Positions 1 through 64,000 of a stretch of DNA of 64,000 nt are shown piece after piece. The notes under the pieces were generated by a model. The model had not been told where the DNA came from, ran no database searches, and was given only the letters and a program-made list of their open reading frames with translations. How positions within the stretch are numbered: the stretch's first letter is position 1; the number at the start of each line of letters is the position of its first letter. This stretch comes from Acidobacteriaceae bacterium (lineage in GTDB: Bacteria; Acidobacteriota; Terriglobia; Terriglobales; Acidobacteriaceae): contig PLHW01000071.1 of NCBI GenBank assembly GCA_003139095.1, forward strand, positions 1 through 64,000. Reading direction: 5' to 3'. The position numbers and the translations under genes are program-made.

Positions 1-233
1 GGATGGACGAACCTCTTGTGATCGAGTTGTCATGCCAATGGCACCGCTCGGTAGCGAAGTTCGGTTGTGATAACCGCTGAATGCATATAAGCGGGAAGCA
101 CTCCTCAAGATGAGATCTCCCAACCCTTAAGGGTAATGAAGGGCCCAGGTAGACTACCTGGTTGATAGGCAGGATGTTGAAGCGCAGTAATGCGTGTAGC
201 TTACCTGTACTAATCGCCCGTTCGGCTTGACCA
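1..233 (+). rRNA. 23S ribosomal RNA, 3' end (partial)
   Basis: The window opens inside the last domain of a large-subunit rRNA. The run from the helix 95-97 region (GATGGACGAACCTC) to the closing TTCGGCTTGACC is typical of bacterial 23S 3' ends, and no ORF fits it. The 5' part lies before the window. The exact mature 3' end is estimated from the closing strand around position 233. Confidence 0.93.
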
Positions 234-555
234 TAAAATTTACTCGGTGCATTCAACAGCCGTCAGCACTCAGCTATCCGCTTTCAGTTCGAACTTGTTC
301 GAAAGCTGATAGCGTCCTCAGGAAGCGTCAGAATCTGGACGCCACTGACCACAAGTACTGACGACTGGCGCCGACGAAATTGTAACGATCAAGGCTGATA
401 AAGCTGCGAAACACCCAATCTATTCAGTTGTGAGGCATCGTCCTCACGCTCTTTTACAAGTTTGCAGCTCCGATTCTGAAACGTAGCGCGATGCACCAGG
501 CGCCGCCGGAATCGAGCTCGAGGCTCGTAGCTCGTAGCTCGTAGCTGCTCCAAGT
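234..555 (+). other. 23S-5S internal transcribed spacer
   Basis: This stretch of about 320 bases separates the 23S and 5S genes and holds no tRNA and no credible ORF. It contains an imperfect inverted repeat (GCTATCCGCTTTC pairing with GAAAGCTGATAGC, about 273-314) that could form an rRNA processing stem. It also holds a CAGCCGTCAGCACTCAGC tract resembling simple repeats elsewhere in the window, and three tandem copies of GCTCGTA (about 524-547) just before the 5S gene. Confidence 0.7.
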
Positions 556-673
<118 letters not shown>

Positions 674-678
674 TAAAT

Positions 679-711
679 AAAGGCCAGTCTGAGAAATCAG
701 ATTGGCCTTTT
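679..711 (+). terminator. Rho-independent terminator of the rRNA operon
   Basis: AAAGGCCAGTCTGA and TCAGATTGGCCTTT form a 14-bp stem around a GAAA tetraloop, with a T-rich 3' side. It begins a few bases after the 5S gene. The A/T-rich flanks would let it act in both directions. Confidence 0.9.
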
Positions 712-1033
712 CCGCTACCGCGAATCGGCCCTTTCTAAGCCACCTAACCATTCCCACCGAATCCGGAGGGCCGATCCGCCGGCATCAAGCTCTCAACGAT
801 ACGCGTCAGACCAAGACACGTTTGGCGGGTTGAATCCGCAAGCCCGCGTCGACACGCCGTTGTGGACCATCGATCCAGTTTTCATCGCAAGTACCACGTT
901 TCGAATCGTTAGCTTGAGGCCCGTACATAGGCTAGTGCGCTCCCTTTGTGTTGAGCAGCCATGCTTCCCCGCTGTCCTGGCTGGTGGAACTGGCCTCGCC
1001 GGAGTACCCCGCGACTGTCCCCTTTGAGGCCTG
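712..1033. other. Gene-free stretch after the rRNA operon
   Basis: This interval lies between the rRNA terminator and the 3' end of the FG-GAP gene. The 65-aa plus-strand ORF in it has no recognisable features. I see no RNA gene, promoter or repeat here that I can support. Confidence 0.5.
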
Positions 1034-3616
1034 TTACGTCCCGTTGCCCGTCAGAGGGATTTTTTGCACGCTAGTGAGGGCGGAGTCTTTGATTGATAAA
1101 GTCCCAGTTCGCGTGCCCGTCTGCATGGGCGAGAAGGACACGTTGATAGTGCAGCTCTTGCCGACCGTTAGTTTGGCCGGGCAATTATTGGTTTCGGCGA
1201 AGTCTCCACTGATGGTGATGCCGGTGACTTTCAGCGGCGTCGCGCCAGGGTTGTCCACAGTAATGACTTGCGCGGCACTTGTGGTTCCCACCTTTTGCGC
1301 TGCGAAAGTGAGGCTGCTGGGCGTTAATCCGACGACCGGTTCATTCAACAGCACGGTTACGGAGCCTAAGTCGCCGGCCGTTGTTCCGTTGGCCGTCGCC
1401 AGATCCAATCCGCCATCGCCATTGAAATCCGCAGCTACGATTCCAGACGGCAATGCGCCGGATGTGAGCGTCACTCCGCTGCCGAACGTTCCATCGCCGT
1501 TTCCGGGGAAGATGGTGACGAACGCGAAGCTGCTGCCTGCACTCGCGGTGGAAACCGCCAGATCCAGATTACCGTCATTGTTGAAGTCGCCAACAACGAC
1601 TCCGTTCGCGTTGTTCAACGTGTCGTAAGGCACGGCCTTCTGAAACGTTCCGTCGCCGTTTCCCAACAGAACCTCGATTCCGCCAAAGGCGCTGTTCGTC
1701 GCCACCGCCAGGTCGATGATGCCGTTACCGCGGAAACTGCCAGCCGCGAGGAACAGTGGGCCGCCTCCTCCCGCTGCAGGGTAGTCCACTTTCGGAAGGA
1801 AAGTGCCGGACCCGTCGGCCTTGTTTAGCAGAATGGAGACTGTGCCGCCGCGCTGGTCGGCAACCGCGAGATCGGGCCAGCCATCGCCGTTGAAATCGCC
1901 GACGGTGACCCCGTACGGGAAGCTTCCGGTCGCGTACGTGGCGAAAGTCGGAAAAGCGCCGGTTCCGTTGCCGAGCAGGACAGATACGGTATTTTCAGTT
2001 TCGTCAGTCGCGACGATATCGAGATTGCCATCTTTGTTGAAATCGCCCACTGCGATGCCATAACCGTAGCCGTTGATTGGGTATTGCGTGTAGGTCGGGA
2101 AGGTTCCCGTGCCCGAGTTGAGCAACACGGAGATGCTGCCGCTGCCTCCGAAATTCATCACGGCGATATCTGCTTTGCCGTCGTTGTTGAAGTCGCCCGC
2201 CGCTACGGCGTTCGGACCGATTGGCAGCGCGTAGTTTACGGGTGCATCGAATGTCCCATTGCCTTTGTTTTTCAGTATGGAAAACTCGTAAGGAGTGTCG
2301 GCGTAGGTGATCGGAACAATCAGGTCCGGCTTGCCGTTTCCGGTAAGATCCGCCGCTGCAATTCCGCTGTAGGCTCCAGTAACGCTTTCATTGCCCACGG
2401 CGTAATCGGTGCGTGCGCCAAACATGTCTTTTCCGTTGCTCAGCAGTACCGAGATCGTAGCGATCGTGACTCCGAAGGGGCCGCCGTTGTCCGAGGTAAC
2501 TATGTCAAGTTTGCCGTCACCGTTGAAGTCCGCAGCGGCTATGCCACTCGGGCCATAGTTGGTGCCGAACACGACTGGGGCTTTCAGTGTTCCCGAGCCA
2601 CTCCCGGGCAAAACGGAAACCATGTCGTAGGTTCCGTCATTCGTGACCGCGACGTCGAGTTTGCCGTCGCCGTTGAAGTCGCCGAGCGCAACTTGATACG
2701 CAAGGGCAGGAACGTCATAAGCCTTCGCCGCTTTAAAAGTTCCGTTGCCGTTCGAGATCAGTACAACGACTGCACTCCCGCAAGCCGCGACAATGTCGAG
2801 CCTGCGATTATCGCTAAGGGCGCCGGCGGCGAGGCTGAGGCAACCGCCGACCGCCGCGGTGGAATAGTCCATGTGCGTCTGAAATGTTCCGTTGCCATTG
2901 CCGAGCCGCACAGAGATCGTCTCGCTGTCTACGTTGGCGGTCGCCAGATCCAGCTTCCCGTCGCCGTTGAAGTCGCCCACGATCACCATCCGCGGATCCT
3001 CCGCAGTTGCGTAGGTGACCGGAGCCTGGAAGGTTCCGTCGCCGTTGCCGAGCATGATGTCGACGCCCGAGGCTGCCAACTCCGAGTCGGAGACGGCTAC
3101 GTCGAGTCTGCCGTCGCCGTTGAAATCGCCGACCGCAATGCTGCCGCCCTGGAAGCCCGCGACGGTGGACTTGAATGGCTCTTGGAAGGTTCCGTCTCCG
3201 TTTCCTAAAAGCACGGCGACTCTGGCATCGTTAAAACCGTAGACGACGACAATGTCGAGTTTGCCGTCGCCGTTGAAATCGCCCACGGCGATACCGCTGG
3301 GCGCTGCACCCACCGCATAATCGACGTGAGCAGCGAAGGTTCCGTCTCCTTTTCCGAGCAATACAGAGACAGTGTTCGCCGTGTCGTTATTGCCAGTGAC
3401 GACGTCAATGAGGCCGTTGCCCCTGAAGTCGCCCACGGCCACCACCGCCGGGCCTGTACCCGTGACGAAATCAGCGCGGTTGAACATAAAGGTCTGGGCC
3501 GAAGCCAGCGGACTGGCCACGCTGGCCAGCACCGCAACGACAAAGGCAATCAGCGTCAGCGTTGTACTTGCCCGTAGAACTCTAGTTGCGAATTGTTGTT
3601 GCACGAAGTTGGTCAT
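1034..3616 (-). CDS. Secreted FG-GAP/VCBS repeat protein with C-terminal ASH-like domain
   Basis: The protein has 860 residues. The start ATG follows AGGAGCAGGACT on the minus strand. An N-terminal signal peptide (about 1-40, ending in ASAQ) is followed by roughly a dozen repeats of the form VGDFNGDGKLDIVV, each with a DxNxDGxxD calcium-binding loop. These repeats are expected to fold as a beta-propeller of the integrin-alpha FG-GAP type. The last 100 residues (VGLTPSSLTFAAQKVGTTS...LTGNGT) match the immunoglobulin-like choice-of-anchor-D/ASH fold. It is probably exported to the surface or medium. The repeats keep GDFNGDGK-type codons almost unchanged, which creates long spurious antisense ORFs. 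It heads a run of secreted repeat proteins read in one direction. The ligand is unknown. Confidence 0.9.
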   Translation of the reverse strand: MTNFVQQQFATRVLRASTTLTLIAFVVAVLASVASPLASAQTFMFNRADFVTGTGPAVVAVGDFRGNGLIDVVTGNNDTANTVSVLLGKGDGTFAAHVDYAVGAAPSGIAVGDFNGDGKLDIVVVYGFNDARVAVLLGNGDGTFQEPFKSTVAGFQGGSIAVGDFNGDGRLDVAVSDSELAASGVDIMLGNGDGTFQAPVTYATAEDPRMVIVGDFNGDGKLDLATANVDSETISVRLGNGNGTFQTHMDYSTAAVGGCLSLAAGALSDNRRLDIVAACGSAVVVLISNGNGTFKAAKAYDVPALAYQVALGDFNGDGKLDVAVTNDGTYDMVSVLPGSGSGTLKAPVVFGTNYGPSGIAAADFNGDGKLDIVTSDNGGPFGVTIATISVLLSNGKDMFGARTDYAVGNESVTGAYSGIAAADLTGNGKPDLIVPITYADTPYEFSILKNKGNGTFDAPVNYALPIGPNAVAAGDFNNDGKADIAVMNFGGSGSISVLLNSGTGTFPTYTQYPINGYGYGIAVGDFNKDGNLDIVATDETENTVSVLLGNGTGAFPTFATYATGSFPYGVTVGDFNGDGWPDLAVADQRGGTVSILLNKADGSGTFLPKVDYPAAGGGGPLFLAAGSFRGNGIIDLAVATNSAFGGIEVLLGNGDGTFQKAVPYDTLNNANGVVVGDFNNDGNLDLAVSTASAGSSFAFVTIFPGNGDGTFGSGVTLTSGALPSGIVAADFNGDGGLDLATANGTTAGDLGSVTVLLNEPVVGLTPSSLTFAAQKVGTTSAAQVITVDNPGATPLKVTGITISGDFAETNNCPAKLTVGKSCTINVSFSPMQTGTRTGTLSIKDSALTSVQKIPLTGNGT

Positions 3617-3676
3617 AGTCCTGCTCCTCGTATTCGATTTCTTCTTTTTCGCGTGCTGGCCCGTTCGGCGAGTCGA

Positions 3677-4687
3677 TTACGGTCCGACCGTGGCCTCATA
3701 CCCGTACACCGTTCCTGAGTTGTCGACATATTCGCCAACGATTACGCCTTTGTTGCTGAGGGCAGAGGGTATGGTTACGGCTGGCGGCCCAAAAGGTACA
3801 TCGGCGTTGGTGAAATGTCCGCCCTGATAGATGAAAGCATGCTGAGTGTAGTAAATGACTCCGTTGACGGTCATCGGTTCTCCATACCCGCCAACGATCA
3901 CACCCTGGTTGTTGATGCCGCCGAGATAGTTCTGTGAGTAGCCGCCGGGATAGTCGATGGTCGTGAACGTGCCATTCTGGAGCAGGAATCCATGGGCGCT
4001 GCCGTCGCTGTTACCATATTGGCCGACGATCTCACCGGTTTTGTTAATTCCAAATGCGTTCGTGTAGGCCGCGCCCGGTACGTCGATACTGGTGAAGACG
4101 CCCTTGGCAAGAAGAAACCCGTGGGCAAGACCGCAGCAATACCAAACCCCGACGATGTCTCCGGACTTGTTGATTGCGTTGGCTGTGGAAAGGCTTGCGC
4201 CGGGATAGTCAATGGTGGTCCAGGTTTTGCCAGCCAGTTCGAACCCCTGTTCGCCATTAGAAGCCGTCCCGTATTGTCCAACGATTACGCCGGAGTCGTT
4301 CATGCCATTCGGTTCGGTATATGTCGAGCCTGGATAGTTGACTTCGGTAAACTTCGTGCCCTTGAGGAGAAAACCGCCACCGGCTAATTCTGGCCCATAG
4401 GCGCCGACAATCTCGCCCTTATCGTTGACGCCGTAAGCAATGGTCTCCATCTGTCCAGGAAAGTCGACCATTCCGAAAGTGAAGCTTATGTCAGGTGAGC
4501 CTGGTGACTGCGCCTGACGGCTTGGGTTACTCGTTGGCTGAGCTTTCATTCTGGAAGTCAGAAGTCCGAGGCGAGAGTGGGCGGGCCCATAGGAATCGCC
4601 GCTGGGAGTAAGTTGGCCAAAAGCGCCAGTCAACAAACTTACTGTCGACAGTACGAGTAACACTAACTGTGTCTTTAGGTGGTTCAT
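3677..4687 (-). CDS. Secreted HAF-repeat protein
   Basis: The protein has 336 residues and a signal peptide (about 1-24, LLTGAFG). The mature part is a string of repeats of about 40 residues with the core GINxxGxIVGxY, such as GVNDKGEIVGAY, GMNDSGVIVGQY and GINKTGEIVGQY. This is the extracellular HAF repeat family, which probably folds as a beta-propeller. Its function is unknown. Just after the signal peptide it carries FGQLTPSGDSY, encoded by a 32-nt stretch identical to one in the next gene upstream, although the two proteins otherwise differ. GGAG precedes the ATG. A second HAF protein lies at 8988-9965. Confidence 0.85.
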   Translation of the reverse strand: MNHLKTQLVLLVLSTVSLLTGAFGQLTPSGDSYGPAHSRLGLLTSRMKAQPTSNPSRQAQSPGSPDISFTFGMVDFPGQMETIAYGVNDKGEIVGAYGPELAGGGFLLKGTKFTEVNYPGSTYTEPNGMNDSGVIVGQYGTASNGEQGFELAGKTWTTIDYPGASLSTANAINKSGDIVGVWYCCGLAHGFLLAKGVFTSIDVPGAAYTNAFGINKTGEIVGQYGNSDGSAHGFLLQNGTFTTIDYPGGYSQNYLGGINNQGVIVGGYGEPMTVNGVIYYTQHAFIYQGGHFTNADVPFGPPAVTIPSALSNKGVIVGEYVDNSGTVYGYEATVGP

Positions 4688-4801
4688 GGCACGCTCCAGA
4701 CTGTTTCTTGTCAGATCACTTTCGGACTACGAACTTGCCGACTGCGCGGGAGGGGCCATGACTCGCAGCCTTGGCCCCCTCCAACGCAGGTTGAGCAGTG
4801 G

Positions 4802-7414
4802 CTACTTCTGGTTGACTTCGGGTCGATGGGCCTGCCTGGCCACATGGGGCAATGGAGCTACCTTGGGCAGCACTGGCTTCGGCGGAGCGGCAAGAGTGAT
4901 CGACCGCGCCGGCGAGGCGTTGCCGCGATGCAGGTCGGGCCGTTGATGGTGCACGATCTGCTCGCTTCCCGGCGGTGGCGCCTCGTAGCCAATCCGCGAG
5001 CTTGTGGGTGCTCCGATGGCTTCGGGATAGAGGTAGCGGCCACGATCGGCAGGATCTTTTTCGACCTCGACCGGAATCCGGTTCGCGTTGGCAAAGGCAT
5101 CCTGGCGAATGCCCGTCACTTGCCAGGAGACTTTCACGTTGGGCTTGTCGGTGCGAATGCCGAATTGGTTGCTACTGATCTCGGAAGCCACGATGGCCTG
5201 CGCGAACTGGCCGATTACGGTCAACTGATAGCGGAAATCGCGGTTGAGCGCCTCGAACCAATCCGGCAGGGTGACCGTGGCCAGACCAGCGCTATCGGTG
5301 GTGATGGTCCCGTCATAGATGTTCTTCATATCGGGCGATTCGACAAAGGAGTGGTAGAGATACTTGTTGGCGGGATCGAGCGGGTGGTCAATCTTGAACG
5401 AGCCACCGCCTTTGGAGAGCGTGCCGACCACGTTGACTCCGCTGCCGGAAGCCACCAAAGCGTCGGTATTGTTGACGCGAAGGTGTACGGTTTCACCGAC
5501 TTTGGCGTTAAGGTACGTTTCGCCGTTGTTGCCTGCGGTCAGGGTGTAGTTGTTACAGCCCGACATGCCGCCCTGGCTGAGTTGGAGGGCGATACGATTA
5601 TCCCCAGCACCGCATCCCGGGTCTCCAATGATCGCCAGAACACTAGCACCGCCGCTCACCAGATACGGCATAGACGCTTGGAAGACCGCGCCTCCGGCGG
5701 TCGTTGTGATGTTTTCGGCGTAGATCGTGGCTGCACCACTACTGTCGTTGAGGAAGATAGAGGCCCAGTTATTATCGGCGGTCCCAAGTACGCCTGTCCC
5801 ACCGGCGCCCCCATAGTCGCCCCACACGCCGGTATTGTGCGAAACGGTCTCCCCTGTATTGCTGAGGCCGGACGAAGCCCCGTAAACGCCGACAGTGGGA
5901 CTGCCGCCCACCACGCCATAGGGCGCACCCTCCGTCGAAAAAACTATCGATCCGGGGAAGCCTACTACGCCCGCGAACGGACTCGAACCCGTAACGCCCC
6001 AGCCACCAGGCGACAGCGCTTGGCCGAGCACACCAAACGTAGACCCCGTTGAGGCGGCTTCGTATCCGTATACGCCGACGCCAGAGGTGGACGCCGCCGC
6101 ACCGGTTACGCCATACGTGGTCCCCGTTGGGGCGTTCGAAGCGCCCTGGACGCCGGTGCCAGAAGTGGACACCGTGGAGCCGCCCACACCAACCGTCGTC
6201 CCCGTGGGCTCGCCCGCGGTGCCGTACACGCCATAACCACTAACTGAACTAGTCCCGCCCCACACGCCCGCCGTGGTCCCCGAATCGGAGTCCACAAAGC
6301 CATATACGCCATAGCCAGCGGGCGATTCCGTCTGACCGTACACGCCATAGGTCAGACCCGTTGTCGAGAATGCCTCTCCAAATACGGCAAAGCCAGAAGA
6401 GGACATTGTCTGGCCTTCCACTCCAATCGTAGCCCCCGTTGTGGCCGCCGCGTAACCTCCTACGCCAGCCGCAAAGGTTGCGGTGCTGGTAGTGCTGCCG
6501 GTGACGCCGAAAGGGTTGCCCGTATTGGCCGTAACTGTGCCGTCCACCGTCTGACTCGTCGTGAACGTGTTGACCGCGCCCAACTGCGCGTACAAGGCAT
6601 TGGTCGCCGCCGTGTTCAGACTGAGCGTGACGTTGCCGCTCGTGCCACCGCCGGTCAGATCCATCCCTGCCGTCACGCCCGTGATCGTGCCCGTGCCCGG
6701 AGAAGCGCAGGCCCACGCGCTGCCGTTCCATTGCAGAATCTGGCTCGACGCGCAGGTATTCGTCAGCGACAGGTTCAGCGTGCCGCTGGTGCCTCCGCCG
6801 ATCAGCCCGCTGCCCGCGGCCGTGGTGATGCCGGTGATTCCAGTGCCGCCGCCGCCGGCGAATACGATATCCAACTCCGCCGTGTGGCTCGTCTTCGTGG
6901 CTTCCTTGCTGTCGAAGGTCGCGCTCAGCGGACTGTTCGCCACCAGCGCGATGCCGTCATTGGGAGTTCCGCTCAACCACGCCTGCACCGCTGCCGTGAC
7001 GTCCACCAGGATGTACTGGTTCTTATCAGCGGAGGTGAGCGGCACGCTGGCCTGAATTGTGGTTCCGAGCGCCGGAGCGTTGCTGGCGTCGATCGTGCTC
7101 TCGGACCAGGTGCCGTTGACGTAATCGACGTTGAAGCTGCCCGCCGTGGTCACACCATCGACGAAGAGCTTGAGCGTGGCCTTAGTGATGTCGGCGCTGG
7201 TGTACCCGGAAGGAATCGACGACAGATTGAATTGAATGAAGGTGGTTTGCGTACTCTCAACGTCGAGAGTCGTCGCGGCACCGAAGTTCTTGGTGGGAGT
7301 TGCCGTATTGGTGTAGGAATCGCCGCTGGGAGTAAGTTGGCCAAAGGCGGTACTCGCCAGCATGATCAGAGACAGAAGTGAAGCCAGGCGCAGATGAGTG
7401 GTCAGGTTTTTCAT
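4802..7414 (-). CDS. Secreted DNRLRE-domain protein with Gly/Val repeat region
   Basis: The protein has 870 residues from the ATG at 7414, which follows GGAGAG (an upstream TTG would add four residues). After a signal peptide comes a DNRLRE-type beta-sandwich (about 30-190; FIQFNLSSIPSGY, LFVDGVTTAGSFNV, WLSGTPNDGIALV). A long region rich in GVYG/GVTG repeats (about 270-570) suggests a fibre or solenoid. The C-terminal 250 residues contain a DUF-like module (SFVESPDMKNIYDG, FRYQLTVIGQFAQAIVA) often seen at the end of such acidobacterial surface proteins. It is probably a surface or matrix protein; no enzymatic motif was seen. It lies in the same minus-strand run as its repeat-protein neighbours. 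Confidence 0.82.
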   Translation of the reverse strand: MKNLTTHLRLASLLSLIMLASTAFGQLTPSGDSYTNTATPTKNFGAATTLDVESTQTTFIQFNLSSIPSGYTSADITKATLKLFVDGVTTAGSFNVDYVNGTWSESTIDASNAPALGTTIQASVPLTSADKNQYILVDVTAAVQAWLSGTPNDGIALVANSPLSATFDSKEATKTSHTAELDIVFAGGGGTGITGITTAAGSGLIGGGTSGTLNLSLTNTCASSQILQWNGSAWACASPGTGTITGVTAGMDLTGGGTSGNVTLSLNTAATNALYAQLGAVNTFTTSQTVDGTVTANTGNPFGVTGSTTSTATFAAGVGGYAAATTGATIGVEGQTMSSSGFAVFGEAFSTTGLTYGVYGQTESPAGYGVYGFVDSDSGTTAGVWGGTSSVSGYGVYGTAGEPTGTTVGVGGSTVSTSGTGVQGASNAPTGTTYGVTGAAASTSGVGVYGYEAASTGSTFGVLGQALSPGGWGVTGSSPFAGVVGFPGSIVFSTEGAPYGVVGGSPTVGVYGASSGLSNTGETVSHNTGVWGDYGGAGGTGVLGTADNNWASIFLNDSSGAATIYAENITTTAGGAVFQASMPYLVSGGASVLAIIGDPGCGAGDNRIALQLSQGGMSGCNNYTLTAGNNGETYLNAKVGETVHLRVNNTDALVASGSGVNVVGTLSKGGGSFKIDHPLDPANKYLYHSFVESPDMKNIYDGTITTDSAGLATVTLPDWFEALNRDFRYQLTVIGQFAQAIVASEISSNQFGIRTDKPNVKVSWQVTGIRQDAFANANRIPVEVEKDPADRGRYLYPEAIGAPTSSRIGYEAPPPGSEQIVHHQRPDLHRGNASPARSITLAAPPKPVLPKVAPLPHVARQAHRPEVNQK

Positions 7415-7672
7415 AAATCTCTCCAAGTGTGTTTTTGTTTGCTTGCCGTTCGTGATTTCCTTGCAAACTCGTTTTCGGCACAGCTAACGCAGACGCGTTG
7501 TTTTTTGTTTTCACTGCCCTCTGGGAGCGAACAGATTCTCCGCCAAGGGGCCCAATGATCCGGGTTGAAGTAACCTTCAACCCGGATCTCGCGCCGGAAC
7601 AAAGATCATCTGGTAAGGTCTCCAGGCGCGGTTGATGATGAGTTGCGGCAAGGAAGCCCTGCCTCAACCCAG

Positions 7673-8878
7673 CTACGGAGTCACTTTGTAAACAACGCCG
7701 ATGCCGAACGAGCCACCGCCAACGGTGGTGCCGTAGAGATTGCCTTGCTTGTCGAGGATCAGGCCTGCGTCAGGTTCCGCCCCGTCCGCACCGCCGGTAA
7801 AGGTGTAGAGCACGGTATGCGTGCCTGACGGCGAGATCTCAAACACAGTGCCGTCGCCATTACCGCCGTTGTAGGTCGTGCCAAATAGGTTGCCCGCTTG
7901 ATCGCGGACCAAGCCGGCTGTTGGATTGGCCCCGTCCGGGCCGCCCGCAAAGGTATAGAGCACTGTCTCGGTGCCCGATGCGGAGACCTTGAACACGATC
8001 CCGGCGCTGGAGGATCCACCGTCGGTGGTTGTGCCGTACAGATTGCCCTTGCTATCGAGAATCACTCCTCCGAATGGAGTGGCTCCATCCGACCCACCGG
8101 CGAAGCTATGGAGCACCGTTTCCGTGCCTGACGGGGTTAGCTTGTAAACCGTGCCAAGGCCAAAAGCTCCGCCCTGCAAAGTTGTCCCGTAGAAATTTCC
8201 CTGCTTATCTTCGACCACGCCCGCATACGGACGACCTCCATCCGTGCCGCCCGTGAAGCTGTACAGCACGCTCTCCGTGCCGGCGGCACTAAACTCAAAC
8301 ACCACTCCGTCTTCAAAAGTGCCGCCGGAGTAGCCCGTGCCATAGAGGGTGCCTGCCTTGTCGAGAATCAGGTTCTCACCATAGGGATCGGCACCATCTG
8401 CCCCGCCCGTGAACGCATAGAGCACCGTGTGCACGCCTTTCGGGCTGACCTTGTACAAAGTGCCGTAGGTGTCGTTGTCTCCGGTGTAGATAGTCGCGCC
8501 GTAGAGATAGCCCTTCTTGCCGCGCACCAAGCCTGCGTAGGGATTTGCACCTTCTGCCTGACCGGCGAAGCTATAAAGGACCGTTTCTTTTCCGTCGGGA
8601 GCCAGTTTGAATACTGTGCCGAGGCCAGAGCTGCCGCCGTTGTCGGTTGTCCCGTAGATGTTCCCCGCCGCATCAAGGGTCACGCCTGCGACAGGATTTG
8701 CACCGTCAGGTTTTCCCAAGAAGTTGTAGAGAACGGTCTCCGATTGTGCTTGCGCCGGGCGGACGGCGCCGAGCAGCAACACGCAGACGAGAGTCAGCGC
8801 CGCCGAGGTTGGTTTCCACAAGAAACGGGAAACATCGAAACTCTTTCCTATAGCGATATTCTTGTTTTCTGAATTCAT
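7673..8878 (-). CDS. Secreted GloVer (Gloeo/Verruco) tandem-repeat protein
   Basis: The protein has 401 residues and its start follows CCAGGAG. The N-terminal region holds a signal sequence with a longer n-region (to about residue 45, RPAQAQ). The rest is nine or so repeats of about 37 residues, with the pattern ETVLYSFxGGxDGANPxAGLxxDxxGNLYGTTxxGGxxGxGTVFK. This is the choice-of-anchor GloVer repeat family, predicted to form a beta-propeller of unknown function. It shares orientation and spacing with the HAF and DNRLRE genes, so a common secreted-protein gene set is likely. Confidence 0.87.
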   Translation of the reverse strand: MNSENKNIAIGKSFDVSRFLWKPTSAALTLVCVLLLGAVRPAQAQSETVLYNFLGKPDGANPVAGVTLDAAGNIYGTTDNGGSSGLGTVFKLAPDGKETVLYSFAGQAEGANPYAGLVRGKKGYLYGATIYTGDNDTYGTLYKVSPKGVHTVLYAFTGGADGADPYGENLILDKAGTLYGTGYSGGTFEDGVVFEFSAAGTESVLYSFTGGTDGGRPYAGVVEDKQGNFYGTTLQGGAFGLGTVYKLTPSGTETVLHSFAGGSDGATPFGGVILDSKGNLYGTTTDGGSSSAGIVFKVSASGTETVLYTFAGGPDGANPTAGLVRDQAGNLFGTTYNGGNGDGTVFEISPSGTHTVLYTFTGGADGAEPDAGLILDKQGNLYGTTVGGGSFGIGVVYKVTP

Positions 8879-8987
8879 GGTTGTTCTCCTGGGGTAGATT
8901 TCTCTTTCTTGTTAAGCTGCCGGGCCGGGACGCCGTGATTCACCGGGACGTACCATCCACCGGAAAAGGTTCTTTCGAAACAGCCGT

Positions 8988-9965
8988 CTACGGCGTTGCC
9001 AGGAACGAGACAGTAAGCCCGGCAGCGTCCTGGTAGTTCCCGAGCACCACGCCGTTGTTATTGATGTCATCTAGAAACGTGTAAGGTTCGCCTGGGATCG
9101 TGAGCGTCGTGTAGACCCCTCCGCTCAACACAAATCCCTGCGTCAAGCTGGGATCGCTGGTGAAGTAAACCCCGACGATGACGCCGGCGTCGTTGATGGC
9201 GATGGCTTCGGTATCCACCGCCCCTGGGACTTCGATCGAAGTGTAGGTTCCCCCGCTCAGCAAGTAGCCCTGGTTACCGTTTGAGTCTGGGCTGATGTAA
9301 ACGCCGACTATATCCCCATTGTTGTTGACGTCCTCGGCAAAGGTGTAGGTCGCGCCCGGGTAGTTGAACGAGGTATAGGTGCCTCCGATCAGCGTGAACC
9401 CCTGCGATATCCCGCCATCGGACCACGAGCCGACAATTTCGCCCGAGTTGTTTATCGAATAGACGAAGGTCCCCTTGCTGCCGGCAAACGGTACGTCAAT
9501 CGTGGTGAAATATCTGTCGCTCATCTCAAAACCATGGGTAACACCCGAGCCGTCTACGTATTGGCCGACGATCTGGCCCAAATCATTGATGTCAATTGGA
9601 ACCGCGTTATGGGGATAAGTCACCGCCTCGTAGGTCTCCTTGATAGTTTTCGTTCCCGACACATGCGAGAGAAATGCGCCGGCACTGTAGATTCCAACGA
9701 TGTCAATCTTTGAAGTGGTCGCACCCGGGTTGAGGCCACTCGCATCTGTGTCAAGGGAGCCGGGGAAGCTGAGCAGGGTGTAGGTGTAGGATGGCGCCCC
9801 CGGCGTCTTTGCCTGATGGCTTGCCGCTTGCGCCGCGGCGGTTGCCGGATTCTTACCCGGAAGCTTGGACGCGAGTCCAACCTGGGCCAAGCTGGTGGAC
9901 GGGATCAGCGCTGTTCCCAACAGACTCAGCGCCAGTGCGAAACTCTTCAAAGTTTGCCTTGTCAC
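8988..9965 (-). CDS. Secreted HAF-repeat protein
   Basis: The start is placed at a GTG (9965) preceded by AAGGAGCG, not at the earlier start in the ORF track, because it gives a proper signal peptide (VTRQTLKSFALALSLLGTALIPSTSLAQ). The 325-residue product has a linker (about 28-55) and then repeats with cores INDLGQIVGQY, INNSGEIVGSW, VNNNGDIVGVY and INDAGVIVGVY. This is the HAF extracellular repeat family, as in 3677-4687. It follows the small CPLCG gene by about 60 bases and is probably cotranscribed with it. Confidence 0.85.
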   Translation of the reverse strand: MTRQTLKSFALALSLLGTALIPSTSLAQVGLASKLPGKNPATAAAQAASHQAKTPGAPSYTYTLLSFPGSLDTDASGLNPGATTSKIDIVGIYSAGAFLSHVSGTKTIKETYEAVTYPHNAVPIDINDLGQIVGQYVDGSGVTHGFEMSDRYFTTIDVPFAGSKGTFVYSINNSGEIVGSWSDGGISQGFTLIGGTYTSFNYPGATYTFAEDVNNNGDIVGVYISPDSNGNQGYLLSGGTYTSIEVPGAVDTEAIAINDAGVIVGVYFTSDPSLTQGFVLSGGVYTTLTIPGEPYTFLDDINNNGVVLGNYQDAAGLTVSFLATP

Positions 9966-10024
9966 AAAACGCTCCTTAATTGCTTCTTTGAATTTCGAAT
10001 CTTCCCCCTCTCGAACTCCTGGAC

Positions 10025-10294
10025 TCATGGGGAAGTACCATCCACCGGCAAGTCGGTCTGCGCAGTCGAATCCTGTTGAAGACGAAGTCTTGCTTGCTCC
10101 GCCTGCGCTGGGGCCAGCTTCTGTCCGCAAAGCGGGCAGTTGTCGAAGCCCGCCGCCACGCCACCCACCAGCAGGGTCATGCCTTGCCGCTCGACGGTGA
10201 CCTCAGTGCGCACGGTGCGGCTTGTGCCGCCATCGCTCGTATCAGAACGGAAAGAGCTTGCCCGCTGAGTCAGCCATTGGTAGAGTCGGTGCAT
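10025..10294 (-). CDS. Small CPLCG-motif protein (hypothetical)
   Basis: This is an 89-residue ORF whose ATG follows GACGAGG at a normal distance. Its core EVTVERQGMTLLVGGVAAGFDNCPLCGQKLAP has a CxxC pair resembling half of a zinc ribbon, followed by a short charged helix. No transmembrane segment is visible. It lies first in the minus-strand repeat-protein run and divergent from the winged-helix regulator at 10383, so it could be a regulator or a zinc-dependent partner. I do not recognise a named family. Coding status is supported by the start site, the codon pattern and the position, not by homology. Confidence 0.6.
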   Translation of the reverse strand: MHRLYQWLTQRASSFRSDTSDGGTSRTVRTEVTVERQGMTLLVGGVAAGFDNCPLCGQKLAPAQAEQARLRLQQDSTAQTDLPVDGTSP

Positions 10295-10382
10295 TGCGAC
10301 CTCGTCGTTCAGGCCGCGAATGTTGCTTCAGTCGCGCGATAAAGGCCAGTGATTCATTCTGAAAGATCCTGAAAAGTTGTGA

Positions 10383-13244
10383 ATGTCCTCGATGTCAATG
10401 AAAACGGAAGGGGTATTCCAATTCGGAGAGTTTCAGATTGATGCCCGGGCTCGTGCGCTGCGGAGGGAAAAAGCGACCGTCACCGTCAATTCCCGGACCT
10501 TCGATGTGTTGCTGTATTTTGTCCAGAACCCGGGAAAGGTTCTCACTCGGGATGAACTGTTAAAGAACGTCTGGCCAGATTCCTTTGTGGACGAGAACAG
10601 CCTGGCGCAGAGCATCTCAGCGTTGCGGCGGGCGCTGGATGAGAAGCCGGGCGACAACAACTACATCGTCACCCTGCCGGGACGCGGTTATCAGTTTGTC
10701 GCACCGGTGCAGGTCGTTGCTCCAGAAAGCGGCGGTACTCTCCCGGCGTTTGCAGCGAGTTCCGGCAACGTCTCCTCCGGGCTCTTTCTTCAGCAACAGA
10801 CGATCCGAACCAGTGTCATAACCGAAGCGAACGAACAGCCGAGCTTGCCAAGCCCCCGGAATCGAGCGGCGGTGACTCTGGGCACGGTTTTAGCCGTCGC
10901 TGCGATAGCGGTTGCAGGGTTCTATGCGTGGCGGCAATTCCACCGAGGTCCGCCCGCGACGCGTTCAAATGCAATGAGCACGATCGGGGCGCCGGTTGCG
11001 GCGCGCCGTTCCATCGCCGTTCTCGGCTTTCGCAACCTGTCAGGCCGTCCCGAAGAAGGCTGGCTTTCCACGGCCCTGGCGGAAATGTTGAGCACCGAAC
11101 TAGAGGCCGGAGAAAAGCTGCGCCTGGTTTCTGGCGAAGACATCGCCCGCGCCAAACTCGATCTTCCTCTGGCTGACGCCGACAGCCTCTCCAGAGACAC
11201 GCTGGCTCAATTGCACAAGAACCTGGATAGCGATTTGATTGTCCTCGGCTCCTATACCGCTCTCGTTGAGAAGCCCGGCACCCGCATCCGTCTCGACCTA
11301 CGCCTTCAAGATACGGTCGCCGGTGAAACGATCGCTGATGTCGCTGTGGTTGGAGGTGAGGCTGACCTGTTTGACATGGTGTCTCAGGCTGGATCCCAGT
11401 TACGCGCAAAGCTGGGCGTGGAAAAAGTTTCTCCGGTGGAAGGAGTGAGCGTTCGTGCCTCCTTGCCTTCCAATCGTGATGCCGCTCGCCTTTATTCGGA
11501 GGGACTCGCCCGGCTGCGTGTACTCGAAGCCCCAGAAGCACGAGATCTTCTGCAGCAGGCCATAGCGGCCGATCCAAAGTTTCCCCTGGCTCATGCCGCT
11601 CTGGCCGAAGCCTGGTCCCGGCTGGGCTATTCCAAGAACGCGCAGCAGGAAGGCCGGCAGGCGTACGAACTCTCCACCAATCTCTCGCGTGAAGACAGGT
11701 TGGCGGTGGAAGGCCGCTATCGTTACGTCGGTCATGAATACGAGAAGGCGGTCGAGGTCTATCGCGCACTCTTCACGTTGTTTCCCGACAACGATGACTA
11801 CGGTCTCAGACTGGCAAGAATGCAGACTCGCGCCGGAAACGGGCATGATGCCGTGGCCACGGTCGAGGCACTACGCAAGCTTCCGCCTCCAGCCTCGGAA
11901 GATCCCCGGATCGACATTGTGGAGGAGGAAGCATGGACTTTGCTGGGCGATTCCAAGCGTCGAGAACAGCTCCTGGCCCGGGCGGTGGAGAAGGCGAAAG
12001 CGCAAGGATCACGTCTGATCATGGCAGATGCGCAGGGAAGGCTTTGTGGGTTGTCAGGGTCGGTTTCCGGCTGCCGCGAGGCGAGGGACATTTATGCCGC
12101 AGCCGGGGATCGGGAACACGAAGGCAGGGCTTTGCTCGTGTGGGCCCAGGTGATCAGTCAAACCGATAATCCGGAAGCCATCCGCCTCATGCAGGAGGCG
12201 CAAACCATCTTCCGCAGGAATGGGTCCGATGTGGGTCTGGCGGTAGTGCTCGACAACCTTGCCCTCGCCTATCAAGGTCAGGGCGATCCCGCGACCGCCG
12301 AGAAAATGGAACGAGAATCTGTGGCCCTTTGGCGGCGCGTTGATGACAAAAGGAACCTGTCTCTCGCTCTCGGGAACCTCGCCGGCCAGAGGTGGGATCA
12401 AGGCGATCTGCCAGGCGCGATCCACCTCTATGAGGAGTGCCTCCAGGGATGGGAGCCAGAGGATACCGGATATCCCGCTCTCGTAGGTCTAAACATCGCG
12501 GCCATTCGCCAATTGCAGGGGGACTTGGCGGGCGCCAGGAAGGGATTCGAACAATCCCTCGCGATGTGGCAGAAAAAAGACGATCAGCCGGGTTTGGCAT
12601 CTGCAAGGTGGGGGCTGGGAGGCTTGCTTCTCCAAGAGGCCGATTTTTCGGGGGCCCGTAAGATGTACGACCAGGCGCTGGCGATACGGACCTCAAGAGG
12701 CGATAAGATCGCCATCGCCGAGACCCAGCTCGGGTTCGCCGATTTATCGCTGGAGGAGGGGCGTTCTCCAGCCGAACAGGAAGCCACGGTCCGTCAGTCT
12801 CTCGAGGTTTTTCAGACACAAAAACTCCGCGACGACGAAACCCAGGCCTGGTGCGTCCTTGCCCGCACGCTGCTCGCCCAGGGTAAGGCGGCGGCAGCGA
12901 AAGAAGCGATACAACACGCGCGGCTTCTCGCCGCCAAGAGCAAGAATCCAATCATCCGCTGGCCAACCGCGATCACAGCAGCGCGCATCGAGATCGCCGA
13001 TAAAGACTTTGCCCACTCCGCGGCCGCCGACGCAGCACGCAAGGAACTGGCCACCATCATCACGAAGTCGCGAGAGCTCGGTTATATGGGCATCGAACTC
13101 GATGCGCGACTGGCACTCGCTGAAATCGAAATGAGGTCGGGACAAACGACGACGGGACGCGCCCACCTGACCGCGATCGAAGCGGACGCCAAAGCCAAAG
13201 GCTACAGTCTCATCGCTCGCAAGGCCGCCACTGCTCGCGGCTGA
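10383..13244 (+). CDS. CadC-like membrane regulator: winged helix, TM, TPR domain
   Basis: The protein has 953 residues. Residues about 10-110 form an OmpR/PhoB-type winged helix (FQFGEFQIDARARALRR, LTRDELLKNVWPDSFVDENSLAQSISALRRAL, GRGYQFVAPV). One transmembrane helix follows (about 164-182, VTLGTVLAVAAIAVAGFYAW). The next module (SIAVLGFRNLSGRPEEGWLSTALAEML) is of the TolB-like kind often found in such regulators, and the last 550 residues are TPR helices. The topology is that of CadC/ToxR-like one-component regulators, with DNA binding in the cytoplasm and sensing outside. It is divergent from the secreted repeat-protein genes, which makes them candidate targets (inference). The ribosome-binding site is weak; an ATG five codons later is an alternative start. 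Confidence 0.88.
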   Translation: MSSMSMKTEGVFQFGEFQIDARARALRREKATVTVNSRTFDVLLYFVQNPGKVLTRDELLKNVWPDSFVDENSLAQSISALRRALDEKPGDNNYIVTLPGRGYQFVAPVQVVAPESGGTLPAFAASSGNVSSGLFLQQQTIRTSVITEANEQPSLPSPRNRAAVTLGTVLAVAAIAVAGFYAWRQFHRGPPATRSNAMSTIGAPVAARRSIAVLGFRNLSGRPEEGWLSTALAEMLSTELEAGEKLRLVSGEDIARAKLDLPLADADSLSRDTLAQLHKNLDSDLIVLGSYTALVEKPGTRIRLDLRLQDTVAGETIADVAVVGGEADLFDMVSQAGSQLRAKLGVEKVSPVEGVSVRASLPSNRDAARLYSEGLARLRVLEAPEARDLLQQAIAADPKFPLAHAALAEAWSRLGYSKNAQQEGRQAYELSTNLSREDRLAVEGRYRYVGHEYEKAVEVYRALFTLFPDNDDYGLRLARMQTRAGNGHDAVATVEALRKLPPPASEDPRIDIVEEEAWTLLGDSKRREQLLARAVEKAKAQGSRLIMADAQGRLCGLSGSVSGCREARDIYAAAGDREHEGRALLVWAQVISQTDNPEAIRLMQEAQTIFRRNGSDVGLAVVLDNLALAYQGQGDPATAEKMERESVALWRRVDDKRNLSLALGNLAGQRWDQGDLPGAIHLYEECLQGWEPEDTGYPALVGLNIAAIRQLQGDLAGARKGFEQSLAMWQKKDDQPGLASARWGLGGLLLQEADFSGARKMYDQALAIRTSRGDKIAIAETQLGFADLSLEEGRSPAEQEATVRQSLEVFQTQKLRDDETQAWCVLARTLLAQGKAAAAKEAIQHARLLAAKSKNPIIRWPTAITAARIEIADKDFAHSAAADAARKELATIITKSRELGYMGIELDARLALAEIEMRSGQTTTGRAHLTAIEADAKAKGYSLIARKAATARG

Positions 13245-13600
13245 GTTTTCCGCTCAACCAAGGGAACGGCATTGTGCCCTCGATTTCGATCCAACAGTAG
13301 CTCGGTTGCCGGCTTAAATAAAGGCAACCTTGCGAGAGTGCCATCGCATTTTCCCTTTTGCCGGACTGAATGCCGCGCGGCTCACCTTGAATGCAATCGC
13401 AATACCGCTCGGAGTCCGCGCCTTCGAACTCCACGCCTGGTTTTTCCACGTCGAAATCGTGGCCGGACAGGCGCGAACTCATCAACATTACCTTAGTAAC
13501 TGACGATGGTTCTTCGAGAACGCCGCACGTTCTAGTCCCTATGTACCCTCGCCCTTAGTGCGAAACACGACTAATCTGCCGCCTGAGGGTTTCCAACTAC
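13245..13600. other. Intergenic region with no supported feature
   Basis: This 356-base gap lies between the winged-helix/TPR gene and the small secreted protein. Short ORFs on both strands (74 and 92 aa) have no ribosome-binding site or recognisable composition and are probably chance. No clear terminator or RNA motif was found. The promoter of the 13601 gene should lie in its right half. Confidence 0.5.
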
Positions 13601-13975
13601 ATGAAAAATACACTTACCACTTCGCTTTTAGCCCTGGCAGTGGGCGGCTTGCTGCTCGCCGGTTCCGCTTCTGCTCAAACCTCAACCGCCACATCGGGTG
13701 CGGGCCCCGGAGTCGCAGATCCCGGCCATCCGCGCGTGAACGAAGTGAACAATCGCGAAGCACGCCAGCAGCAGCGCATTGCCAATGGCGTATCAAACGG
13801 CAAACTGAGCGCACAACAGACCGCCAATCTCGAAAAGCGCGAAGCCAGCGTTCAGAACCGCGAACAGAAAGATATGGCAGCGCACAATGGCCATCTCACC
13901 AAAGCGGAGCAGCGCGGCATTAATCGCCAGCAAAACCGCGTCAGCCGGAGCATCTACAAGGATAAGCACAAATAA
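13601..13975 (+). CDS. Small secreted basic protein (hypothetical)
   Basis: This is a 124-residue protein with a clear signal peptide (MKNTLTTSLLALAVGGLLLAGSASAQ). The mature part is hydrophilic, rich in Gln, Arg, Lys and Asn, and contains helix-forming segments (NREARQQQRIANGVSNGKLSAQQTANLEKREASVQNREQ, KAEQRGINRQQNRVSRSIYKDKHK). No cysteine or catalytic motif is visible. Similar short secreted Gln/Arg-rich proteins occur in acidobacteria and other soil bacteria, and a periplasmic role is plausible but not shown. It stands alone and is followed by a GC-rich palindrome. Confidence 0.8.
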   Translation: MKNTLTTSLLALAVGGLLLAGSASAQTSTATSGAGPGVADPGHPRVNEVNNREARQQQRIANGVSNGKLSAQQTANLEKREASVQNREQKDMAAHNGHLTKAEQRGINRQQNRVSRSIYKDKHK

Positions 13976-13988
13976 GTCAACCTATGTG

Positions 13989-14010
13989 GCGCGGGCGCCC
14001 TAGCCCGCGC
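13989..14010. repeat. GC-rich REP-like palindrome
   Basis: GCGCGGGC and GCCCGCGC pair around a six-base loop just after the stop codon of the small secreted protein. No T-run follows, so it is more like a REP-type element than an intrinsic terminator. Palindromes with a GGGC/GCCC core also follow genes at 49557 and 59116. Confidence 0.5.
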
Positions 14011-14113
14011 ACTAAGCTCGGTCGCTCCCGCCCCGCGCATCTCGGTTCTACACTATCCTTAGTTCCTTGCATCCGAGCAACTCGTATTCCACGCTCCGAG
14101 AGGATCTAGTACC

Positions 14114-17100
14114 TCACTGGTGCGCCGACGAAATCTTCGAAATCCAAATGTCCGTGCGCTGGCACGGCGCCCCTCCGCACGCGGTAGGACTGGCCTTCTG
14201 TGTCCCGGTTTCCGTGTTACCGGAGTTGGTCGGAGCGCCCGCCACCGACGCGACCACGAACTGATTGCATGTCCCCGCGTTCGAGTCCGCGTTATCGCAC
14301 TGCCAGTTATTCGCCGTGTTGGGACCAAGGGTAAGGGTCTGATTAAGCCATGATTCGGCGAATCCGGTCAGCGCCACCGTGCCCGCACGCGTCCCGCAGG
14401 AGTATGTCTGCACCGCCCCACTGACCCAGTAGTATTGCACCCCCGCAGTCGGGCAGAACTGATTCGACATAGTGACCGTGACGTTAGGCGGACTCGCCCC
14501 GTCGCTCGTCCAGGTCACCGCTGTCCCACTCGCATTCGGAGCCACCGCTTCCCATGACGACCAGCAATTCGTTGTGGTCAAGTCTGTGCACCCAAGCGTC
14601 ATATTCCAGTCGCTTGGGTACGCGATCCAGTTTCCGTCTGGCGACATAATGCCCATGCAGTTCTGCCCAGTGAACAGCCAGTTGTTATCGCTGCAAAAGG
14701 TGTGATTGAAGCGATAGACGCACGGTGCCGCGCCACTCCCGTAATTGCAGTCCGCTCCCACCAGGTTGCCCGGTGAAGATCGAGTCGCCCAGTTTTCGAC
14801 CCCGATTATTTCCGAATCCCAAATTGATGAAAAGGCCCCCTCGCATGGAAATCCACCCACTCCGCCGCTGCCCGCCTGTCCGCACACCTGCGTCGTCACG
14901 AATGCCGGCGGTGTCAGGTCTGCCGTCCCATGTCCGCCCATCGTCCCGTGCTGATCATCGGTCACGCTGAAGGGCAATAATTGAATACCATCCGGGCCGG
15001 GAGGAGGTGTAAGCGGCCCGGGATAGAGCGTCCCGCAAGGACTTCCTGCTACCTGGCAGGCGGGGTTGCTACTGCCCGTGTTAGCAATTGTTGTGGGTGT
15101 CCATGGAGCCAGCTGATTGATGGCGGTGTAGTACTTTCCTTGGAACGTCGTATGATCGCCATCGCTCGAATGGCCGGTAGACATCAGGTCGGCCGCGACC
15201 AAAAGTGTTTGCGTCTGCCAGTAGTTTGTCCCGCCAAACCCGCCCGCGCTGGACTGCGTGTCCTGCGGATAGGGCGTCATCGTCGGGCAGTTCTTCCCGC
15301 ACCCGCTTTGGCTTTCCGTGTCCGTGAAATTGGTGCCGCCCCCAAGCGTATCGGTGACCGTGATTGTTCCGCTCGACCCGCTGGGGTAGTACCCGCCGCT
15401 TCCGTTCGGCAGCGCCACAGCGGTGAATACGGGGCAGTGGTCGGTGTCCCCGCAGTTCATGTACGAATCGTGGGCTCCAAGCAGGTTGAAAAAATTGAAC
15501 TGCTGACCGGGACTGTACTGGGCACCATTGCTGTACGTGATTGTGCTCTGGTGCGTGCTCGCATTGTAAGAGACGCCCGTCACATTCATGTCGGGCTGTT
15601 GCACCAACGAGAACTTAGACAGTTGGTTATTGGGCGATTGCGCCGAATCGTGCATCACGTCGGGATAGTAGAACGGCGCATTCGTCGGAACCGCCGATGG
15701 CGTCCAACTGGCTCCGTTCGTGTCTCGCCACACGTGGGTGGCATCGGCCGTTCCGTAGATTACTCCCGTGTAGGCTTGCGTCCATCCTGAGGCCGCGCAC
15801 GCTCCGCTGGAATTGTTCAAGCACCACAGTTGAGTTGCCGCCCCAGTTACGTCTTGAGTCCATGCGTCATCCAAACCAGGAGTGCCAGAAACCGTGCCCG
15901 GTATCAGATAGGCTTGCTGGTCAAGCGCCTGACCTTGCGGCCCCCAGTCCCCACTGATCTGGTCCGTCATCGTGTTGAGGACCCGGCATCCGTATCCTCT
16001 ACGGTAGTTCGCGAGATAAATCGGACCTTGGCATGTGCCGTCCGGCGATGCGGGGCAACTCCCAGAACCGTTGTATCCCGTGTGGTTCGCCTGCCCGTTG
16101 TCGCCCCATGTCACCGTGAAGGTAGTGTCATCGGTGGCGGGTGTAAACACTCCCGTATAGTTGGCGGGGAAATTTTGCGGCAGGCAGTTGTTTGGCCCTT
16201 GCGGGAAGTGAATTGTATCCGGCGGCGAGGGCAGGTAGTTGAATTCGAACAGGAGAGACCACACCACGTACCAGCAAGCCGGGTTCGTGTCATTCGTCGC
16301 GCACGTTCCGCCCACTGGATTGTTTAGGCATACGGCATTTTCCTCGGCGTTACTGGTGCCATCGCAAATGGTACCCGCGTATATCGTGGATGCATTGGGA
16401 GTGCCCGTCGTTCCAAAGCCGGAAGGATTGCTCACGGCGCTAAACGTTGCCCCGCTCGATTGCCCCGTCCACACATTGCCGGAGTAGCTGCCCGTGGTCG
16501 AGACGGCATTCAGTTGCGCGAAGCCCGAACTCGGATTGATGGCAGCGAGCGTCGCGCTCTTGCTTCCATTCTTTACCGTCTCCGGCGTGATGAAGCTTCC
16601 CGTCAATCCGTTAAACTGCACCGTGTTTTCCTGATCTGTATTGACGGTGTAGATAACATGCGGGTCGGTGCCGGAGAAAGATGCCCCGCCTGGGAAGTAA
16701 CCGCCGCACAGGTCCGATGGCGTCACTGTGCCCGTTGTAGGGTTGAACGCCAGAATGGTTGGCACTCCGCCGCTGCTCAGAATACGGAGTTTCGATTCAT
16801 CTGCGGCCCATGCCAGCGTTGCTGTCCCCGCGCCCACACTGAATGATGCGCCAAAGTTCCCGCCGCCCAGGCACGTAATGCTTCCATTCACGGTCGCGTC
16901 CGTCGCGCGAATCATCGTCGCCCCAAAATCCGGGTCAGCGACCTGCTTATTAAGTCCCGCTAGATATGAGTTCAGTCCATTAATGTTCGTCCCGCTTACC
17001 GTCCAGCCGGCCGATGGCGGAACCGATGTGGGTCCGCCCGTGTAGCTCAACGCCGCGCCCTGATGCCCGGTGGTCGCACTTGCATTGTAGGCATTCGCCA

Positions 17101-17356
17101 AACAAAGTGTGTAGGCCGCCCCACTCTGCGATGCGCAACCGGCAGGCAACAATTCACCCGTCACGCCTGTCCCGAATACGGCAGCATCCGTGCGCGCGGA
17201 ATAGGTTAAAGGTCCGCTCTGTCCCCCGCCTGCCAGCAAACTCTGCGACTTGAACGCCCCGGACATCACCGAGCGCCCCGATTGCACACTCTGCCCACTC
17301 AGCGCCCCGCTCAATAGCAGGAATGCATTCACCAGCACTATAACTATCCGCCGCAT
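14114..17356 (-). CDS. Large secreted protein, function unknown
   Basis: The product has 1,080 residues from the ATG that follows GAGAAGGTGAAA and begins the signal peptide (MRRIVIVLVNAFLLLSGALSGQS). Upstream in-frame starts would add 9-13 charged residues. The mature protein is rich in Gly, Ser, Thr and Asn and carries many cysteines. Segments such as AWADESKLRILSSGGVPTILAFNP and MGIMSPDGNWIAYPSDWNM resemble TolB/PD40-type propeller blades, so a beta-propeller core is possible. No catalytic motif was recognised. It stands alone, divergent from the E2 gene, and is probably exported to the cell surface or medium. Confidence 0.8.
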   Translation of the reverse strand: MRRIVIVLVNAFLLLSGALSGQSVQSGRSVMSGAFKSQSLLAGGGQSGPLTYSARTDAAVFGTGVTGELLPAGCASQSGAAYTLCLANAYNASATTGHQGAALSYTGGPTSVPPSAGWTVSGTNINGLNSYLAGLNKQVADPDFGATMIRATDATVNGSITCLGGGNFGASFSVGAGTATLAWAADESKLRILSSGGVPTILAFNPTTGTVTPSDLCGGYFPGGASFSGTDPHVIYTVNTDQENTVQFNGLTGSFITPETVKNGSKSATLAAINPSSGFAQLNAVSTTGSYSGNVWTGQSSGATFSAVSNPSGFGTTGTPNASTIYAGTICDGTSNAEENAVCLNNPVGGTCATNDTNPACWYVVWSLLFEFNYLPSPPDTIHFPQGPNNCLPQNFPANYTGVFTPATDDTTFTVTWGDNGQANHTGYNGSGSCPASPDGTCQGPIYLANYRRGYGCRVLNTMTDQISGDWGPQGQALDQQAYLIPGTVSGTPGLDDAWTQDVTGAATQLWCLNNSSGACAASGWTQAYTGVIYGTADATHVWRDTNGASWTPSAVPTNAPFYYPDVMHDSAQSPNNQLSKFSLVQQPDMNVTGVSYNASTHQSTITYSNGAQYSPGQQFNFFNLLGAHDSYMNCGDTDHCPVFTAVALPNGSGGYYPSGSSGTITVTDTLGGGTNFTDTESQSGCGKNCPTMTPYPQDTQSSAGGFGGTNYWQTQTLLVAADLMSTGHSSDGDHTTFQGKYYTAINQLAPWTPTTIANTGSSNPACQVAGSPCGTLYPGPLTPPPGPDGIQLLPFSVTDDQHGTMGGHGTADLTPPAFVTTQVCGQAGSGGVGGFPCEGAFSSIWDSEIIGVENWATRSSPGNLVGADCNYGSGAAPCVYRFNHTFCSDNNWLFTGQNCMGIMSPDGNWIAYPSDWNMTLGCTDLTTTNCWSSWEAVAPNASGTAVTWTSDGASPPNVTVTMSNQFCPTAGVQYYWVSGAVQTYSCGTRAGTVALTGFAESWLNQTLTLGPNTANNWQCDNADSNAGTCNQFVVASVAGAPTNSGNTETGTQKASPTACGGAPCQRTDIWISKISSAHQ

Positions 17357-17664
17357 TTTCACCTTCTCCATCTCCTCGCCATCTAGACCTTGCACTCTTG
17401 CACTCCCCTCTCATGTAGCGCGCACTCCGGCTCGCTCCCGTATCGCCAAGACGTCGGCAACTGGCTCGACACTTCGCGTTCATCGCGATGTCTGGGTTCG
17501 TGTGCGGCGTCCGCGCCCTGCCGTTTTCAGGCGTCCGCAAATTTCTGCCCTGAGGCGCGAAACACACGCGCTCTCCACCTCGCCCGCCGCATCACCGGCT
17601 GCGCCTTGGCTATAATGTTTGTTTGCTCTTATTCGCTTCCGAGCGGCCTTATGGAAAGGGAACT
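17357..17664. other. Divergent intergenic region upstream of the E2 gene
   Basis: This stretch lies between the divergent starts of the large secreted protein and the E2 gene and must carry both promoters. I could not pick out convincing -35/-10 pairs. The ORFs crossing it on both strands lack ribosome-binding sites at useful starts. Confidence 0.5.
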
Positions 17665-18975
17665 ATGCCGACTGACGTAGTCATGCCCCAGATGGGCGAA
17701 TCGATCTTTGAAGGAACCATCACCAAATGGCTCAAGAAGCCTGGCGACAAGGTTCAGCGCGACGAGCCTCTCTTCGAGATCTCCACCGACAAGGTCGATG
17801 CCGAAATCCCCGCTCCCGCCACTGGCGTCCTTCAGGAAATCAAAGTCTCTGAAGGCAATACCGTTCAGGTCAATACCGTCGTCGGCGTGATCGGAGACGC
17901 CAATGGCGCCTCCGCCGCTGCGTCAACTCCCGCCAAGCCCGCGGCCCCACCGGCCCCCGCAGTGAAAGAAGCGTCCGCTCCTGCGGCCCCAGTGCCCGCC
18001 CCTGCCGCATCGAGAGAGAAAGACGACGACGAATCTGACGTCCGCTCCTCCCCGCTTGTCCGCAAACTCGCCCGCGAGCACAACATTGATCTCGCTCAAG
18101 TCACCGGCACCGGTACCGGAGGCCGCGTCACCAAGCAGGACGTTCTCGATTTCCTCGCACACCGCGGTTCCGCTCCCGTCGCCGCGCCCTCAACCTCCGC
18201 GCCGGGTGCCCCATCCAAGCCCGGTGTTGGCTTGGGTGGGCCTGCGGCGCCCCCGCCGCCCGCTGCCATTCCCGGTGACCTCGTTCCTATGTCCCAAATG
18301 CGCAAAATCATCGCTCAGCGCATGATCGAGTCTCGCCGCACCAGCGCTCACGTCCACTGCATGTTCGAGGTCGACATGACCCGCATCGTCAACCTCCGCA
18401 ACAAACTCAAAAATTCCTTCGAGCAACGCCATGGCGCCCGCCTCACCTTCATGCCCTTTTTTGTACGTGCCGCCATCATCGCCCTTCAGCAGTTCCCCAT
18501 CGTCAACGCCTCCCTCGAAGGCGATAGCATCCGCTATCACAAGCACGTCAATGCCGGCATCGCCGTCGCCCTCGACTGGGGACTCATCGTGCCCGTCCTC
18601 AAAGGAGCCGACGAGCTCAACTTCCTCGGCCTCCAGCGTGGAATCACCGACCTCGGCGAGCGCGCCCGCACTAAAAAGCTCATGCCCTCCGACGTCGAGG
18701 GCTCGACCTTCACCATTACCAATCCCGGTCAATTCGGCGCCGTCTTCGGCCTGCCCATCATCAATCAGCCCAACGCCGCCATCATGGGCGTTGGCGGAAT
18801 CACCAAGCAACCCATGGTCGTCACCGACAAAGATGGCAGCGACTCGATCGCCATTCGTTCCGTTGTCCATCTAACCCTGGGCTACGATCACCGCATCATC
18901 GATGGCGCCATAGCCGACCAGTTCATGGCCGCAGTTAAGAAGACCCTGGAAACCTGGAGCGAAGACATTAGCTAG
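17665..18975 (+). CDS. 2-oxoacid dehydrogenase complex E2 (dihydrolipoamide acyltransferase)
   Basis: The protein has 436 residues. The start at 17665 follows AAAGGGAACT and gives the canonical N-terminus MPTDVVMPQMGES; the earlier start in the ORF track adds a non-homologous tail. The domains are a lipoyl domain (1-78, with lysine in EISTDKVDAEIP), a Pro/Ala-rich linker, a peripheral subunit-binding domain (about 132-168, SSPLVRKLAREHNIDLAQVTGTGTGGRVTKQDV), a second linker, and a catalytic acyltransferase domain ending in LGYDHRIIDGA, the HRxxDG active-site motif. It transfers acyl groups from E1 to CoA. The sequence alone does not settle pyruvate, 2-oxoglutarate or branched-chain specificity. 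No E1 or E3 gene is adjacent. Confidence 0.95.
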   Translation: MPTDVVMPQMGESIFEGTITKWLKKPGDKVQRDEPLFEISTDKVDAEIPAPATGVLQEIKVSEGNTVQVNTVVGVIGDANGASAAASTPAKPAAPPAPAVKEASAPAAPVPAPAASREKDDDESDVRSSPLVRKLAREHNIDLAQVTGTGTGGRVTKQDVLDFLAHRGSAPVAAPSTSAPGAPSKPGVGLGGPAAPPPPAAIPGDLVPMSQMRKIIAQRMIESRRTSAHVHCMFEVDMTRIVNLRNKLKNSFEQRHGARLTFMPFFVRAAIIALQQFPIVNASLEGDSIRYHKHVNAGIAVALDWGLIVPVLKGADELNFLGLQRGITDLGERARTKKLMPSDVEGSTFTITNPGQFGAVFGLPIINQPNAAIMGVGGITKQPMVVTDKDGSDSIAIRSVVHLTLGYDHRIIDGAIADQFMAAVKKTLETWSEDIS

Positions 18976-19153
18976 CGTCCCCGCGGACACCCACGCCCGC
19001 GAGGATCGAAGTGTGTTTTGTTGGAAAGAAGCCGGTATTCGGGCTAGGACAACACACGCCACATGCAACTACCGGCACAACTGGCAGGAACTAAGAGTTG
19101 CAGAACTCGGCAGCCTAGCGACTTAGGGCGAGCCCTAAGCACTCTGCTTTGTG

Positions 19154-19285
19154 CTATGCTGCCTTCTTAGGGTGCGCTGCATCTGTTCCTTGGGCGGCCT
19201 TGCGTCTGCGCTTGTCGCGCAAGCCCCAGAAAAAAATCGCCCCCACGGCAAATCCGAACATCGCGAACGGGATCACATAGCCCAT
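19154..19285 (-). CDS. 43-aa single-span membrane protein
   Basis: This ORF is too short for the supplied track. It reads MGYVIPFAMFGFAVGAIFFW, then GLRDKRRRKAAQ and a short Ala/Lys tail. It therefore has one hydrophobic helix followed by a strongly basic cytoplasmic end. The ATG follows GGGGGAGCGAATAGACT, so it has a good ribosome-binding site, and its start lies four bases after the stop of the gene upstream, which points to translational coupling. Function is unknown. It closes the long minus-strand run. Confidence 0.65.
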   Translation of the reverse strand: MGYVIPFAMFGFAVGAIFFWGLRDKRRRKAAQGTDAAHPKKAA

Positions 19286-19288
19286 AGT

Positions 19289-19483
19289 CTATTCGCTCCC
19301 CCTTTCCAGCCAAATCCCGGCAGCAACAATCGCCAATCCCGCCAGCGCCGTCACTCCCAGGATCACTCGCGTCCGAAGTGTCAGCTGGCCCTGATAAAAA
19401 ACTGCGTCCAAGGGAACGAACACCACGAGCAGAACCCCAATCTCTCGTAAACTCTCCCCTGCCAATTCCGCCGTTCTTCGCAA
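19289..19483 (-). CDS. 64-aa two-span membrane protein
   Basis: The ORF track gives 117 residues, but only the last 64 look protein-like. A TTG at 19483 follows GGGAAGG at a good distance and starts LRRTAELAGESLREIGVLLVVFVPLDAVF, an amphipathic helix plus a membrane span. A second span follows (VILGVTALAGLAIVAAGIWLE). It is coupled to the 43-aa membrane protein. The family is not recognised. It could be the end of the phage-like region or an unrelated cell gene pair. Confidence 0.5.
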   Translation of the reverse strand: MRRTAELAGESLREIGVLLVVFVPLDAVFYQGQLTLRTRVILGVTALAGLAIVAAGIWLERGSE

Positions 19484-19657
19484 GCCTTGCCTTCCCGCAT
19501 CTTGAACTCCATGAAAGCACAATAGAAGATGCCTTTGGTAACCAATATTGGCGGTTCTACACCAAAAGGCGCCCTCTAGGGGAAAGAAATTCCGTTCCTT
19601 CGCCTGCCCGCAAGGGCGGGGCCTAAATTGCCCCACCCTCACGACCAGAAAATAACC

Positions 19658-19849
19658 TTACCACTTCGTCGTCACCCGCAATCCCTCCAGTTGCGCATAC
19701 GTCACCGGCGTCCCCTGCACCGCCAGCAACTTCGCAACCGCCGCTTCAATCTCCGCAATGATCTCCGGCGACATTCCCCCAACTTGCGCCGATGCAAGAA
19801 TCGATTGCAGCAATGTAACCACCAGGCCAATCAGAGTCGCCGCTCCCAT
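19658..19849 (-). CDS. 63-aa hydrophobic protein, phage-region
   Basis: The start chosen is the ATG at 19849, which follows AAGGGAGC and overlaps the stop of the upstream lipoprotein gene (TAATG). The longer ORF in the track would lack a start site of this quality. The product MGAATLIGLVVTLLQSILASAQVGGMSPEIIAEIEAAVAKLLAVQG has one N-terminal hydrophobic helix and an amphipathic acidic helix. It is coupled to the lipoprotein, so the two probably act together. A role in lysis or holin-like function is only a guess from position. Confidence 0.6.
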   Translation of the reverse strand: MGAATLIGLVVTLLQSILASAQVGGMSPEIIAEIEAAVAKLLAVQGTPVTYAQLEGLRVTTKW

Positions 19850-20214
19850 TAGAATGCTCCCTTGATCTGAATTGTCAGTTCCGCCGCGTTGCTGATCGCC
19901 GCTTCCAGCGCCCCCGCCGCCGATTTCACCGGCACGCATGTCGCCGTCGGGTCCGGAGGCGCAAGCGTCGTCGACCAGCCGCAGTAAGCCTCTACTGCGG
20001 TGATCAGCGCGTTCTCGCCAGCAACTCCGTTGTTAATAAGTTCGCACATTTCCTGATTCGGATTCGCTTTGCAACTGCCCTCGTACTTACTCTGCGCCGC
20101 CACAATCGATCCCGATAGTGCCGCCGCCGTATCGCGGGCCTGTTTCTCCAGCGGAGAACAGCCCAGCATCGGAAGTAAGAACAACGTCGCAACTGCAATC
20201 AATGCTCGTTTCAT
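19849..20214 (-). CDS. Small lipoprotein, phage-region
   Basis: The 121-residue product starts at the ATG after GGAGGGAG, not at the start 30 codons earlier. MKRALIAVATLFLLPMLGC is a lipoprotein signal with the lipobox MLGC. The mature part is mostly helical with four further cysteines (GSCKANPNQEMCELI, EAYCGW, ATCVPV) that could form disulfides outside the cytoplasm. It sits among small membrane proteins downstream of the tail genes, a position often held by holin, spanin or similar lysis genes. There is no sequence match I can name. Confidence 0.65.
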   Translation of the reverse strand: MKRALIAVATLFLLPMLGCSPLEKQARDTAAALSGSIVAAQSKYEGSCKANPNQEMCELINNGVAGENALITAVEAYCGWSTTLAPPDPTATCVPVKSAAGALEAAISNAAELTIQIKGAF

Positions 20215-20310
20215 CGGTAACTCCCTCCGCAATCCCCGGCGTCCGTGTGGCTCCTCTTCGGGGCCACGCGCCAGCCGGAGTAAGTATCTTTTAAGCAACC
20301 CCATCGACCG

Positions 20311-20487
20311 CTACTTCGCCCGGATATCGAAAACCGACGGTAAAATCGCATGTAACAGCTGTGCCGCCGCGTTCACCCACGCAAAAGCCAAAGGATGCCC
20401 CGCAATAAACGATGGCGTTAGAATTGCCGTTCCAATAGTTCCGGAAATTGTCGCCACCAAAGGTCCGTACTGCACCAGCAAGTTCAT
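20311..20487 (-). CDS. 58-aa hydrophobic protein, holin-like position
   Basis: This ORF is below the track's length limit. It reads MNLLVQYGPLVATISGTIGTAILTPSFIAGHPLAFAWVNAAAQLLHAILPS and then a short polar end. AGGAG lies five bases before the ATG. The first half is one hydrophobic segment and the second a weaker one, so one or two membrane spans are likely. It is placed between the XhlA-like gene and the lipoprotein gene. Its size and position suit a small holin-type protein, but no family is recognised. Confidence 0.6.
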   Translation of the reverse strand: MNLLVQYGPLVATISGTIGTAILTPSFIAGHPLAFAWVNAAAQLLHAILPSVFDIRAK

Positions 20488-20640
20488 AACTGCTCCTATC
20501 TATGATTGGCGCGCTTCAGTCACGCCGGCTATCCAATGCCGGGCATAGGTAAACCTCACGCGCAGACACTCCCGTCCGCACAGTGGTGAATCGCCGCGCC
20601 CGATCTTCTGAAGGGTCGCCTCGAAGTCCTATAGGCCTCG

Positions 20641-20672
20641 CTGAGAACCAGGAACTGGGAACTGAGAACCGA
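20641..20672. repeat. Simple-sequence tract, GAACTGGGAAC type
   Basis: GAACCAGGAACTGGGAACTGAGAACC is a degenerate tandem array of a GAACTG-like unit. It lies about 20 bases beyond the stop codon of the XhlA-like gene. A related tract follows the capsid gene at 26309. Confidence 0.6.
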
Positions 20673-20691
20673 GAGCAGCAACCTGCCCCCG

Positions 20692-20988
20692 CTACCTCAG
20701 AACAAAGTGATCGTGCAGTGCGATCAGCGCGCTCGCCACAAGGGCAATTGCCCCGATCACAATGCGGTCATACACATTTCGCTTGGCGTCGTCTCGCTCC
20801 AGCGCTATCAGCCGATCCTCGGCCAATCGCATTCGCCCCGGCTGTCCGTTGCCCATTAGCATGTCCATCTTCACTTCGAGCCGCCCAAGCTTCTCCAGCA
20901 CATCAAGCTGGAAATCGCTGCTCGTCTGCACGATAACCGGAATCCGCCCCACGCTTACATCCCCCGCATGCTCTTCATAGCTCTTCAT
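20692..20988 (-). CDS. XhlA-like coiled-coil/TM protein
   Basis: This is a 98-residue protein. Residues about 25-72 form a charged helix likely to be a coiled coil (QLDVLEKLGRLEVKMDMLMGNGQPGRMRLAEDRLIALERDDAKRNVYDR), followed by one C-terminal membrane helix (IVIGAIALVASALIALHDHF). The arrangement, with an N-terminal coiled coil and a C-terminal span of about 100 residues, matches the haemolysin XhlA and phage holin-associated type. It begins just after the tail protein gene, where lysis genes commonly start. Confidence 0.7.
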   Translation of the reverse strand: MKSYEEHAGDVSVGRIPVIVQTSSDFQLDVLEKLGRLEVKMDMLMGNGQPGRMRLAEDRLIALERDDAKRNVYDRIVIGAIALVASALIALHDHFVLR

Positions 20989-20994
20989 AGATGA

Positions 20995-23343
20995 TTAGTC
21001 CAATGGATAGTCCACATGCAACGCCGTCGAGTATCTCGAATACCTCACCGGCGTGCTGCTGTCATAACTCCGAAGAAAATAGTCTTGTGCCCGGGCGAAC
21101 CGTGGCAATGTGAAAGTGCTGGTTGTAAATCGCCCGATCAGGTTTCGATTGTTACCCATTCCCCAGCCGGCGTCCGAATATCGCACTTCGATACCGCTCC
21201 CTTCCACCGGTGTGAATCCCACGTCGATGGTGACAGTCGTGGAGGTTATTGTCGTAGCCTCCGCGCTGCTCACGTCAGGTACATAGGCGTTTCCCACTTC
21301 CGTCATGTCAATCGCCGTCAGAGCTTGCGCCTGTTTTACCAGCACCGACTCGAATGAAAACGCCAACGTCGGATCGCCCGCATCCACAAACTGTAACTTG
21401 TACCGCACTGTTTCCCCGCCCAGGTCAACAACTAAGAGGTCTACCGCTCGCACGATCGCCAGCAACGATGCCAGGCGCGACGGGACATTGATCGCCAGTC
21501 CGTTCCCGGGAAACAGATCCGCCGCTCCTCCGGGCAGCGAGTTACTCCAAATGTCATACTCTCCCGCCCACCCCGCTCCCGCATCGTCCAGTAGCGCCAA
21601 TGCCGCAATCTCGCAGTCGGCCGACGTTCGCGGCGCTGGAATCCCAACATGCCGCACTCCGCTCCGTACACCGTCGTCCGCTCCGTTCTGGTTCGCTTGA
21701 ATGCTTTGCGAGTTCATAACTCGGGCGGCAGCCTGTCCACTGCTTCGGTAAGTCACCTCAATCGTCTCGTTGGCCGCCGGAACATACTCGGGATAAAACT
21801 GCAGCGTGGGCGTGTTCGATATCCTGCACTCGGCCCCCTCCAGCAGCGTTCCCGCTTGTACCGTTACCGTGGCTTCCTGCGGTAAAGTCGTTCTCACCAG
21901 CGCGTCGATCGCTAGATAGATATAAGTGAAGGCTACCGAGCATTGCATGTCTTCGACGTTCATCAACGCGTAAGTGCAAAACCCGGGCGCATTACTGATC
22001 ACGTCGTCGTACAGCACGGTCGCCGGAGCAATCTCCGTCACTGGATTCGCTGGGTCAATGTCGTGAACCTGAAGCCCCACTCGCACATCGCAGGGGATCG
22101 CCCCGCCGCCTCGCGCATTTCCGCTCGGGTGCGCCGACGAGTGAAATACTTGTTGCATCCGATAAATCGCCGTCGGATTCAGATAAGTCGTAAAAACGTA
22201 ATGATGTCCCGCCTGCGTCGTCAGCGGCGTGCCTTTCACGGCCCCGCCTACCAGCGCCTGGATGCTGCAATTCCCTCCCGATGGCGTGACTCGAAATCCT
22301 GCGACGCAGTTTGCGATTTCCACAGCCCCGTTGTAAAGCCCACCAATCACGCCGTTCGACGCGGCGTCAAAGACAACATCGCCATGCTCTAGAACCGTCG
22401 AGCCGCCGAGTTCTACCTCTTCCACGAACTCCAGACAGGTCTGTCCGTCATTACCTGTCCCCCCTGCCACATCTAACATTCCTCCGCTCACCGTGAACAC
22501 ATTCGCAGGACCGCTAATTACCCAGTGAGTCGGGTCCAATTCGGTATATTCCTCATCCAGTATCGTCCGGTTGTAGGCGGCTATCTCATCCTTCCGCGTA
22601 AACGGAATCTGTGATAGGTAGAACAGGGAAGTGTATCCATCCCCCACGAAGTAGTCCTTAACATGTGCCTGTGGTTCTAACTGCCCAAACACCGTCAAGT
22701 CATTAGTCAACCGGTTTACCGTCTTGAGTTGAAGGCCGTCGGGAGAGAAGAGAGGGTCGCCCTCTGCCAGTGAATAAGTATTCTGCGCAAGTGGAGTAAA
22801 GAATAACTTCCCCGCGTCGTCCCGATAACTGCATCGCGCGGCCAGCGCGATTTCCGTCGCCGATTCCACCCATGACTTCGCCGGATCGACGCTGAAGTAC
22901 GGAATGACATCTCCCGCCTCCACTCCCGACAAGTCAAACCAGTCTGGCATCGCGTCGAGCGTTAACTGCCGGAACGCCCCTCCCGCGGTCTGCGCAACAA
23001 AAGGTGGCTCTGTGGACGGAAACTTCTCGTCCAGCACCATCGCGTCGCTGAGCGCCGTGATCTCATTGCGATACTGCGCGCCCTCATTACCCCATCCGAT
23101 GTATTGACAAGATGGCGCGGCCGTCAGATATCCCGCAAATAAGTTGCTGCCATCCCGCCGAACCAATAAGACTCGTGCTCCACCAATCGGAGGCATGAAG
23201 CCCTTCCCGTCTCCAATTAGATTAAGGGTGAGCGTCGACGGCTTATTCAGCCTGCGCGCAATGATCACGCCGGCCGTCATATCGACGAATGCGGTGCGGT
23301 CCTGTGGCCCACGTCCATCAAGATTGTCGATCAGCAATTTCAT
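20995..23343 (-). CDS. Phage tail/baseplate-like protein
   Basis: The product has 782 residues. The N-terminal 80 residues (MKLLIDNLDGRGPQDRTAFVD...RRLNKPSTLTLNLIGDGKGF...GARVLLVRRDGSNLFAGYL) resemble the first domain of distal tail or hub proteins. The middle (about 270-480) looks like a beta-sandwich insert with a carbohydrate-binding flavour (VLEHGDVVFDAASNGVIGGLYNG). The C-terminus has a fibronectin-like strand pattern (ATTITSTTVTIDVGFTPVEGSGIEVRYSDAGW). Its position after the tail tube-like gene, and its length, suit a tail tip or baseplate protein. No tape-measure gene precedes it, which is unusual. Confidence 0.7.
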   Translation of the reverse strand: MKLLIDNLDGRGPQDRTAFVDMTAGVIIARRLNKPSTLTLNLIGDGKGFMPPIGGARVLLVRRDGSNLFAGYLTAAPSCQYIGWGNEGAQYRNEITALSDAMVLDEKFPSTEPPFVAQTAGGAFRQLTLDAMPDWFDLSGVEAGDVIPYFSVDPAKSWVESATEIALAARCSYRDDAGKLFFTPLAQNTYSLAEGDPLFSPDGLQLKTVNRLTNDLTVFGQLEPQAHVKDYFVGDGYTSLFYLSQIPFTRKDEIAAYNRTILDEEYTELDPTHWVISGPANVFTVSGGMLDVAGGTGNDGQTCLEFVEEVELGGSTVLEHGDVVFDAASNGVIGGLYNGAVEIANCVAGFRVTPSGGNCSIQALVGGAVKGTPLTTQAGHHYVFTTYLNPTAIYRMQQVFHSSAHPSGNARGGGAIPCDVRVGLQVHDIDPANPVTEIAPATVLYDDVISNAPGFCTYALMNVEDMQCSVAFTYIYLAIDALVRTTLPQEATVTVQAGTLLEGAECRISNTPTLQFYPEYVPAANETIEVTYRSSGQAAARVMNSQSIQANQNGADDGVRSGVRHVGIPAPRTSADCEIAALALLDDAGAGWAGEYDIWSNSLPGGAADLFPGNGLAINVPSRLASLLAIVRAVDLLVVDLGGETVRYKLQFVDAGDPTLAFSFESVLVKQAQALTAIDMTEVGNAYVPDVSSAEATTITSTTVTIDVGFTPVEGSGIEVRYSDAGWGMGNNRNLIGRFTTSTFTLPRFARAQDYFLRSYDSSTPVRYSRYSTALHVDYPLD

Positions 23344-23471
23344 AATTAGGTCCAGACACCTATGCTTCTCCGCCTTACAAACTGCAGAACTGGCCCTTTC
23401 GCAATCTATTTTGTCGACCTGTTGATCTCGGCTTTTCTCTGGCCTCGAGCCTTTGCGCCCAACCCGTAGCC

Positions 23472-23511
23472 GTTAACTCCTGCTCGTTCACCGCTCACTC
23501 CTGACCTGACG
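23472..23511. repeat. Degenerate CTCCTG/TTCACC tract at gene end
   Basis: Sequence of the form TTAACTCCTGCTCGTTCACCGCTCACTCCTGACC lies immediately before the stop codon position of the tail tube-like gene on the minus strand. It is weaker than the other tracts of this kind but has the same placement. Confidence 0.4.
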
Positions 23512-24489
23512 TTAGTACAAGTCCGCCGCCGCCGCCGGAAAGTAACTCCGATAACACAACACTATTGCGGCGTCATTCCCGTCCGTCGTCGGCAGGGCCG
23601 CGAATGCCGCCGGCAGAGTTATCTCCTCGATAGGCTTCTGAATCTGTACCAACCCCTCTCGTGGCCACGCTGGTTTCGGGGTGCATGGACTTAGCAGCGG
23701 ATAGTAGAAGCACACGCGCCCGCCCGACTCTTCCTCCATCACAAACAGCCCCGACCACCTTTGCAGGAACGATCCCCCGTCGCGATCCACGAATGCAATC
23801 ACGTTCTGCACGGCTGCGCCCGCCGCCGGTACACCTCCCGGAAGCGCCTGGGCCAGAATCAATGACGTGCTGGTAATCTCCGCCACGCGTCCTACGTTGA
23901 ACGTAACTCGCCGTACATAATTCGCATCCTGTTTTACGTCTTCCGGGCTTGTGACGTATGCCGCCGCAATCCCCGTGCCCACATATCCGATCTGCTGCGC
24001 ATAATCTACGTCGCACGCCACAACGCGCCCGGTCCCGAATCCCGGGACTGCCGCCGCGCCGATCACTAACTCCTCTGCCGTTGATCCCGCAAGCAACGGC
24101 ACCGCCGCGATTGGCGCTCCGCCCGACCCCGCGGGCGCCGCGCCCGCCGCCGTCGCCAGCGCATTCATGTGTTCCGCGCCGCCCGCTAGCGCCATCTGTA
24201 ACTTTCCCCAATCCCGAAACTCGAACTCCACCCGCGCTCCCAATCCCCGTCGCGCCTGTCCCGTCACCGCTCCCGCCACTCCTCCGGGCAGTGCTTCGAT
24301 CTGCGTCGTGCTGGTTCGCGCAAAGTTCTCGATCCATCCCAGGTCGATCCACGGCGCCGGCGGCGCGTCCAACTCAAACCCCGCGCTCTGCGATGGGTCG
24401 AAAATCGCCGTCGGCCCGTTCACCGGGTCCACCGGCGCAAAATACGCGCGCGTCTTCCTCGCGACCGGTCGTAATCCTGTTCGTGTCAT
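23512..24489 (-). CDS. Tail tube-like phage structural protein
   Basis: The start is set at the ATG at 24489, which follows GCGGGAGC and overlaps the upstream gene by four bases. The ORF in the track begins 116 codons earlier in the wrong context. The 325-residue product (MTRTGLRPVARKTRAYFAPVDPVNGPTAIFDPSQS) has beta-rich composition (ARVEFEFRDWGKLQMALAGG, NYVRRVTFNVGRVAEITSTSLILAQALPGG, FLQRWSGLFVMEEESGGRVCFYYPLLSPC). Order and size suggest the tail tube or major tail protein. No catalytic motif is visible. The assignment is mainly by gene order. Confidence 0.6.
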   Translation of the reverse strand: MTRTGLRPVARKTRAYFAPVDPVNGPTAIFDPSQSAGFELDAPPAPWIDLGWIENFARTSTTQIEALPGGVAGAVTGQARRGLGARVEFEFRDWGKLQMALAGGAEHMNALATAAGAAPAGSGGAPIAAVPLLAGSTAEELVIGAAAVPGFGTGRVVACDVDYAQQIGYVGTGIAAAYVTSPEDVKQDANYVRRVTFNVGRVAEITSTSLILAQALPGGVPAAGAAVQNVIAFVDRDGGSFLQRWSGLFVMEEESGGRVCFYYPLLSPCTPKPAWPREGLVQIQKPIEEITLPAAFAALPTTDGNDAAIVLCYRSYFPAAAADLY

Positions 24490-25004
24490 GCTCCCGCTTT
24501 CGGCAAAAAGAAGTAAACTTTCAACTGCGCGTAATGCGCGATCCGTGCCGTTCCTGCGCTCCACTCCTGCTTCGCGATCGGCGTTTCTCCGGGATCGTTC
24601 CCCAACTCCGGCGCCGTCCAGAAAATTCCCGACCCTAAGTCCGCGCTCGGACTCTGGCTGTAGTCCATCATCTCGGCATGCGGCGGATCGCAGATTTGCA
24701 GAAGCTCCGCGTCCATTTCCGCCAACACGCGCCCCCGGTCTACTCCTGTCCCGCCGCTCCCCTCGCTCGCGTACCAGATTCCGCACTCGATTCCCAGCAT
24801 CGGCCGCGTGCTCTCCGCAATCAGTACTTCGCCCCAATCGACGTAAAACACCCCTGGCTGTGCTTCATTGAATCGCGGTTCCATGTTTTCCCGCACCACG
24901 ATTGCCGGAATCGTTACGCCGTCCATCACCATCGTCCGCCCGGGGTTGAGTGCGCTCAGTCGCTCCCGCAGCGCCACATAAAAACTGTCCTTTGCTGCCT
25001 GCAT
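24486..25004 (-). CDS. Phage neck/tail-completion-like protein
   Basis: The start is the ATG at 25004 after CAGGAG, 53 codons inside the tracked ORF. The 172-residue product MQAAKDSFYVALRERLSALNPGRTMVMDGVTIPAIVVREN has a first helix and then beta strands, and ends in AHYAQLKVYFFLPKAGA. It overlaps the tail tube-like gene by four bases. In siphophage-type gene order this slot usually holds a tail terminator or head-tail joining protein, which is the basis of the call. Confidence 0.55.
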   Translation of the reverse strand: MQAAKDSFYVALRERLSALNPGRTMVMDGVTIPAIVVRENMEPRFNEAQPGVFYVDWGEVLIAESTRPMLGIECGIWYASEGSGGTGVDRGRVLAEMDAELLQICDPPHAEMMDYSQSPSADLGSGIFWTAPELGNDPGETPIAKQEWSAGTARIAHYAQLKVYFFLPKAGA

Positions 25005-25070
25005 ATAGCTCCTGCTTCCGTAACCCACAAAACTAAGTCGACGAAACCGTAGCCAACTAAGTGCTCTTCG

Positions 25071-25103
25071 TTGATAGCTGACGGCTGATATCTGACGGCT
25101 GCA
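25071..25103. repeat. Simple-sequence tract, TGACGGCTGATA type
   Basis: TTGATAGCTGACGGCTGATATCTGACGGCTGC directly abuts the stop codon of the next minus-strand gene. Read on the other strand it gives GCAGCCGTCAG...CAGCCGTCAGCTATC, close to the tract in the 23S-5S spacer at about 258. Confidence 0.6.
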
Positions 25104-25104
25104 T

Positions 25105-25509
25105 TTACGCCACCGCCAGCACTCGATACAAATAAGCCACGCCCCCAAACCGCTCCACCACAAATCCCTCGATGTGAAACATGTCTCCCTGGTACACGAT
25201 CCCCAGCGCTGTCTCGAACAGCACGTCCGCCGACGCCACGTTTCTCTGGCTCACCTGCGGCGCCATCGCCGAGCGGCCCGCCAGTAGCTCAATCCGCCGC
25301 CTCGGCCCGTTACTCTCGGTCGTCAGCTCCCGGACCACCACCGGCGCGATCGCCGCCTGCTCTACACCCGGATCTACCAGCCCTAGTTCCGCCACCGCAT
25401 CGCCCGGCATCCCCGCCGCCGCAAACAGCATCACCACCTCGGTGCCGCCCAGGCTCCTCAACAGCGAGTCGGTTGCCCGCGCTGCCGCACATCCCGATAT
25501 CCCGGTCAT
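25105..25509 (-). CDS. Phage head-tail region protein
   Basis: The start is the ATG at 25509 (GGTGGGATGAC before it), two bases beyond the stop of the upstream connector gene. The product has 134 residues: MTGISGCAAARATDSLLRSLGGTEVVMLFAAAGMPGDAVAELGLVDPG, then SADVLFETALGIVYQGDMFHIEGFVVERFGGVAYLYRVLAVA. The C-terminal half is beta-rich. It lies between the connector and neck-like genes, so it is likely a head-closure or joining protein. No family is assigned from sequence. Confidence 0.55.
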   Translation of the reverse strand: MTGISGCAAARATDSLLRSLGGTEVVMLFAAAGMPGDAVAELGLVDPGVEQAAIAPVVVRELTTESNGPRRRIELLAGRSAMAPQVSQRNVASADVLFETALGIVYQGDMFHIEGFVVERFGGVAYLYRVLAVA

Positions 25510-25510
25510 G

Positions 25511-26134
25511 TCATCCCACCTTCTGCGCCACATAAGGCGCAAGCAGCTCCCGCACCGTGTCATCTAACAGGGTGTCGGCGAAGTACCAAAGCTGCATGTT
25601 ATTCATCACGCCCTTCTTCACGTTCAGCCCCGGCGTCGCCTGCGCGTTCTTCGCAATCTGCGCGCACGCCACCTTCACCGCATCCGGAAATGTCGCCCAT
25701 CCCGCGGTATACACAATTTCCAATTCATCGAACGCGAACGACAACGCATTGAGCGGCAGCGTCACTTCTCCCGTATCCCCGAAGTAATCTAGGTCCGCCA
25801 CGTTCAAGTCCAGCCACGATCCCGGGATCCCAAACGCCAGCGCGACATTCCACGACAGCTCGTCCTCCGCCCATTCCCCGCGTCTTGGCACCGCATACCG
25901 TGCCCGCGCCGAAACGATTGCCGACGTCGCCGGCGCCACCGCCGTCAGCGGCAGATATGTCAGCCGCACCGGTCTCTGTCCGTCTGTCCGCAAGCGCTCG
26001 GTGTACTGGTTCGCCGCGAGCGTCGCCCTCCGGCAATGCGAATCTACGATTGCCGACGCCCCCGTTATCCACGCAACGTCAGTCGTCGCTTCAAGCCCGT
26101 ACAGTTCATATTCCGATGGCTGCAAGTAATTCAT
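25511..26134 (-). CDS. Head-tail connector-like protein
   Basis: The product has 207 residues and begins MNYLQPSEYELYGLEATTDVAWITGASAIVDSHCRR, the helical opening seen in small gp6-like connector proteins. A beta-rich middle (GIPGSWLDLNVADLDYFGDTGEVTLPL) is followed by C-terminal helices (VKVACAQIAKNAQATPGLNVKKGVM). It follows the major capsid gene, the usual place for a head-tail connector that docks on the portal. It overlaps closely with the next gene. Confidence 0.68.
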   Translation of the reverse strand: MNYLQPSEYELYGLEATTDVAWITGASAIVDSHCRRATLAANQYTERLRTDGQRPVRLTYLPLTAVAPATSAIVSARARYAVPRRGEWAEDELSWNVALAFGIPGSWLDLNVADLDYFGDTGEVTLPLNALSFAFDELEIVYTAGWATFPDAVKVACAQIAKNAQATPGLNVKKGVMNNMQLWYFADTLLDDTVRELLAPYVAQKVG

Positions 26135-26308
26135 TTCTTATAACCTCTCCACGACCTTTGACTGCCTGCACCTTGACCGAGCGGAGTAAGTGAACTCGCC
26201 CTCCCTAACTCTCTAGCTTTGACTCAAAGCTCGCCCGGCATCGCCGGGTTACCTCCGCCCTCTGCGGACTTCTCTTCCATATCGGCACCACCAGGAAAGT
26301 CGCCCGGT

Positions 26309-26353
26309 TCTCAGTCCAAAACTCAGAACTGGGAACCGGGCACGGAGAACGAA
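26309..26353. repeat. Simple-sequence tract, CAGAACTGGGAACCGGG type
   Basis: GGTTCTCAGTCCAAAACTCAGAACTGGGAACCGGGCACGGAGAACGAA runs right up to the stop codon of the capsid gene. It belongs to the same degenerate family as the tract at 20641. Confidence 0.6.
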
Positions 26354-27325
26354 CTACCGTGTTACTTTCACTTCAAAGTGGGCGTACGACGCGCCCTTCA
26401 CCACCGGTGCCCCAAACTTCACCACCACGCTCTGCGTCATCAGCGAGCTCGGCAGCCCCAGCTTGAACACTCGCGGATTCGGATCCGTCAGCCAGTGATA
26501 CTCGATCAGGTCTTCCGTCACGATGTACGCCGGCAATGTCGCGGTCCCGCTTCCTGGCGTTCCCGTGTACGGCAGCGCCCACTCCGGAATCAGCGGTAAG
26601 TCGCCCGCCTGCGTGCTCAGCGTCTTTACGGTCAGTCCGCCGGTGATCTGCGTGGTCGTCATCACCACGTTGAACTCCGCCTTCATCTCCCGGTCGATCA
26701 GGTCCAGCAGCACCGGGTTCGCATAGATCGCGGTCGGCCGCACTTCAAACGAAGAACTCGAAACCATCTCCGCAATCGTGCTCTTGATTCCGTCCACGAT
26801 GCTTGATGTCAGCCCGATGTTCGTCGTGTTCCCGCCGGCCTCAATCTGCCCGATCACGCCGAAATACTGCGGGGTCGTCGGATTGCTCAGCGAAGTGTCG
26901 TTCCCGTTCCACAGCGCCACATCGTGCGTCCGCATCAGGCCTTCCACCGAGTCCGTCAGGTCTTTCGCCTGTAAGTACGCGAACTGGCTTTCTTGGCTCG
27001 TTACCTCAATGTCGAACAGGTTGTAGTTGATCTGCGACACCAGTGCCTTCAGCGGAACGCTCCGCTCCACCCGCGTCGGCGCCTGCAACGTCGGCTGAAT
27101 GTTTCGTGGATCCACGAACGCCTGCGCCGCGCTCGGCGAGGCGATCGCTGTTTCCTCGAAAAACCGCGACGGATGCCCGGTTGCCGGAACCTGCTTGATC
27201 CGCTGCCCAAACACGCCGCGCCGACGCACGATGTCAAAAATTTCCGTTTGATACCGGTTGATTTCAATGGCGCCCGGCCCAAGAAAGTCCGCCGCCGCAT
27301 GCAAATCCAAGAAATTCGCCTTCAT
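26354..27325 (-). CDS. Phage major capsid protein
   Basis: The product has 323 residues and its ATG follows GAGGAGATGAC. The sequence fits an HK97-fold capsid protein of the smaller kind: an N-terminal arm (LGPGAIEINRYQTEIFDIVRRRGVFGQRIKQVPATG), an E-loop-like segment with SRFFEETAIAS, a spine helix (ESQFAYLQAKDLTDSVEGLMRTHDVALWNG), and P-domain strands (VRPTAIYANPVLLDLIDREMKAEFN). It ends in AYIVTEDLIEYHWLTDPNPRVFKLG. It is preceded by the scaffold-like and protease genes and followed by the connector, which is standard order. It would form the shell of the virion or particle. Confidence 0.85.
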   Translation of the reverse strand: MKANFLDLHAAADFLGPGAIEINRYQTEIFDIVRRRGVFGQRIKQVPATGHPSRFFEETAIASPSAAQAFVDPRNIQPTLQAPTRVERSVPLKALVSQINYNLFDIEVTSQESQFAYLQAKDLTDSVEGLMRTHDVALWNGNDTSLSNPTTPQYFGVIGQIEAGGNTTNIGLTSSIVDGIKSTIAEMVSSSSFEVRPTAIYANPVLLDLIDREMKAEFNVVMTTTQITGGLTVKTLSTQAGDLPLIPEWALPYTGTPGSGTATLPAYIVTEDLIEYHWLTDPNPRVFKLGLPSSLMTQSVVVKFGAPVVKGASYAHFEVKVTR

Positions 27326-27442
27326 GTCATCTCCTCAATTGAGTTGTTGTTGCTCTGCCTTCTTCTCCCGCCGAGATCCTCGAACGCGGGGTAGTGCAAC
27401 CTGATCCCACGTGCTCGTCGCCGGCTTCCAATGCTCGCCGTC

Positions 27443-27471
27443 AAAATAAAAAGGGCGCGATCCCCGCGCCC
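27443..27471 (-). terminator. Rho-independent terminator (minus strand)
   Basis: GGGCGCG and CGCGCCC pair around a five-base loop and are followed on the minus strand by CTTTTTATTTT. It lies between the scaffold-like gene and the capsid gene. It may reduce scaffold-region transcripts reaching the capsid gene, or mark a separate capsid promoter downstream. Confidence 0.75.
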
Positions 27472-27479
27472 TCATGCCT

Positions 27480-27506
27480 ATCGACCAACCACTAACGACC
27501 AGCGAC
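27480..27506. repeat. Simple-sequence tract, CGACCAACCACTAACGACC type
   Basis: ATCGACCAACCACTAACGACCAGCGAC directly precedes the stop codon position of the scaffold-like gene. A related tract of CGACCAACGACGAACGACC type lies at the end of the 35663 gene. Confidence 0.6.
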
Positions 27507-27965
27507 TTACTCGATCATCCCCGCACGCGCTAACTCCGTTTTTACTGCGACCCGCTGCTCCACGCTCAACGCAGCCAGCGTCCTGTTCAGCACTGCCGGA
27601 TCGATCTTTTCTCCCTCGATTTCATTCTTCGCAATCAACGCGGCCACCACCGGGGACAGTGTCTTCCGCGCCATCCTTGCGGCCTGCGCCTTCAGGTCCG
27701 CATTCGATTTCTCGAGCTCGGCCACTCGCTGACTCAATTCCGAGGCCGCCAGGTCCGCCGCCGCTCTCGACTCACCCGCCGCCTCCAACTTCTGCCGCTC
27801 CGTTTGCGCGATCGACTCCTCCACCGCCGCCACGATTCGGTCCACTTTTGCGTTCAGCATCTCCTGCTGCGCGTCCAACTTGCTCAGCACTCGATCCAGA
27901 CTCTCCGAAGCCGCGGCCAATCGCTCTGCCGCCGCCACCATCTGATTCACCATCTCTTCATTCAT
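27507..27965 (-). CDS. Coiled-coil scaffold-like protein
   Basis: The start is the ATG in GGAGGATGAGGATGAATG; an ATG two codons earlier is possible. The product has 152 residues. Residues 1-110 are almost continuous heptad repeats (MVNQMVAAAERLAAASESLDRVLSKLDAQQEMLNAKVDRIVAAVEESIAQTERQKLEAAG, ASELSQRVAELEKSNADLKAQAARM), and a small C-terminal domain follows (TLSPVVAALIAKNEIEGEKIDPAVLNRTLAALSVEQRVAVKTELARAG). It lies between protease and capsid genes, where scaffolding proteins sit. It is not homologous to a named scaffold by eye. Confidence 0.65.
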   Translation of the reverse strand: MNEEMVNQMVAAAERLAAASESLDRVLSKLDAQQEMLNAKVDRIVAAVEESIAQTERQKLEAAGESRAAADLAASELSQRVAELEKSNADLKAQAARMARKTLSPVVAALIAKNEIEGEKIDPAVLNRTLAALSVEQRVAVKTELARAGMIE

Positions 27966-28116
27966 CCTCATCCTCCATAAGTTGGACCGCTCATTGCCGG
28001 TCAAAGTCGTCATAACCCCGCCGCTAGTACTCGCCGTATCACTTACGAAACCACATTTTGCCTTTTCCCTTTACCCGCGCCTTTGCCGGCCGGGGATACC
28101 GCGTCCACCCCCGTCG

Positions 28117-28863
28117 TCAAAGTCCTTCCTTGCCCACTGTGACGCCCGGCGCTGCGTCTACCAACTCAATCCATGTCGACATATATGCGGCCTTATCCCT
28201 CCGCAGCACTGCCGCGCCCGTGAATGTAACTCGATTTAAAACCCACACCGCTGCCTGAATATCCTCTACCAGCGCGTCCGCGATCTCATACGACATCCCT
28301 AATCCTGTCCCCGCGGCCCCCTCCTGTGTGGCGCGAAGACCGCGGTCCCCAGCGCGCCCGCTTTTGGCGTGATGGGGTGGAACGCTCGTGTCCGCGCGGC
28401 ATAGCCCGAACCGCGAGCCCTTGCCCGTGGCAATTGCATCCGCGGTCTTATCCGACGCCCGAGCCGCCCCTAGGCGACGGCCAACCGCTCCACTCAATCC
28501 CGTCTTTGGCGGCGTCGCGCTTCTCCCAATCTCCTCCACCATCTCCGGAAAGTCCCGTCCATATAGGTACCCTCCTACCTCGATCTCCCGTCCCACTATC
28601 TCCGCGCTCGTAATCACTCCAATCTTCCGGCGCGTATCGTGTCCATCTAGCCTGGGAGAATAGTCCAACCCCATCCCCAGCAACGACGGAATCGCCTCCT
28701 CTGCCGCCCTTCGCGCAAGTATCACCCGATGCCCCCGCGCTCCTGCGGGCGCCTTATCGGACGGCGAGTCCACCACGGTCAACACTCCCCGGAACGCCAC
28801 ACGATTCGGATGTCCGGCCACCGCCGGCATCCGAATCGCCATCGACTCCAATGAAATCCCCAT
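28117..28863 (-). CDS. Prohead protease-like protein with an internal insertion
   Basis: The start is the ATG at 28863, 31 codons inside the tracked ORF. The product has 248 residues. Residues 15-112 (VAFRGVLTVVDSPSDKAPAGARGHRV, GMGLDYSPRLDGHDTRRKIGVITSAEIVGREIEVGGYLYGRDFPEMVEEI) and 188-236 (LGMSYEIADALVED, VWVLNRVTFTGAAVLRRDKAAYMSTWIEL) fit a prohead maturation protease, with likely catalytic His75 and Ser191. Between them, residues about 113-187 are Gly/Arg/Ala-rich and unlike the rest of the fold, so they look inserted. If the insert is real, activity may be lost or altered. It precedes the scaffold and capsid genes as expected. Confidence 0.68.
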   Translation of the reverse strand: MGISLESMAIRMPAVAGHPNRVAFRGVLTVVDSPSDKAPAGARGHRVILARRAAEEAIPSLLGMGLDYSPRLDGHDTRRKIGVITSAEIVGREIEVGGYLYGRDFPEMVEEIGRSATPPKTGLSGAVGRRLGAARASDKTADAIATGKGSRFGLCRADTSVPPHHAKSGRAGDRGLRATQEGAAGTGLGMSYEIADALVEDIQAAVWVLNRVTFTGAAVLRRDKAAYMSTWIELVDAAPGVTVGKEGL

Positions 28864-28966
28864 TCCGATATCCCACCTATTCGAACAACTGACTTTCGAA
28901 CTTCTGACCAGAATCCGACACGTTCGACCGCGCCGTCGTCGACCTCTAACAGTCAACGCCTTGGCT

Positions 28967-28997
28967 TTTACTACTTACTTCTAACTTCCGACTTCTA
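28967..28997. repeat. Simple-sequence tract, ACTTCTAACTTCCG type
   Basis: TTTTACTACTTACTTCTAACTTCCGACTTCTAACTTCC spans the stop codon of the portal gene, so the last codons of the gene lie inside the tract. A related tract ends the DUF3037 gene at 30626. Confidence 0.65.
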
Positions 28998-30428
28998 ACT
29001 TCCCAAAATCTCCCCCAGCCCTCGTGCCCGTCGAACTTCATTCACCGTCAACACACCAGTGCGTAGTAAGATCTCGTCGATCTGCGCTTGCTCCATCTCA
29101 TCGGTTGCATCCACATCGGTGAATACGAACTCCAGGTCTGGCCATCCGAGCTTTTTCCCAATCGCATCTCGCGTCAGGTGTTCCGCGATCAGCCGTGCCG
29201 TCGGGACTACCGCCGACCGGAACGCCATCTCCGTCATCTCCGCCGCCGTCGCCCGGTTCACATCGCTTGTAACTCCCAGGAATTGTGCCGGTAAGTCAAA
29301 GGCGTCGGCAATAATCCGAATTAGAAACTCCTGCCAGGCCAGCCGGAGGTCTGCGTCGTTCCCCGCCGCGAACCGCAGCACCTCCGGCTTCGTCTCCGCC
29401 GACATAATTGGGACCCGCCCCGTCCCCTCAATCTCGTCCTGCCACCATCGGATCAGTCGCTCATGATTGGCCGGCGTTAGCCCTTGCAGCCACAGCGCAT
29501 ACTGCACCACCGAATTCGAAGCGAGCCGCCCCGCATACCGGTGCGCGCTCAAGAATTCATTGATCGTCTCGAACGCCACCTCCACCCGGCCCAGCCCAAA
29601 CGGCGTGTGCGTCCGCGGGTTCAGCCTGATATAACTCAGCTCATCGTCATTTAGTACGATTTGCCCCTCCGGCCCGTATAGTCCCGTTACCTGCACATAT
29701 CTCGCGGAATCCGGCCGCCCGTCCCAATCCGACATAATCCGAATCGTCGCCCCATCTACCGGCCACATAAGAAGAGGTGACGAAGGGAAAGCGGCCACGG
29801 GTTGGCGATGTGTGGGGCCGGGCGACGCGCCCGTCCAAGCCGACCGCAATTCAGCGGAAGGCAGTTTCCACCCTTCCACTAAATCCAATTCAATCGCCCC
29901 GAACCCGCCGACAATCACGTCCTCAAGCACCTGCTCCACAAACGACCGGAACGAATCGTCCGGATTCGGTGCTTCAAAAGTTTGCGTTAGGATCTGCGCT
30001 CGTAACGCTCCGTTCGGAATGTGGTCGATCGACCGTCCGCTTCGCGCCTGGATCCTCCACCGCATCCCCGCAATGCGGTCCTTAATAACATTGATCGCCC
30101 GCCTCGCAATCGGGGTCTCCGCAAACCTCCGCAAATTCGCTGGCGAAAGTTTCGGCAATGCCGAGTTTCCCGACCCACTCTTCGACCGCCCGCCCGCCCC
30201 AGGTAGCATCGACGAAGGGAATCCCGCAATTGAAAACGGGGCCAGGTTCGACCCCGTTCCCATCGTTCGCCGCCCACTTAGCCCTCGCGCAAGAAGATTA
30301 GTGTTACTTATCAGCGACTGAGTGGAGCTCTTCAACAACTGTGCTGATTGTGCGAGCAAGTTACTCGAGTTGCTAATAAGTGTCGTTGCCCGCCGCCTCT
30401 GTCTCGATATCCATTCCCGCACAGACAC
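28995..30428 (-). CDS. Phage portal protein with a possible insertion
   Basis: The product has 477 residues. A Ser/Asn-rich N-terminus (about 1-90) is followed by a typical portal body: LSPANLRRFAETPIARRAINVIKDRIAGMRWRI, EAPNPDDSFRSFVEQVLEDVIVGGFGAIELDL, LLMWPVDGATIRIM, YIRLNPRTHTPFGLGRVEVAFETINEFL and FLGVTSDVNRATAAEMTEMAFRSAVVP. The portal ring is the DNA entry point and head-tail junction. Residues about 186-220 (WKLPSAELRSAWTGASPGPTHRQPVAAFPSS) break the pattern between two conserved strands and look inserted. The start is a GTG near GGGAGAG; a second GTG lies two codons on. The terminase gene lies upstream, separated by the kinase/DUF3037 cassette. Confidence 0.85.
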   Translation of the reverse strand: MSVREWISRQRRRATTLISNSSNLLAQSAQLLKSSTQSLISNTNLLARGLSGRRTMGTGSNLAPFSIAGFPSSMLPGAGGRSKSGSGNSALPKLSPANLRRFAETPIARRAINVIKDRIAGMRWRIQARSGRSIDHIPNGALRAQILTQTFEAPNPDDSFRSFVEQVLEDVIVGGFGAIELDLVEGWKLPSAELRSAWTGASPGPTHRQPVAAFPSSPLLMWPVDGATIRIMSDWDGRPDSARYVQVTGLYGPEGQIVLNDDELSYIRLNPRTHTPFGLGRVEVAFETINEFLSAHRYAGRLASNSVVQYALWLQGLTPANHERLIRWWQDEIEGTGRVPIMSAETKPEVLRFAAGNDADLRLAWQEFLIRIIADAFDLPAQFLGVTSDVNRATAAEMTEMAFRSAVVPTARLIAEHLTRDAIGKKLGWPDLEFVFTDVDATDEMEQAQIDEILLRTGVLTVNEVRRARGLGEILGS

Positions 30429-30481
30429 CTCTCCCGCCCGGCGCGCATCGCCGCCAGGCCTATTTCATCTGATCTCAAAAC

Positions 30482-30540
30482 CTGTCATCTTGAGCGTGGC
30501 GGGGTAAGCGAAGCGCGCCCCGCTCAGTCGAAGGACCCCT
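30482..30540 (+). repeat. Dispersed GTCATC...GTCGAAGGACCCC repeat
   Basis: CTGTCATCTTGAGCG opens and CAGTCGAAGGACCCCT closes a 59-bp unit with an internal GC-rich inverted repeat (GCGGGG/CCCCGC). Two further copies in the same orientation lie at 33403 and 35511. It sits between the portal start and the terminator of the DUF3037 gene. Confidence 0.7.
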
Positions 30541-30590
30541 AAAGCCATGGCACGACCAAAAGGGGGAGTTCTCTCCGCCCGCTGTCCCCA

Positions 30591-30621
30591 AAAAAGCAAA
30601 CGGCGCAGCTTCCGCCGCGCC
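30591..30621 (-). terminator. Terminator after the DUF3037 cassette
   Basis: On the minus strand GGCGCGGCGGAAGCTGCGCC forms a stem with a four-base loop, followed by GTTTGCTTTTTT. It lies about 35 bases beyond the stop codon of the stand-alone DUF3037 gene. It would separate the kinase/DUF3037 transcript from the portal gene. Confidence 0.75.
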
Positions 30622-30625
30622 ATTT

Positions 30626-30656
30626 CGTAAGACTTCTTACTTCTGATTTCTTACTT
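30626..30656. repeat. Simple-sequence tract, TTACTTCTGATTTC type
   Basis: GTAAGACTTCTTACTTCTGATTTCTTACTTC runs into the stop codon of the DUF3037 gene. It is of the same family as the tract at the end of the portal gene. Confidence 0.65.
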
Positions 30657-31514
30657 CTAACTTCTCGTCTCTCTCCTTACCTCTTCCGCAATCTCCCCCA
30701 TCTCCCCAACATCCCGCACCGAAATCTCAGTCGCCCGCAGCATCGCCACTCCCGAAGCCACCTCGCCCCGTGCTCGCATCGCTTCTTCGCTGATCACCGC
30801 CGTCATCAGCGCCTCTTCACCCCGTCCCCGCATCCCCGATTGAATCCTCGAATACCGATACGCCATCGTTACCGCCGGCTCTCGGCTCAAATTCAGCGCC
30901 AGCGCGTGAAACATCTTCACCGCGCTCCCCACGCGAAATCCAAAGTCCACCACAAACGGATCGTTCTCTCCTGTAAACTCCCGCATATCCAGGTCGCGCT
31001 TCATCATCTCCAGCACGCCCGCCTCTGCGAACGCGTCTTGCATCCGGCCCACAATCCCCATTCGCCCCATCCGCCGTGTCCGCTCTCCTGCCTGCGCCAC
31101 ACCCGGCATCGGAGCCAAATAATCCCGCTCCAGCACTCGCATCTCCGCCATCGGATCGCTCGCCACCATCGCCTTCACCGGCCCCACATCGAACACCGTC
31201 CCAAATCTTTCTCCCAGCAATTGTGTCAACTCTTCCCGCCCGTGGATGTCCTTCAGTCGCTCCCGAATCTCTCTTTCCAGATGTTCAAAGATCGCAACGT
31301 CCAGATCCGGTGCAAAGCACTTCACCCGCTTCCAGTCCCGCGTCATCCGCAATTCTGCGAACCGGGGTCCACGGTCGGCGCGGTTTTCGCCCACTGGGGT
31401 GGAAGACTCGCCCCCCGGCTCCAGCACCAACACGCCCACGGTCATAAAATCGTCCCGCAAAGCGTGTGGCACCAACCGCAACAATAACAATTCAAGCTGC
31501 CGCGTATTCCCCAT
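30657..31514 (-). CDS. DUF3037 family protein
   Basis: The product has 285 residues. The N-terminal 130 residues (MGNTRQLELLLLRLVPHALRDDFMTVGVLVLEPGG, FAELRMTRDWKRVKCFAPDLDVAIFEHLEREIRERL, LLGERFGTVFDVGPVKAMVASDPMAEMRVLERDYLAP) fit the DUF3037 family. The rest (about 140-285) is helical and shares no motif I know. DUF3037 proteins are commonly encoded next to HipA-like kinases, and one lies two genes upstream. The N-terminus closely parallels that of the neighbouring DUF3037-S24 fusion, so the pair probably arose by duplication. A terminator follows. The molecular role of DUF3037 is unknown to me; an adaptor or antitoxin-like partner is inference. Confidence 0.8.
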   Translation of the reverse strand: MGNTRQLELLLLRLVPHALRDDFMTVGVLVLEPGGESSTPVGENRADRGPRFAELRMTRDWKRVKCFAPDLDVAIFEHLEREIRERLKDIHGREELTQLLGERFGTVFDVGPVKAMVASDPMAEMRVLERDYLAPMPGVAQAGERTRRMGRMGIVGRMQDAFAEAGVLEMMKRDLDMREFTGENDPFVVDFGFRVGSAVKMFHALALNLSREPAVTMAYRYSRIQSGMRGRGEEALMTAVISEEAMRARGEVASGVAMLRATEISVRDVGEMGEIAEEVRRETRS

Positions 31515-31607
31515 CGCCGATCGCGCCCTGAATCACCTTGCTGCTCTTACGAATACCCCAACTTCTCTGCGCCCAGCTTTCGTCACCGCCCGAGCTTTAC
31601 CTCCTCC

Positions 31608-32399
31608 TCAGTATCTCCGCATCACCCCAATCACCCGTCCCTGGATCTGCACCGATGGCCCCGGCACAACAATCGGCTCCATCTTCGAGTTCGACGGCTG
31701 CAGCCGAACATTATCTCCCTCCCGATAGAACCGCTTCAACGTAGCTTCCGCCGAATCGACCAGCGCCACCACCAGTTCCCCATCCCGCGCCGTCCTCTTT
31801 TTCTCCACCAGTACGTAATCCCCATCCAGAATCGCTTCATCCTGCATCGACTGCCCACGCACTTCCAGCGCATACATCTCTCTCGACGAGTACGCAATGT
31901 CCGCCATCGAAATGGTCTCGTTATTCTGGATCGCCTCGATCGGGCACCCCGCCGCAATCCGACCCACCAGCGGCAACGTAGTCGCCGTGTTCACCACCAT
32001 CCAATCCTTCAACTCCCGTTCCTTCGCAACCGCATTTTTCGGCGCCAGGTACATCGCCGTCAGCACATCCATTTCTCTTGCCGGATCCTCCGTCACCACC
32101 GCTTTCGTCGGCGCCACATCGATGCTCGTCCCGAATTTCTCGCCCACCAGTTGCACCAACTCCTCGCGCCTTTGCAGGCTCCCCAGTCGCGCCCGAATCT
32201 CCTGCTCCACTACCTCAAACCACTCCGTCTCCACGTCCGGCGCCACGCATTGCAGCATCTTCCAGTCGTGTGTCATTCGAACATCGGCGAACCCGCCGTC
32301 ACTCTCCCGCAGCAACAGTCCAACCGTCACGAAATCTTCCCGCAAAACATGCGGCAGAAATCGCAGCAGGTAAAGCTCGAGCTGTCGCCTCTCCGCCAT
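31608..32399 (-). CDS. DUF3037 fused to LexA-like S24 autoprotease domain
   Basis: The start is placed at the ATG giving MAERRQLELYLLRFLPHVLRED, which aligns with the start of the DUF3037 paralogue; an upstream TTG at 32507 is possible. The product has 263 residues. Residues 1-125 are DUF3037. Residues about 140-263 are a complete LexA-type S24 domain: cleavage site A150-G151 in RIAAGCP, Ser184 in RGQSMQDEAILDGDY, Lys222 in SAEATLKRFYREG, and the closing QIQGRVIGVMRRY. The spacing of these three matches LexA closely. There is no winged helix. Such domains self-cleave when RecA filaments form, so DNA damage could split DUF3037 from the tail (inference). It lies 118 bases after the kinase gene. 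Confidence 0.85.
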   Translation of the reverse strand: MAERRQLELYLLRFLPHVLREDFVTVGLLLRESDGGFADVRMTHDWKMLQCVAPDVETEWFEVVEQEIRARLGSLQRREELVQLVGEKFGTSIDVAPTKAVVTEDPAREMDVLTAMYLAPKNAVAKERELKDWMVVNTATTLPLVGRIAAGCPIEAIQNNETISMADIAYSSREMYALEVRGQSMQDEAILDGDYVLVEKKRTARDGELVVALVDSAEATLKRFYREGDNVRLQPSNSKMEPIVVPGPSVQIQGRVIGVMRRY

Positions 32400-32516
32400 C
32401 GACTCGTTGCCAGGCCTCAGCCTGCCTCGCCCCTTCGCCTTCCCCTGTGTCCAACTCTGTGGTTCAAAGTTTTTCTCAGTGATCTCCGCGAACTCTCCGG
32501 TTAACAAGGCCCGGCC

Positions 32517-33323
32517 TCACGCCTCCTCCCTCCACTCCGGAAACGGTCTCCGCGGCGACGTCCGAAACGCCTGAATCAACTCCCGCACTATCGCCCGCCT
32601 CTCGATCAGCCTCTGCACCAGCGCTTCCAACTCATCCCAACTTGCCCCATACCACGCCGGTGGTATCTCTCCCGCCACCCGCCAGATCGCGTCCTCCTCC
32701 AATTTCTCAATCCGCGTCAGCCACGGTTCAAACGACCCCCACCCGCTCACCTTCCCATATACCTCATTCCTCGGATATACCCCTCTCAGCGGAAAATCCG
32801 GAAACGTCCACTCCCCCGCATTAAAGCAATATCCCTGATCGATAAACGCCGCCGAATATTTCCTCTCCCGCAGCTTCCGCCAAAACGCCGCCTGCCGCCC
32901 ATCCGCGTTACAGGTCCACTTATCCAGCGCCAAGATCCCCGCAAACGTCTCCAGATTCCGCACCCGGTCCAGCATCTCCGGCGGCAGGTAATCGAACACC
33001 TGCCCCTCCACTGGACTCACCACAAACCGCGATCCAAACTGCAATCCCGCCTCCACCTGGATCGCGTTGCTCCCCAGCACGATCGTCAATTCCGGCGTAT
33101 GCTCCACCAGCCAAATCGAAACATCCACTACCTCCGCCACCGGCACCGGCAGTCCCACCTGCTCCGCCAGTCGCGTCGCCAAAAACTCGTTCGCCAGCAC
33201 CCGCTCATGCTGCGGATTATTCCGAAACTTCACCACATAATAATGACCATCCTCGCAGCGCATCAGATGGCTCTGCGCTCCGCCCCTCATCCTCTTCACG
33301 TGCTGTATCGCAGACGTTGACAT
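32517..33323 (-). CDS. HipA-like kinase family protein
   Basis: The product has 268 residues. It fits the short HipA-like kinase family usually found beside DUF3037 genes. Visible kinase features are the Gly-rich opening (RGGAQSHLM), Lys32 in YYVVKFRNN for ATP binding, Glu46 in LANEFLATRLA, a catalytic-loop-like LDKWTCNADGRQ (Asp134, Asn139, Asp141) and IDQG (Asp162) in place of the metal-binding DFG. It is shorter than HipA (about 440 residues) and lacks its N-terminal subdomain. Its substrate is unknown. It heads a three-gene unit inside the phage-like locus, between terminase and portal genes, with a 270-base upstream gap that probably carries its promoter. Confidence 0.82.
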   Translation of the reverse strand: MSTSAIQHVKRMRGGAQSHLMRCEDGHYYVVKFRNNPQHERVLANEFLATRLAEQVGLPVPVAEVVDVSIWLVEHTPELTIVLGSNAIQVEAGLQFGSRFVVSPVEGQVFDYLPPEMLDRVRNLETFAGILALDKWTCNADGRQAAFWRKLRERKYSAAFIDQGYCFNAGEWTFPDFPLRGVYPRNEVYGKVSGWGSFEPWLTRIEKLEEDAIWRVAGEIPPAWYGASWDELEALVQRLIERRAIVRELIQAFRTSPRRPFPEWREEA

Positions 33324-33402
33324 TGCACAATCTAGCTAAGGTTCTCTCGCTCCTGAACAACCAACAACGTCGTCATCCCGAGAGGCTGTGACCTTTTTCT
33401 CG

Positions 33403-33453
33403 CTGTCATCCTGGGCGAAGTGAGGCGAATGCCGAACGGAGTCGAAGGACCCC
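33403..33453 (+). repeat. Dispersed GTCATC...GTCGAAGGACCCC repeat
   Basis: TGTCATCCTGGGCGAAG opens and GGAGTCGAAGGACCCC closes this copy. A partial GTCATCCCGAG unit precedes it at 33371. It lies in the gap between the terminase stop and the kinase start. Confidence 0.7.
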
Positions 33454-33596
33454 TGCACCAATTCCACCGTCCGCGTCGCCGCAAGGCATTCCCCCCCGTG
33501 CTCTCCAGGCCGCGGGTTCGGATTTTCGCCGCCCTAACTCTGCACTCTATCTCTCAATGGCCCCTCAGCCTGTGACCCCACGCACACTCAATTTGT

Positions 33597-35459
33597 TCAC
33601 TTTCCGGCCGCTCCATCTTCCCACCATTCCTTCCGCCGCCCTTCCTTCCTCGCCGCGAGTGCAATTCCCATCGCCATCACGCAATCGTCATGTGCCCCCG
33701 GAGCCGCTGCCGGCGCCCCGTTCACCTGCCTTACAAATGTCCGGCACTCGTTCCATAGCTTCCAGCTCTGGAATAGCGGCGCCGCCTCCACCAACATCTC
33801 CGCCAGGTTCTCAAGCATCGGCGGACGGCTCTTTGCCGTCGTGTACCACCCCTCCGCTCCGTCTTCCCACGTATACACCGGCTTGTACTTCAGCGTGTCC
33901 ACTAAGTGCACCAGCAACGCGTGCCCATGATTGTTTCTTTCCACCACCGCTACCGCGTCGTTATATTCCTTCCCCAACTTCGCCACCCGGTTCCCCAGCT
34001 CTCTTGGCGTAAAGTGTCCATGTAACTCCGCGCACTGCTGCCCTGACTCCCAGTCGATCACTTCCGCGCACGCGTAATCTCCATTTACTCCCCCGCCCGC
34101 CGGGTCCACTCCCATCGCATAACGCCGTCCCGGTTGCGCCGGCAGCCAGATCGACAAATGCCCGTTTTCCCGCGTCTCGCATGGCGCGCTCGCCCCCGCC
34201 AGCGCCTTCTCAATCACCTCGATCTCGAATGCGCACTCCCCCGACGACCGGAAGCACTGCACCGCATCTTCCGCAAATTCCTGCCCCGCCATTCCCCGCA
34301 ACGCCGACCACTGCTGCCGCCGCCACGCGATCTGCTCGTCCGTCAGCCCGTTCGCCAGCGCCAACTCTATTTCTTCAGGAGTCTTCTCAAACCCGTTCCC
34401 CGGCTCGCTCCTGTAACTCTCCTCAAACCACCATGGAAAAAAGTGCTTCGTGTATCCCGTCTCCTCCGCTTGCTGCCACTCCTCGTAAAACGGTCCCCAA
34501 GCCCCGTTCGCGGTCGATTCCAGCACAATCTCTCCCCCCGGAACCACCGCCGCCCGCAGCGATCCGAGCGCGTCCGCTCCCTCCCGTCCCCACCGCGAAA
34601 CCTCCGTGCAGTGCAGGTTCTGTATCGTCCGTCCCCGCCCCGCATTCTCGTCCGCCGACGCCACCGTGAACTCGCTATCCAGATGCGGAAACACCAGTTC
34701 CCGCGCACTCGAATGCGAAGTCTTCAGCGGACCCTCTTGCAACTCCGACGGCAGGTTATCCCAGAAGCGATGCACGATTCGGAAGATCTCCTCCGCCGCC
34801 AACTGGTCGTGCGCCACCAGCATCGTCAGCGTCCCCTTCCGCGTGATCGTCTGCACAAAAAAACGCGCCGCCAGGTACGACGTCATCCCAATCTGCCGCG
34901 CCTTCAGCACTATGTTTTTCTTCGCGCCCGTCTCCAGGCACACCCGCGAATATTCCCGCTGCACCGCGTTCATCTCGATCGGCGCCGGCTGCCCCACTTT
35001 CGTCCGGATCTTAAGATGCTGCTCAATCCAGTAATCCCGCTCCGTCCGCTCCCAGAATTTGCCGCCTCCGATTTCTCTCCTGCAACCCTGTGCAATCTCA
35101 TCCAGCCGCCCGCCAATCCTAACCAGTTCGTCGATCTGCTTTTCTATGACGCCCCTCGGATTCTTTTTCTCGCCCTGTCCTTCTCCGGCTGCGCTACGAT
35201 TCTGCTCCTCTTGCGCGATTCGGCCTCCACCTTCACTCCGGCTTTCCTCCTCAGGAGTCGCCGGATCATTCCGGCTTTCTCTTCTAGTCGCAGTTTGCTC
35301 GCTTCGATGTTCCGTCCTGGTCGCCGCCGTCTTATTCTCGTTACCTTTTTTCCCCGTCGCCCCCGATTTCGATCCCGCGTTCAACTCCGTGATTACTTCC
35401 CCAGCCTGTCCCGTGGACCCATCCCCAACCCGCCCTAATCCCCCATCTTCAAATGGCAT
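33597..35459 (-). CDS. Phage terminase large subunit
   Basis: The product has 620 residues from an ATG (a TTG four codons earlier is the tracked start). The first 110 residues are low-complexity and charged (KSGATGKKGNENKTAATRTEHRSEQ), atypical of terminases. The ATPase follows: a Walker A-like KARQIGMTSYLAARF, LTMLVAHDQLAAEEIF, a Walker B region near LHCTEVSRWG and coupling motif LESTANG. The nuclease domain has GVDPAGGGVNGDYACAEVID, VVERNNHGHALL and AHDDCVMAMGIAL, the three acidic positions of RNase H-like terminase nucleases. It packages DNA through the portal. No small terminase was recognised. The kinase/DUF3037 cassette separates it from the portal. Confidence 0.9.
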   Translation of the reverse strand: MPFEDGGLGRVGDGSTGQAGEVITELNAGSKSGATGKKGNENKTAATRTEHRSEQTATRRESRNDPATPEEESRSEGGGRIAQEEQNRSAAGEGQGEKKNPRGVIEKQIDELVRIGGRLDEIAQGCRREIGGGKFWERTERDYWIEQHLKIRTKVGQPAPIEMNAVQREYSRVCLETGAKKNIVLKARQIGMTSYLAARFFVQTITRKGTLTMLVAHDQLAAEEIFRIVHRFWDNLPSELQEGPLKTSHSSARELVFPHLDSEFTVASADENAGRGRTIQNLHCTEVSRWGREGADALGSLRAAVVPGGEIVLESTANGAWGPFYEEWQQAEETGYTKHFFPWWFEESYRSEPGNGFEKTPEEIELALANGLTDEQIAWRRQQWSALRGMAGQEFAEDAVQCFRSSGECAFEIEVIEKALAGASAPCETRENGHLSIWLPAQPGRRYAMGVDPAGGGVNGDYACAEVIDWESGQQCAELHGHFTPRELGNRVAKLGKEYNDAVAVVERNNHGHALLVHLVDTLKYKPVYTWEDGAEGWYTTAKSRPPMLENLAEMLVEAAPLFQSWKLWNECRTFVRQVNGAPAAAPGAHDDCVMAMGIALAARKEGRRKEWWEDGAAGK

Positions 35460-35510
35460 TTCCCGGCCCAAACTACTCTTTCAAGTTTTCCCCACAACCG
35501 CCGCATACCC

Positions 35511-35572
35511 TGTCATCCTGCGCGCAGCATAATCATCGCGCAGCGATGATTATGCGGAGTCGAAGGACCCCG
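35511..35572 (+). repeat. Dispersed GTCATC...GTCGAAGGACCCC repeat
   Basis: TGTCATCCTGCGCG opens and GGAGTCGAAGGACCCCG closes this copy. Between them CATAATCATCGC and GCGATGATTATG form a perfect 12-bp stem around a short loop. It lies upstream of the terminase start. Confidence 0.75.
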
Positions 35573-35628
35573 TACCCGTCAGTGCTCTTCACCAGCCCCG
35601 CAAGGCATTCTCCCCGCACTGCCGTCCG

Positions 35629-35662
35629 AACGACCAACGACGAACGACCAACGACCGACTTC
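35629..35662. repeat. Simple-sequence tract, ACGACCAACGACGA type
   Basis: ACGACCAACGACGAACGACCAACGACCGACTTC runs right up to the stop codon of the beta-helix/deacetylase gene on the minus strand. Confidence 0.65.
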
Positions 35663-38098
35663 TCAGTGCACGGCGCTAAAACTCTCGGGCACGTACGCGT
35701 ATGCCCCCATCTCCCAACTGCTCCCGAACGAATTCTGATTAATTCCCATCAGGTCGTACTGATACTCCGCTGGCAAAATCGCTCCTTTGTCCCGCACCGG
35801 AGAATTCGCCGTTGGCCGAAAATCCGCCTCCAACCCAGTCGACGGGCACACATAATACGAACCCGCCACATACCCGCTCGGCACCGCATCGTTCGCCGTG
35901 CATCCCAGTAAGAACTCCACCATCTGCGTGTTTGACTCCAGCGTCGCTCCGCCCTGCACCACTGCATCCATAAAATTCGCCACTTCGTCCGGCCGCAACT
36001 CGTTCACATGCCAGAAGTATCCAATCGGCCGTCCCCATAGCGCGTTCTTGAATAAGTCCTGACTTACCCGGTTCCGCATTTGCTGGTAAGTCAATCCCTG
36101 GTAATTCGGCACTATCCCCTGGCTCAGAATATTCAGCACGTCATATCCCGTCGCCAGCGTCGTATTCGCCCCGCAGCACGGCTTCAGGCTCCCCGTTCCC
36201 CGCACCCCCACATATCCCAATCCCGCCGCAATGTTCTCTGTTACGGGATCTTCATAACTTCCCGGCATCACATACACCCGCGCCGCCGGCAGCCCCGTCA
36301 AATTCAAATTCATCCACGCCTGCGACCAGCTCATCTCCTCTGTCTCCATCTCCGCCTCATTGAAGTCGAGGTTCTGCGCCGCGCTCAGAATGTCTAGGTT
36401 CGCTACATCCGCCAGCGAGATGCTTCGCGCCATGCTTTTCGCGTTCGTATCCATCGTCACCGCATACACCCCGCGCTGCTCCAGCGTGTACAGCATCCCT
36501 CCCAGCGTGTCGAGTCCCGTTTCATGCTGCCCCGGCGGCGCCGGCGTCAGATCCCAGAAGATATCCGCCGCCGGGTCATCCGGACTGGTCGTGACCATCA
36601 TGCACGCCAGCTTTCCCGCCCCGCACACGCTCTGCGAGTGCGAAATCGTCAGGGTCACGCTCGCCGCCAGCAACCCCGTATACTGCAAATTCTCGAACGC
36701 ATGGCAAGGCACCGGAAACGGCCCTCCCAGCCCGCAACTCGCGGCGGGCGGATCGGCATACTCGTGTGAGATCGAATGTGTATTCACATCCCATCCCGCA
36801 TTGATCCATCCCTGCACCTCGCCAATCATTCCCTGCGAGTAACTCCCGCCCGTCACCACTGCGATCGAAAGCGGTACTCCCTTCGCCGCGACCATTGGCA
36901 ACAACGCACTAACATAAGTGTCGCTGTTCAACACCAGTCCCGGGTCGTCATAACTCACCGTCGTATACGCCGGCCATCGCCGCCACTCTCGCACCCACGG
37001 CGCTGTCTCCGCCGGTATATTGTTGCTTCCCGCCGTCGGTCCCGGTGTCCCCGCCGTGTCCACCGTCAGTGCCGTCGCCAGGTTGTTCGCGTATAAGTGG
37101 CAGTAATCGTAATTTACCGCCCCCTGCACGTTGTCCATGATTCCGTAAGCCCGGTTTCCGTAAGCCCGGCAATTCTTGATCTCGAACGCGCACCCTCCGC
37201 TCCCGCATCCGTCAAACCGGTAGCCCGCATAATTCATGTTGGCGTCCGTGTTATACAGATGAATGTCGGTCGGCGTCCCGCTCGGATGGATATAGAACCC
37301 TAGCGGTACAGCCCCATTCTCCACCTCGCTGTCTGACGCAATGTTCGCCAGCCACAAATGATCGCTCGTCCCCAGCGCCGGCGACTGCACCTGCACTCCG
37401 TATGCGTCGAACCAGTCAATCTGTAAATGCTGAATCTCCAGCCACGACTGCCCATTGATATTCAGCAGGCTCTGTCCGCTCAGCACGATCGGCGCAACCG
37501 TCCCATAGTTATCCGCCGGATTTCCTCCTGCGCTGTACACATACAGAATGTAGTTCGTCGCGTCGTACCACCAATCCCGATCCTGCCCCAGCCCCGCCTG
37601 GCTCCCCTGCGCAACGCCCCATACCGTCCCGAACCGCACATAATTCAATTGCGTCGGCGGCTGCGTCAGACAATAAAATCCGCGCCCCCCGCACTGCACC
37701 ACGCTGCTAAGTCCCGTCGTAGTCGAATACAACGTCGCATACCACACGCCCGTCGTTCCCACCTGCGTCCAGAACTGCGGCCCGATCGGCAGATAACCCG
37801 TCAAATGCGGCGGCCGACCGTTCCCGTAACTGTCGATCTTGATCAGCGCCCCGCCCGTCGCCGGATTCGTTCCGCTCGAGGGCGGCGTCAGCGTCTCGTT
37901 CCACGTGCAATCCCGCTTCAGGTTGACCGTGTCCCCCGGCAGAAAGGTCGAGATCCCAACCTCCAGCATCGTTCGCCACGCCGCCTGCGCGCTCGTCCCC
38001 GGATTCCCGTTCGACCCATTGTTGCAATCCACGTAGTAATCCAAGGCACACGCCACCCGCGCCCCTATTAGGAGTAAGAACAACACCTTCTTCATCAT
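35663..38098 (-). CDS. Secreted beta-helix and polysaccharide deacetylase-like protein
   Basis: The product has 811 residues. MMKKVLFLLLIGARVACALDYYVD looks like a signal peptide. Residues about 20-340 have the spacing of a right-handed parallel beta-helix (DYYVDCNNGSNGNPGTSAQAAWRT, PGDTVNLKRDCTW, WLEIQHLQIDWFDAYGVQVQ). Residues about 365-640 resemble a NodB deacetylase: YTTVSYDDPG at motif 1, HSISHEY for the metal-binding motif 2, and strands such as GVYAVTMDTNA. The last part returns to short strands with a DLMGINQNSFGSSWEMGAY end typical of beta-helix proteins. It could act on surface polysaccharide, as a spike-like enzyme would, but a Sec signal is unexpected for a virion protein. Confidence 0.65.
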   Translation of the reverse strand: MMKKVLFLLLIGARVACALDYYVDCNNGSNGNPGTSAQAAWRTMLEVGISTFLPGDTVNLKRDCTWNETLTPPSSGTNPATGGALIKIDSYGNGRPPHLTGYLPIGPQFWTQVGTTGVWYATLYSTTTGLSSVVQCGGRGFYCLTQPPTQLNYVRFGTVWGVAQGSQAGLGQDRDWWYDATNYILYVYSAGGNPADNYGTVAPIVLSGQSLLNINGQSWLEIQHLQIDWFDAYGVQVQSPALGTSDHLWLANIASDSEVENGAVPLGFYIHPSGTPTDIHLYNTDANMNYAGYRFDGCGSGGCAFEIKNCRAYGNRAYGIMDNVQGAVNYDYCHLYANNLATALTVDTAGTPGPTAGSNNIPAETAPWVREWRRWPAYTTVSYDDPGLVLNSDTYVSALLPMVAAKGVPLSIAVVTGGSYSQGMIGEVQGWINAGWDVNTHSISHEYADPPAASCGLGGPFPVPCHAFENLQYTGLLAASVTLTISHSQSVCGAGKLACMMVTTSPDDPAADIFWDLTPAPPGQHETGLDTLGGMLYTLEQRGVYAVTMDTNAKSMARSISLADVANLDILSAAQNLDFNEAEMETEEMSWSQAWMNLNLTGLPAARVYVMPGSYEDPVTENIAAGLGYVGVRGTGSLKPCCGANTTLATGYDVLNILSQGIVPNYQGLTYQQMRNRVSQDLFKNALWGRPIGYFWHVNELRPDEVANFMDAVVQGGATLESNTQMVEFLLGCTANDAVPSGYVAGSYYVCPSTGLEADFRPTANSPVRDKGAILPAEYQYDLMGINQNSFGSSWEMGAYAYVPESFSAVH

Positions 38099-38131
38099 GT
38101 CTGCCTTAGAGTCGGTAGTTGGTTTGGCCCT

Positions 38132-41100
38132 TCATTCCACCACGATCGCCGGTACCGTAGCTGCGAAGCTCTCTAACCCCGTCCCCGTCGTGATGCTCCC
38201 CGGCGCCGTGCCTCCCGCGCCCACCGAGAATGACGTATTCGAGTAAGAAGTAACAAATGCCGCATTCTCCGCATTCACCGTCGCGCAACTTGCCGTACAG
38301 CTCGAAGTCCACAGGATGAAATATTTCCCCGGCGCTAACGCCGTCGCGCCCTCGCTCCATGCCTGCGACATCACCGTGTTCGCCGTCGGCGCGAACGCGG
38401 TCCCCGCCGCCCCGTAATGCACCACCAGGGCCCCGCTGGCGTTATAGATCGCCACCGCATAAGTGTTCGCCGAGTTGTCCGCCGTTCCCACCCGATAAAC
38501 GATCTTCGTCGCTGTCACTGAGTAAGGCAGCGTAAGCGCAAACACCGCCGCCTTACTCGCGCTTGCCGGAAACGTGAACGACCCGCTGCTGCTGTAAGTT
38601 ACCGGAACCCACGTTGCGCCCAGCGCCCGGTCCACATACGCCGTAGTCGCCAGCTTAGTCGAGTTATCTCCCGCACCCTGAGTCGAAGCCGTAGTCCCAT
38701 TCGGCAGCGCCGGCGTCCCGCCCAAATTCGCCGCCGTACCGCTCGTATTCGCCGCATTATTCGGAATGTCCCCACTAACCAGCGCCGGCAACTGTGCGTG
38801 TGGTAACGTCCCCGTTGTAATATCGCTGGCACTTACAGTCACATTCCCCGATAGTGCGTGCCCATTCACGCTCGTGCCCGTGGGTACATAACCAGGCACC
38901 GCTGGACTTCCCGTAAATGTCGGAGAGTTCAGCGGTGCTGCCCCCGTAACTTGCGCCACTGTGTAATCCCCACTCTGCGCAGTTACAGTTCCCGTCCGTC
39001 CAAACACGCTCGCGACCGCGCCACCTCCGCCCGTCGGCATGCACGACGCTCCGCTCGCCAGTTGGCAATGGAAAGTCGCATCCGCTCCCACTCCCATCGA
39101 GAAGTCCATGCCCGATGGCACCGTTACTGTCGTGCCCGTCCATTCCTTTCCGGACCACTGCGTCGGACTGCTGCTCGTCTGATTGATAGTCCCGGCCACG
39201 TTCAAGTTGCCATTGATCATCACATTATTCAAAAAGGTCGGGTTGCCGGCCCACCCCGCCCCACTAATCGACGTCCCATCCGGATGAGTAAGTACCCCCG
39301 TAAAGGTCGGCGACAGCAATGGCGCAGCCCCACTTACCTGGCTAACTGAGTAATCCCCGCTCTGTGCCGCGACCGTCCCAGTCCTTCCAAAGACTGAGGA
39401 AACGGCCCCGCCACCGCCGCCCGAGCCATAGCCCTGGGCATTCACCCACGCCGTCGTAGCAATCTTCGTCGAGCTGTCGGAAGTTGCGGGTGTTGGCGCG
39501 GTCGGCGTGCCCGTGAATGCCGGCGATGCCAATGGGGCAGCTCCCGTAACCTGGTTCACTGAATAGTCTCCGCTCTGTGCTGTTACAGCTCCAATGCGCC
39601 CAAACACCGAACTAACAACCGCACTCCCGCTCGGCGCCCCTAGACTTACCCGCACTCCGCCGCTCGCCTCAATCCGCCCAATCACCTGCACTCCACTTGG
39701 CCGGTTTGCCGATCCCGTATCATGGCATTTCCCGGCCTGGCTTGTGCTCGCTACCGCATAATCCCCTGCTACCGGGTTCCCTGCATCAAAGTTACATGCC
39801 GCTACTCCCGCCCAAGTAATAACTGACTTTCCACTTGTTCCGGCCCCACTACTTACAATTCCAACCACCCCATCCGTGCTTCCCGTCGACGCCGTCTGAA
39901 CTCCCGCCCCGCTTCCGTTATAGACTGCCAGATCGTTTGCCACAGTGCCGTTGACCCCGTCATTCGCGAACTCAAAGTCCTGTCGCCCGTTCGTGTACAT
40001 GTTGAACGAGGTCGTCGCAAATACACTGTGAACTGCCTGCCCTGTGTCCGTTCCTATGTCGTAAGTGCTCCCGACATACGGCTTGAATGTCCCATCGTTC
40101 CCAAACAGCCACTTAAGACTCGACCCAATATGGATTCCAATGCTCGGCGCATTGCCGCTCGCCGCATCCTCACTGCGTAGTACGTTGTAGTTAGTTCCAC
40201 TTACGGACTCGGACCCAAGCGACGTGCGGTCCCAAGTCGAGCTATTCGTATATGAGGAGTACACACGGAAGTTCTGTGCGTTTAGCCCGTTTCGTTCTTC
40301 CAGCGTATCTCCCGGGTCCCCATTTGGGTCCGAGTTAAACAGGTTGGCGAGCCCCAACTGCATCGGCTGTCCATTATTGTCGATAACCCGCGGCGTGTGC
40401 GTCGCCGCGTCGAACCAGAACACCCCCCAATTTGGAATGCCCGCCGGTTGCGCCGTCTCCGCTAGTTGGATGACATTAGGCGTCGTACAATTGGCATTTC
40501 CATTTGCCGCGATGCCCGTCGCGAATGCGCCGCTGCACTGTGTCGGAGTGTGCGCCAACGCCAGCGCCGTACCAGCCTGCCCGCTGATATTAGAGCTTGT
40601 AAGTGCAACCTGCTGCACCGTCCCGCCAATATTAACCACCGGCAGGCCCGCCGCCGTATCCAACCCAAGCCCCCCGGCCGCCGGCGCATAACCGCTGCCT
40701 GCGGGTAGGATCAGGTTTCCGCTCGCCACAATAGTATTGGTAAATGTCTTATTCCCACTTATGGACTCGATGCCCGTGTTATGTACAACTGCCGCGTCTG
40801 CCGCCGCCCCTGTTACTTGAGACACGATATAGTCGCCAGCGGTCGCGATGACGGCCCCACTTCTCCCAAACACCGAACTGACTGCCCCGCCGCCGCCACC
40901 CGATCCACACGGGCTGCCCGTCGAGCTAATGACGCCCGACGCAATGTTCAGGCAACCGTCCGCCAGTCCGGAAATCGTCACGCTCTCATCCATCTTGATC
41001 GGAACGTTAAATTCCTTAAGTCCCGCACTCAGCCTTTCCAGCCAATTTGCATGTACCCCATCGCCCGTCGCCGCAATGTAATTCGTGATAGATACCGGCG

Positions 41101-44100
41101 CTCCGAACGCGAGTTGCCCCTGATTCAGGCCCACCCCGCCACTCGCCACGTCGGTCCCGATCCAGGTATCTGTCGCGCTCGCCGCTGGCCGGTATCCCCA
41201 CGTCGACCGCGTCAGGGCTGGTTGCGAGTCCACTAAGGTAATAATGTGGTGCGGTTGCAGGTTTGCGCTTGGACTCGTCGAGAAGTTCAGCCGTCCCTTT
41301 GACAGGGCTTCGCCGCCACCCGACGCGGCCCCATCTGTCATCAGTGTGGCTGTCTGGTTCGGCACCGCGTTGTTACTTGCCGTCAGGCTCACTTGGCAGT
41401 CCGTGAATCCGCCTGTGGAGGTCGCCCCCCAGGACGTACACTCACTGGCAACCTGGAGCGGGTTACCATCTAACCCAATGCCCACAACGTTGCTCTCTTC
41501 GTTGCCCACCGCTACGCTCTTATTCACACTTACAATCGACCCTGGCCAGAAGGCCACGCTGCCGGCGTAGTTACCCTGCTGGATCGAATAACTCACCGTC
41601 ACCGCCGATCCCGAGTCGGTATAAGTGCATACCAGGCCGGAGCACTGGGCGACATTGATCGCAATTGATCCGCACGCGAGCGTCGACCCACCCGCACACC
41701 CCCCTGCGTAAGGATACGTGGCGTTAACTCCGTTCGGCGTCGCGATTCGGATAAGGTCGTAAGTAATCGCGTCGGTCCCATTTGCCACGCGCGGCCAACG
41801 TACAGGAATGGAGTCGCTGCCGGTCGAGTTATAGTTGAGGATCTGCATCGGTGACGTCTGTGTGCCTGTCGTAAGATCCTTTGCAACCACAAAGTAAGAA
41901 TATGCTGTCGCTCCTCCCCCTCCGGTCGAAAACGCCCCTTGTGTACCGCCACTGCCGGCAATTGCGAAACTCGCCGCCCCGCTCGACGGCCCCGCGATCA
42001 GGCCCGCGACTCCCGTCCCCGGAAATGGCGAGTGAGCTGGGGATAGCGGATTCATCTGCGGCCCGCTCTCCGAATAAATGTTCTTTAGGTATGCTCCCTG
42101 ATAGTTACCCGTCGAGTTCGATGAATACACCTGCCATGGTCCGGTTGCCTGCAAGACCGTATTCTCAACGTAGAGGCCATTTGAGTTATAGACAGTCACT
42201 CCGTTTGCGTAGTTGGCCGTGATACTCGAATCCCGCAGCGTAATCACCGGTGCGATCTGGTGGCCGGCCCCCTGATTGCCCGCGGAGAACACAAAGGACC
42301 CCGACCAGTTTGCGCTCGTGTTCAATGGAATCGCGTTATTGTTGAACTGGTCGATGCTTGCATTCTCGTCATCCCATAGGTCGAAGAAGTTGTTGAATGC
42401 CCCGTTTTCCCCCACCTTATCGTAAGAAATATCCGCAAGATGCGTATTCACCGCGTTATCAAGCACCGCGACATAAGTGAGTGCCACCACGCCCGGCGTC
42501 GTCTGAGCGGCGATATCGGTGCCGGAATGCGCATATTGAAACGTCGTCGGGTTCGGTACGGCGGTGACGATCGCATCGCCCCAGAACGCGTTGTTATCTG
42601 TGAACATGATTGTTGCCATGTCCCCCGGTCGCAATCCGTGGGCCGTCGCCGTCGTTATCGTCACGACCTGAGATAGTCTTTGCGTCTGCGTAATCGCCAC
42701 GCCCGCAAACGCCGGATTGCTCGAGAGGTTCGTTGGCGTGCGGAAACTGATTCCTTCGACCGTGCTACTCGTGTAATCGTTGGAATTTACCAGGTCGCCG
42801 ATCTGCAGGCACGGCCCGCGCTCGTTGCAGTTCAATGACGTCCCGTAGCCGCTGAAGATGGATTGGTTCGAATGCAGATAGATTGTGCCCGCAACATTAT
42901 AGGTATTCAGCGAATGGTTTGGATATCCGGGCCCATTCGATGGCAGCGTTACATTGCATTGCGCGTTCTTCCAGGACGTCGTATCGGTTCCGCACGCGGC
43001 GTTTAGAGTTTCCTGAATCCCCGACGAAGCCGAGCCGATGCTGTATCCTGCTGCATACGAATAGAATGGGGTGAACACGACTGTCCCCGACGGCGCGCCC
43101 GCAAGGCATCCCCCCGCAGTCGCGATCACGTTGACCGCCTCGCTGTTTCCCCCACCCGAGATAAGAGCTTGATACCCGGCTCCACTGGTTGTGTCAATTC
43201 CCATGGGGCAGGGAGTAAGTGTAACCGTCGCTTGTGTCCCTCCCGTTAGCGGACTCGCAATCGTTTGCGACCAGTTCGCCGCGGTCGTCGCATAAGTGAT
43301 TCCGGCCGGGGCCCCACCGGTGCCGCACGCACCCCATGTGGAGTTTCCGGTCAGGCAGGTGCTCGCATTGGCGTTCCCCGTCCCTAACTCGCTTGTAGGG
43401 ATAAGTCCGGCTACTAAGTCGGCTTTAGCCGACATCCCGTTGTCAACATACTGACGGTCAGTGGCTTGATTCGGTGCAGTCGGGGGTCCTGGAAGCGTCA
43501 GCGGCCCGGTCATCGTATCGCCGGAGAGCAAGACATAATTCCCTGACCCCACGTTTGCGACGGCCTGGTCCACATACTCTTTGTTCGCGGCGTCCGCGCT
43601 TTCTGCGGGCGAGGGCAGCAAGGGCGGCACCGTGAATTGTTTCGCGCCCGTGATTGTCTCCGCCCCCGAGAGGTGTACTACCGACGAGTCAAGTGCCCGG
43701 TTCGCCACGGCCGCATTCACATATTGTTGAGTGGCCGCCAGATTTCCCAGTCCAGTGCCCGGCGTTGTGCGCACCGCGGAAATCGTCGTCGGTGAGTTCG
43801 TTGGCACCGACCAATATTCCGTGCGCACTGTTCCGTCGTCGAGTTGAAATACGACGACATATAGTGTCCCCGCCGGACTGGCGCCTGCATTTGGCACTAA
43901 TTGCGCATTAAATGCGCCGCCTTCGCCAATCGTCACACTCTGGCTTCCCGCCGCCACCGCGTATCCGTCGGCTGTCTGGAACGATGGCCATGAAATCAGC
44001 GCCAGACCCGACGCGGGCGTCCCGTCACCACCGTACACCGTGTCGCTGATCGTGGTCAGCCCCGGCCCTTGCGCATGCGCTCCCGTCGACAATGTTGCAG

Positions 44101-44185
44101 TCGTCATGAGCACAGATAGGGTGAGAATCAACATACTCACCGTCGTCGCAACTTGCTCTCGCCTCGCCGTGAAATGTCTGCCCAT
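38132..44185 (-). CDS. Giant fibre/spike-like protein with signal peptide
   Basis: The start is the ATG at 44185 after GAGGAGAAAAGCCGAG; the track start lies 44 codons earlier. The product has 2,017 residues. The signal peptide runs to about residue 39 (LSVLMTTATLSTGAHAQ). Then come a beta domain (ISDTVYGGDGTPASGLALISW), tail-fibre-type segments (NKEYVDQAVANVGSGNYVLLSGDTMTGPLTLPGPPTAP), a beta-helix region (about 400-760, LHSNQSIFSGYGTSLNCNERGP, TVYNSNGLYVENTVLQATG), and four copies of VSSVFGRTGAVTAQSGDYSVSQVTGAAPLxSPTFTG mixed with TKIATTAYVDRA. It resembles phage tail fibres but should be exported, so it may be a surface adhesin derived from one. It sits directly upstream of the deacetylase gene. 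Confidence 0.75.
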   Translation of the reverse strand: MGRHFTARREQVATTVSMLILTLSVLMTTATLSTGAHAQGPGLTTISDTVYGGDGTPASGLALISWPSFQTADGYAVAAGSQSVTIGEGGAFNAQLVPNAGASPAGTLYVVVFQLDDGTVRTEYWSVPTNSPTTISAVRTTPGTGLGNLAATQQYVNAAVANRALDSSVVHLSGAETITGAKQFTVPPLLPSPAESADAANKEYVDQAVANVGSGNYVLLSGDTMTGPLTLPGPPTAPNQATDRQYVDNGMSAKADLVAGLIPTSELGTGNANASTCLTGNSTWGACGTGGAPAGITYATTAANWSQTIASPLTGGTQATVTLTPCPMGIDTTSGAGYQALISGGGNSEAVNVIATAGGCLAGAPSGTVVFTPFYSYAAGYSIGSASSGIQETLNAACGTDTTSWKNAQCNVTLPSNGPGYPNHSLNTYNVAGTIYLHSNQSIFSGYGTSLNCNERGPCLQIGDLVNSNDYTSSTVEGISFRTPTNLSSNPAFAGVAITQTQRLSQVVTITTATAHGLRPGDMATIMFTDNNAFWGDAIVTAVPNPTTFQYAHSGTDIAAQTTPGVVALTYVAVLDNAVNTHLADISYDKVGENGAFNNFFDLWDDENASIDQFNNNAIPLNTSANWSGSFVFSAGNQGAGHQIAPVITLRDSSITANYANGVTVYNSNGLYVENTVLQATGPWQVYSSNSTGNYQGAYLKNIYSESGPQMNPLSPAHSPFPGTGVAGLIAGPSSGAASFAIAGSGGTQGAFSTGGGGATAYSYFVVAKDLTTGTQTSPMQILNYNSTGSDSIPVRWPRVANGTDAITYDLIRIATPNGVNATYPYAGGCAGGSTLACGSIAINVAQCSGLVCTYTDSGSAVTVSYSIQQGNYAGSVAFWPGSIVSVNKSVAVGNEESNVVGIGLDGNPLQVASECTSWGATSTGGFTDCQVSLTASNNAVPNQTATLMTDGAASGGGEALSKGRLNFSTSPSANLQPHHIITLVDSQPALTRSTWGYRPAASATDTWIGTDVASGGVGLNQGQLAFGAPVSITNYIAATGDGVHANWLERLSAGLKEFNVPIKMDESVTISGLADGCLNIASGVISSTGSPCGSGGGGGAVSSVFGRSGAVIATAGDYIVSQVTGAAADAAVVHNTGIESISGNKTFTNTIVASGNLILPAGSGYAPAAGGLGLDTAAGLPVVNIGGTVQQVALTSSNISGQAGTALALAHTPTQCSGAFATGIAANGNANCTTPNVIQLAETAQPAGIPNWGVFWFDAATHTPRVIDNNGQPMQLGLANLFNSDPNGDPGDTLEERNGLNAQNFRVYSSYTNSSTWDRTSLGSESVSGTNYNVLRSEDAASGNAPSIGIHIGSSLKWLFGNDGTFKPYVGSTYDIGTDTGQAVHSVFATTSFNMYTNGRQDFEFANDGVNGTVANDLAVYNGSGAGVQTASTGSTDGVVGIVSSGAGTSGKSVITWAGVAACNFDAGNPVAGDYAVASTSQAGKCHDTGSANRPSGVQVIGRIEASGGVRVSLGAPSGSAVVSSVFGRIGAVTAQSGDYSVNQVTGAAPLASPAFTGTPTAPTPATSDSSTKIATTAWVNAQGYGSGGGGGAVSSVFGRTGTVAAQSGDYSVSQVSGAAPLLSPTFTGVLTHPDGTSISGAGWAGNPTFLNNVMINGNLNVAGTINQTSSSPTQWSGKEWTGTTVTVPSGMDFSMGVGADATFHCQLASGASCMPTGGGGAVASVFGRTGTVTAQSGDYTVAQVTGAAPLNSPTFTGSPAVPGYVPTGTSVNGHALSGNVTVSASDITTGTLPHAQLPALVSGDIPNNAANTSGTAANLGGTPALPNGTTASTQGAGDNSTKLATTAYVDRALGATWVPVTYSSSGSFTFPASASKAAVFALTLPYSVTATKIVYRVGTADNSANTYAVAIYNASGALVVHYGAAGTAFAPTANTVMSQAWSEGATALAPGKYFILWTSSCTASCATVNAENAAFVTSYSNTSFSVGAGGTAPGSITTGTGLESFAATVPAIVVE

Positions 44186-44230
44186 CTCGGCTTTTCTCCT
44201 CGTCACCTTACACGGCCCTCCTTCGGGCCA

Positions 44231-44256
44231 ATAAGAAAGCCGCTCTTGTGAGCGGC
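44231..44256 (-). terminator. Terminator before the fibre gene
   Basis: GCCGCTC and GAGCGGC pair around a four-base loop, followed on the minus strand by TTTCTTATT. It lies beyond the phosphatase stop and upstream of the fibre start at 44185, so it would end the regulator/phosphatase transcript. Confidence 0.75.
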
Positions 44257-44390
44257 CACTTTCCTCTGCATTCTTGCTCCTACCATGACAACGTTCAAGC
44301 GATTCCCCTGCCGCCAATCACCCGATCAATCCTCACCAGCGCGATCTTGGGACTCCTTCTAGATGACCCGCCCTCGCCAGCGCCCTCGCC

Positions 44391-44864
44391 TCACAACCTC
44401 TGGTCTGAACTCTCCGCCGAATTCTCCTCCCGCACTTCCAGATACCGCCTCACACTTTCCACATACACGTCCGCAAAGTCCACAACCGGCCGGCGGATCG
44501 CGATCAGATCCATCGCCTTCCCAATTTCCCACCCCATCGCGCCCAGCAGAGCCAGCGTCATCATCGGTGCACGGTGCACTCCTGCCGCGCAATGCACATA
44601 CACTCGCGCTTTCGGATTCTCCAGCGCACCCAGCGCAAAATCTACGCCCCGCTTTAGCACTTCCGGTGGTTTCGGCAGGAAGTCATCATCCGTCGGATTC
44701 CACAGCACTTCAATCCCGAACGGCTTTGCCAGCGGACGGTCATCGAATTCGATCTGCATGTCCACAACGTGGGTCACACCTAGGCGCGCCAATTCCTCCA
44801 TATTCCAAACATTCCAGATTCCGCCTCCCAGCGCCACTTGCTCGGTCACCCAGCTTATGTCCAT
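44391..44864 (-). CDS. Dual-specificity protein phosphatase
   Basis: The product has 157 residues. It carries the CX5R signature in VHCAAGVHRAPM (Cys and Arg of the phosphate loop), a general-acid candidate Asp in NPTDDDF, and the usual cysteine-phosphatase core (VTHVVDMQIEFDDRPL, GVDFALGALENPKARVYVHCAAG). Such enzymes remove phosphate from Ser/Thr/Tyr or from other phosphorylated substrates. Its start overlaps the end of the upstream small ORF by ten bases, which implies coupling. Whether it counters the HipA-like kinase in the same locus is speculation. A terminator follows. Confidence 0.83.
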   Translation of the reverse strand: MDISWVTEQVALGGGIWNVWNMEELARLGVTHVVDMQIEFDDRPLAKPFGIEVLWNPTDDDFLPKPPEVLKRGVDFALGALENPKARVYVHCAAGVHRAPMMTLALLGAMGWEIGKAMDLIAIRRPVVDFADVYVESVRRYLEVREENSAESSDQRL

Positions 44865-45073
44865 TCCTCTTTGTGGCCTTCCCCTCGCGCTCCTGATACT
44901 CCGTCGAGCGATCCTTCGTCTGATTCTACGTTACCTTCCCGTTTCTCGGCTGCCAAACGTCGTTGCTCTCGCCCGACCGTGTACACGCCGCGCCCTCGCA
45001 TCCCGGACGAAGCACTCAACTGCATCACGCAAGCGACCGTGCAGTTGATAGTGACGCCGGGGCCCGCTGCCAT
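44855..45073 (-). CDS. 72-aa hypothetical protein coupled to the phosphatase
   Basis: The tracked ORF starts with TTG at 45103, inside a terminator; an ATG at 45073 preceded by GAAGG is more likely. The product begins MAAGPGVTINCTVACVMQLSASSGMRGRGVYTVGREQRRLAAEKREG and ends in an acidic tail. The core could be a small helix-turn-helix-like fold but no motif is decisive. Its last codons overlap the phosphatase start (GAATGGACATAA), which is the main support for it being real. Confidence 0.5.
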   Translation of the reverse strand: MAAGPGVTINCTVACVMQLSASSGMRGRGVYTVGREQRRLAAEKREGNVESDEGSLDGVSGARGEGHKEEWT

Positions 45074-45102
45074 CACATCGAAACCTTCGTCCGTCGAGCC
45101 CA

Positions 45103-45132
45103 ATAAAAAGGGGCGCGAATCTTATCGCGCCC
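45103..45132 (-). terminator. Terminator after the sigma-like regulator
   Basis: GGGCGCGA and TCGCGCCC pair around a six-base loop; the minus strand continues CTTTTTATT. The plus-strand side also has a T6 run a few bases on, so it may work in both directions. It lies about 160 bases beyond the stop of the 45291 gene. Confidence 0.75.
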
Positions 45133-45290
45133 TTCAGAATTCTTTTTTCTACTCTTAAGTTTAGGATACCAAATTAAGGGGGGGTACCCTGACAATTTCC
45201 CCACATTTATTTCACCTTATATTTGAATAACTTGCGCCGAATTTCCCCATCTTACCCCTTGACACACTATTGTCCCCGCCAACTGCTCTC

Positions 45291-45782
45291 CTAACAGGCT
45301 GAAATATTGGCGGTTAGATCCTCTGCCCGCGGAAACCTGTCCAGCAAACCGCGCGCGATCAGAACCCGTGACAACTGGTCAATCGCCTCGTGCAGAAGCC
45401 TTTGCACGGTCCTTTCGCAACAGGCCAGCGATCTCGATATCTCGAAAACTGTGTACTCCTCGAAGATGTGCATTGCAATCAGCTTCTTCTCTAGCGCACC
45501 CATTTTGTCTAAGGTATGTTCAATATCCGTTACAAATACGATCGTGTCTTCAAAGTTCTTAGTCGAGTATCTACTGACGCGGGCGCGAAAAAACTCACGT
45601 CCCAGCAGGCAGGGCAAGTGTCCAACCTCGACCGAAACCCGCGCATAACGCTTCAACAATGCCGTTGTCTTTGGACGATAAGCCCACAGGTCGATTTCAG
45701 TTTCGTCGAAAAACAGGGGCGGCCCTCCCGCCTGACACATAACGGTCCAACCCAGGGTTCCGTGCGGCAGTGTGCCTGTCAT
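45291..45782 (-). CDS. Sigma-region-4-like regulator of the phage locus
   Basis: The product has 163 residues. The C-terminal 70 residues (MGALEKKLIAMHIFEEYTVFEISRSLACCERTVQRLLHEAIDQLSRVLIARGLLD) match a sigma-70 region 4 helix-turn-helix, as found in phage late-gene activators and ArpU/RinA-type proteins. The N-terminus (about 1-85) has no known domain and no sigma region 2, so it cannot be a full sigma factor. Its start overlaps the upstream zinc-ribbon gene by four bases (ATGA). It lies at the promoter-proximal end of the structural genes, so late-gene activation is a reasonable inference. Confidence 0.7.
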   Translation of the reverse strand: MTGTLPHGTLGWTVMCQAGGPPLFFDETEIDLWAYRPKTTALLKRYARVSVEVGHLPCLLGREFFRARVSRYSTKNFEDTIVFVTDIEHTLDKMGALEKKLIAMHIFEEYTVFEISRSLACCERTVQRLLHEAIDQLSRVLIARGLLDRFPRAEDLTANISAC

Positions 45783-46072
45783 AACCGCACCTCCATCCCC
45801 ACGGCGCCCTGTAACGACTCAATCTGGGCCGCGCCATACAAATCATTTCGTTGAGTTTTCGGTCCTCTGGCCAATCGGGCTGGCCGTCCTCGGCGGCGAG
45901 AAGTCGGGGCGAGCACCAGAGCTAAGTCGGGATCGCCGGCGAATCGAGCGCTGCAGTCTATACAGTAAACAACCGCGCTTGCCGGCCTGCGCAAGAACAG
46001 TCCTCCGCAGCGTTCGCAGTATTTCAGTTCAACCTGCTCGTGCATACTTTCCATCGAGTCCATGAAATTCAT
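45779..46072 (-). CDS. Small zinc-ribbon protein
   Basis: The start is the ATG after GAGAGGTGATT. The 97-residue product has two CxxC pairs (YCERCGGLFLRRPASAVVYCIDC), forming a zinc ribbon at residues about 18-41, and a basic segment (TSRRRGRPARLARGPKTQRNDLYG) with an AT-hook-like GRP core. A nucleic-acid-binding role is likely. It is translationally coupled to the sigma-like regulator, so both probably act in expression of the phage-like genes. Confidence 0.72.
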   Translation of the reverse strand: MNFMDSMESMHEQVELKYCERCGGLFLRRPASAVVYCIDCSARFAGDPDLALVLAPTSRRRGRPARLARGPKTQRNDLYGAAQIESLQGAVGMEVRL

Positions 46073-46106
46073 AATCACCTCTCACTCGAAATAAGTGCGC
46101 TGAAAA

Positions 46107-46145
46107 TAAAAAAAGCCCTGGTGCCGATTCGCTCGGCCCAGGGCT
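46107..46145 (-). terminator. Terminator after the YezD-like gene
   Basis: GCCCTGG/CCAGGGC continues, past a one-base bulge, into GCCGA/TCGGC around a five-base loop. On the minus strand it is followed by TTTTTTTATTTT. It lies between the YezD-like gene and the zinc-ribbon gene. Confidence 0.85.
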
Positions 46146-46193
46146 CGTTTCTCTTACGATGACCTGTTTTTGCTATTTACATTTCTGAAGCGC

Positions 46194-46421
46194 TTACTGC
46201 AGCCCGGCTCCTACGCCTGAAGGTTTGTGCCGGAAGTACCCTTCTTCATAACCAGATTTGAGTACTTGTCCGTTTTGCACAATCACACTCACGCGTCCGG
46301 TGAAGTGCAGCCCCCGTAACAACTGTTCGGTAGAGGCCGACAACACCTCCGAGGATCGAACTTTTCGTCGAAACTCGGCGAAGTTCCTTCCTTCGTCCAA
46401 ATGCGCATCTGCTTCTATCAT
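46194..46421 (-). CDS. YezD-like (DUF2292) small protein
   Basis: The start is taken as the ATG after AAAGGATTAACGGC; an ATG 12 codons earlier is an alternative. The 75-residue product has an N-terminal acidic helix (MIEADAHLDEGRNFAEFRRKVRSSEVL) and a C-terminal beta hairpin (LLRGLHFTGRVSVIVQNGQVLKSGYEEGYF). The latter resembles the GSVxIxVQDGxVxxIE core of the YezD/DUF2292 family. Its function is unknown. It is the first gene of the long minus-strand run and has its own terminator. Confidence 0.6.
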   Translation of the reverse strand: MIEADAHLDEGRNFAEFRRKVRSSEVLSASTEQLLRGLHFTGRVSVIVQNGQVLKSGYEEGYFRHKPSGVGAGLQ

Positions 46422-46711
46422 TGCCGTTAATCCTTTATTGAGTAGTAAGTGGAGCATATGAATGCCTTCATTCTAAGATTCATTTGTTCTCTAAGTCAAC
46501 TACTTTCGTTAGTCTACTTTCGTATCTCCCTCCTTAGTTGGTGCTGACTTGCCGATTGAATTGGCGGGCAGGTCGGCCATGCTACTCTCCGTCTCACATC
46601 CCCGATCCGAGCAAATCTACCGCTCTGGCCAGCTCCGCTGCTGCCAGCCTCTCAATTTGCGAACTTTGCCTCAAAGCGCTAATCTCATGGAGCGCTATCA
46701 AATCGAAGCCT

Positions 46712-48751
46712 ATGAACCGGAACACTTTCGCTCTCCTTATTTGTGGACTGCTGCTCTCGACCCTATCCGCTCCTGCCCAACACTCTGCCTCCGAGCCCGT
46801 CTTAGATGTCTCCGCAATGGATAGGACCGTCGATCCCTGCGTCGATTTCTACGCTTATTCCTGCGGCCAGTGGATGAAGCACAATCCCATCCCGCCCGAT
46901 CAGGCAAGTTGGGGCACCTACGGCAAACTCGAGGACGAGAACCGCGCCCAGCTGCGCGGCATTCTCGAGGACGCTGCCAAGCCGAACCCCCAGCGGGACT
47001 CTGCTGACCAGAAGATTGGCGACTACTACGCCTCCTGCATCGATGAAGGAGCCATCGAAAAACGTGGTGTCAAGCCCCTTCAGCCCGAACTCGATCGCAT
47101 CGCGGCCCTCAAGTCCAAGCAGGATTTCGCGGAATATATCTCCACCACCCAGTACCCCCCCGCGCTCTATGGCGGCGGTCCGCTGTTCGCTTTCCGCTCC
47201 AATCAGGATTTCAAAGATTCCGCGCAGGTACTCGCCGAAGTCGATCAAGGCGGCCTCGGACTGCCGGATCGTGATTATTACCTGAAAGACGATGCAAAAT
47301 CGCAGGAACTGCGCAAAGCCTATCTTGCTCACGTCGCGAAGATGTTCGAGTTAACCGGCGACTCTTCCGCCGACGCGGCCAATGAGGCTGCCACCGTTAT
47401 GCGTATTGAGACCGCGCTCGCCACCGGCCAGATGACCCGCGTCGAACGCCGTGATCCGCCCAAGCTCTACCACAAGATGAGCGCCGATGATCTACAAAAG
47501 CTCGCCCCAACATTTCAATGGCCTGTCTATTTCACCAAGACCGGCGTCGGCGGCCTCGCATCGCTCAACGTTGTCACGCCCGATTATCTTCACACCCTGA
47601 ACGCTGAAATCGACAACGAGAGCCTGGCCGACTGGAAGGTCTACTTTCGCTGGCACGCGATTCATGAAGCCGCCAACGACCTTTCCTCCGCCTTCGTGAA
47701 GGAGACCTTCAGCTTCTACGGCAAAACCCTTCGCGGCCGCCAAGAACTTCCGCCGCGCTGGAAGCGCTGCACCAATGATGTCGATGACGACCTCGGCGAA
47801 GCTCTCGGCCAGGCCTACGTCGCCAAATATTTCAGCCCGGAATCCAAGCAGGCCGCGCTGAAAATGGTCCGCGAAGTCGAATCCGCCATGCAGAGCGAGA
47901 TCCAGTCCCTTCCCTGGATGGGCGCTGCCACCAAAGAGCAGGCGCAAGTCAAACTGCATTCCATCGCGAACAAAATCGGCTATCCCGACAAATGGCGCGA
48001 TTACAGCGCCCTCCAGATCGTGCGTGGCGATCACATCGGTAATTCGCAGCGCGCCTCCTGGTTCGAATTCCATCGCTGGATCGCAAAAATCGGCAAGCCC
48101 GTTGATCGCGATGAATGGGGCATGACTCCCCCCACCATCAACGCCTATTACGATCCGCAGAAGAACGACATCAACTTCCCCGCCGGAATCCTTCAACCGC
48201 CTCTCTTCAGCGCGTTGTCCGACGCCGCCCCCAACTTCGGAGACACGGGCGCCACCATGGGCCACGAACTCACTCATGCCTTCGACGATGAGGGCAGCCA
48301 GTTTGACGCCCAGGGCAACTTGCGCAATTGGTGGACCGATGCCGACCGGAAAGAGTTCGAAAAGCGCGCGCAGTGCGTCGTTGACCAGTACTCCGGTTAC
48401 ACCATCATTGACGACATCAAGATCAACGGCAAACTTACCAACGGAGAAGATCTCGCCGATCTTGGCGGAACTTTGCTCGCCTATCTCGCGTGGAAATACG
48501 ATACTGCTGGGCAGAAGCTCGAGCCCATCGACGGCCTAACCCCGGAGCAGCGCTTTTTTGTGTCCTACGGCCAGAGTTGGTGCACGAATGAGCGCGATGA
48601 AAACAAACGCCTCCGCGCCACCGTCGACCCGCACTCGCCGGAAAAATATCGCACCAACGGCATCGTCTCCAACATGCCCGAATTCCGCGATGCCTTTCAC
48701 TGCAAGCCCGGACAACCCATGGTCCGTGAAAATAGTTGCCGCGTCTGGTAA
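46712..48751 (+). CDS. M13 family (neprilysin-like) metallopeptidase
   Basis: The start at 46712 gives a signal peptide (MNRNTFALLICGLLLSTLSAPAQ), unlike the longer tracked ORF. The product has 679 residues. Opening VDPCVDFYAYSCGQWMKHNPIPPDQASWG is the M13 N-terminal signature. The catalytic domain has NAYYDPQKNDINFPAGILQPP, the zinc site MGHELTHAFDDEG, the third ligand in GEDLADLGG, and the usual ending NMPEFRDAFHCKPGQPM...CRVW. It is a zinc endopeptidase acting on exported peptides in the periplasm or outside. Length is normal for the family. It stands alone and is divergent from the YezD-like gene. Confidence 0.95.
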   Translation: MNRNTFALLICGLLLSTLSAPAQHSASEPVLDVSAMDRTVDPCVDFYAYSCGQWMKHNPIPPDQASWGTYGKLEDENRAQLRGILEDAAKPNPQRDSADQKIGDYYASCIDEGAIEKRGVKPLQPELDRIAALKSKQDFAEYISTTQYPPALYGGGPLFAFRSNQDFKDSAQVLAEVDQGGLGLPDRDYYLKDDAKSQELRKAYLAHVAKMFELTGDSSADAANEAATVMRIETALATGQMTRVERRDPPKLYHKMSADDLQKLAPTFQWPVYFTKTGVGGLASLNVVTPDYLHTLNAEIDNESLADWKVYFRWHAIHEAANDLSSAFVKETFSFYGKTLRGRQELPPRWKRCTNDVDDDLGEALGQAYVAKYFSPESKQAALKMVREVESAMQSEIQSLPWMGAATKEQAQVKLHSIANKIGYPDKWRDYSALQIVRGDHIGNSQRASWFEFHRWIAKIGKPVDRDEWGMTPPTINAYYDPQKNDINFPAGILQPPLFSALSDAAPNFGDTGATMGHELTHAFDDEGSQFDAQGNLRNWWTDADRKEFEKRAQCVVDQYSGYTIIDDIKINGKLTNGEDLADLGGTLLAYLAWKYDTAGQKLEPIDGLTPEQRFFVSYGQSWCTNERDENKRLRATVDPHSPEKYRTNGIVSNMPEFRDAFHCKPGQPMVRENSCRVW

Positions 48752-48852
48752 CCAAGAAAGTGTGGACTGATTTCGGAAAGCGTGGACGCGGGCGACCCAC
48801 CCCCGTTCTGTGGAGCCGTTCGATGTAAGCGTGACAGGAGAACGCCAGCCCT

Positions 48853-49512
48853 TTACCCGCGCTCAAACGCGTGTTTCTCCTCCAGCGCCTTCACAGCCTC
48901 CGCCATCTCGCGCTCAAACCGCTCCCCCTGATCCATCAGCGCAGGCAACGCCGTCGCATATCGCCGCGCCATCGCAAATAGGCCCTGTTTGGCCAGCCCC
49001 GCTCCAATCTCAACAAACTGTTCTGTACTCGTTTGTACGTACAGTGCTTCCGTCGTATCGCCCAGCCAAACGTCGCCTCCCACCAGTCGCGTCTGCCAGT
49101 ACACCTTGCGCTCAATCAACCGGCCAATCTCCTCATCCGTGGCCTTGCCGAAAACCCACTGCTTGCGCCGGAAGTCATAATGCCGGCTCGAAAACGGCAG
49201 CGGCACCAGTTTCGCCGACTTGTGAAACTCAATCTGTTTCTTGTCGATGTCTTTCCGCAACGCATTGATGATCGGCGCCTCAACATCCTTCCGCTCCAGC
49301 GAAAGGAGCGCCTCCCGCAGCGTCGCCGAAAGATTCACCGCCACCAGCGCGTGCAGGCTCGCGGTATTCTCGAGCGCAATCTCCGCGTGCAACACCTCAA
49401 AATCCGCCCCCGAGGTCGCGTGGCGGAAAGGCCAATCGAACTTGAAGCTCACCGGCAGCCCAGTTCGCGTCACATAAATCGTCTTCGCTGCTACGCCCTG
49501 TGTCGTACTCAT
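48853..49512 (-). CDS. Conserved-looking hypothetical protein (219 aa)
   Basis: The ORF has a clear ATG and compact composition. The first half is beta-rich (TIYVTRTGLPVSFKFDWPFRHATSGADFEVLHAEIALENTASLHALVAVNLSATLREAL). The second half is helical and charged (KATDEEIGRLIERKVYWQTRLVGGDVWLGDTTEALYVQTSTEQFVEIGAGLAKQGLFAMARRYATALPALMDQG). No signal peptide, membrane span or catalytic motif is seen. I do not recognise the family. It sits convergent to the M13 peptidase gene and is not obviously in an operon. Confidence 0.75.
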   Translation of the reverse strand: MSTTQGVAAKTIYVTRTGLPVSFKFDWPFRHATSGADFEVLHAEIALENTASLHALVAVNLSATLREALLSLERKDVEAPIINALRKDIDKKQIEFHKSAKLVPLPFSSRHYDFRRKQWVFGKATDEEIGRLIERKVYWQTRLVGGDVWLGDTTEALYVQTSTEQFVEIGAGLAKQGLFAMARRYATALPALMDQGERFEREMAEAVKALEEKHAFERG

Positions 49513-49556
49513 AGTCGATGATTGATGTTTCTCACGTTTCTTGTTTACGTAGCGTA

Positions 49557-49577
49557 GAGACGGGGCCCGCCCGTCTC
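49557..49577. repeat. GC-rich REP-like palindrome
   Basis: GAGACGGG and CCCGTCTC pair around GCCCG just upstream of the 219-aa gene. There is no T-run. It shares a GGGC/GCCC core with the palindromes at 13989 and 59116. Confidence 0.45.
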
Positions 49578-49636
49578 AGATATCCAGCGCTCATCGAGAC
49601 GAGCGTCCAAACCACCCGCACTGAGTTTAGGCCACT

Positions 49637-50824
49637 TCACCTCAACCGCCATAGCTGCACGAAATTCCACACGCCCGAAGCCACTAGCAATCCCCCAATC
49701 CCAGCCGTCACAAACACGCGGCCCTTCGTCTCCAGCAAATCCGCAAACACCCCGCCGGCGAACACAAAAAGAAAAACCGTCATCGCCAACTCAAATCCTT
49801 GCGCCGGCAAGTCCGGCGACGCCACCGCCAGCGCAAACAACATCGCCCCCACAAACAGCGGCGCACTATTTCCAAAGTACCGCGCCCGGCGCCACGTGCA
49901 ATACGCGATCAATGCCACCGGCAGCGCCAGCATAAACGCCGGGCAATTCGCAGCCATCATTTTCCACGTGTGAGAGTACGACGTTATCATCGCGAATGCG
50001 TGCGGCTCAATATCCGTCCAGCGCGCCCGCAGCAGCGCCTGCCCAAACAGCCTCGGCTGAAAAAAGTAAAACGCGAACACATACACCGCTCCTACCCCAA
50101 CCGCCGCGCCCCAAATCGCAATTACCGCTCGCGGGCGCACCGGCGCCACCCAGAACATCAGCAGCAGCGCGGCCAATGCCACCACCGCCAGTGAAACCTG
50201 CGTTCCCACCGCCAGCGCCACCGACAAACCCAGCAGAAAAATTCGCCGCCAGTTCCACAGCACCACTTCGCGCGGCGCGTACAGCGTGTGCGCGGCTGCA
50301 ATCGCCGTGAAAATTGTCCCAAACGCGCCCCATGTCCCGCCCAGTTCGCCAAAGCTCTTTGTCCCCGCCGCCGCCAAAATCATTCCCGGCGAAAAACAAT
50401 AAAGCGTCAGCGCAATGTACCCGCCCGCATCTCCATACAGCCGTCGCGACACATACCACAGCGACGCACCCAGCATGAAACCAAAAAACAAATATGGCGT
50501 CGCGCCCCAAATCTGCCCCAGCGGCGAATTCGTTGCCAGCACATCCGGTTGCACCAGCGCCGGTGCCGCCGCCACCAGGTAATAAAACGGCGTCCGATCC
50601 ACATCGTACCCATCGCGCACCCGCAGATGCCCGGCCCGCCCCGCAGATGGCATGCCCGTCGCGGCTTCTGCGTGCAGTGCCTCCGGCGTCGCCGCGATCG
50701 CCTTGCCTTTCCACTGCTCCAGTCCGTCGTAAATGCAAAGCGCGTGGTCGGAATCCGGCAGAAACCCATGCACCGTCTGCGCGCGAATCAGCCACGCGCA
50801 CTGCGCCAGATACACCAGCAGCAA
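49637..50824 (-). CDS. Polytopic membrane protein, glycosyltransferase-39-like
   Basis: The product has at least 395 residues and about nine or ten membrane helices. After the first span (LLLVYLAQCAWLIRA) a soluble loop follows (DSDHALCIYDGLEQWKGKA...DRTPFYYLVAAAPALVQ), resembling the first periplasmic loop of ArnT/PMT-type enzymes. Further spans include PYLFFGFMLGASLWYV and VSLAVVALAALLLMFWVAPV. That family moves sugars from lipid carriers, but key acidic residues are not clear, so this is tentative. The only upstream in-frame starts are TTG or CTG, since a stop lies before them. It is divergent from the CPBP gene. Confidence 0.7.
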   Translation of the reverse strand: MLLVYLAQCAWLIRAQTVHGFLPDSDHALCIYDGLEQWKGKAIAATPEALHAEAATGMPSAGRAGHLRVRDGYDVDRTPFYYLVAAAPALVQPDVLATNSPLGQIWGATPYLFFGFMLGASLWYVSRRLYGDAGGYIALTLYCFSPGMILAAAGTKSFGELGGTWGAFGTIFTAIAAAHTLYAPREVVLWNWRRIFLLGLSVALAVGTQVSLAVVALAALLLMFWVAPVRPRAVIAIWGAAVGVGAVYVFAFYFFQPRLFGQALLRARWTDIEPHAFAMITSYSHTWKMMAANCPAFMLALPVALIAYCTWRRARYFGNSAPLFVGAMLFALAVASPDLPAQGFELAMTVFLFVFAGGVFADLLETKGRVFVTAGIGGLLVASGVWNFVQLWRLR

Positions 50825-50905
50825 CGCGCCCGCAATGTATTGCGGCCTGCCGATCGCATCGGGATCGAGAATTCGCCGTAGGAAGCTCAGACCGAGTGTT
50901 TTACC

Positions 50906-52003
50906 ATGTCAGGGACAAGGATGGATACCAATCTCATCCCGCCCGATGCGCAATCAGACCCGCACACCGATTTGCGGTTTGATGCCCAAGCCGATTTGCA
51001 GGCCGGTTCGCAGGTCGATTTGCCGGTCGATGCGTCGCAAAATTCGCCTCTTAATTCGGCGGCGCCCGCGCACGGTTCGCCGCCTCAGCCACTTCCCGAA
51101 CCCTCCCCTCGCTTCAAACATCTCTCACGCGAGTCCGCGCTCTCCCCGCTCACCGAAATTTTCCTCGGCCCCGATGGCCTCTACCCCGGCGCGCGCTGGC
51201 TGATCTACCTCGCTCTGGCGTGGCTCCTCCTCGGCCTATTCACTTCCCTTACCAATAGCCTCCGTCCCGAGCCCGTCCCCGTCTGGTGGACAATGGTCTC
51301 CGAACTCCGCATGATGCTCGCCGTCGTCTTGCCCGGCTTCGCTATGGCCCGCTTCGAAGGCCGTCCCTTCGGCAGTTTCGGCCTTCCCGCCAAACGCGCC
51401 TTTCGTCGTAACTTCTGGGTGGGAGCCCTCTGGGGTTTCGTCTCCCTCTCCGCGCTCATGCTCGCTCTCGCTGCCCTCCGAGCCTTCTCCGTCGCTTCTC
51501 TCAGACTGCACGGCGCGCGCATCGTCAAGTTTGGCTTCTACTACGCCGTCTTCTTTCTCATCGCTTCCATTTTTGAAGACTTCCTCACGCGTGGCTATTC
51601 GCAATGGGTCCTCGCCCGGGGAATGCATTTCTGGCCTGCCGCCACGCTCCTCTCGCTTCTTTTCGGAGCCATGCATCTCGTCAATCCCGGCGAAGCAAAA
51701 GTCGGCATCGCCGCCGTCGTCTGCATCGGCTTCTTTTTCTGCCTCACCCTCCGCCGCACCGGCAATCTCTGGTGGGCCGTCGGCTTCCACATGTCGTGGG
51801 ATTGGAGCGAGAGTTTTCTCTACTCGGTCCCTGACAGCGGAGGCGTCGCTCCCGGCCATCTCCTCAAATCCTCGCTCCACGGCCCCGATTGGCTTACCGG
51901 CGGCTCCGTCGGTCCCGAAGGCAGTTGCCTCCTTTTCCTCCTCATCGCCGTTCTCTGGATTCTCTTCAGCCTCGCCTACCCAAACATCCAGCCCGGCGAG
52001 TAG
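50906..52003 (+). CDS. CPBP-family intramembrane glutamic endopeptidase
   Basis: The product has 365 residues. The N-terminal 75 residues are a Pro/Asp/Gln-rich cytoplasmic tail with degenerate repeats (HTDLRFDAQADLQAGSQVDLPVDA). About seven membrane helices follow. Motif 1 is FEDFLTRGY, with Glu-Asp in place of the usual Glu-Glu before xxxR. Motif 2 is FGAMHL and motif 3 HMSWDW, as in CAAX protease/Abi (CPBP) enzymes. Members cut within the membrane and often modify or handle membrane proteins or bacteriocins; the substrate here is unknown. A bidirectional terminator lies after the stop. Confidence 0.83.
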   Translation: MSGTRMDTNLIPPDAQSDPHTDLRFDAQADLQAGSQVDLPVDASQNSPLNSAAPAHGSPPQPLPEPSPRFKHLSRESALSPLTEIFLGPDGLYPGARWLIYLALAWLLLGLFTSLTNSLRPEPVPVWWTMVSELRMMLAVVLPGFAMARFEGRPFGSFGLPAKRAFRRNFWVGALWGFVSLSALMLALAALRAFSVASLRLHGARIVKFGFYYAVFFLIASIFEDFLTRGYSQWVLARGMHFWPAATLLSLLFGAMHLVNPGEAKVGIAAVVCIGFFFCLTLRRTGNLWWAVGFHMSWDWSESFLYSVPDSGGVAPGHLLKSSLHGPDWLTGGSVGPEGSCLLFLLIAVLWILFSLAYPNIQPGE

Positions 52004-52083
52004 TTCCCAGTAATAGCACCATCAAATTCCGCCCCCCGCAGCGCTTCTACCCGCAATCTCTTCACATCTCGCGCAAATAAAAT

Positions 52084-52105
52084 GGGCCGGACTCTTGCCC
52101 GGCCC
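52084..52105. terminator. Bidirectional terminator
   Basis: GGGCCGG and CCGGCCC pair around an eight-base loop. A/T-rich runs flank it on both sides (AAATAAAAT on the left, CCAAAATAAC on the right). It lies between the convergent CPBP and phosphoesterase genes and is best placed to stop the minus-strand transcript. Confidence 0.7.
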
Positions 52106-52127
52106 CCAAAATAACATCTGCAACTGT

Positions 52128-53381
52128 CTATGGCTCTCCAAACAAATCCGTCATTGCCGCCGTGCTCGCATCGCAGGCATGGTTCAGGCAAGGCAGCTTG
52201 AATCCGCCTTCGATAGTCTTCAGCAACGAGAAGTGAGTGTAGAACACGTTGCTCTGCAGGTTGTGAAACCCATAGTTCGTGTCCACGATCGCCGCCACCT
52301 GATTGATCGTCGGAGCGATGCTGTAGTCATCCTCGTCCCAGATCGTGACGATCGCATTGCGGCCCTTCGACCACGCCGGCGACGCATGGATCGCCGTCAC
52401 AATCCTCTGCAACGCCTGGTCGCCCAGCGCCATCAATGCCGGATTCAGTCCATTCTGCGTGCCGTTGTCATTCGGATCGTACTGGCAGAAGATCGTCCCA
52501 TTCCCGCGTCCGTGCTGGTCGTTGCATTGGTTGGGCACGACGAAAGAGTAGTTTGGCGCTTTGCCCGAGGCCAGGTCGGCATAAAGACCGCCCGGTCCGT
52601 CAAACGGAACCGTGTTGGCCAGACTGTTTCCCGGGGTCGCGCCCTGTTGCGTCGATTGAAAATAAGCGAACGGATTGTGCTTCACCGCATAAAGCTGCAC
52701 GATCTCGCCCGAGTTGAACGTCGGCGGCTGCTGCACCCACAGCGAGTTGAACAGCGTGAAGTCCGTCAGGTTCGTAAAGTTGCCGTCGCTGTAATTGACG
52801 TTGTCTGGGCCCCCGAGCGGCAGGCTCTCCTGATAAGTCTTCCACGTCTTTCCCGCTGCCACCAGTTGGTCCGCAATGCTGATCCCCAGAATGTTCGGAT
52901 CCGCCGCATACGACTTCGTTCCGTCAATGTTGATGACCGGATACCCCGGGTCCTCGTTGGTGTAGTCGATAGCCGGCGTAGCCGCGTCAATTCCGCTCCC
53001 CGAGATCGGGCAAATCGGCGTCGAGGTCGCTTCCCAATTCGTTATGCCCGTCGCCAGGTTCGGCGAGCACGACGCGTCGTGCCAGTCGGGCGAGTTGTCA
53101 TCGAGGATTCCGAAGTTCGATCCCGCGTTCGTCTCCAGATAGTTCGTCAAGCTCGGATGCGCCACGGCGAAATAGTTCGTCCCGAGGTTTGCCGCCGCGG
53201 CATACTGCGTCGTGAACGGCGCGGCCGGGTTGTTGAGCACTTGGACAAAACCATGATTCTCCATCATGATGACCCAGACGTGATTGAGCGCCGGAACGCC
53301 CTTCGGCACCGGGCCTTGCTGGGCAAACGCGGCGCTGGCGGCAAGGGCCAACACGCCCACAAGCAACACTGTTCTCTTCAT
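52128..53381 (-). CDS. Secreted phosphoesterase (phospholipase C/acid phosphatase family)
   Basis: The start is the ATG after CAGGAGATCGCTTCG, giving the signal peptide MKRTVLLVGVLALAASAAFA. The product has 417 residues. It shows the alkaline-phosphatase-like metal-site pattern of the phosphoesterase family: VWVIMMENHGFVQVL at the start (Glu-Asn), VAHPSLTNYLETNAGSNFGILDDN, and WDEDDYS near the C-terminus, with NYSFVVPNQCNDQHG between. The enzyme should hydrolyse phosphoesters outside the cytoplasm; lipid or nucleotide specificity is not clear. It is monocistronic and ends at a strong terminator. Confidence 0.87.
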   Translation of the reverse strand: MKRTVLLVGVLALAASAAFAQQGPVPKGVPALNHVWVIMMENHGFVQVLNNPAAPFTTQYAAAANLGTNYFAVAHPSLTNYLETNAGSNFGILDDNSPDWHDASCSPNLATGITNWEATSTPICPISGSGIDAATPAIDYTNEDPGYPVINIDGTKSYAADPNILGISIADQLVAAGKTWKTYQESLPLGGPDNVNYSDGNFTNLTDFTLFNSLWVQQPPTFNSGEIVQLYAVKHNPFAYFQSTQQGATPGNSLANTVPFDGPGGLYADLASGKAPNYSFVVPNQCNDQHGRGNGTIFCQYDPNDNGTQNGLNPALMALGDQALQRIVTAIHASPAWSKGRNAIVTIWDEDDYSIAPTINQVAAIVDTNYGFHNLQSNVFYTHFSLLKTIEGGFKLPCLNHACDASTAAMTDLFGEP

Positions 53382-53571
53382 CGAAGCGATCTCCTGAAAG
53401 TTTTTGGATTTTTGTTTGAGAGTCGCCGCAACCCGCAGCGACAAATGTTACCCAGCCTAACAAGCGTTTGTTACCGCGAGGTGAAGGGAAGATTAAGCTC
53501 CTGTGAATGAAGCCGCTGCCCGGCATGAAATTCGGGACAACTCGGCTTCGCGCGCAGAGGCAAATTAGAAA

Positions 53572-53669
53572 TGGTCGGCACGACGAGATTTGAACTCGCG
53601 ACCCCACACGTCAGGTTTTGCCGTTCGAGGAGTCCCCACTAAGTCAAATGACGCCGCGTCCCCGCGCCG
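53572..53669 (-). tRNA. 98-nt tRNA-like element, non-canonical
   Basis: On the minus strand the ends pair as CGGCGCG with CGTGCCG, followed by A and an encoded CCA. The T-arm GCGAG-TTCAAAT-CTCGT is intact. The middle has no normal D-arm or seven-base anticodon loop that I can find; its best stem is GCGTCA with TGACGT, enclosing about 35 bases. The 3' 34 bases match tRNA-Pro(GGG) at 55476 in 32 positions. The acceptor pairing differs from tRNA-Pro yet is complementary, so it is not just a copied fragment. It may be a degenerate or unusual class II tRNA or an integration scar. Confidence 0.5.
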
Positions 53670-53814
53670 ACCGTCCTGCCCAACGCCGAGCGCCTTCCGG
53701 TCGATGCTTGCCGCAAATAGAGGTGTTTAACGGCGGTTGTGATGCCCTCCGTCGTGCTGCCGGGAGGCAGTCGCCTCCTTAAAACTGATAGGTGTGACAG
53801 CGATGTTTCGCCAA

Positions 53815-54519
53815 CTACCGCAGCTCAAGCCCCAGGCGGGGCGAGTCGGCAACTATCAGATACTCAGCCTCTTTTCCAGACTGGATCCGGCGGTATTTTG
53901 TGAACGCCAACTCGATCATTTGCAGAGTTTGGCTCTCCATTTCTGGATCAGTTCTGTCGTTGTACTTCAGTAGCCGCATAACGCATCCGTAGAAAAAGAC
54001 TATTGCCTCCCCCAATGGGCCCCTGGGGACTGAGAGCAGCCCTCCCAGCTTTGGAGGAAAGTAGCCGACGAAAAAGATGCCGTCGCGACGAAGCACTCGG
54101 CAGATTTCGTGCAAAACCACCTCAGGAACAGGAAAGTGTCGCCACGCGCCCATGCACGTAACCACGTCGAAAGAGGCGGAGCCGAATGGCAGTGTCGCCG
54201 CATCAGCCTGGATGACTCGAATGCTGTTCGTAGCTTGCTTTAGTCGACGGAGGGATTGAAAGGAAAAATCCACGCCCGTGACGCAGAAACCTCGCTCTTC
54301 CAACCGACGGCTGAGAGCTCCAGTCCCGCAAGCGATGTCGAGGACCTTGATTCCATGCGGAAACTCTTCACCCATGACAGCTACCATGGTCCGAATGTGT
54401 GACAAGTGATCTGTGAACAACAACTCATAGAAAGGAGAAATCCGGTCATAGAAAACGCGTGTGGAGCGCGAGGTCGCTGCAATGCCACCCAACTTAAGCA
54501 ACAGGCGCATGTTAAGCAT
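53815..54519 (-). CDS. Class I SAM-dependent methyltransferase
   Basis: The product has 234 residues. The SAM-binding motif I is IKVLDIACGTGALSRRL, with motif II-like CVTGVDFSFQSLRRLKQ and the post-I acidic VIQADAATLPFGSASFDVVTC, followed by EICRVLRRDGIFFVGYF. This is the UbiE/type 11 group of methyltransferases. The substrate is not evident; the ending with hydrophobic helices (LGEAIVFFYGCVMRLL) suggests a lipid-like one. It overlaps the upstream methyltransferase by eight bases. Both genes are less GC-rich than their surroundings and lie between two tRNA-type elements, which suggests transfer. Confidence 0.88.
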   Translation of the reverse strand: MLNMRLLLKLGGIAATSRSTRVFYDRISPFYELLFTDHLSHIRTMVAVMGEEFPHGIKVLDIACGTGALSRRLEERGFCVTGVDFSFQSLRRLKQATNSIRVIQADAATLPFGSASFDVVTCMGAWRHFPVPEVVLHEICRVLRRDGIFFVGYFPPKLGGLLSVPRGPLGEAIVFFYGCVMRLLKYNDRTDPEMESQTLQMIELAFTKYRRIQSGKEAEYLIVADSPRLGLELR

Positions 54520-55351
54520 GACTCTTCCTAACGTAGTAGATACGAACCGGGAACAGAGACACGTGGCTCAGCTTCGTGTACTCGATACTCAGCGAAGGCG
54601 CGAGTTTCAGGTACCTGCCTAGGGCGATCGGCCGGCAGTGAGGCGCGTAACCAGCGAACAGAAATCTCCAGATACGGTTCCACCTGCCACGGTGGTATCC
54701 CAGGCAGTAGAGTTCGTTGGCGGCACGGCAAGCAAATCGCACCGGCTCCTGCACCTCTTCCAATTCCGTAGTCATAGTTATCAGAATGGCATGGCCGTCC
54801 GGAGCCAGCACGCGTTCCATTTCCATGACGGTGGACTCTATCTCCTCGTCATTTAGGAGATCAAACAGATAACTTGAGACGTAGAGATCGAAGGTCCCGT
54901 CGGGGTACGGAAGATGCCTGCAATCACTCCTTACAAAAAAAAGGGAGGAAGAGAGGAGGTTCTTTCTCGTTAGGTAGTTCCTAGCGGCAGAGATCATTTG
55001 CGGTGAGAGATCGACGGCGCTGATTGTCGTTGCATTCTTGGCGTTCTTTACCAACTGGGCTAAGAAATATCCAGTCCCAACGCCCGCTTCGACAACATTG
55101 GTTGTTCTTTCCAGCACGGGGCCGCGTAATGCCGCCCTATTTGACCAGCGTTCGTGAAAACCCATGATCCAGTCATAAAAGGGGTATGGATTGGGAAACA
55201 GCTTTAAGAACTTGAGTCTCTTGCTGATCGTCTCGAACTGCTGAGCGACTGCAACGGACGAACCGTACCACACGGGCACCTGGCGGTATCCGAACGTGCG
55301 GGAATATCGGCGGATTGTTTGCCACATTCGGCTCACCAAATGGGCTTTCAT
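54512..55351 (-). CDS. Class I SAM-dependent methyltransferase
   Basis: The product has 279 residues. Motif I is TNVVEAGVGTGYFLAQL, followed by TTISAVDLSPQMISAARNYL, FFVRSDCRHLPYPDGTFDLYVSSYLFDLL and RVLAPDGHAILITM. A helical N-terminus (1-75) precedes the fold and includes a phosphatidylethanolamine N-methyltransferase-like FYDWIMGFHERW segment. The substrate is unknown, with a lipid or a small amphipathic molecule possible. It is the first gene of the two-gene unit, with only the tRNA-Pro gene upstream. Confidence 0.87.
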   Translation of the reverse strand: MKAHLVSRMWQTIRRYSRTFGYRQVPVWYGSSVAVAQQFETISKRLKFLKLFPNPYPFYDWIMGFHERWSNRAALRGPVLERTTNVVEAGVGTGYFLAQLVKNAKNATTISAVDLSPQMISAARNYLTRKNLLSSSLFFVRSDCRHLPYPDGTFDLYVSSYLFDLLNDEEIESTVMEMERVLAPDGHAILITMTTELEEVQEPVRFACRAANELYCLGYHRGRWNRIWRFLFAGYAPHCRPIALGRYLKLAPSLSIEYTKLSHVSLFPVRIYYVRKSHA

Positions 55352-55475
55352 CTCCCGAAGGCCGCATTCTGCCGATTCGCGGCGTGACTGCTGGAGTCAG
55401 GGGTCAGTATACGGTACTGGACGACCGCAGACGGGTAGGTCTGAAAGTCCGCGACACAAAGGGCCTGAAATGTAT

Positions 55476-55552
55476 TGGTCGGGACGGCGAGATTTGAACT
55501 CGCGACCCCTTGCACCCCAAGCAAGTGCGCTACCAGGCTGCGCTACGTCCCG
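55476..55552 (-). tRNA. tRNA-Pro (anticodon GGG)
   Basis: The minus strand folds as a 77-nt tRNA with acceptor CGGGACG/CGTCCCG, D-arm GCGCAGCCTGGTAGCGC, anticodon arm CTTGC-TTGGGGT-GCAAG (anticodon GGG), variable loop GGGTC, T-arm GCGAG-TTCAAAT-CTCGC, discriminator A and an encoded CCA. It reads the CCC proline codon. Confidence 0.96.
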
Positions 55553-55975
55553 ACATCTTTCGCTGCGGAGAGCAGCGTGGGGTTAACCTGAAAAACTATT
55601 CAGAAATCCAATTTGAAACTCTGACCACCAAATTCTACACTGCCCACCCGAAACTTTGCTTGACTTAGCGGCAAAAGCCTTCAAACATTGAAGTGGAGTA
55701 CAAAACGTACTCAATCATTCGCTCTTTGACAAATAAGCCAGCGACAAACGGCTCTACCCGGCTCCGGCATTGCAGCGCCGAAGACCGCAGCGCCGGGCGT
55801 CTCGCCGCCACATCGGGCACCGCGGCTGCCAAAAATTGATTCTAACTCCCACGCGCTCAAGATTTTACCTCTAACCCTCTGCGAATCATGGTTTTGCCGG
55901 GAGACATTTTGCCCGACCCTTTGATTTCATAGTTTTAGCGACATAGGGGAGGGGGAGGGGGGTACCTGCCAGCAA
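55553..55975. other. Gene-free stretch with a G-rich run
   Basis: This gap of about 420 bases lies between tRNA-Pro and the 3' end of the response regulator gene. I see no ORF or RNA gene. It contains a run GGGGAGGGGGAGGGGGG (about 55947-55963) that could form a G-quadruplex. The promoter of the tRNA gene should lie in its left part. Confidence 0.5.
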
Positions 55976-57439
55976 TCACGCCTCTTTCTGCGAGGGCTCC
56001 GGATCCCCATCGTCCGCGTGCCCCAGGCCAAATTTCTTCAGCTTGTAGCGCAGCGCGTCGCGGCTGATGTCCAGCAACTTTGCCGCGTGCGTCTGATTGT
56101 TGTTTGCCTGCTTCATCGCGATCTCCACCATCGCGCGCTCCACCTCTTCCAGCGACGTCCCGCCCTCCGGAATATAAAGCCGCGGCAAAAGCCTTCCATT
56201 CGGCAGGCTCTGCCCATTGTCCGACGTTACGCTCCGCTCAAACGCCGTCATGCCCGCGCCCGCCTGGTTTACCGCAAACGGCAAATACGCCGGCCGCAGC
56301 ATCGCCTCATCCTCCAGAATCATCGCCCGCTCGATCGAATTACGCAGCTCGCGAATGTTCCCCGGCCAGTTGCTCTGCAAAAGCAGGCGTCGCGTTTCAT
56401 CCGTAATCCCCCGCACCGACTTGCGAAAGCGCTGGTTGTAGCGCTCGATAAAAAATTCCACCAGTGGCAGAATGTCTTCCTTGTGCTCTCGCAGCGGCGG
56501 AATAAAAATCGCGATGATCGCCAGCCGGTAATACAGGTCCTGCCGGAATCGCCCTTCCCGCACCTCTTTTTCCAGATCGCGATTCGAGGCCGCAATTACG
56601 CGCACATTCACCTGCATGTCGCGCACTCCGCCAATTCGCCGGATCACCTGGTCCTCGAGCACGCGCAGCAACTTCGCCTGTAACAACGGCGAAAGTTCGC
56701 CAATTTCATCGAGGAAGAGCGTACCGCCATCGGCAATTTCGAACAGGCCCTTCTTCATCGCCTTGGCGTCGGTGAACGCACCTTTTTCGTGTCCGAAAAG
56801 TTCCGCCTCCATCAGCGTCTCGGGAATCGCCGAACAGTTGATCGCCACGAAAGGCCGCTCCTGGCGCGTGCTTTCGTAGTGAATCGCTTTCGCAATCAAG
56901 TCTTTGCCGGTTCCGCTCTCGCCCTGTATCAGAATCGTCGTTGCTTCGCTCGCCGCTACCTTGCGCACAAAGCTCATCAGCTCGGTCATCTTCGGCGAGT
57001 CCGCCACAATCTCGTGATAACCCGCGCGCCGCTTCATCTCCCCGCGCAGCGACTGCACTTCCGAACGCAGCTTGGTCGTCTCCAGCGCGTTCTTGATCGT
57101 GACGTGCAGCTCGTCGAAGTCGAGCGGCTTGCCCACGAAATCGTAGGCCCCCAGCTTGAGCGCCACCTTCACATCATCGAGCTGCGGGTCGGCAGTGATC
57201 ATGATTACCGCAGGCGCGCCTTCACTCTTCTTGAGCTGTTCGAGAACCTGAATACCGCTGATGTCCGGAAGGCGCACGTCGAGCAGCACCAGATCGGGCG
57301 ACTCATGCTGTGCAAGCTTTAGTCCTGGCTCGCCCGCATCCGCCTCGATAACTTGATAACCCCACTCTTCGCATTTCTGGCGCAACGACCAGCGCACCAG
57401 TCGCTCGTCGTCGACCACCAAAATTTTTTCGCTCGCCAT
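55976..57439 (-). CDS. Sigma-54-dependent response regulator (NtrC/AtoC type)
   Basis: The product has 487 residues. The receiver domain spans 1-120 (KILVVDDERLVRW, phosphoacceptor Asp in LLDVRLPD, MITAD, GKPL). The AAA+ domain spans about 145-385, with Walker A GESGTGKDL, Walker B GGTLFLDEIGEL and an arginine-finger segment after FRQDLYYRL. The loop that contacts sigma-54 reads GAFTDA, not the usual GAFTGA. A Fis-type helix-turn-helix closes the protein (ALEEV-like SLEEVERAMVEIAMKQANNNQTHAAKLLDISRDALRYKLKKFGL). It activates sigma-54 promoters when phosphorylated. No partner histidine kinase is adjacent. Confidence 0.93.
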   Translation of the reverse strand: MASEKILVVDDERLVRWSLRQKCEEWGYQVIEADAGEPGLKLAQHESPDLVLLDVRLPDISGIQVLEQLKKSEGAPAVIMITADPQLDDVKVALKLGAYDFVGKPLDFDELHVTIKNALETTKLRSEVQSLRGEMKRRAGYHEIVADSPKMTELMSFVRKVAASEATTILIQGESGTGKDLIAKAIHYESTRQERPFVAINCSAIPETLMEAELFGHEKGAFTDAKAMKKGLFEIADGGTLFLDEIGELSPLLQAKLLRVLEDQVIRRIGGVRDMQVNVRVIAASNRDLEKEVREGRFRQDLYYRLAIIAIFIPPLREHKEDILPLVEFFIERYNQRFRKSVRGITDETRRLLLQSNWPGNIRELRNSIERAMILEDEAMLRPAYLPFAVNQAGAGMTAFERSVTSDNGQSLPNGRLLPRLYIPEGGTSLEEVERAMVEIAMKQANNNQTHAAKLLDISRDALRYKLKKFGLGHADDGDPEPSQKEA

Positions 57440-57710
57440 TCGGAACCCAGCCTATTCTAGCGCAACGCGCCAATGATCCCGTCAAACCGAACGCCCGCTG
57501 CTCGACCGCCCCACGAATCCGGGCCGCACCCCGATCCCCCTGTGATTGAGATCACACTCACTTGTGATGGCACTTGCTGCTCCCGCGCCGCTCAGCAATT
57601 AACGTAACCAAGTCATCCAGTGTTCATGGGTTTGGGGATAGAATCCTTTCGACGAGTCAAGTAGACGCGCGATTGCCCCACCTTGGGAGAGAGATCTCTA
57701 GGAGTCAAGC

Positions 57711-58367
57711 ATGGCGAATGAAGTCATGACACCAGAAACCGCCTCGACCGCATGGCTGGCAAAGCAGGTTTACGCCCTGGCCGTCGTTTGCCTCGTGATC
57801 GGCCTCGCGGTTGGATACCTCTTCCGCGGCTCCCGCTCCACTACGCCAACTCCTCCCGCGGCACGAGTTCAAGCCGGCGGCAACGGAGTCGGCACAATGG
57901 CCAGTCAGCCGCCCTCCCTCGATCAGATGAAGCAAATGGCTGACAAGCAGGCCGAGCCCCTCATCGCCAAGTTGAAAGACGATCCCAAAAATACTGACAT
58001 CCTCAATCAGCTCGGCAAAATCTATCTTTCGACCCATCAATTCACGCAGGCCGCCGAGTACTTCTCCAAATCGCTCGAACTCAAGCCGAAGGATGTCGCG
58101 ACCCGCACCACGCTCGCCTCCTGCCTCTACTATTCCGGAGACGTCGATGGCGCGCTGAAGCAACTCGCTCAGGCCACTTCCGACAATCCAAAAGACGCAA
58201 ATTCCCTATTCAATCTCGGCATGATTCGCTGGCAGGGCAAAAAAGATGGCAAGGGCGCTCTGTCCGCATGGACGCAACTGCTCAAAGCCAACCCCGAGTT
58301 GGAGCCGAACAAACGAGCGCAGGTCGAGAAGCTCATCGCCGACGTCCGTGCGCAGAGCACAAATTAA
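57711..58367 (+). CDS. Membrane-anchored TPR protein
   Basis: The product has 218 residues and its ATG follows CTAGGAGTCAAGC. One N-terminal membrane span (VYALAVVCLVIGLAVGYLFRG) is followed by a Pro/Gly linker and about three TPR motifs (DILNQLGKIYLSTHQFTQAAEYFSKSLELKP, VATRTTLASCLYYSGDVDGALKQLAQATSDNP, SLFNLGMIRWQGKKDGKGALSAWTQLLKANP). It resembles the TPR part of the cytochrome c biogenesis factor CcmI, and binding of partner proteins is likely. The next gene is a close paralogue 24 bases downstream. Confidence 0.85.
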   Translation: MANEVMTPETASTAWLAKQVYALAVVCLVIGLAVGYLFRGSRSTTPTPPAARVQAGGNGVGTMASQPPSLDQMKQMADKQAEPLIAKLKDDPKNTDILNQLGKIYLSTHQFTQAAEYFSKSLELKPKDVATRTTLASCLYYSGDVDGALKQLAQATSDNPKDANSLFNLGMIRWQGKKDGKGALSAWTQLLKANPELEPNKRAQVEKLIADVRAQSTN

Positions 58368-58391
58368 GGTTTACGATCAAGGAGCATTCCG

Positions 58392-59084
58392 ATGTCAGAT
58401 ACGAAGACCAACTCTTCAGGCGTGCAGTGGACGGGCGTGCAAGCCTACACTCTCGCGGTAGTTTGCCTGCTGTTAGGCATGGCCGGCGGATGGCTCATTC
58501 GCGGCTCGCAATCGCCCACCGCCGTGCCCGTCGAGGCTGTCAGTGCCAGCGCGCCCGCCCCGGGTTCCATGGGAGGCGCCATGGGCGCGGCCCCCTCTCA
58601 GCCCTCGCCCGAGCAACTCAAGAAAATGGCCGACACCCAGGCCGCTCCCCTCATCGAAAAGCTCAAGTCCGATCCCAACAATCCCGAACTACTCGCCGGC
58701 ATCGGCAACTATTACTATGACGCTCAGCAGTTCCCCACCGCCGTCGACTACTACGGCCGCGCGCTCAAGGCCAAACCTTCCGATGCCGCCGTCCGCACCG
58801 ACATGGCCACCGCTTACTGGTACATGGGCAATGCCGACTCCGCCATCGCGGAATTCAACAAGGCTCTTACCTACGAGCCCAACAAGCCCAATACCCTCTT
58901 CAATCTCGGCCTCGTAAAATGGCAGGGCAAAATGGACATCAACGGCGCTGTCGCCGATTGGGAGAAACTCCTCGCCACCAACCCAAACTACGAAGGCAAA
59001 GATAAAGTCCAGCAGATGATCGCCGAAGCCAAGAAACACTCCAACGTCAAACCCGGTACCAAAGCCAACCCGCTGCCTCAGTAA
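58392..59084 (+). CDS. Membrane-anchored TPR protein, paralogue of the previous gene
   Basis: The product has 230 residues and its ATG follows AAGGAGCATTCCG. It has the same plan as its neighbour: a span (AYTLAVVCLLLGMAGGWLIRG), a linker, then TPR motifs (LAGIGNYYYDAQQFPTAVDYYGRALKAKP, DMATAYWYMGNADSAIAEFNKALTYEP, LFNLGLVKWQGKMDINGAVADWEKLLATNP). Shared phrases such as FNLGxxxWQGK and PLIxKLKxDPxN show a tandem duplication. The two probably form one transcript and may work as a hetero-oligomer. A GC-rich palindrome follows. Confidence 0.85.
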   Translation: MSDTKTNSSGVQWTGVQAYTLAVVCLLLGMAGGWLIRGSQSPTAVPVEAVSASAPAPGSMGGAMGAAPSQPSPEQLKKMADTQAAPLIEKLKSDPNNPELLAGIGNYYYDAQQFPTAVDYYGRALKAKPSDAAVRTDMATAYWYMGNADSAIAEFNKALTYEPNKPNTLFNLGLVKWQGKMDINGAVADWEKLLATNPNYEGKDKVQQMIAEAKKHSNVKPGTKANPLPQ

Positions 59085-59115
59085 GAATCCGGGCTAAAAC
59101 CTTCTTCCTCCCGGT

Positions 59116-59136
59116 ATGCGGGCCATTTGCCCGCAT
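59116..59136. repeat. GC-rich REP-like palindrome
   Basis: ATGCGGGC and GCCCGCAT pair around CATTT about 30 bases after the TPR gene. There is no T-run, so it is more a REP-like or mRNA-stabilising hairpin than a clear terminator. Confidence 0.5.
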
Positions 59137-59224
59137 GCCTAAAGGCACCTCCCAGAATGACAACGGTAACTCTGCTCCAAGGCAGAGTCCCTAAGGTTCT
59201 GCACAAACGGTCGATGTACTTTGT

Positions 59225-60178
59225 GTGCGCAGCTCCTTTCGAGTTCGCCCCACCCCCCTTCTTTCCTCTCTAACCCTCTGCATTCTCATGGCTTCCGGCG
59301 TTTCCGCTCAAAATGCCGAAACCCCCCTGGATGCGACCTACCGTTCCGCTGCCACCTTCCGTTCCGACGCCTCCGAAGTCCGCATGTCCTTCTCTACTAC
59401 CGATCGCGACGACCGTGTTATCGCCACCCTTCAGCCCTCCGACTTCGCCATCGTCGATCACGACCTCGTCATCCGCGACTTTCGCAGCTTCACCCTCACC
59501 GAATACAGCCACATCGATGTCACCTTGCTGGTCGACGAGAGCGGTTCTATCTCCCCACAATTTCGCCAGGAACTCGCCAGCGTAACCCGATTCCTCGCCC
59601 AATCCGGCGGCGTCCCCGAGCAGAGCTTCTCCATCCTCTCCTTTCGCGACCTCAAGCCCACGGTGTTGTGCCAGGGGAACTGCCGTGCCCTCGATCTGGG
59701 CGCGCAGTTCCCCCCGGTTTCCTCCGGCGGCCAGACGCCTCTCTATGACAGCGTCGTCTTCGCCGCTCGTCTCATGGGCCAACGCAGCGATCATCACACC
59801 CGCAAGTTTCTCGTCATTTTCTCCGATGGCGCCGATACCATCAGCCTCCGCTCTTTCTCTGACGCCGTCGACTCGGCTCTCGATAACGACGTCGCCATCT
59901 ACACCGTCGACGTCAGCAAAGCCCCGCATGTCCATCCCGGCACGCTCATTCTGCGCGCCCTCGCCGTCAACACCGGCGGCCGTTCTTTCTCGTTGGAGTC
60001 CGGTGCCAGCAATGTTCTCGACGCCATCCTCAAAGATTTTCACGCGACCTACACCGTCGCGTACAAACTGCCAAGCCACGCGGCCGGTTTTCACCTCGTC
60101 CGCATTCTTCCCACCCGCGACCTCGGCCTGCAGTTCCATTGCCGGCGCGGATATTACTACCCGAATCCTGAGAATTGA
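59225..60178 (+). CDS. Secreted VWA-domain protein (acidobacterial type)
   Basis: The product has 317 residues from a GTG that gives a signal peptide (LLSSLTLCILMASGVSAQ); the ribosome-binding site is poor. A short beta domain (VRMSFSTTDRDDRVIATLQPSDFAIVDHDLVIRDFRSF) precedes a von Willebrand A domain (about 95-290). It has the metal-site motif LLVDESGSIS, a Thr in GGQTPLYDSV, and the strand FLVIFSDGADT, all as required for a MIDAS. The C-terminus (YTVAYKLPSHAAGFHLVRILPT) matches the ending of the VWFA-related family common in Acidobacteria. It is probably an exported adhesion or assembly protein. It is followed six bases later by a small secreted protein. Confidence 0.87.
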   Translation: MRSSFRVRPTPLLSSLTLCILMASGVSAQNAETPLDATYRSAATFRSDASEVRMSFSTTDRDDRVIATLQPSDFAIVDHDLVIRDFRSFTLTEYSHIDVTLLVDESGSISPQFRQELASVTRFLAQSGGVPEQSFSILSFRDLKPTVLCQGNCRALDLGAQFPPVSSGGQTPLYDSVVFAARLMGQRSDHHTRKFLVIFSDGADTISLRSFSDAVDSALDNDVAIYTVDVSKAPHVHPGTLILRALAVNTGGRSFSLESGASNVLDAILKDFHATYTVAYKLPSHAAGFHLVRILPTRDLGLQFHCRRGYYYPNPEN

Positions 60179-60184
60179 GGTTCT

Positions 60185-60646
60185 ATGAAGCGCACTCTCC
60201 TGCTCACCGTCATGCTTTGCTCGCTGGCCGCTCTGTTGTCTGCCGAAAACCGCAATCACCAGCAGGGCACCATCGTTCGTATGCGGATGACCGACTGCAT
60301 CGCCCCGCAACACGCTTTCATGAGTGCCATGTCTGGCGTTCAGGCCACCATGGCCGAGTCCTGCCCGGAATACGTCCTCGTCACCGATTCCGTCGTTTAT
60401 GTCATCATCGGCAAAAGCTCCAATCAGCTGATCCCGCTGGCCGAGTCCACCCCGTTCCACTTCCAGAACAATGAAGTCCTGATTCGCGTCGACGATGCCC
60501 GCAAAGAATCGCGCTTCCACGTCAAAGAGATGCTCCTCCGTCCCGAATGGGAGCGCAATCAGCGCATCCTGGACGCCGCCGACTCAGCCGCCATGCAGCG
60601 CCACGTCAATGGAGCTCTCCTGGTGGATGCGGACGCCCGCCAGTAA
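60185..60646 (+). CDS. Small secreted protein (hypothetical)
   Basis: The product has 153 residues with a signal peptide (MKRTLLLTVMLCSLAALLSA). The mature part is beta-rich (GTIVRMRMTDCIAP, YVLVTDSVVYVIIGKSSNQLIPLAESTPFHFQNNEVLIRVDDARKESRFHVKEMLL), with two cysteines that could pair (DCIAP and ESCPE). It resembles short OB- or barrel-like periplasmic proteins but matches no named family by eye. It lies six bases after the VWA gene, so they are probably cotranscribed. Confidence 0.78.
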   Translation: MKRTLLLTVMLCSLAALLSAENRNHQQGTIVRMRMTDCIAPQHAFMSAMSGVQATMAESCPEYVLVTDSVVYVIIGKSSNQLIPLAESTPFHFQNNEVLIRVDDARKESRFHVKEMLLRPEWERNQRILDAADSAAMQRHVNGALLVDADARQ

Positions 60647-60710
60647 ACGCCCGATTGGCGCACTGACGTTGTTTCGGCCTGTACAATCTCTCTGGAGAGC
60701 GGAGGGAAAC

Positions 60711-61331
60711 ATGCCGAAAACCAGCAACAAGGGGAAAAAGACGAAAGGAAGAAAGGCAGCCGGCCTCAAGGGTATGCGAAGCCGGTTGTCCTCGCGTGCC
60801 AATGGCGCTTCCCGTCAGGCAGCTAAAAAAGGGAACCAGACTTCGCCGAACCAATCAGCCTCGCTGCAAGACAAAGCCCTCCGTGAGCACCTGCTCAATC
60901 TTCTCCGCGCACGCGGCGCTCACATCGACTTCAACGACGCCATGGCCGACTGGCCCGCTCAACTTGCCGGCGCCAAAGTCGCCAACTTCCCCCACACCGC
61001 CTGGATGCTCCTCGAGCACATGCGCATCGCTCAATGGGATATCCTTGAATTCAGCCGCAATCCCAAACACAAATCTCCCAAATGGCCCGATGAATATTGG
61101 CCTGCCTCAGAATCTCCCGCCACCGAAAGAGATTGGACCGCCTCCATCGCCGCGTTCAAAAAAGACCTGCGCGCCTTCGAGCGCCTGATTTCCGACCGCA
61201 AAAGCAATCTCTACGAAAAATTTCCGTGGGGCGATGGCCAAACGATCCTGCGCGAAGCTCTGCTCGTCGCTGACCACAACGCCTATCATCTCGGCCAACT
61301 CGTCATGCTTCGCAAATGTATGGGGATATAG
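60711..61331 (+). CDS. DinB-like protein with basic N-terminal tail
   Basis: The start at 60711 follows GCGGAGGGAAAC; the tracked start is earlier and wrong. The product has 206 residues. The first 60 are Lys/Arg/Ser-rich and probably disordered (MPKTSNKGKKTKGRKAAGLKGMRSRLSSRANG). The rest is a four-helix bundle of the DinB/DfsB type, with metal-ligand histidines in FPHTAWMLLEHMRIAQWDI and LLVADHNAYHLGQLVMLRK. Members bind metal and some are thiol-dependent transferases. The basic tail is an unusual addition and could bind nucleic acid (inference). Confidence 0.82.
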   Translation: MPKTSNKGKKTKGRKAAGLKGMRSRLSSRANGASRQAAKKGNQTSPNQSASLQDKALREHLLNLLRARGAHIDFNDAMADWPAQLAGAKVANFPHTAWMLLEHMRIAQWDILEFSRNPKHKSPKWPDEYWPASESPATERDWTASIAAFKKDLRAFERLISDRKSNLYEKFPWGDGQTILREALLVADHNAYHLGQLVMLRKCMGI

Positions 61332-61364
61332 GTTCAAATCGTCGGTATCGGCACGATCAATCCC

Positions 61365-62939
61365 TCAAGCCGGAATACTGGTCTGCCGGCCACTCCCGCA
61401 ATCTGCAATCTGATTTCTGAAATCCCTCGCTCGCTTGCGGAACACCACTCGCAGTTCCTCGCGCCAGCGCTCGTCAATACCCACCAGATCCCATTCGAGG
61501 TCCGGCGACAGATATCGCAAGATCGTGTCCGTCGCCGGATGCACGTGCAGCGCCGGCGTTACTAGCATGAGCAGCGGCTTCTCCAGCGAAACTTCGTGCC
61601 CGGGAAAATACCCGAACTTGCCGAACTCTCCCCGCTCCTGGTGCCACGCCACGCGTGCCCAATAATCCAGACCCTGCAGTGGCAAGTGGATGTCCTCATC
61701 CGCCTTCAGTTCAATCACCGCCAGCCGCCCCTCATGCGTCGCCGTCAGAATGTCGATCATCCCGCGATCCGCCGCCGAAAACGCCGGCACTTGCCGATAC
61801 ACGCAATCGCTCCTCAATCGGGCGTCGAGGTCCCCAATGTTCGCGCTCGCTATCGATTCCAGCCATCGTTCCGGATGCATCCGCCACAGCGGATGATTCT
61901 TCGGCCCATCCTTGCGCCGCACCGCTGCCGCCAGTCGTACTAGGTTGCAGAACTCGTTTTCATTCCGCTCATCGAGCACGCGCTCTTCAGCGCCTAGGCC
62001 AAAAACGATCTCCTCGCCAGCCTGAAAATTCCTTGGATCGTGGGCGATTCTCGCTTGCGCAAATTCCAGCCCGCAACGCCGGAACGAAACATGCGCCGGA
62101 GACAGCACCACCACTTCGGCCTGCGGAAGAATCGCCCGAATGCGGGCAATCGACGCCGCAAAGTGCTCCAGCGCCTGCCCTTCATCCACCGCCCGCACCA
62201 GCCGCGTCGATAGATTCCCGTGATCGCCAACTTCCAGCCGCACCAGCGTGTCTTCCCGCTCGTCGAATTCGTTCAAGTGCCACTTCGCCGCCGTGGGATG
62301 CAGATGCGCCATACGCTGCGCCGTCAGAGCGGCTCCGCCTTTCGGAACCACCAGCACTAGGCCCTCTACCACTCGCCGCTCCAGTTGCGCCAGCCGGCAT
62401 TCTTCCAGCCACAAAATGCCGCACGTCAGTGCTCCGTCAACCGTCCCTTGCGTCTCCTCGTCGTTTACTCCAACAATTGCCAGCGCGCGTTGTCCCAGCC
62501 GCATCCACCCCCGCAAATACGCCGGACCAAACGATCGCTTCAGGTCCATGCTCGTCGTCAGCCGAGCCACCGTCCAACCGGGGAAATTGCGCTCCAGCGC
62601 CCGCCTCAACCGTGGCTCATACGCCACTCGCGCCGCCCGCCGCGCCACGGGACTCCGCTGGTCTCGATCCCGGCAAATGTCCAGCCGCGTCGGGCGGCTC
62701 TGGCCCATGCGCTGCACTTGCAGCCGCAGGGTCGCGCCTTTCACCTCCGCGTCCAGAACGCGCCGCACAACGTTGCGCTCGCTCGACCACAAATGCAGCA
62801 GGCACTTGCTGTATTCCCCTGAAATTGAATACTTTGCCTCGGCCAGGTCGAATACCACTGCGCCATCCTCGACAACCACCGCGGCGCGCGAGCCGTTGAG
62901 GAACTCCGCCAGCATTTTGCCGAGGGACTCCGGTGTCAT
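61365..62939 (-). CDS. Protein with C-terminal PD-(D/E)XK-like nuclease domain
   Basis: The product has 524 residues and no signal peptide. Residues about 380-450 carry a nuclease-like core: RQVPAFSAADRGMIDILTATHEGRLAVIELKADEDIHLPLQGLDYWARV. The Asp in MIDIL and the Glu/Lys in VIELK fit the PD-(D/E)XK pattern, as in NucS-like enzymes, and a downstream Gln fits motif IV. The N-terminal 370 residues (LRRALERNFPGWTVARLTTSMDLKRSFGPAYLRGWMRLGQRALAIVGV, GGAALTAQRMAHLHPTAAKWHLNEFDERE) match no domain I know. A role in DNA handling or repair is inferred, not shown. It stands alone between convergent and codirectional genes. Confidence 0.7.
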   Translation of the reverse strand: MTPESLGKMLAEFLNGSRAAVVVEDGAVVFDLAEAKYSISGEYSKCLLHLWSSERNVVRRVLDAEVKGATLRLQVQRMGQSRPTRLDICRDRDQRSPVARRAARVAYEPRLRRALERNFPGWTVARLTTSMDLKRSFGPAYLRGWMRLGQRALAIVGVNDEETQGTVDGALTCGILWLEECRLAQLERRVVEGLVLVVPKGGAALTAQRMAHLHPTAAKWHLNEFDEREDTLVRLEVGDHGNLSTRLVRAVDEGQALEHFAASIARIRAILPQAEVVVLSPAHVSFRRCGLEFAQARIAHDPRNFQAGEEIVFGLGAEERVLDERNENEFCNLVRLAAAVRRKDGPKNHPLWRMHPERWLESIASANIGDLDARLRSDCVYRQVPAFSAADRGMIDILTATHEGRLAVIELKADEDIHLPLQGLDYWARVAWHQERGEFGKFGYFPGHEVSLEKPLLMLVTPALHVHPATDTILRYLSPDLEWDLVGIDERWREELRVVFRKRARDFRNQIADCGSGRQTSIPA

Positions 62940-63078
62940 ATTCAGAGATTATTGATTGGATTGAGGATTGAGAGCAGTGATGACCGTACAGCTCTTTTGT
63001 GTCGAATCCGAAGTGAGACAGTCTTACGCCTGTTACCCGCCCGGATATCGCCGCGAAGCGAACTACTTCCCATTCGCC

Positions 63079-64000
63079 CTAGCGTGCCGCCTTCTCTACG
63101 GCTGCGCGCAGCTCTTCGTAAGTCATGGCGCCCGGATGGTACACGGTGACCTGGCCGGCGCGGTTCAACACTACGAGCGTTGGGGTTGTGCTGGCGCCGT
63201 AGGTTATGAAATTTCGTTTGCTCAAAGGCACGGGCATATCCAGCAGGCTGGCGTAATAGCGCTGACGGACGGATTCGATGTACTTGCGTTCTTCTGCGGG
63301 CGCGGAAGGCTCGCCTTGCGCGGCGTAGCCGTAGAGTTGGGTTGGGCCGATGACGACTAGGCCTTGCGGGGCGAACTCCTTGCGCAACCGCGCAATCACC
63401 GGAACCTCTGCTTTGCAGTCGACGCACCAGTGCGCCCAGAAAAACAGCAGCACGGGCGAGCCTTTCGTTGATGCCAGCGTCGGCGGTTTGGGCCCCAGAT
63501 ATTGCGTTTCCTCCAGCGCCGGCGCCGGCTTTCCTACAAAGACCAGCAGGTTCAGGTTCTTCTGGAGCCGCGGCGCGATGGATGTGGTTCCATACTTCGC
63601 GAGCGCGGATCGCAAGAGGCGGATCGCCGCCGGTTGCTGCGCGTTTTCCGCCAGCGCCTGCGCCAGCACCTCGTAGGCCGCGCCTAGCGCGGTAGGCAGG
63701 TGATCTTCCGCATCCAGTTTGCGCTTGGCCAGTTGTTGTTCGCAGAGCATCCTCGTCTGGTTGGCGTAGGCCTCCGCCTGCGGCCACTGATGTATCGAAG
63801 CTTCGCCGCGCGCCATCCACGACAATGCTTCGAGGTACTCGGGCGTGACGCCGTGCTGCTCCTTGTAACGCTGAAGCTCCGCCTCGGCCGGGGAAAACGA
63901 GTTCTGCATCAGTTGCATGCGAACATCGTTTACGAGGTCGGCGTGCGCTGCCGCAGGCAAGCAAGCGAGCAACAACGATGTCAGAAGTCCACGCTTCCCC
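63079..64000 (-). CDS. TlpA-like thioredoxin-fold protein (5' end outside window)
   Basis: The ORF stays open to the window edge: upstream of the tracked TTG the frame reads GKRGLLTSLLLACLPAAAHA, clearly part of a signal peptide, so the true start lies beyond 64000. The mature N-terminal half is helical and TPR-like (PAEAELQRYKEQHGVTPEYLEALSWMARGEASIHQWPQAEAYANQ). The C-terminal half is a thioredoxin fold (GKPAPALEETQYLG, SPVLLFFWAHWCVDCKAEVPVIARLRKEF, TTPTLVVLNRAGQVTVYHPGAM) with active-site CVDC and a cis-Pro. It is probably a periplasmic disulfide reductase or thiol protein. Confidence 0.85.
   Translation of the reverse strand, partial: GKRGLLTSLLLACLPAAAHADLVNDVRMQLMQNSFSPAEAELQRYKEQHGVTPEYLEALSWMARGEASIHQWPQAEAYANQTRMLCEQQLAKRKLDAEDHLPTALGAAYEVLAQALAENAQQPAAIRLLRSALAKYGTTSIAPRLQKNLNLLVFVGKPAPALEETQYLGPKPPTLASTKGSPVLLFFWAHWCVDCKAEVPVIARLRKEFAPQGLVVIGPTQLYGYAAQGEPSAPAEERKYIESVRQRYYASLLDMPVPLSKRNFITYGASTTPTLVVLNRAGQVTVYHPGAMTYEELRAAVEKAAR

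Follow-up and report, generated by a model that had tools for sequence, protein, structure and literature searches.

So far, palindromic repeats that code for protein have been treated mainly as peculiar to Rickettsia and Wolbachia. They comprise the Rickettsia palindromic elements (RPE) and the Wolbachia palindromic elements (WPE) (Ogata et al. 2000, 2005; reviewed in PMC2229807 and PMC3767692). RPE lengths are given as 105-146 or 100-150 bp, and RPE/WPE insertions have been reported in solvent-exposed regions of proteins (PMC2229807, PMC3767692). Another class is represented by the REP sequences, imperfect palindromes of 20-40 bp which are present in many copies, some of them within ORFs, and are linked to Y1 tyrosine transposases (REP/RAYT systems; Di Nocera et al. 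2013, PMC3733652). In the acidobacterium Koribacter, TIR-type repeats with TIRYT genes have been reported (PMC3733652). Finally, bacterial MITEs with open frames include ERIC, YPAL, and the 107-bp Correia element, which are about 100-200 bp long and mostly TA-ended (PMC2229807).

The element described here was found in a group of soil and peat Acidobacteriota. It acts like RPE/WPE or intragenic REPs and yet appears to be a separate, shorter family. As in RPE/WPE, a short palindrome is dispersed in many copies, both between genes and in frame inside conserved protein genes whose orthologues are empty. Its unit of 45 nt (about 79 nt in the extended version), which is GC-rich, lies however outside the 100-150 bp given for RPE, from which it is set apart by its length. 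Its 31-nt hairpin with compensatory changes falls within the 20-40 bp palindromes of the REP type, whereas its consensus ends, TCCACCCC...GGGGACCCCGG, carry no visible GTAG or CGTC tag of the REPs named after these motifs. With ERIC, YPAL, and Correia it shares the nature of non-autonomous palindromic mobile DNA translated within host proteins, but it is shorter and without TA duplication. Literature text searches, whose coverage leaves out most subscription journals, gave no earlier description of this palindrome family in Acidobacteriota.

The stretch analysed (the window) consists of 64,000 nucleotides of an Acidobacteriaceae genome (contig PLHW01000071.1), and its features are collected in Table 1. 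It is very probable (roughly 85%) that the linker of a phage-type head protease encoded there includes a short palindromic element, mobile but non-autonomous, a copy of which was transposed into the gene. According to the proposed sequence of events, the 45-nt element would have landed in a disordered linker between the two halves of the protease fold, adding a short Gly/Arg/Ala/Pro-rich peptide. The reading frame would stay intact, since the unit corresponds to 15 codons, usually without stop codons. The protease core is probably unaffected because the insertion site already tolerated length change; this tolerance of the loop would have let the insertion persist, and it is probably neutral for the protease.

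Table 1. Coordinates of the features discussed (window positions unless a contig is given).
Feature	Position	Strand	Basis or remark
Length-variable, predicted-disordered linker, aa 113-186	28306..28527	-	relatives' lengths and pLDDT
45-nt palindromic element unit GCGTTCCACCCCATCACGCCAAAAGCGGGCGCGCTGGGGACCGCG	28341..28385	-	in-frame translation SVPPHHAKSGRAGDRG
Palindrome core, 12-nt arms and 7-nt loop	28347..28377	.	loop AAAAGCG on minus strand
Extended element version, ~60-79 nt	28322..28400	-	common to a subset of congener copies, e.g. L075, L078
Second window copy, exact in-frame 45-bp insertion	31364..31408	-	in DUF3037 gene 30657-31514
Third, more distant window copy, related CCCC..AAGCC family	18197..18244	-	26 bits, E=2e-5 (held-out model)
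Capsid maturation (prohead) protease-like gene, phage-type	28117..28863	-	248 aa; AlphaFold core and Foldseek
Phage portal protein, upstream of protease gene	28995..30428	-	PF04860, E=4e-44
Putative major capsid protein, downstream of protease gene	26354..27325	-	gene order only
Congeners with protease-E2 linkage	G007:C42, G010:C211, G016:C162, G018:C261, G020:C57, G022:C7		window region 23500-33300

The protease is not recognised by sequence, as Pfam, PHROGs, and a PDB sequence search all gave no match. By gene order it is placed between the portal and major capsid genes, the latter without a Pfam match, and a coiled-coil-like gene also lies downstream. The cluster of head genes gives the impression of vertical inheritance, as a domesticated or gene-transfer-agent-like unit, and not of a recent prophage. 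In the AlphaFold model, computed from 22 sequences, the core is predicted with confidence, 132 residues having a pLDDT >=90. The best Foldseek matches of this core are herpesvirus assemblins and the T4 prohead protease gp21; these matches have E-values from 1.7e-3 and probabilities up to 1.00, with TM-scores of only 0.2-0.35. The window protease thus resembles assemblin and gp21 in its folded core, whereas it lies below sequence detection and carries a long disordered insertion. Context and predicted fold make the identity as a prohead protease well supported, if short of proof. His75 and Ser191 are invariant and are probably the catalytic pair. An earlier note on this DNA had placed an insert-like segment between the catalytic His and Ser; the conserved residues do lie one on each side of the linker, and their catalytic role is presumptive. 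The protease gene and an E2 acyltransferase gene are found about 7-10 kb apart on one contig in at least six congeners, where the protease is 70-76% identical.

The linker is bounded by the motifs 'DFPEMVEEIG' and 'LGMSYEI' and joins helix 106-114 to strand 188-199 in the AlphaFold model, where residues 125-173 and 175-183 have pLDDT below 50. An insert at residues 113-187 or so, separating two well-formed parts of the fold, had been noticed from the sequence, and the confident core interrupted by a disordered linker agrees with it. Homologues with both halves of the protease were collected from the same genus or family (15) and from a GTDB-based collection (27), the genomes of the two sets partly overlapping. 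The spacing from DFP to GMSYE is 84 residues here versus 29-36 in seven congeners, so that the comparison with homologues suggested by the earlier note came out in favour of an insert. Across wider relatives the spacing ranges from 14 to 99 residues, being 14-16 in many distant ones and 54, 63, and 99 in three other genera. Because it varies so widely, the linker is best seen as a naturally expandable loop; since it is hypervariable anyway, the insertion point in the protease is not fixable to the base.

The excess over most congeners amounts to about 48 residues (144 bp). The 45-nt unit covers approximately one-third of it and the ~79-nt extended version approximately half. The element therefore accounts for only 15-26 of the 48 excess codons, leaving about 22-33 codons (65-100 bp) of sequence that is single-copy at the sensitivity used. 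The codon statistics of the linker are abnormal, as expected for the suspected insert: the GC content at second codon positions is 0.73, compared with 0.40-0.56 in the genes nearby, and the score for synonymous codon use lies below that of 99.95% of equal-sized samples from the rest of the protease gene. The 5' part of the linker at 28495-28520, where 26 nt match two congeners at 96%, may be a degenerate copy of a second palindrome family, though it had no score with the held-out model. An intein or intron in the protease was discarded, in our judgement, on size and because no such sequence is present.

The element unit is composed of about 8 nt, a 31-nt hairpin, and about 6 nt. The earlier note had pointed to the palindromic look of GTGTGGCGCGAAGACCGCGGTCCCC, which is present at 28326-28350 on the plus strand but forms only the flank of the true palindrome, given in Table 1; it had also rightly described the segment as in frame, since the unit is read in frame within the 248-aa product. 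To avoid circularity, a covariance model was trained only on copies from other genomes. This held-out model detects the protease copy at 28335-28385 with 65 bits (E=2e-17 in the 64-kb window). A pattern search of the own genome found the palindrome at 5 places, and the reversed control at none. The aligned consensus is TCCACCCC-ATCAC-GCC-AAAACCG-GGC-GTGCT-GGGGACCCCGG, with 12-nt arms, a loop starting with AAAA, and a conserved 3' ACCCCGG. The stem covaries: 90% of its cells are paired, while slid registers are all 35-49% paired, and compensatory changes affect 4 pairs, with 12 double-changed cells against 4.7+/-1.4 in shuffles. Taken alone, the protease copy has no folding advantage over shuffled sequence (z=-0.40), and for this reason the evidence for the element consists of homology and covariation, not of folding energy. 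Rfam gave no match at 27500-29500.

When the linker DNA was searched against 24 genomes of the same genus, more than 70 matches were obtained, nearly all to the same 42-76 bp, and partial copies were found at other places in the own genome. The core is thus repeated across the genus and is not single-copy. Matches to a covariance model of the element occur in 21 of the 24 same-genus genomes, where one genome may contain as many as about 40 copies, and in 13 of the 19 further genomes of the taxonomic family in the phylum sample; outside this family, weaker matches are scattered through the phylum. The homologous protease genes themselves are empty (0 of the 15 fetched). Most of the 37 copies from two congeners (G003 and G009) are intergenic and about 5 lie inside real genes, as judged by eye, so that insertion into coding sequence is a minority outcome in these genomes. 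Of the seven best matches to the own genome, five are in gene sequence, including one in a RAYT remnant. The hypothesis of the earlier note, a small dispersed element taken into coding sequence, was largely right; it holds for 45-79 bp of the segment of about 220 bp, the rest being single-copy.

The precision of the insertion is best seen in other genes. In the own genome, a net 15 codons interrupt the MnmA motif 'MPESV(Q)GRCCS', which hardly varies among 19 congeners; the 19 orthologues compared are empty. The DUF3037 copy (held-out model at 31357-31407, 50.5 bits, E=5.5e-13) is absent from the orthologues and from the adjacent paralogue at 31608-32507, and removal of the 45 nt restores GGC GGG TTC, to be compared with the orthologous GGC GGG TTT. 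Congener G003 has exactly 45 nt inserted within 'IPGD/LVPMSQ' of its E2 gene, and the orthologues in the other aligned congeners are empty. The net insertion is exactly 45 bp, or 15 codons, in each of these three empty/filled comparisons, in which the length was measured; some other hosts contain larger composites. Going by Pfam, in-frame copies are placed within a domain or between two domains in TopA, a beta-eliminating lyase of the threonine-aldolase type, MnmA, MnmE, Lhr, and UbiD. Further in-frame hosts, recognised by Pfam span or homology, are an aconitase-family protein, a molybdopterin oxidoreductase, an FmdE-like protein, and a BrnA-like antitoxin (the last by eye). The UbiD copy and that in the E2 acyltransferase gene of the own genome (G000) are members of the related CTCAAGCC family; the latter is the third window copy, read in frame within the gene at 17665-18975 (+), where it lies in the linker that precedes the catalytic domain. 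The two DUF3037-type paralogues adjoin each other, only one containing the element, and a HipA-like ORF (named by eye) follows at 32517-33323. The gene for the Lhr helicase has an in-frame copy at the identical position in two species (L086, G001:C27; L121, G010:C219), and G003 and G009 have a common copy in a membrane-protein-like ORF (L169, L189). These shared copies indicate that insertions can be old enough for inheritance across species.

By the author's reading of the translations, the host genes between them use all six frames of the element: PPHHAKSGRAGD in the protease, PPHQAKTGLAGG in TopA, HPSKPKAGSLGA in MnmA, SSTPVGENRADRGP in DUF3037, RGPQTARFSPTGVED in E2, GAPVEPGFGLTGW in MnmE, and PGSPARPLLARWGG in the membrane-protein-like ORF, which has no Pfam match. 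This makes selection for a peptide function unlikely. Stop codons are rare in the element, and its 15-codon length and scarce stops are what make it tolerable. A bolder possibility, which we hold with reserve, is that a non-rickettsial lineage hosts an element tuned for life inside genes, exactly 15 codons long with nearly all six frames open. If this were true, insertion in any frame or strand would add 15 residues without a break, and conserved proteins would gather copies at tolerant sites. More generally, exact empty and filled sites are now available in an environmental phylum with large genomes, and some of the linkers annotated in proteins of Acidobacteriota may be mobile DNA that is translated. 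With 24 congeners and three copies in one window, it becomes testable whether drift lets such frame-preserving insertions persist as selfish DNA or whether they supply proteins with new segments.

Since the element is a single short hairpin without coding capacity, a transposase acting in trans is needed. An enzyme of the RAYT/Y1 type, which would move the element as a single-stranded hairpin, is the leading though tentative candidate, because the own genome has three PF01797 matches (Y1_Tnp, RAYT-like) and because the Y1_Tnp/RAYT gene on contig C47 is surrounded by many palindromes of a related family, while a RAYT remnant close by contains one copy of the present family. None of the three genes was seen bounded by the exact present palindrome family. 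A competing view concerns the enzyme only: a DDE transposase might move the element in the manner of a classical MITE, as its inverted arms of 12 nt and a GAC direct repeat at the G003 E2 site would allow. This GAC is a possible 3-bp duplication that could equally be part of the element, and no clear target-site duplication is found at the mnmA or DUF3037 sites. Such a mechanism seems somewhat less likely, for the whole element is one hairpin, as typical for REP-like elements, the genome has a Y1_Tnp gene surrounded by related palindromes, and an unsystematic look noticed no parent DDE element with matching ends. In two species the element lies in a RAYT gene just after the (I/M)HRNP motif (L065 3629-3659, G000:C47; L120, G007:C146), and the downstream PVKRGL part runs on in another frame; this transposase gene seems broken at one site by its own kind of element.

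It could also be supposed that the linker is an ordinary fast-evolving disordered segment, grown by slippage and drift, in which the palindrome match is incidental. The range of 14 to 99 aa among relatives, the presence of two other genera with long linkers from which the element is absent, and the single-copy state of at least roughly half of the local excess would all fit this explanation, which nevertheless is improbable for the segment as a whole. It is largely refuted for 28341-28385: a model from other genomes detects the element there at E=2e-17 in 64 kb, and the same unit is elsewhere precisely inserted in conserved, non-variable sites such as that of MnmA; for the remaining part of the linker it stands. 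That the insert is a selected functional module, such as a regulatory or self-cleaving part of the protease or an operon-regulating RNA hairpin, is very improbable. In its favour, the loop lies between the conserved His and Ser, the protease presumably processes itself, and a hairpin is possible in the mRNA. However, the insert is missing in every congener although the protein is otherwise 70-76% identical, has no conserved peptide with six frames in use across different genes, and belongs to no Rfam family; in folding, the window copy does not surpass shuffled DNA.

Beside the transposed element favoured here for the protease gene, other repeats were observed. Some copies (L081, L176, L193, L195, L202) form part of larger composites that include other repeats, such as TTCGCTCAGGATGAC, which codes for 'SPVQAEHTG'; composites of this kind are in frame also in MnmE and the molybdopterin oxidoreductase. 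A second, more abundant palindrome family, CCCCACTCAAGCC-7nt-GGCTTGARTGGGG, occupies 27 places in the own genome. It is clustered round the RAYT genes on C47 (G000:C47:12358-16284), arranged in tandem on C9 (G000:C9:228733-228923), and present at about 15 further places.
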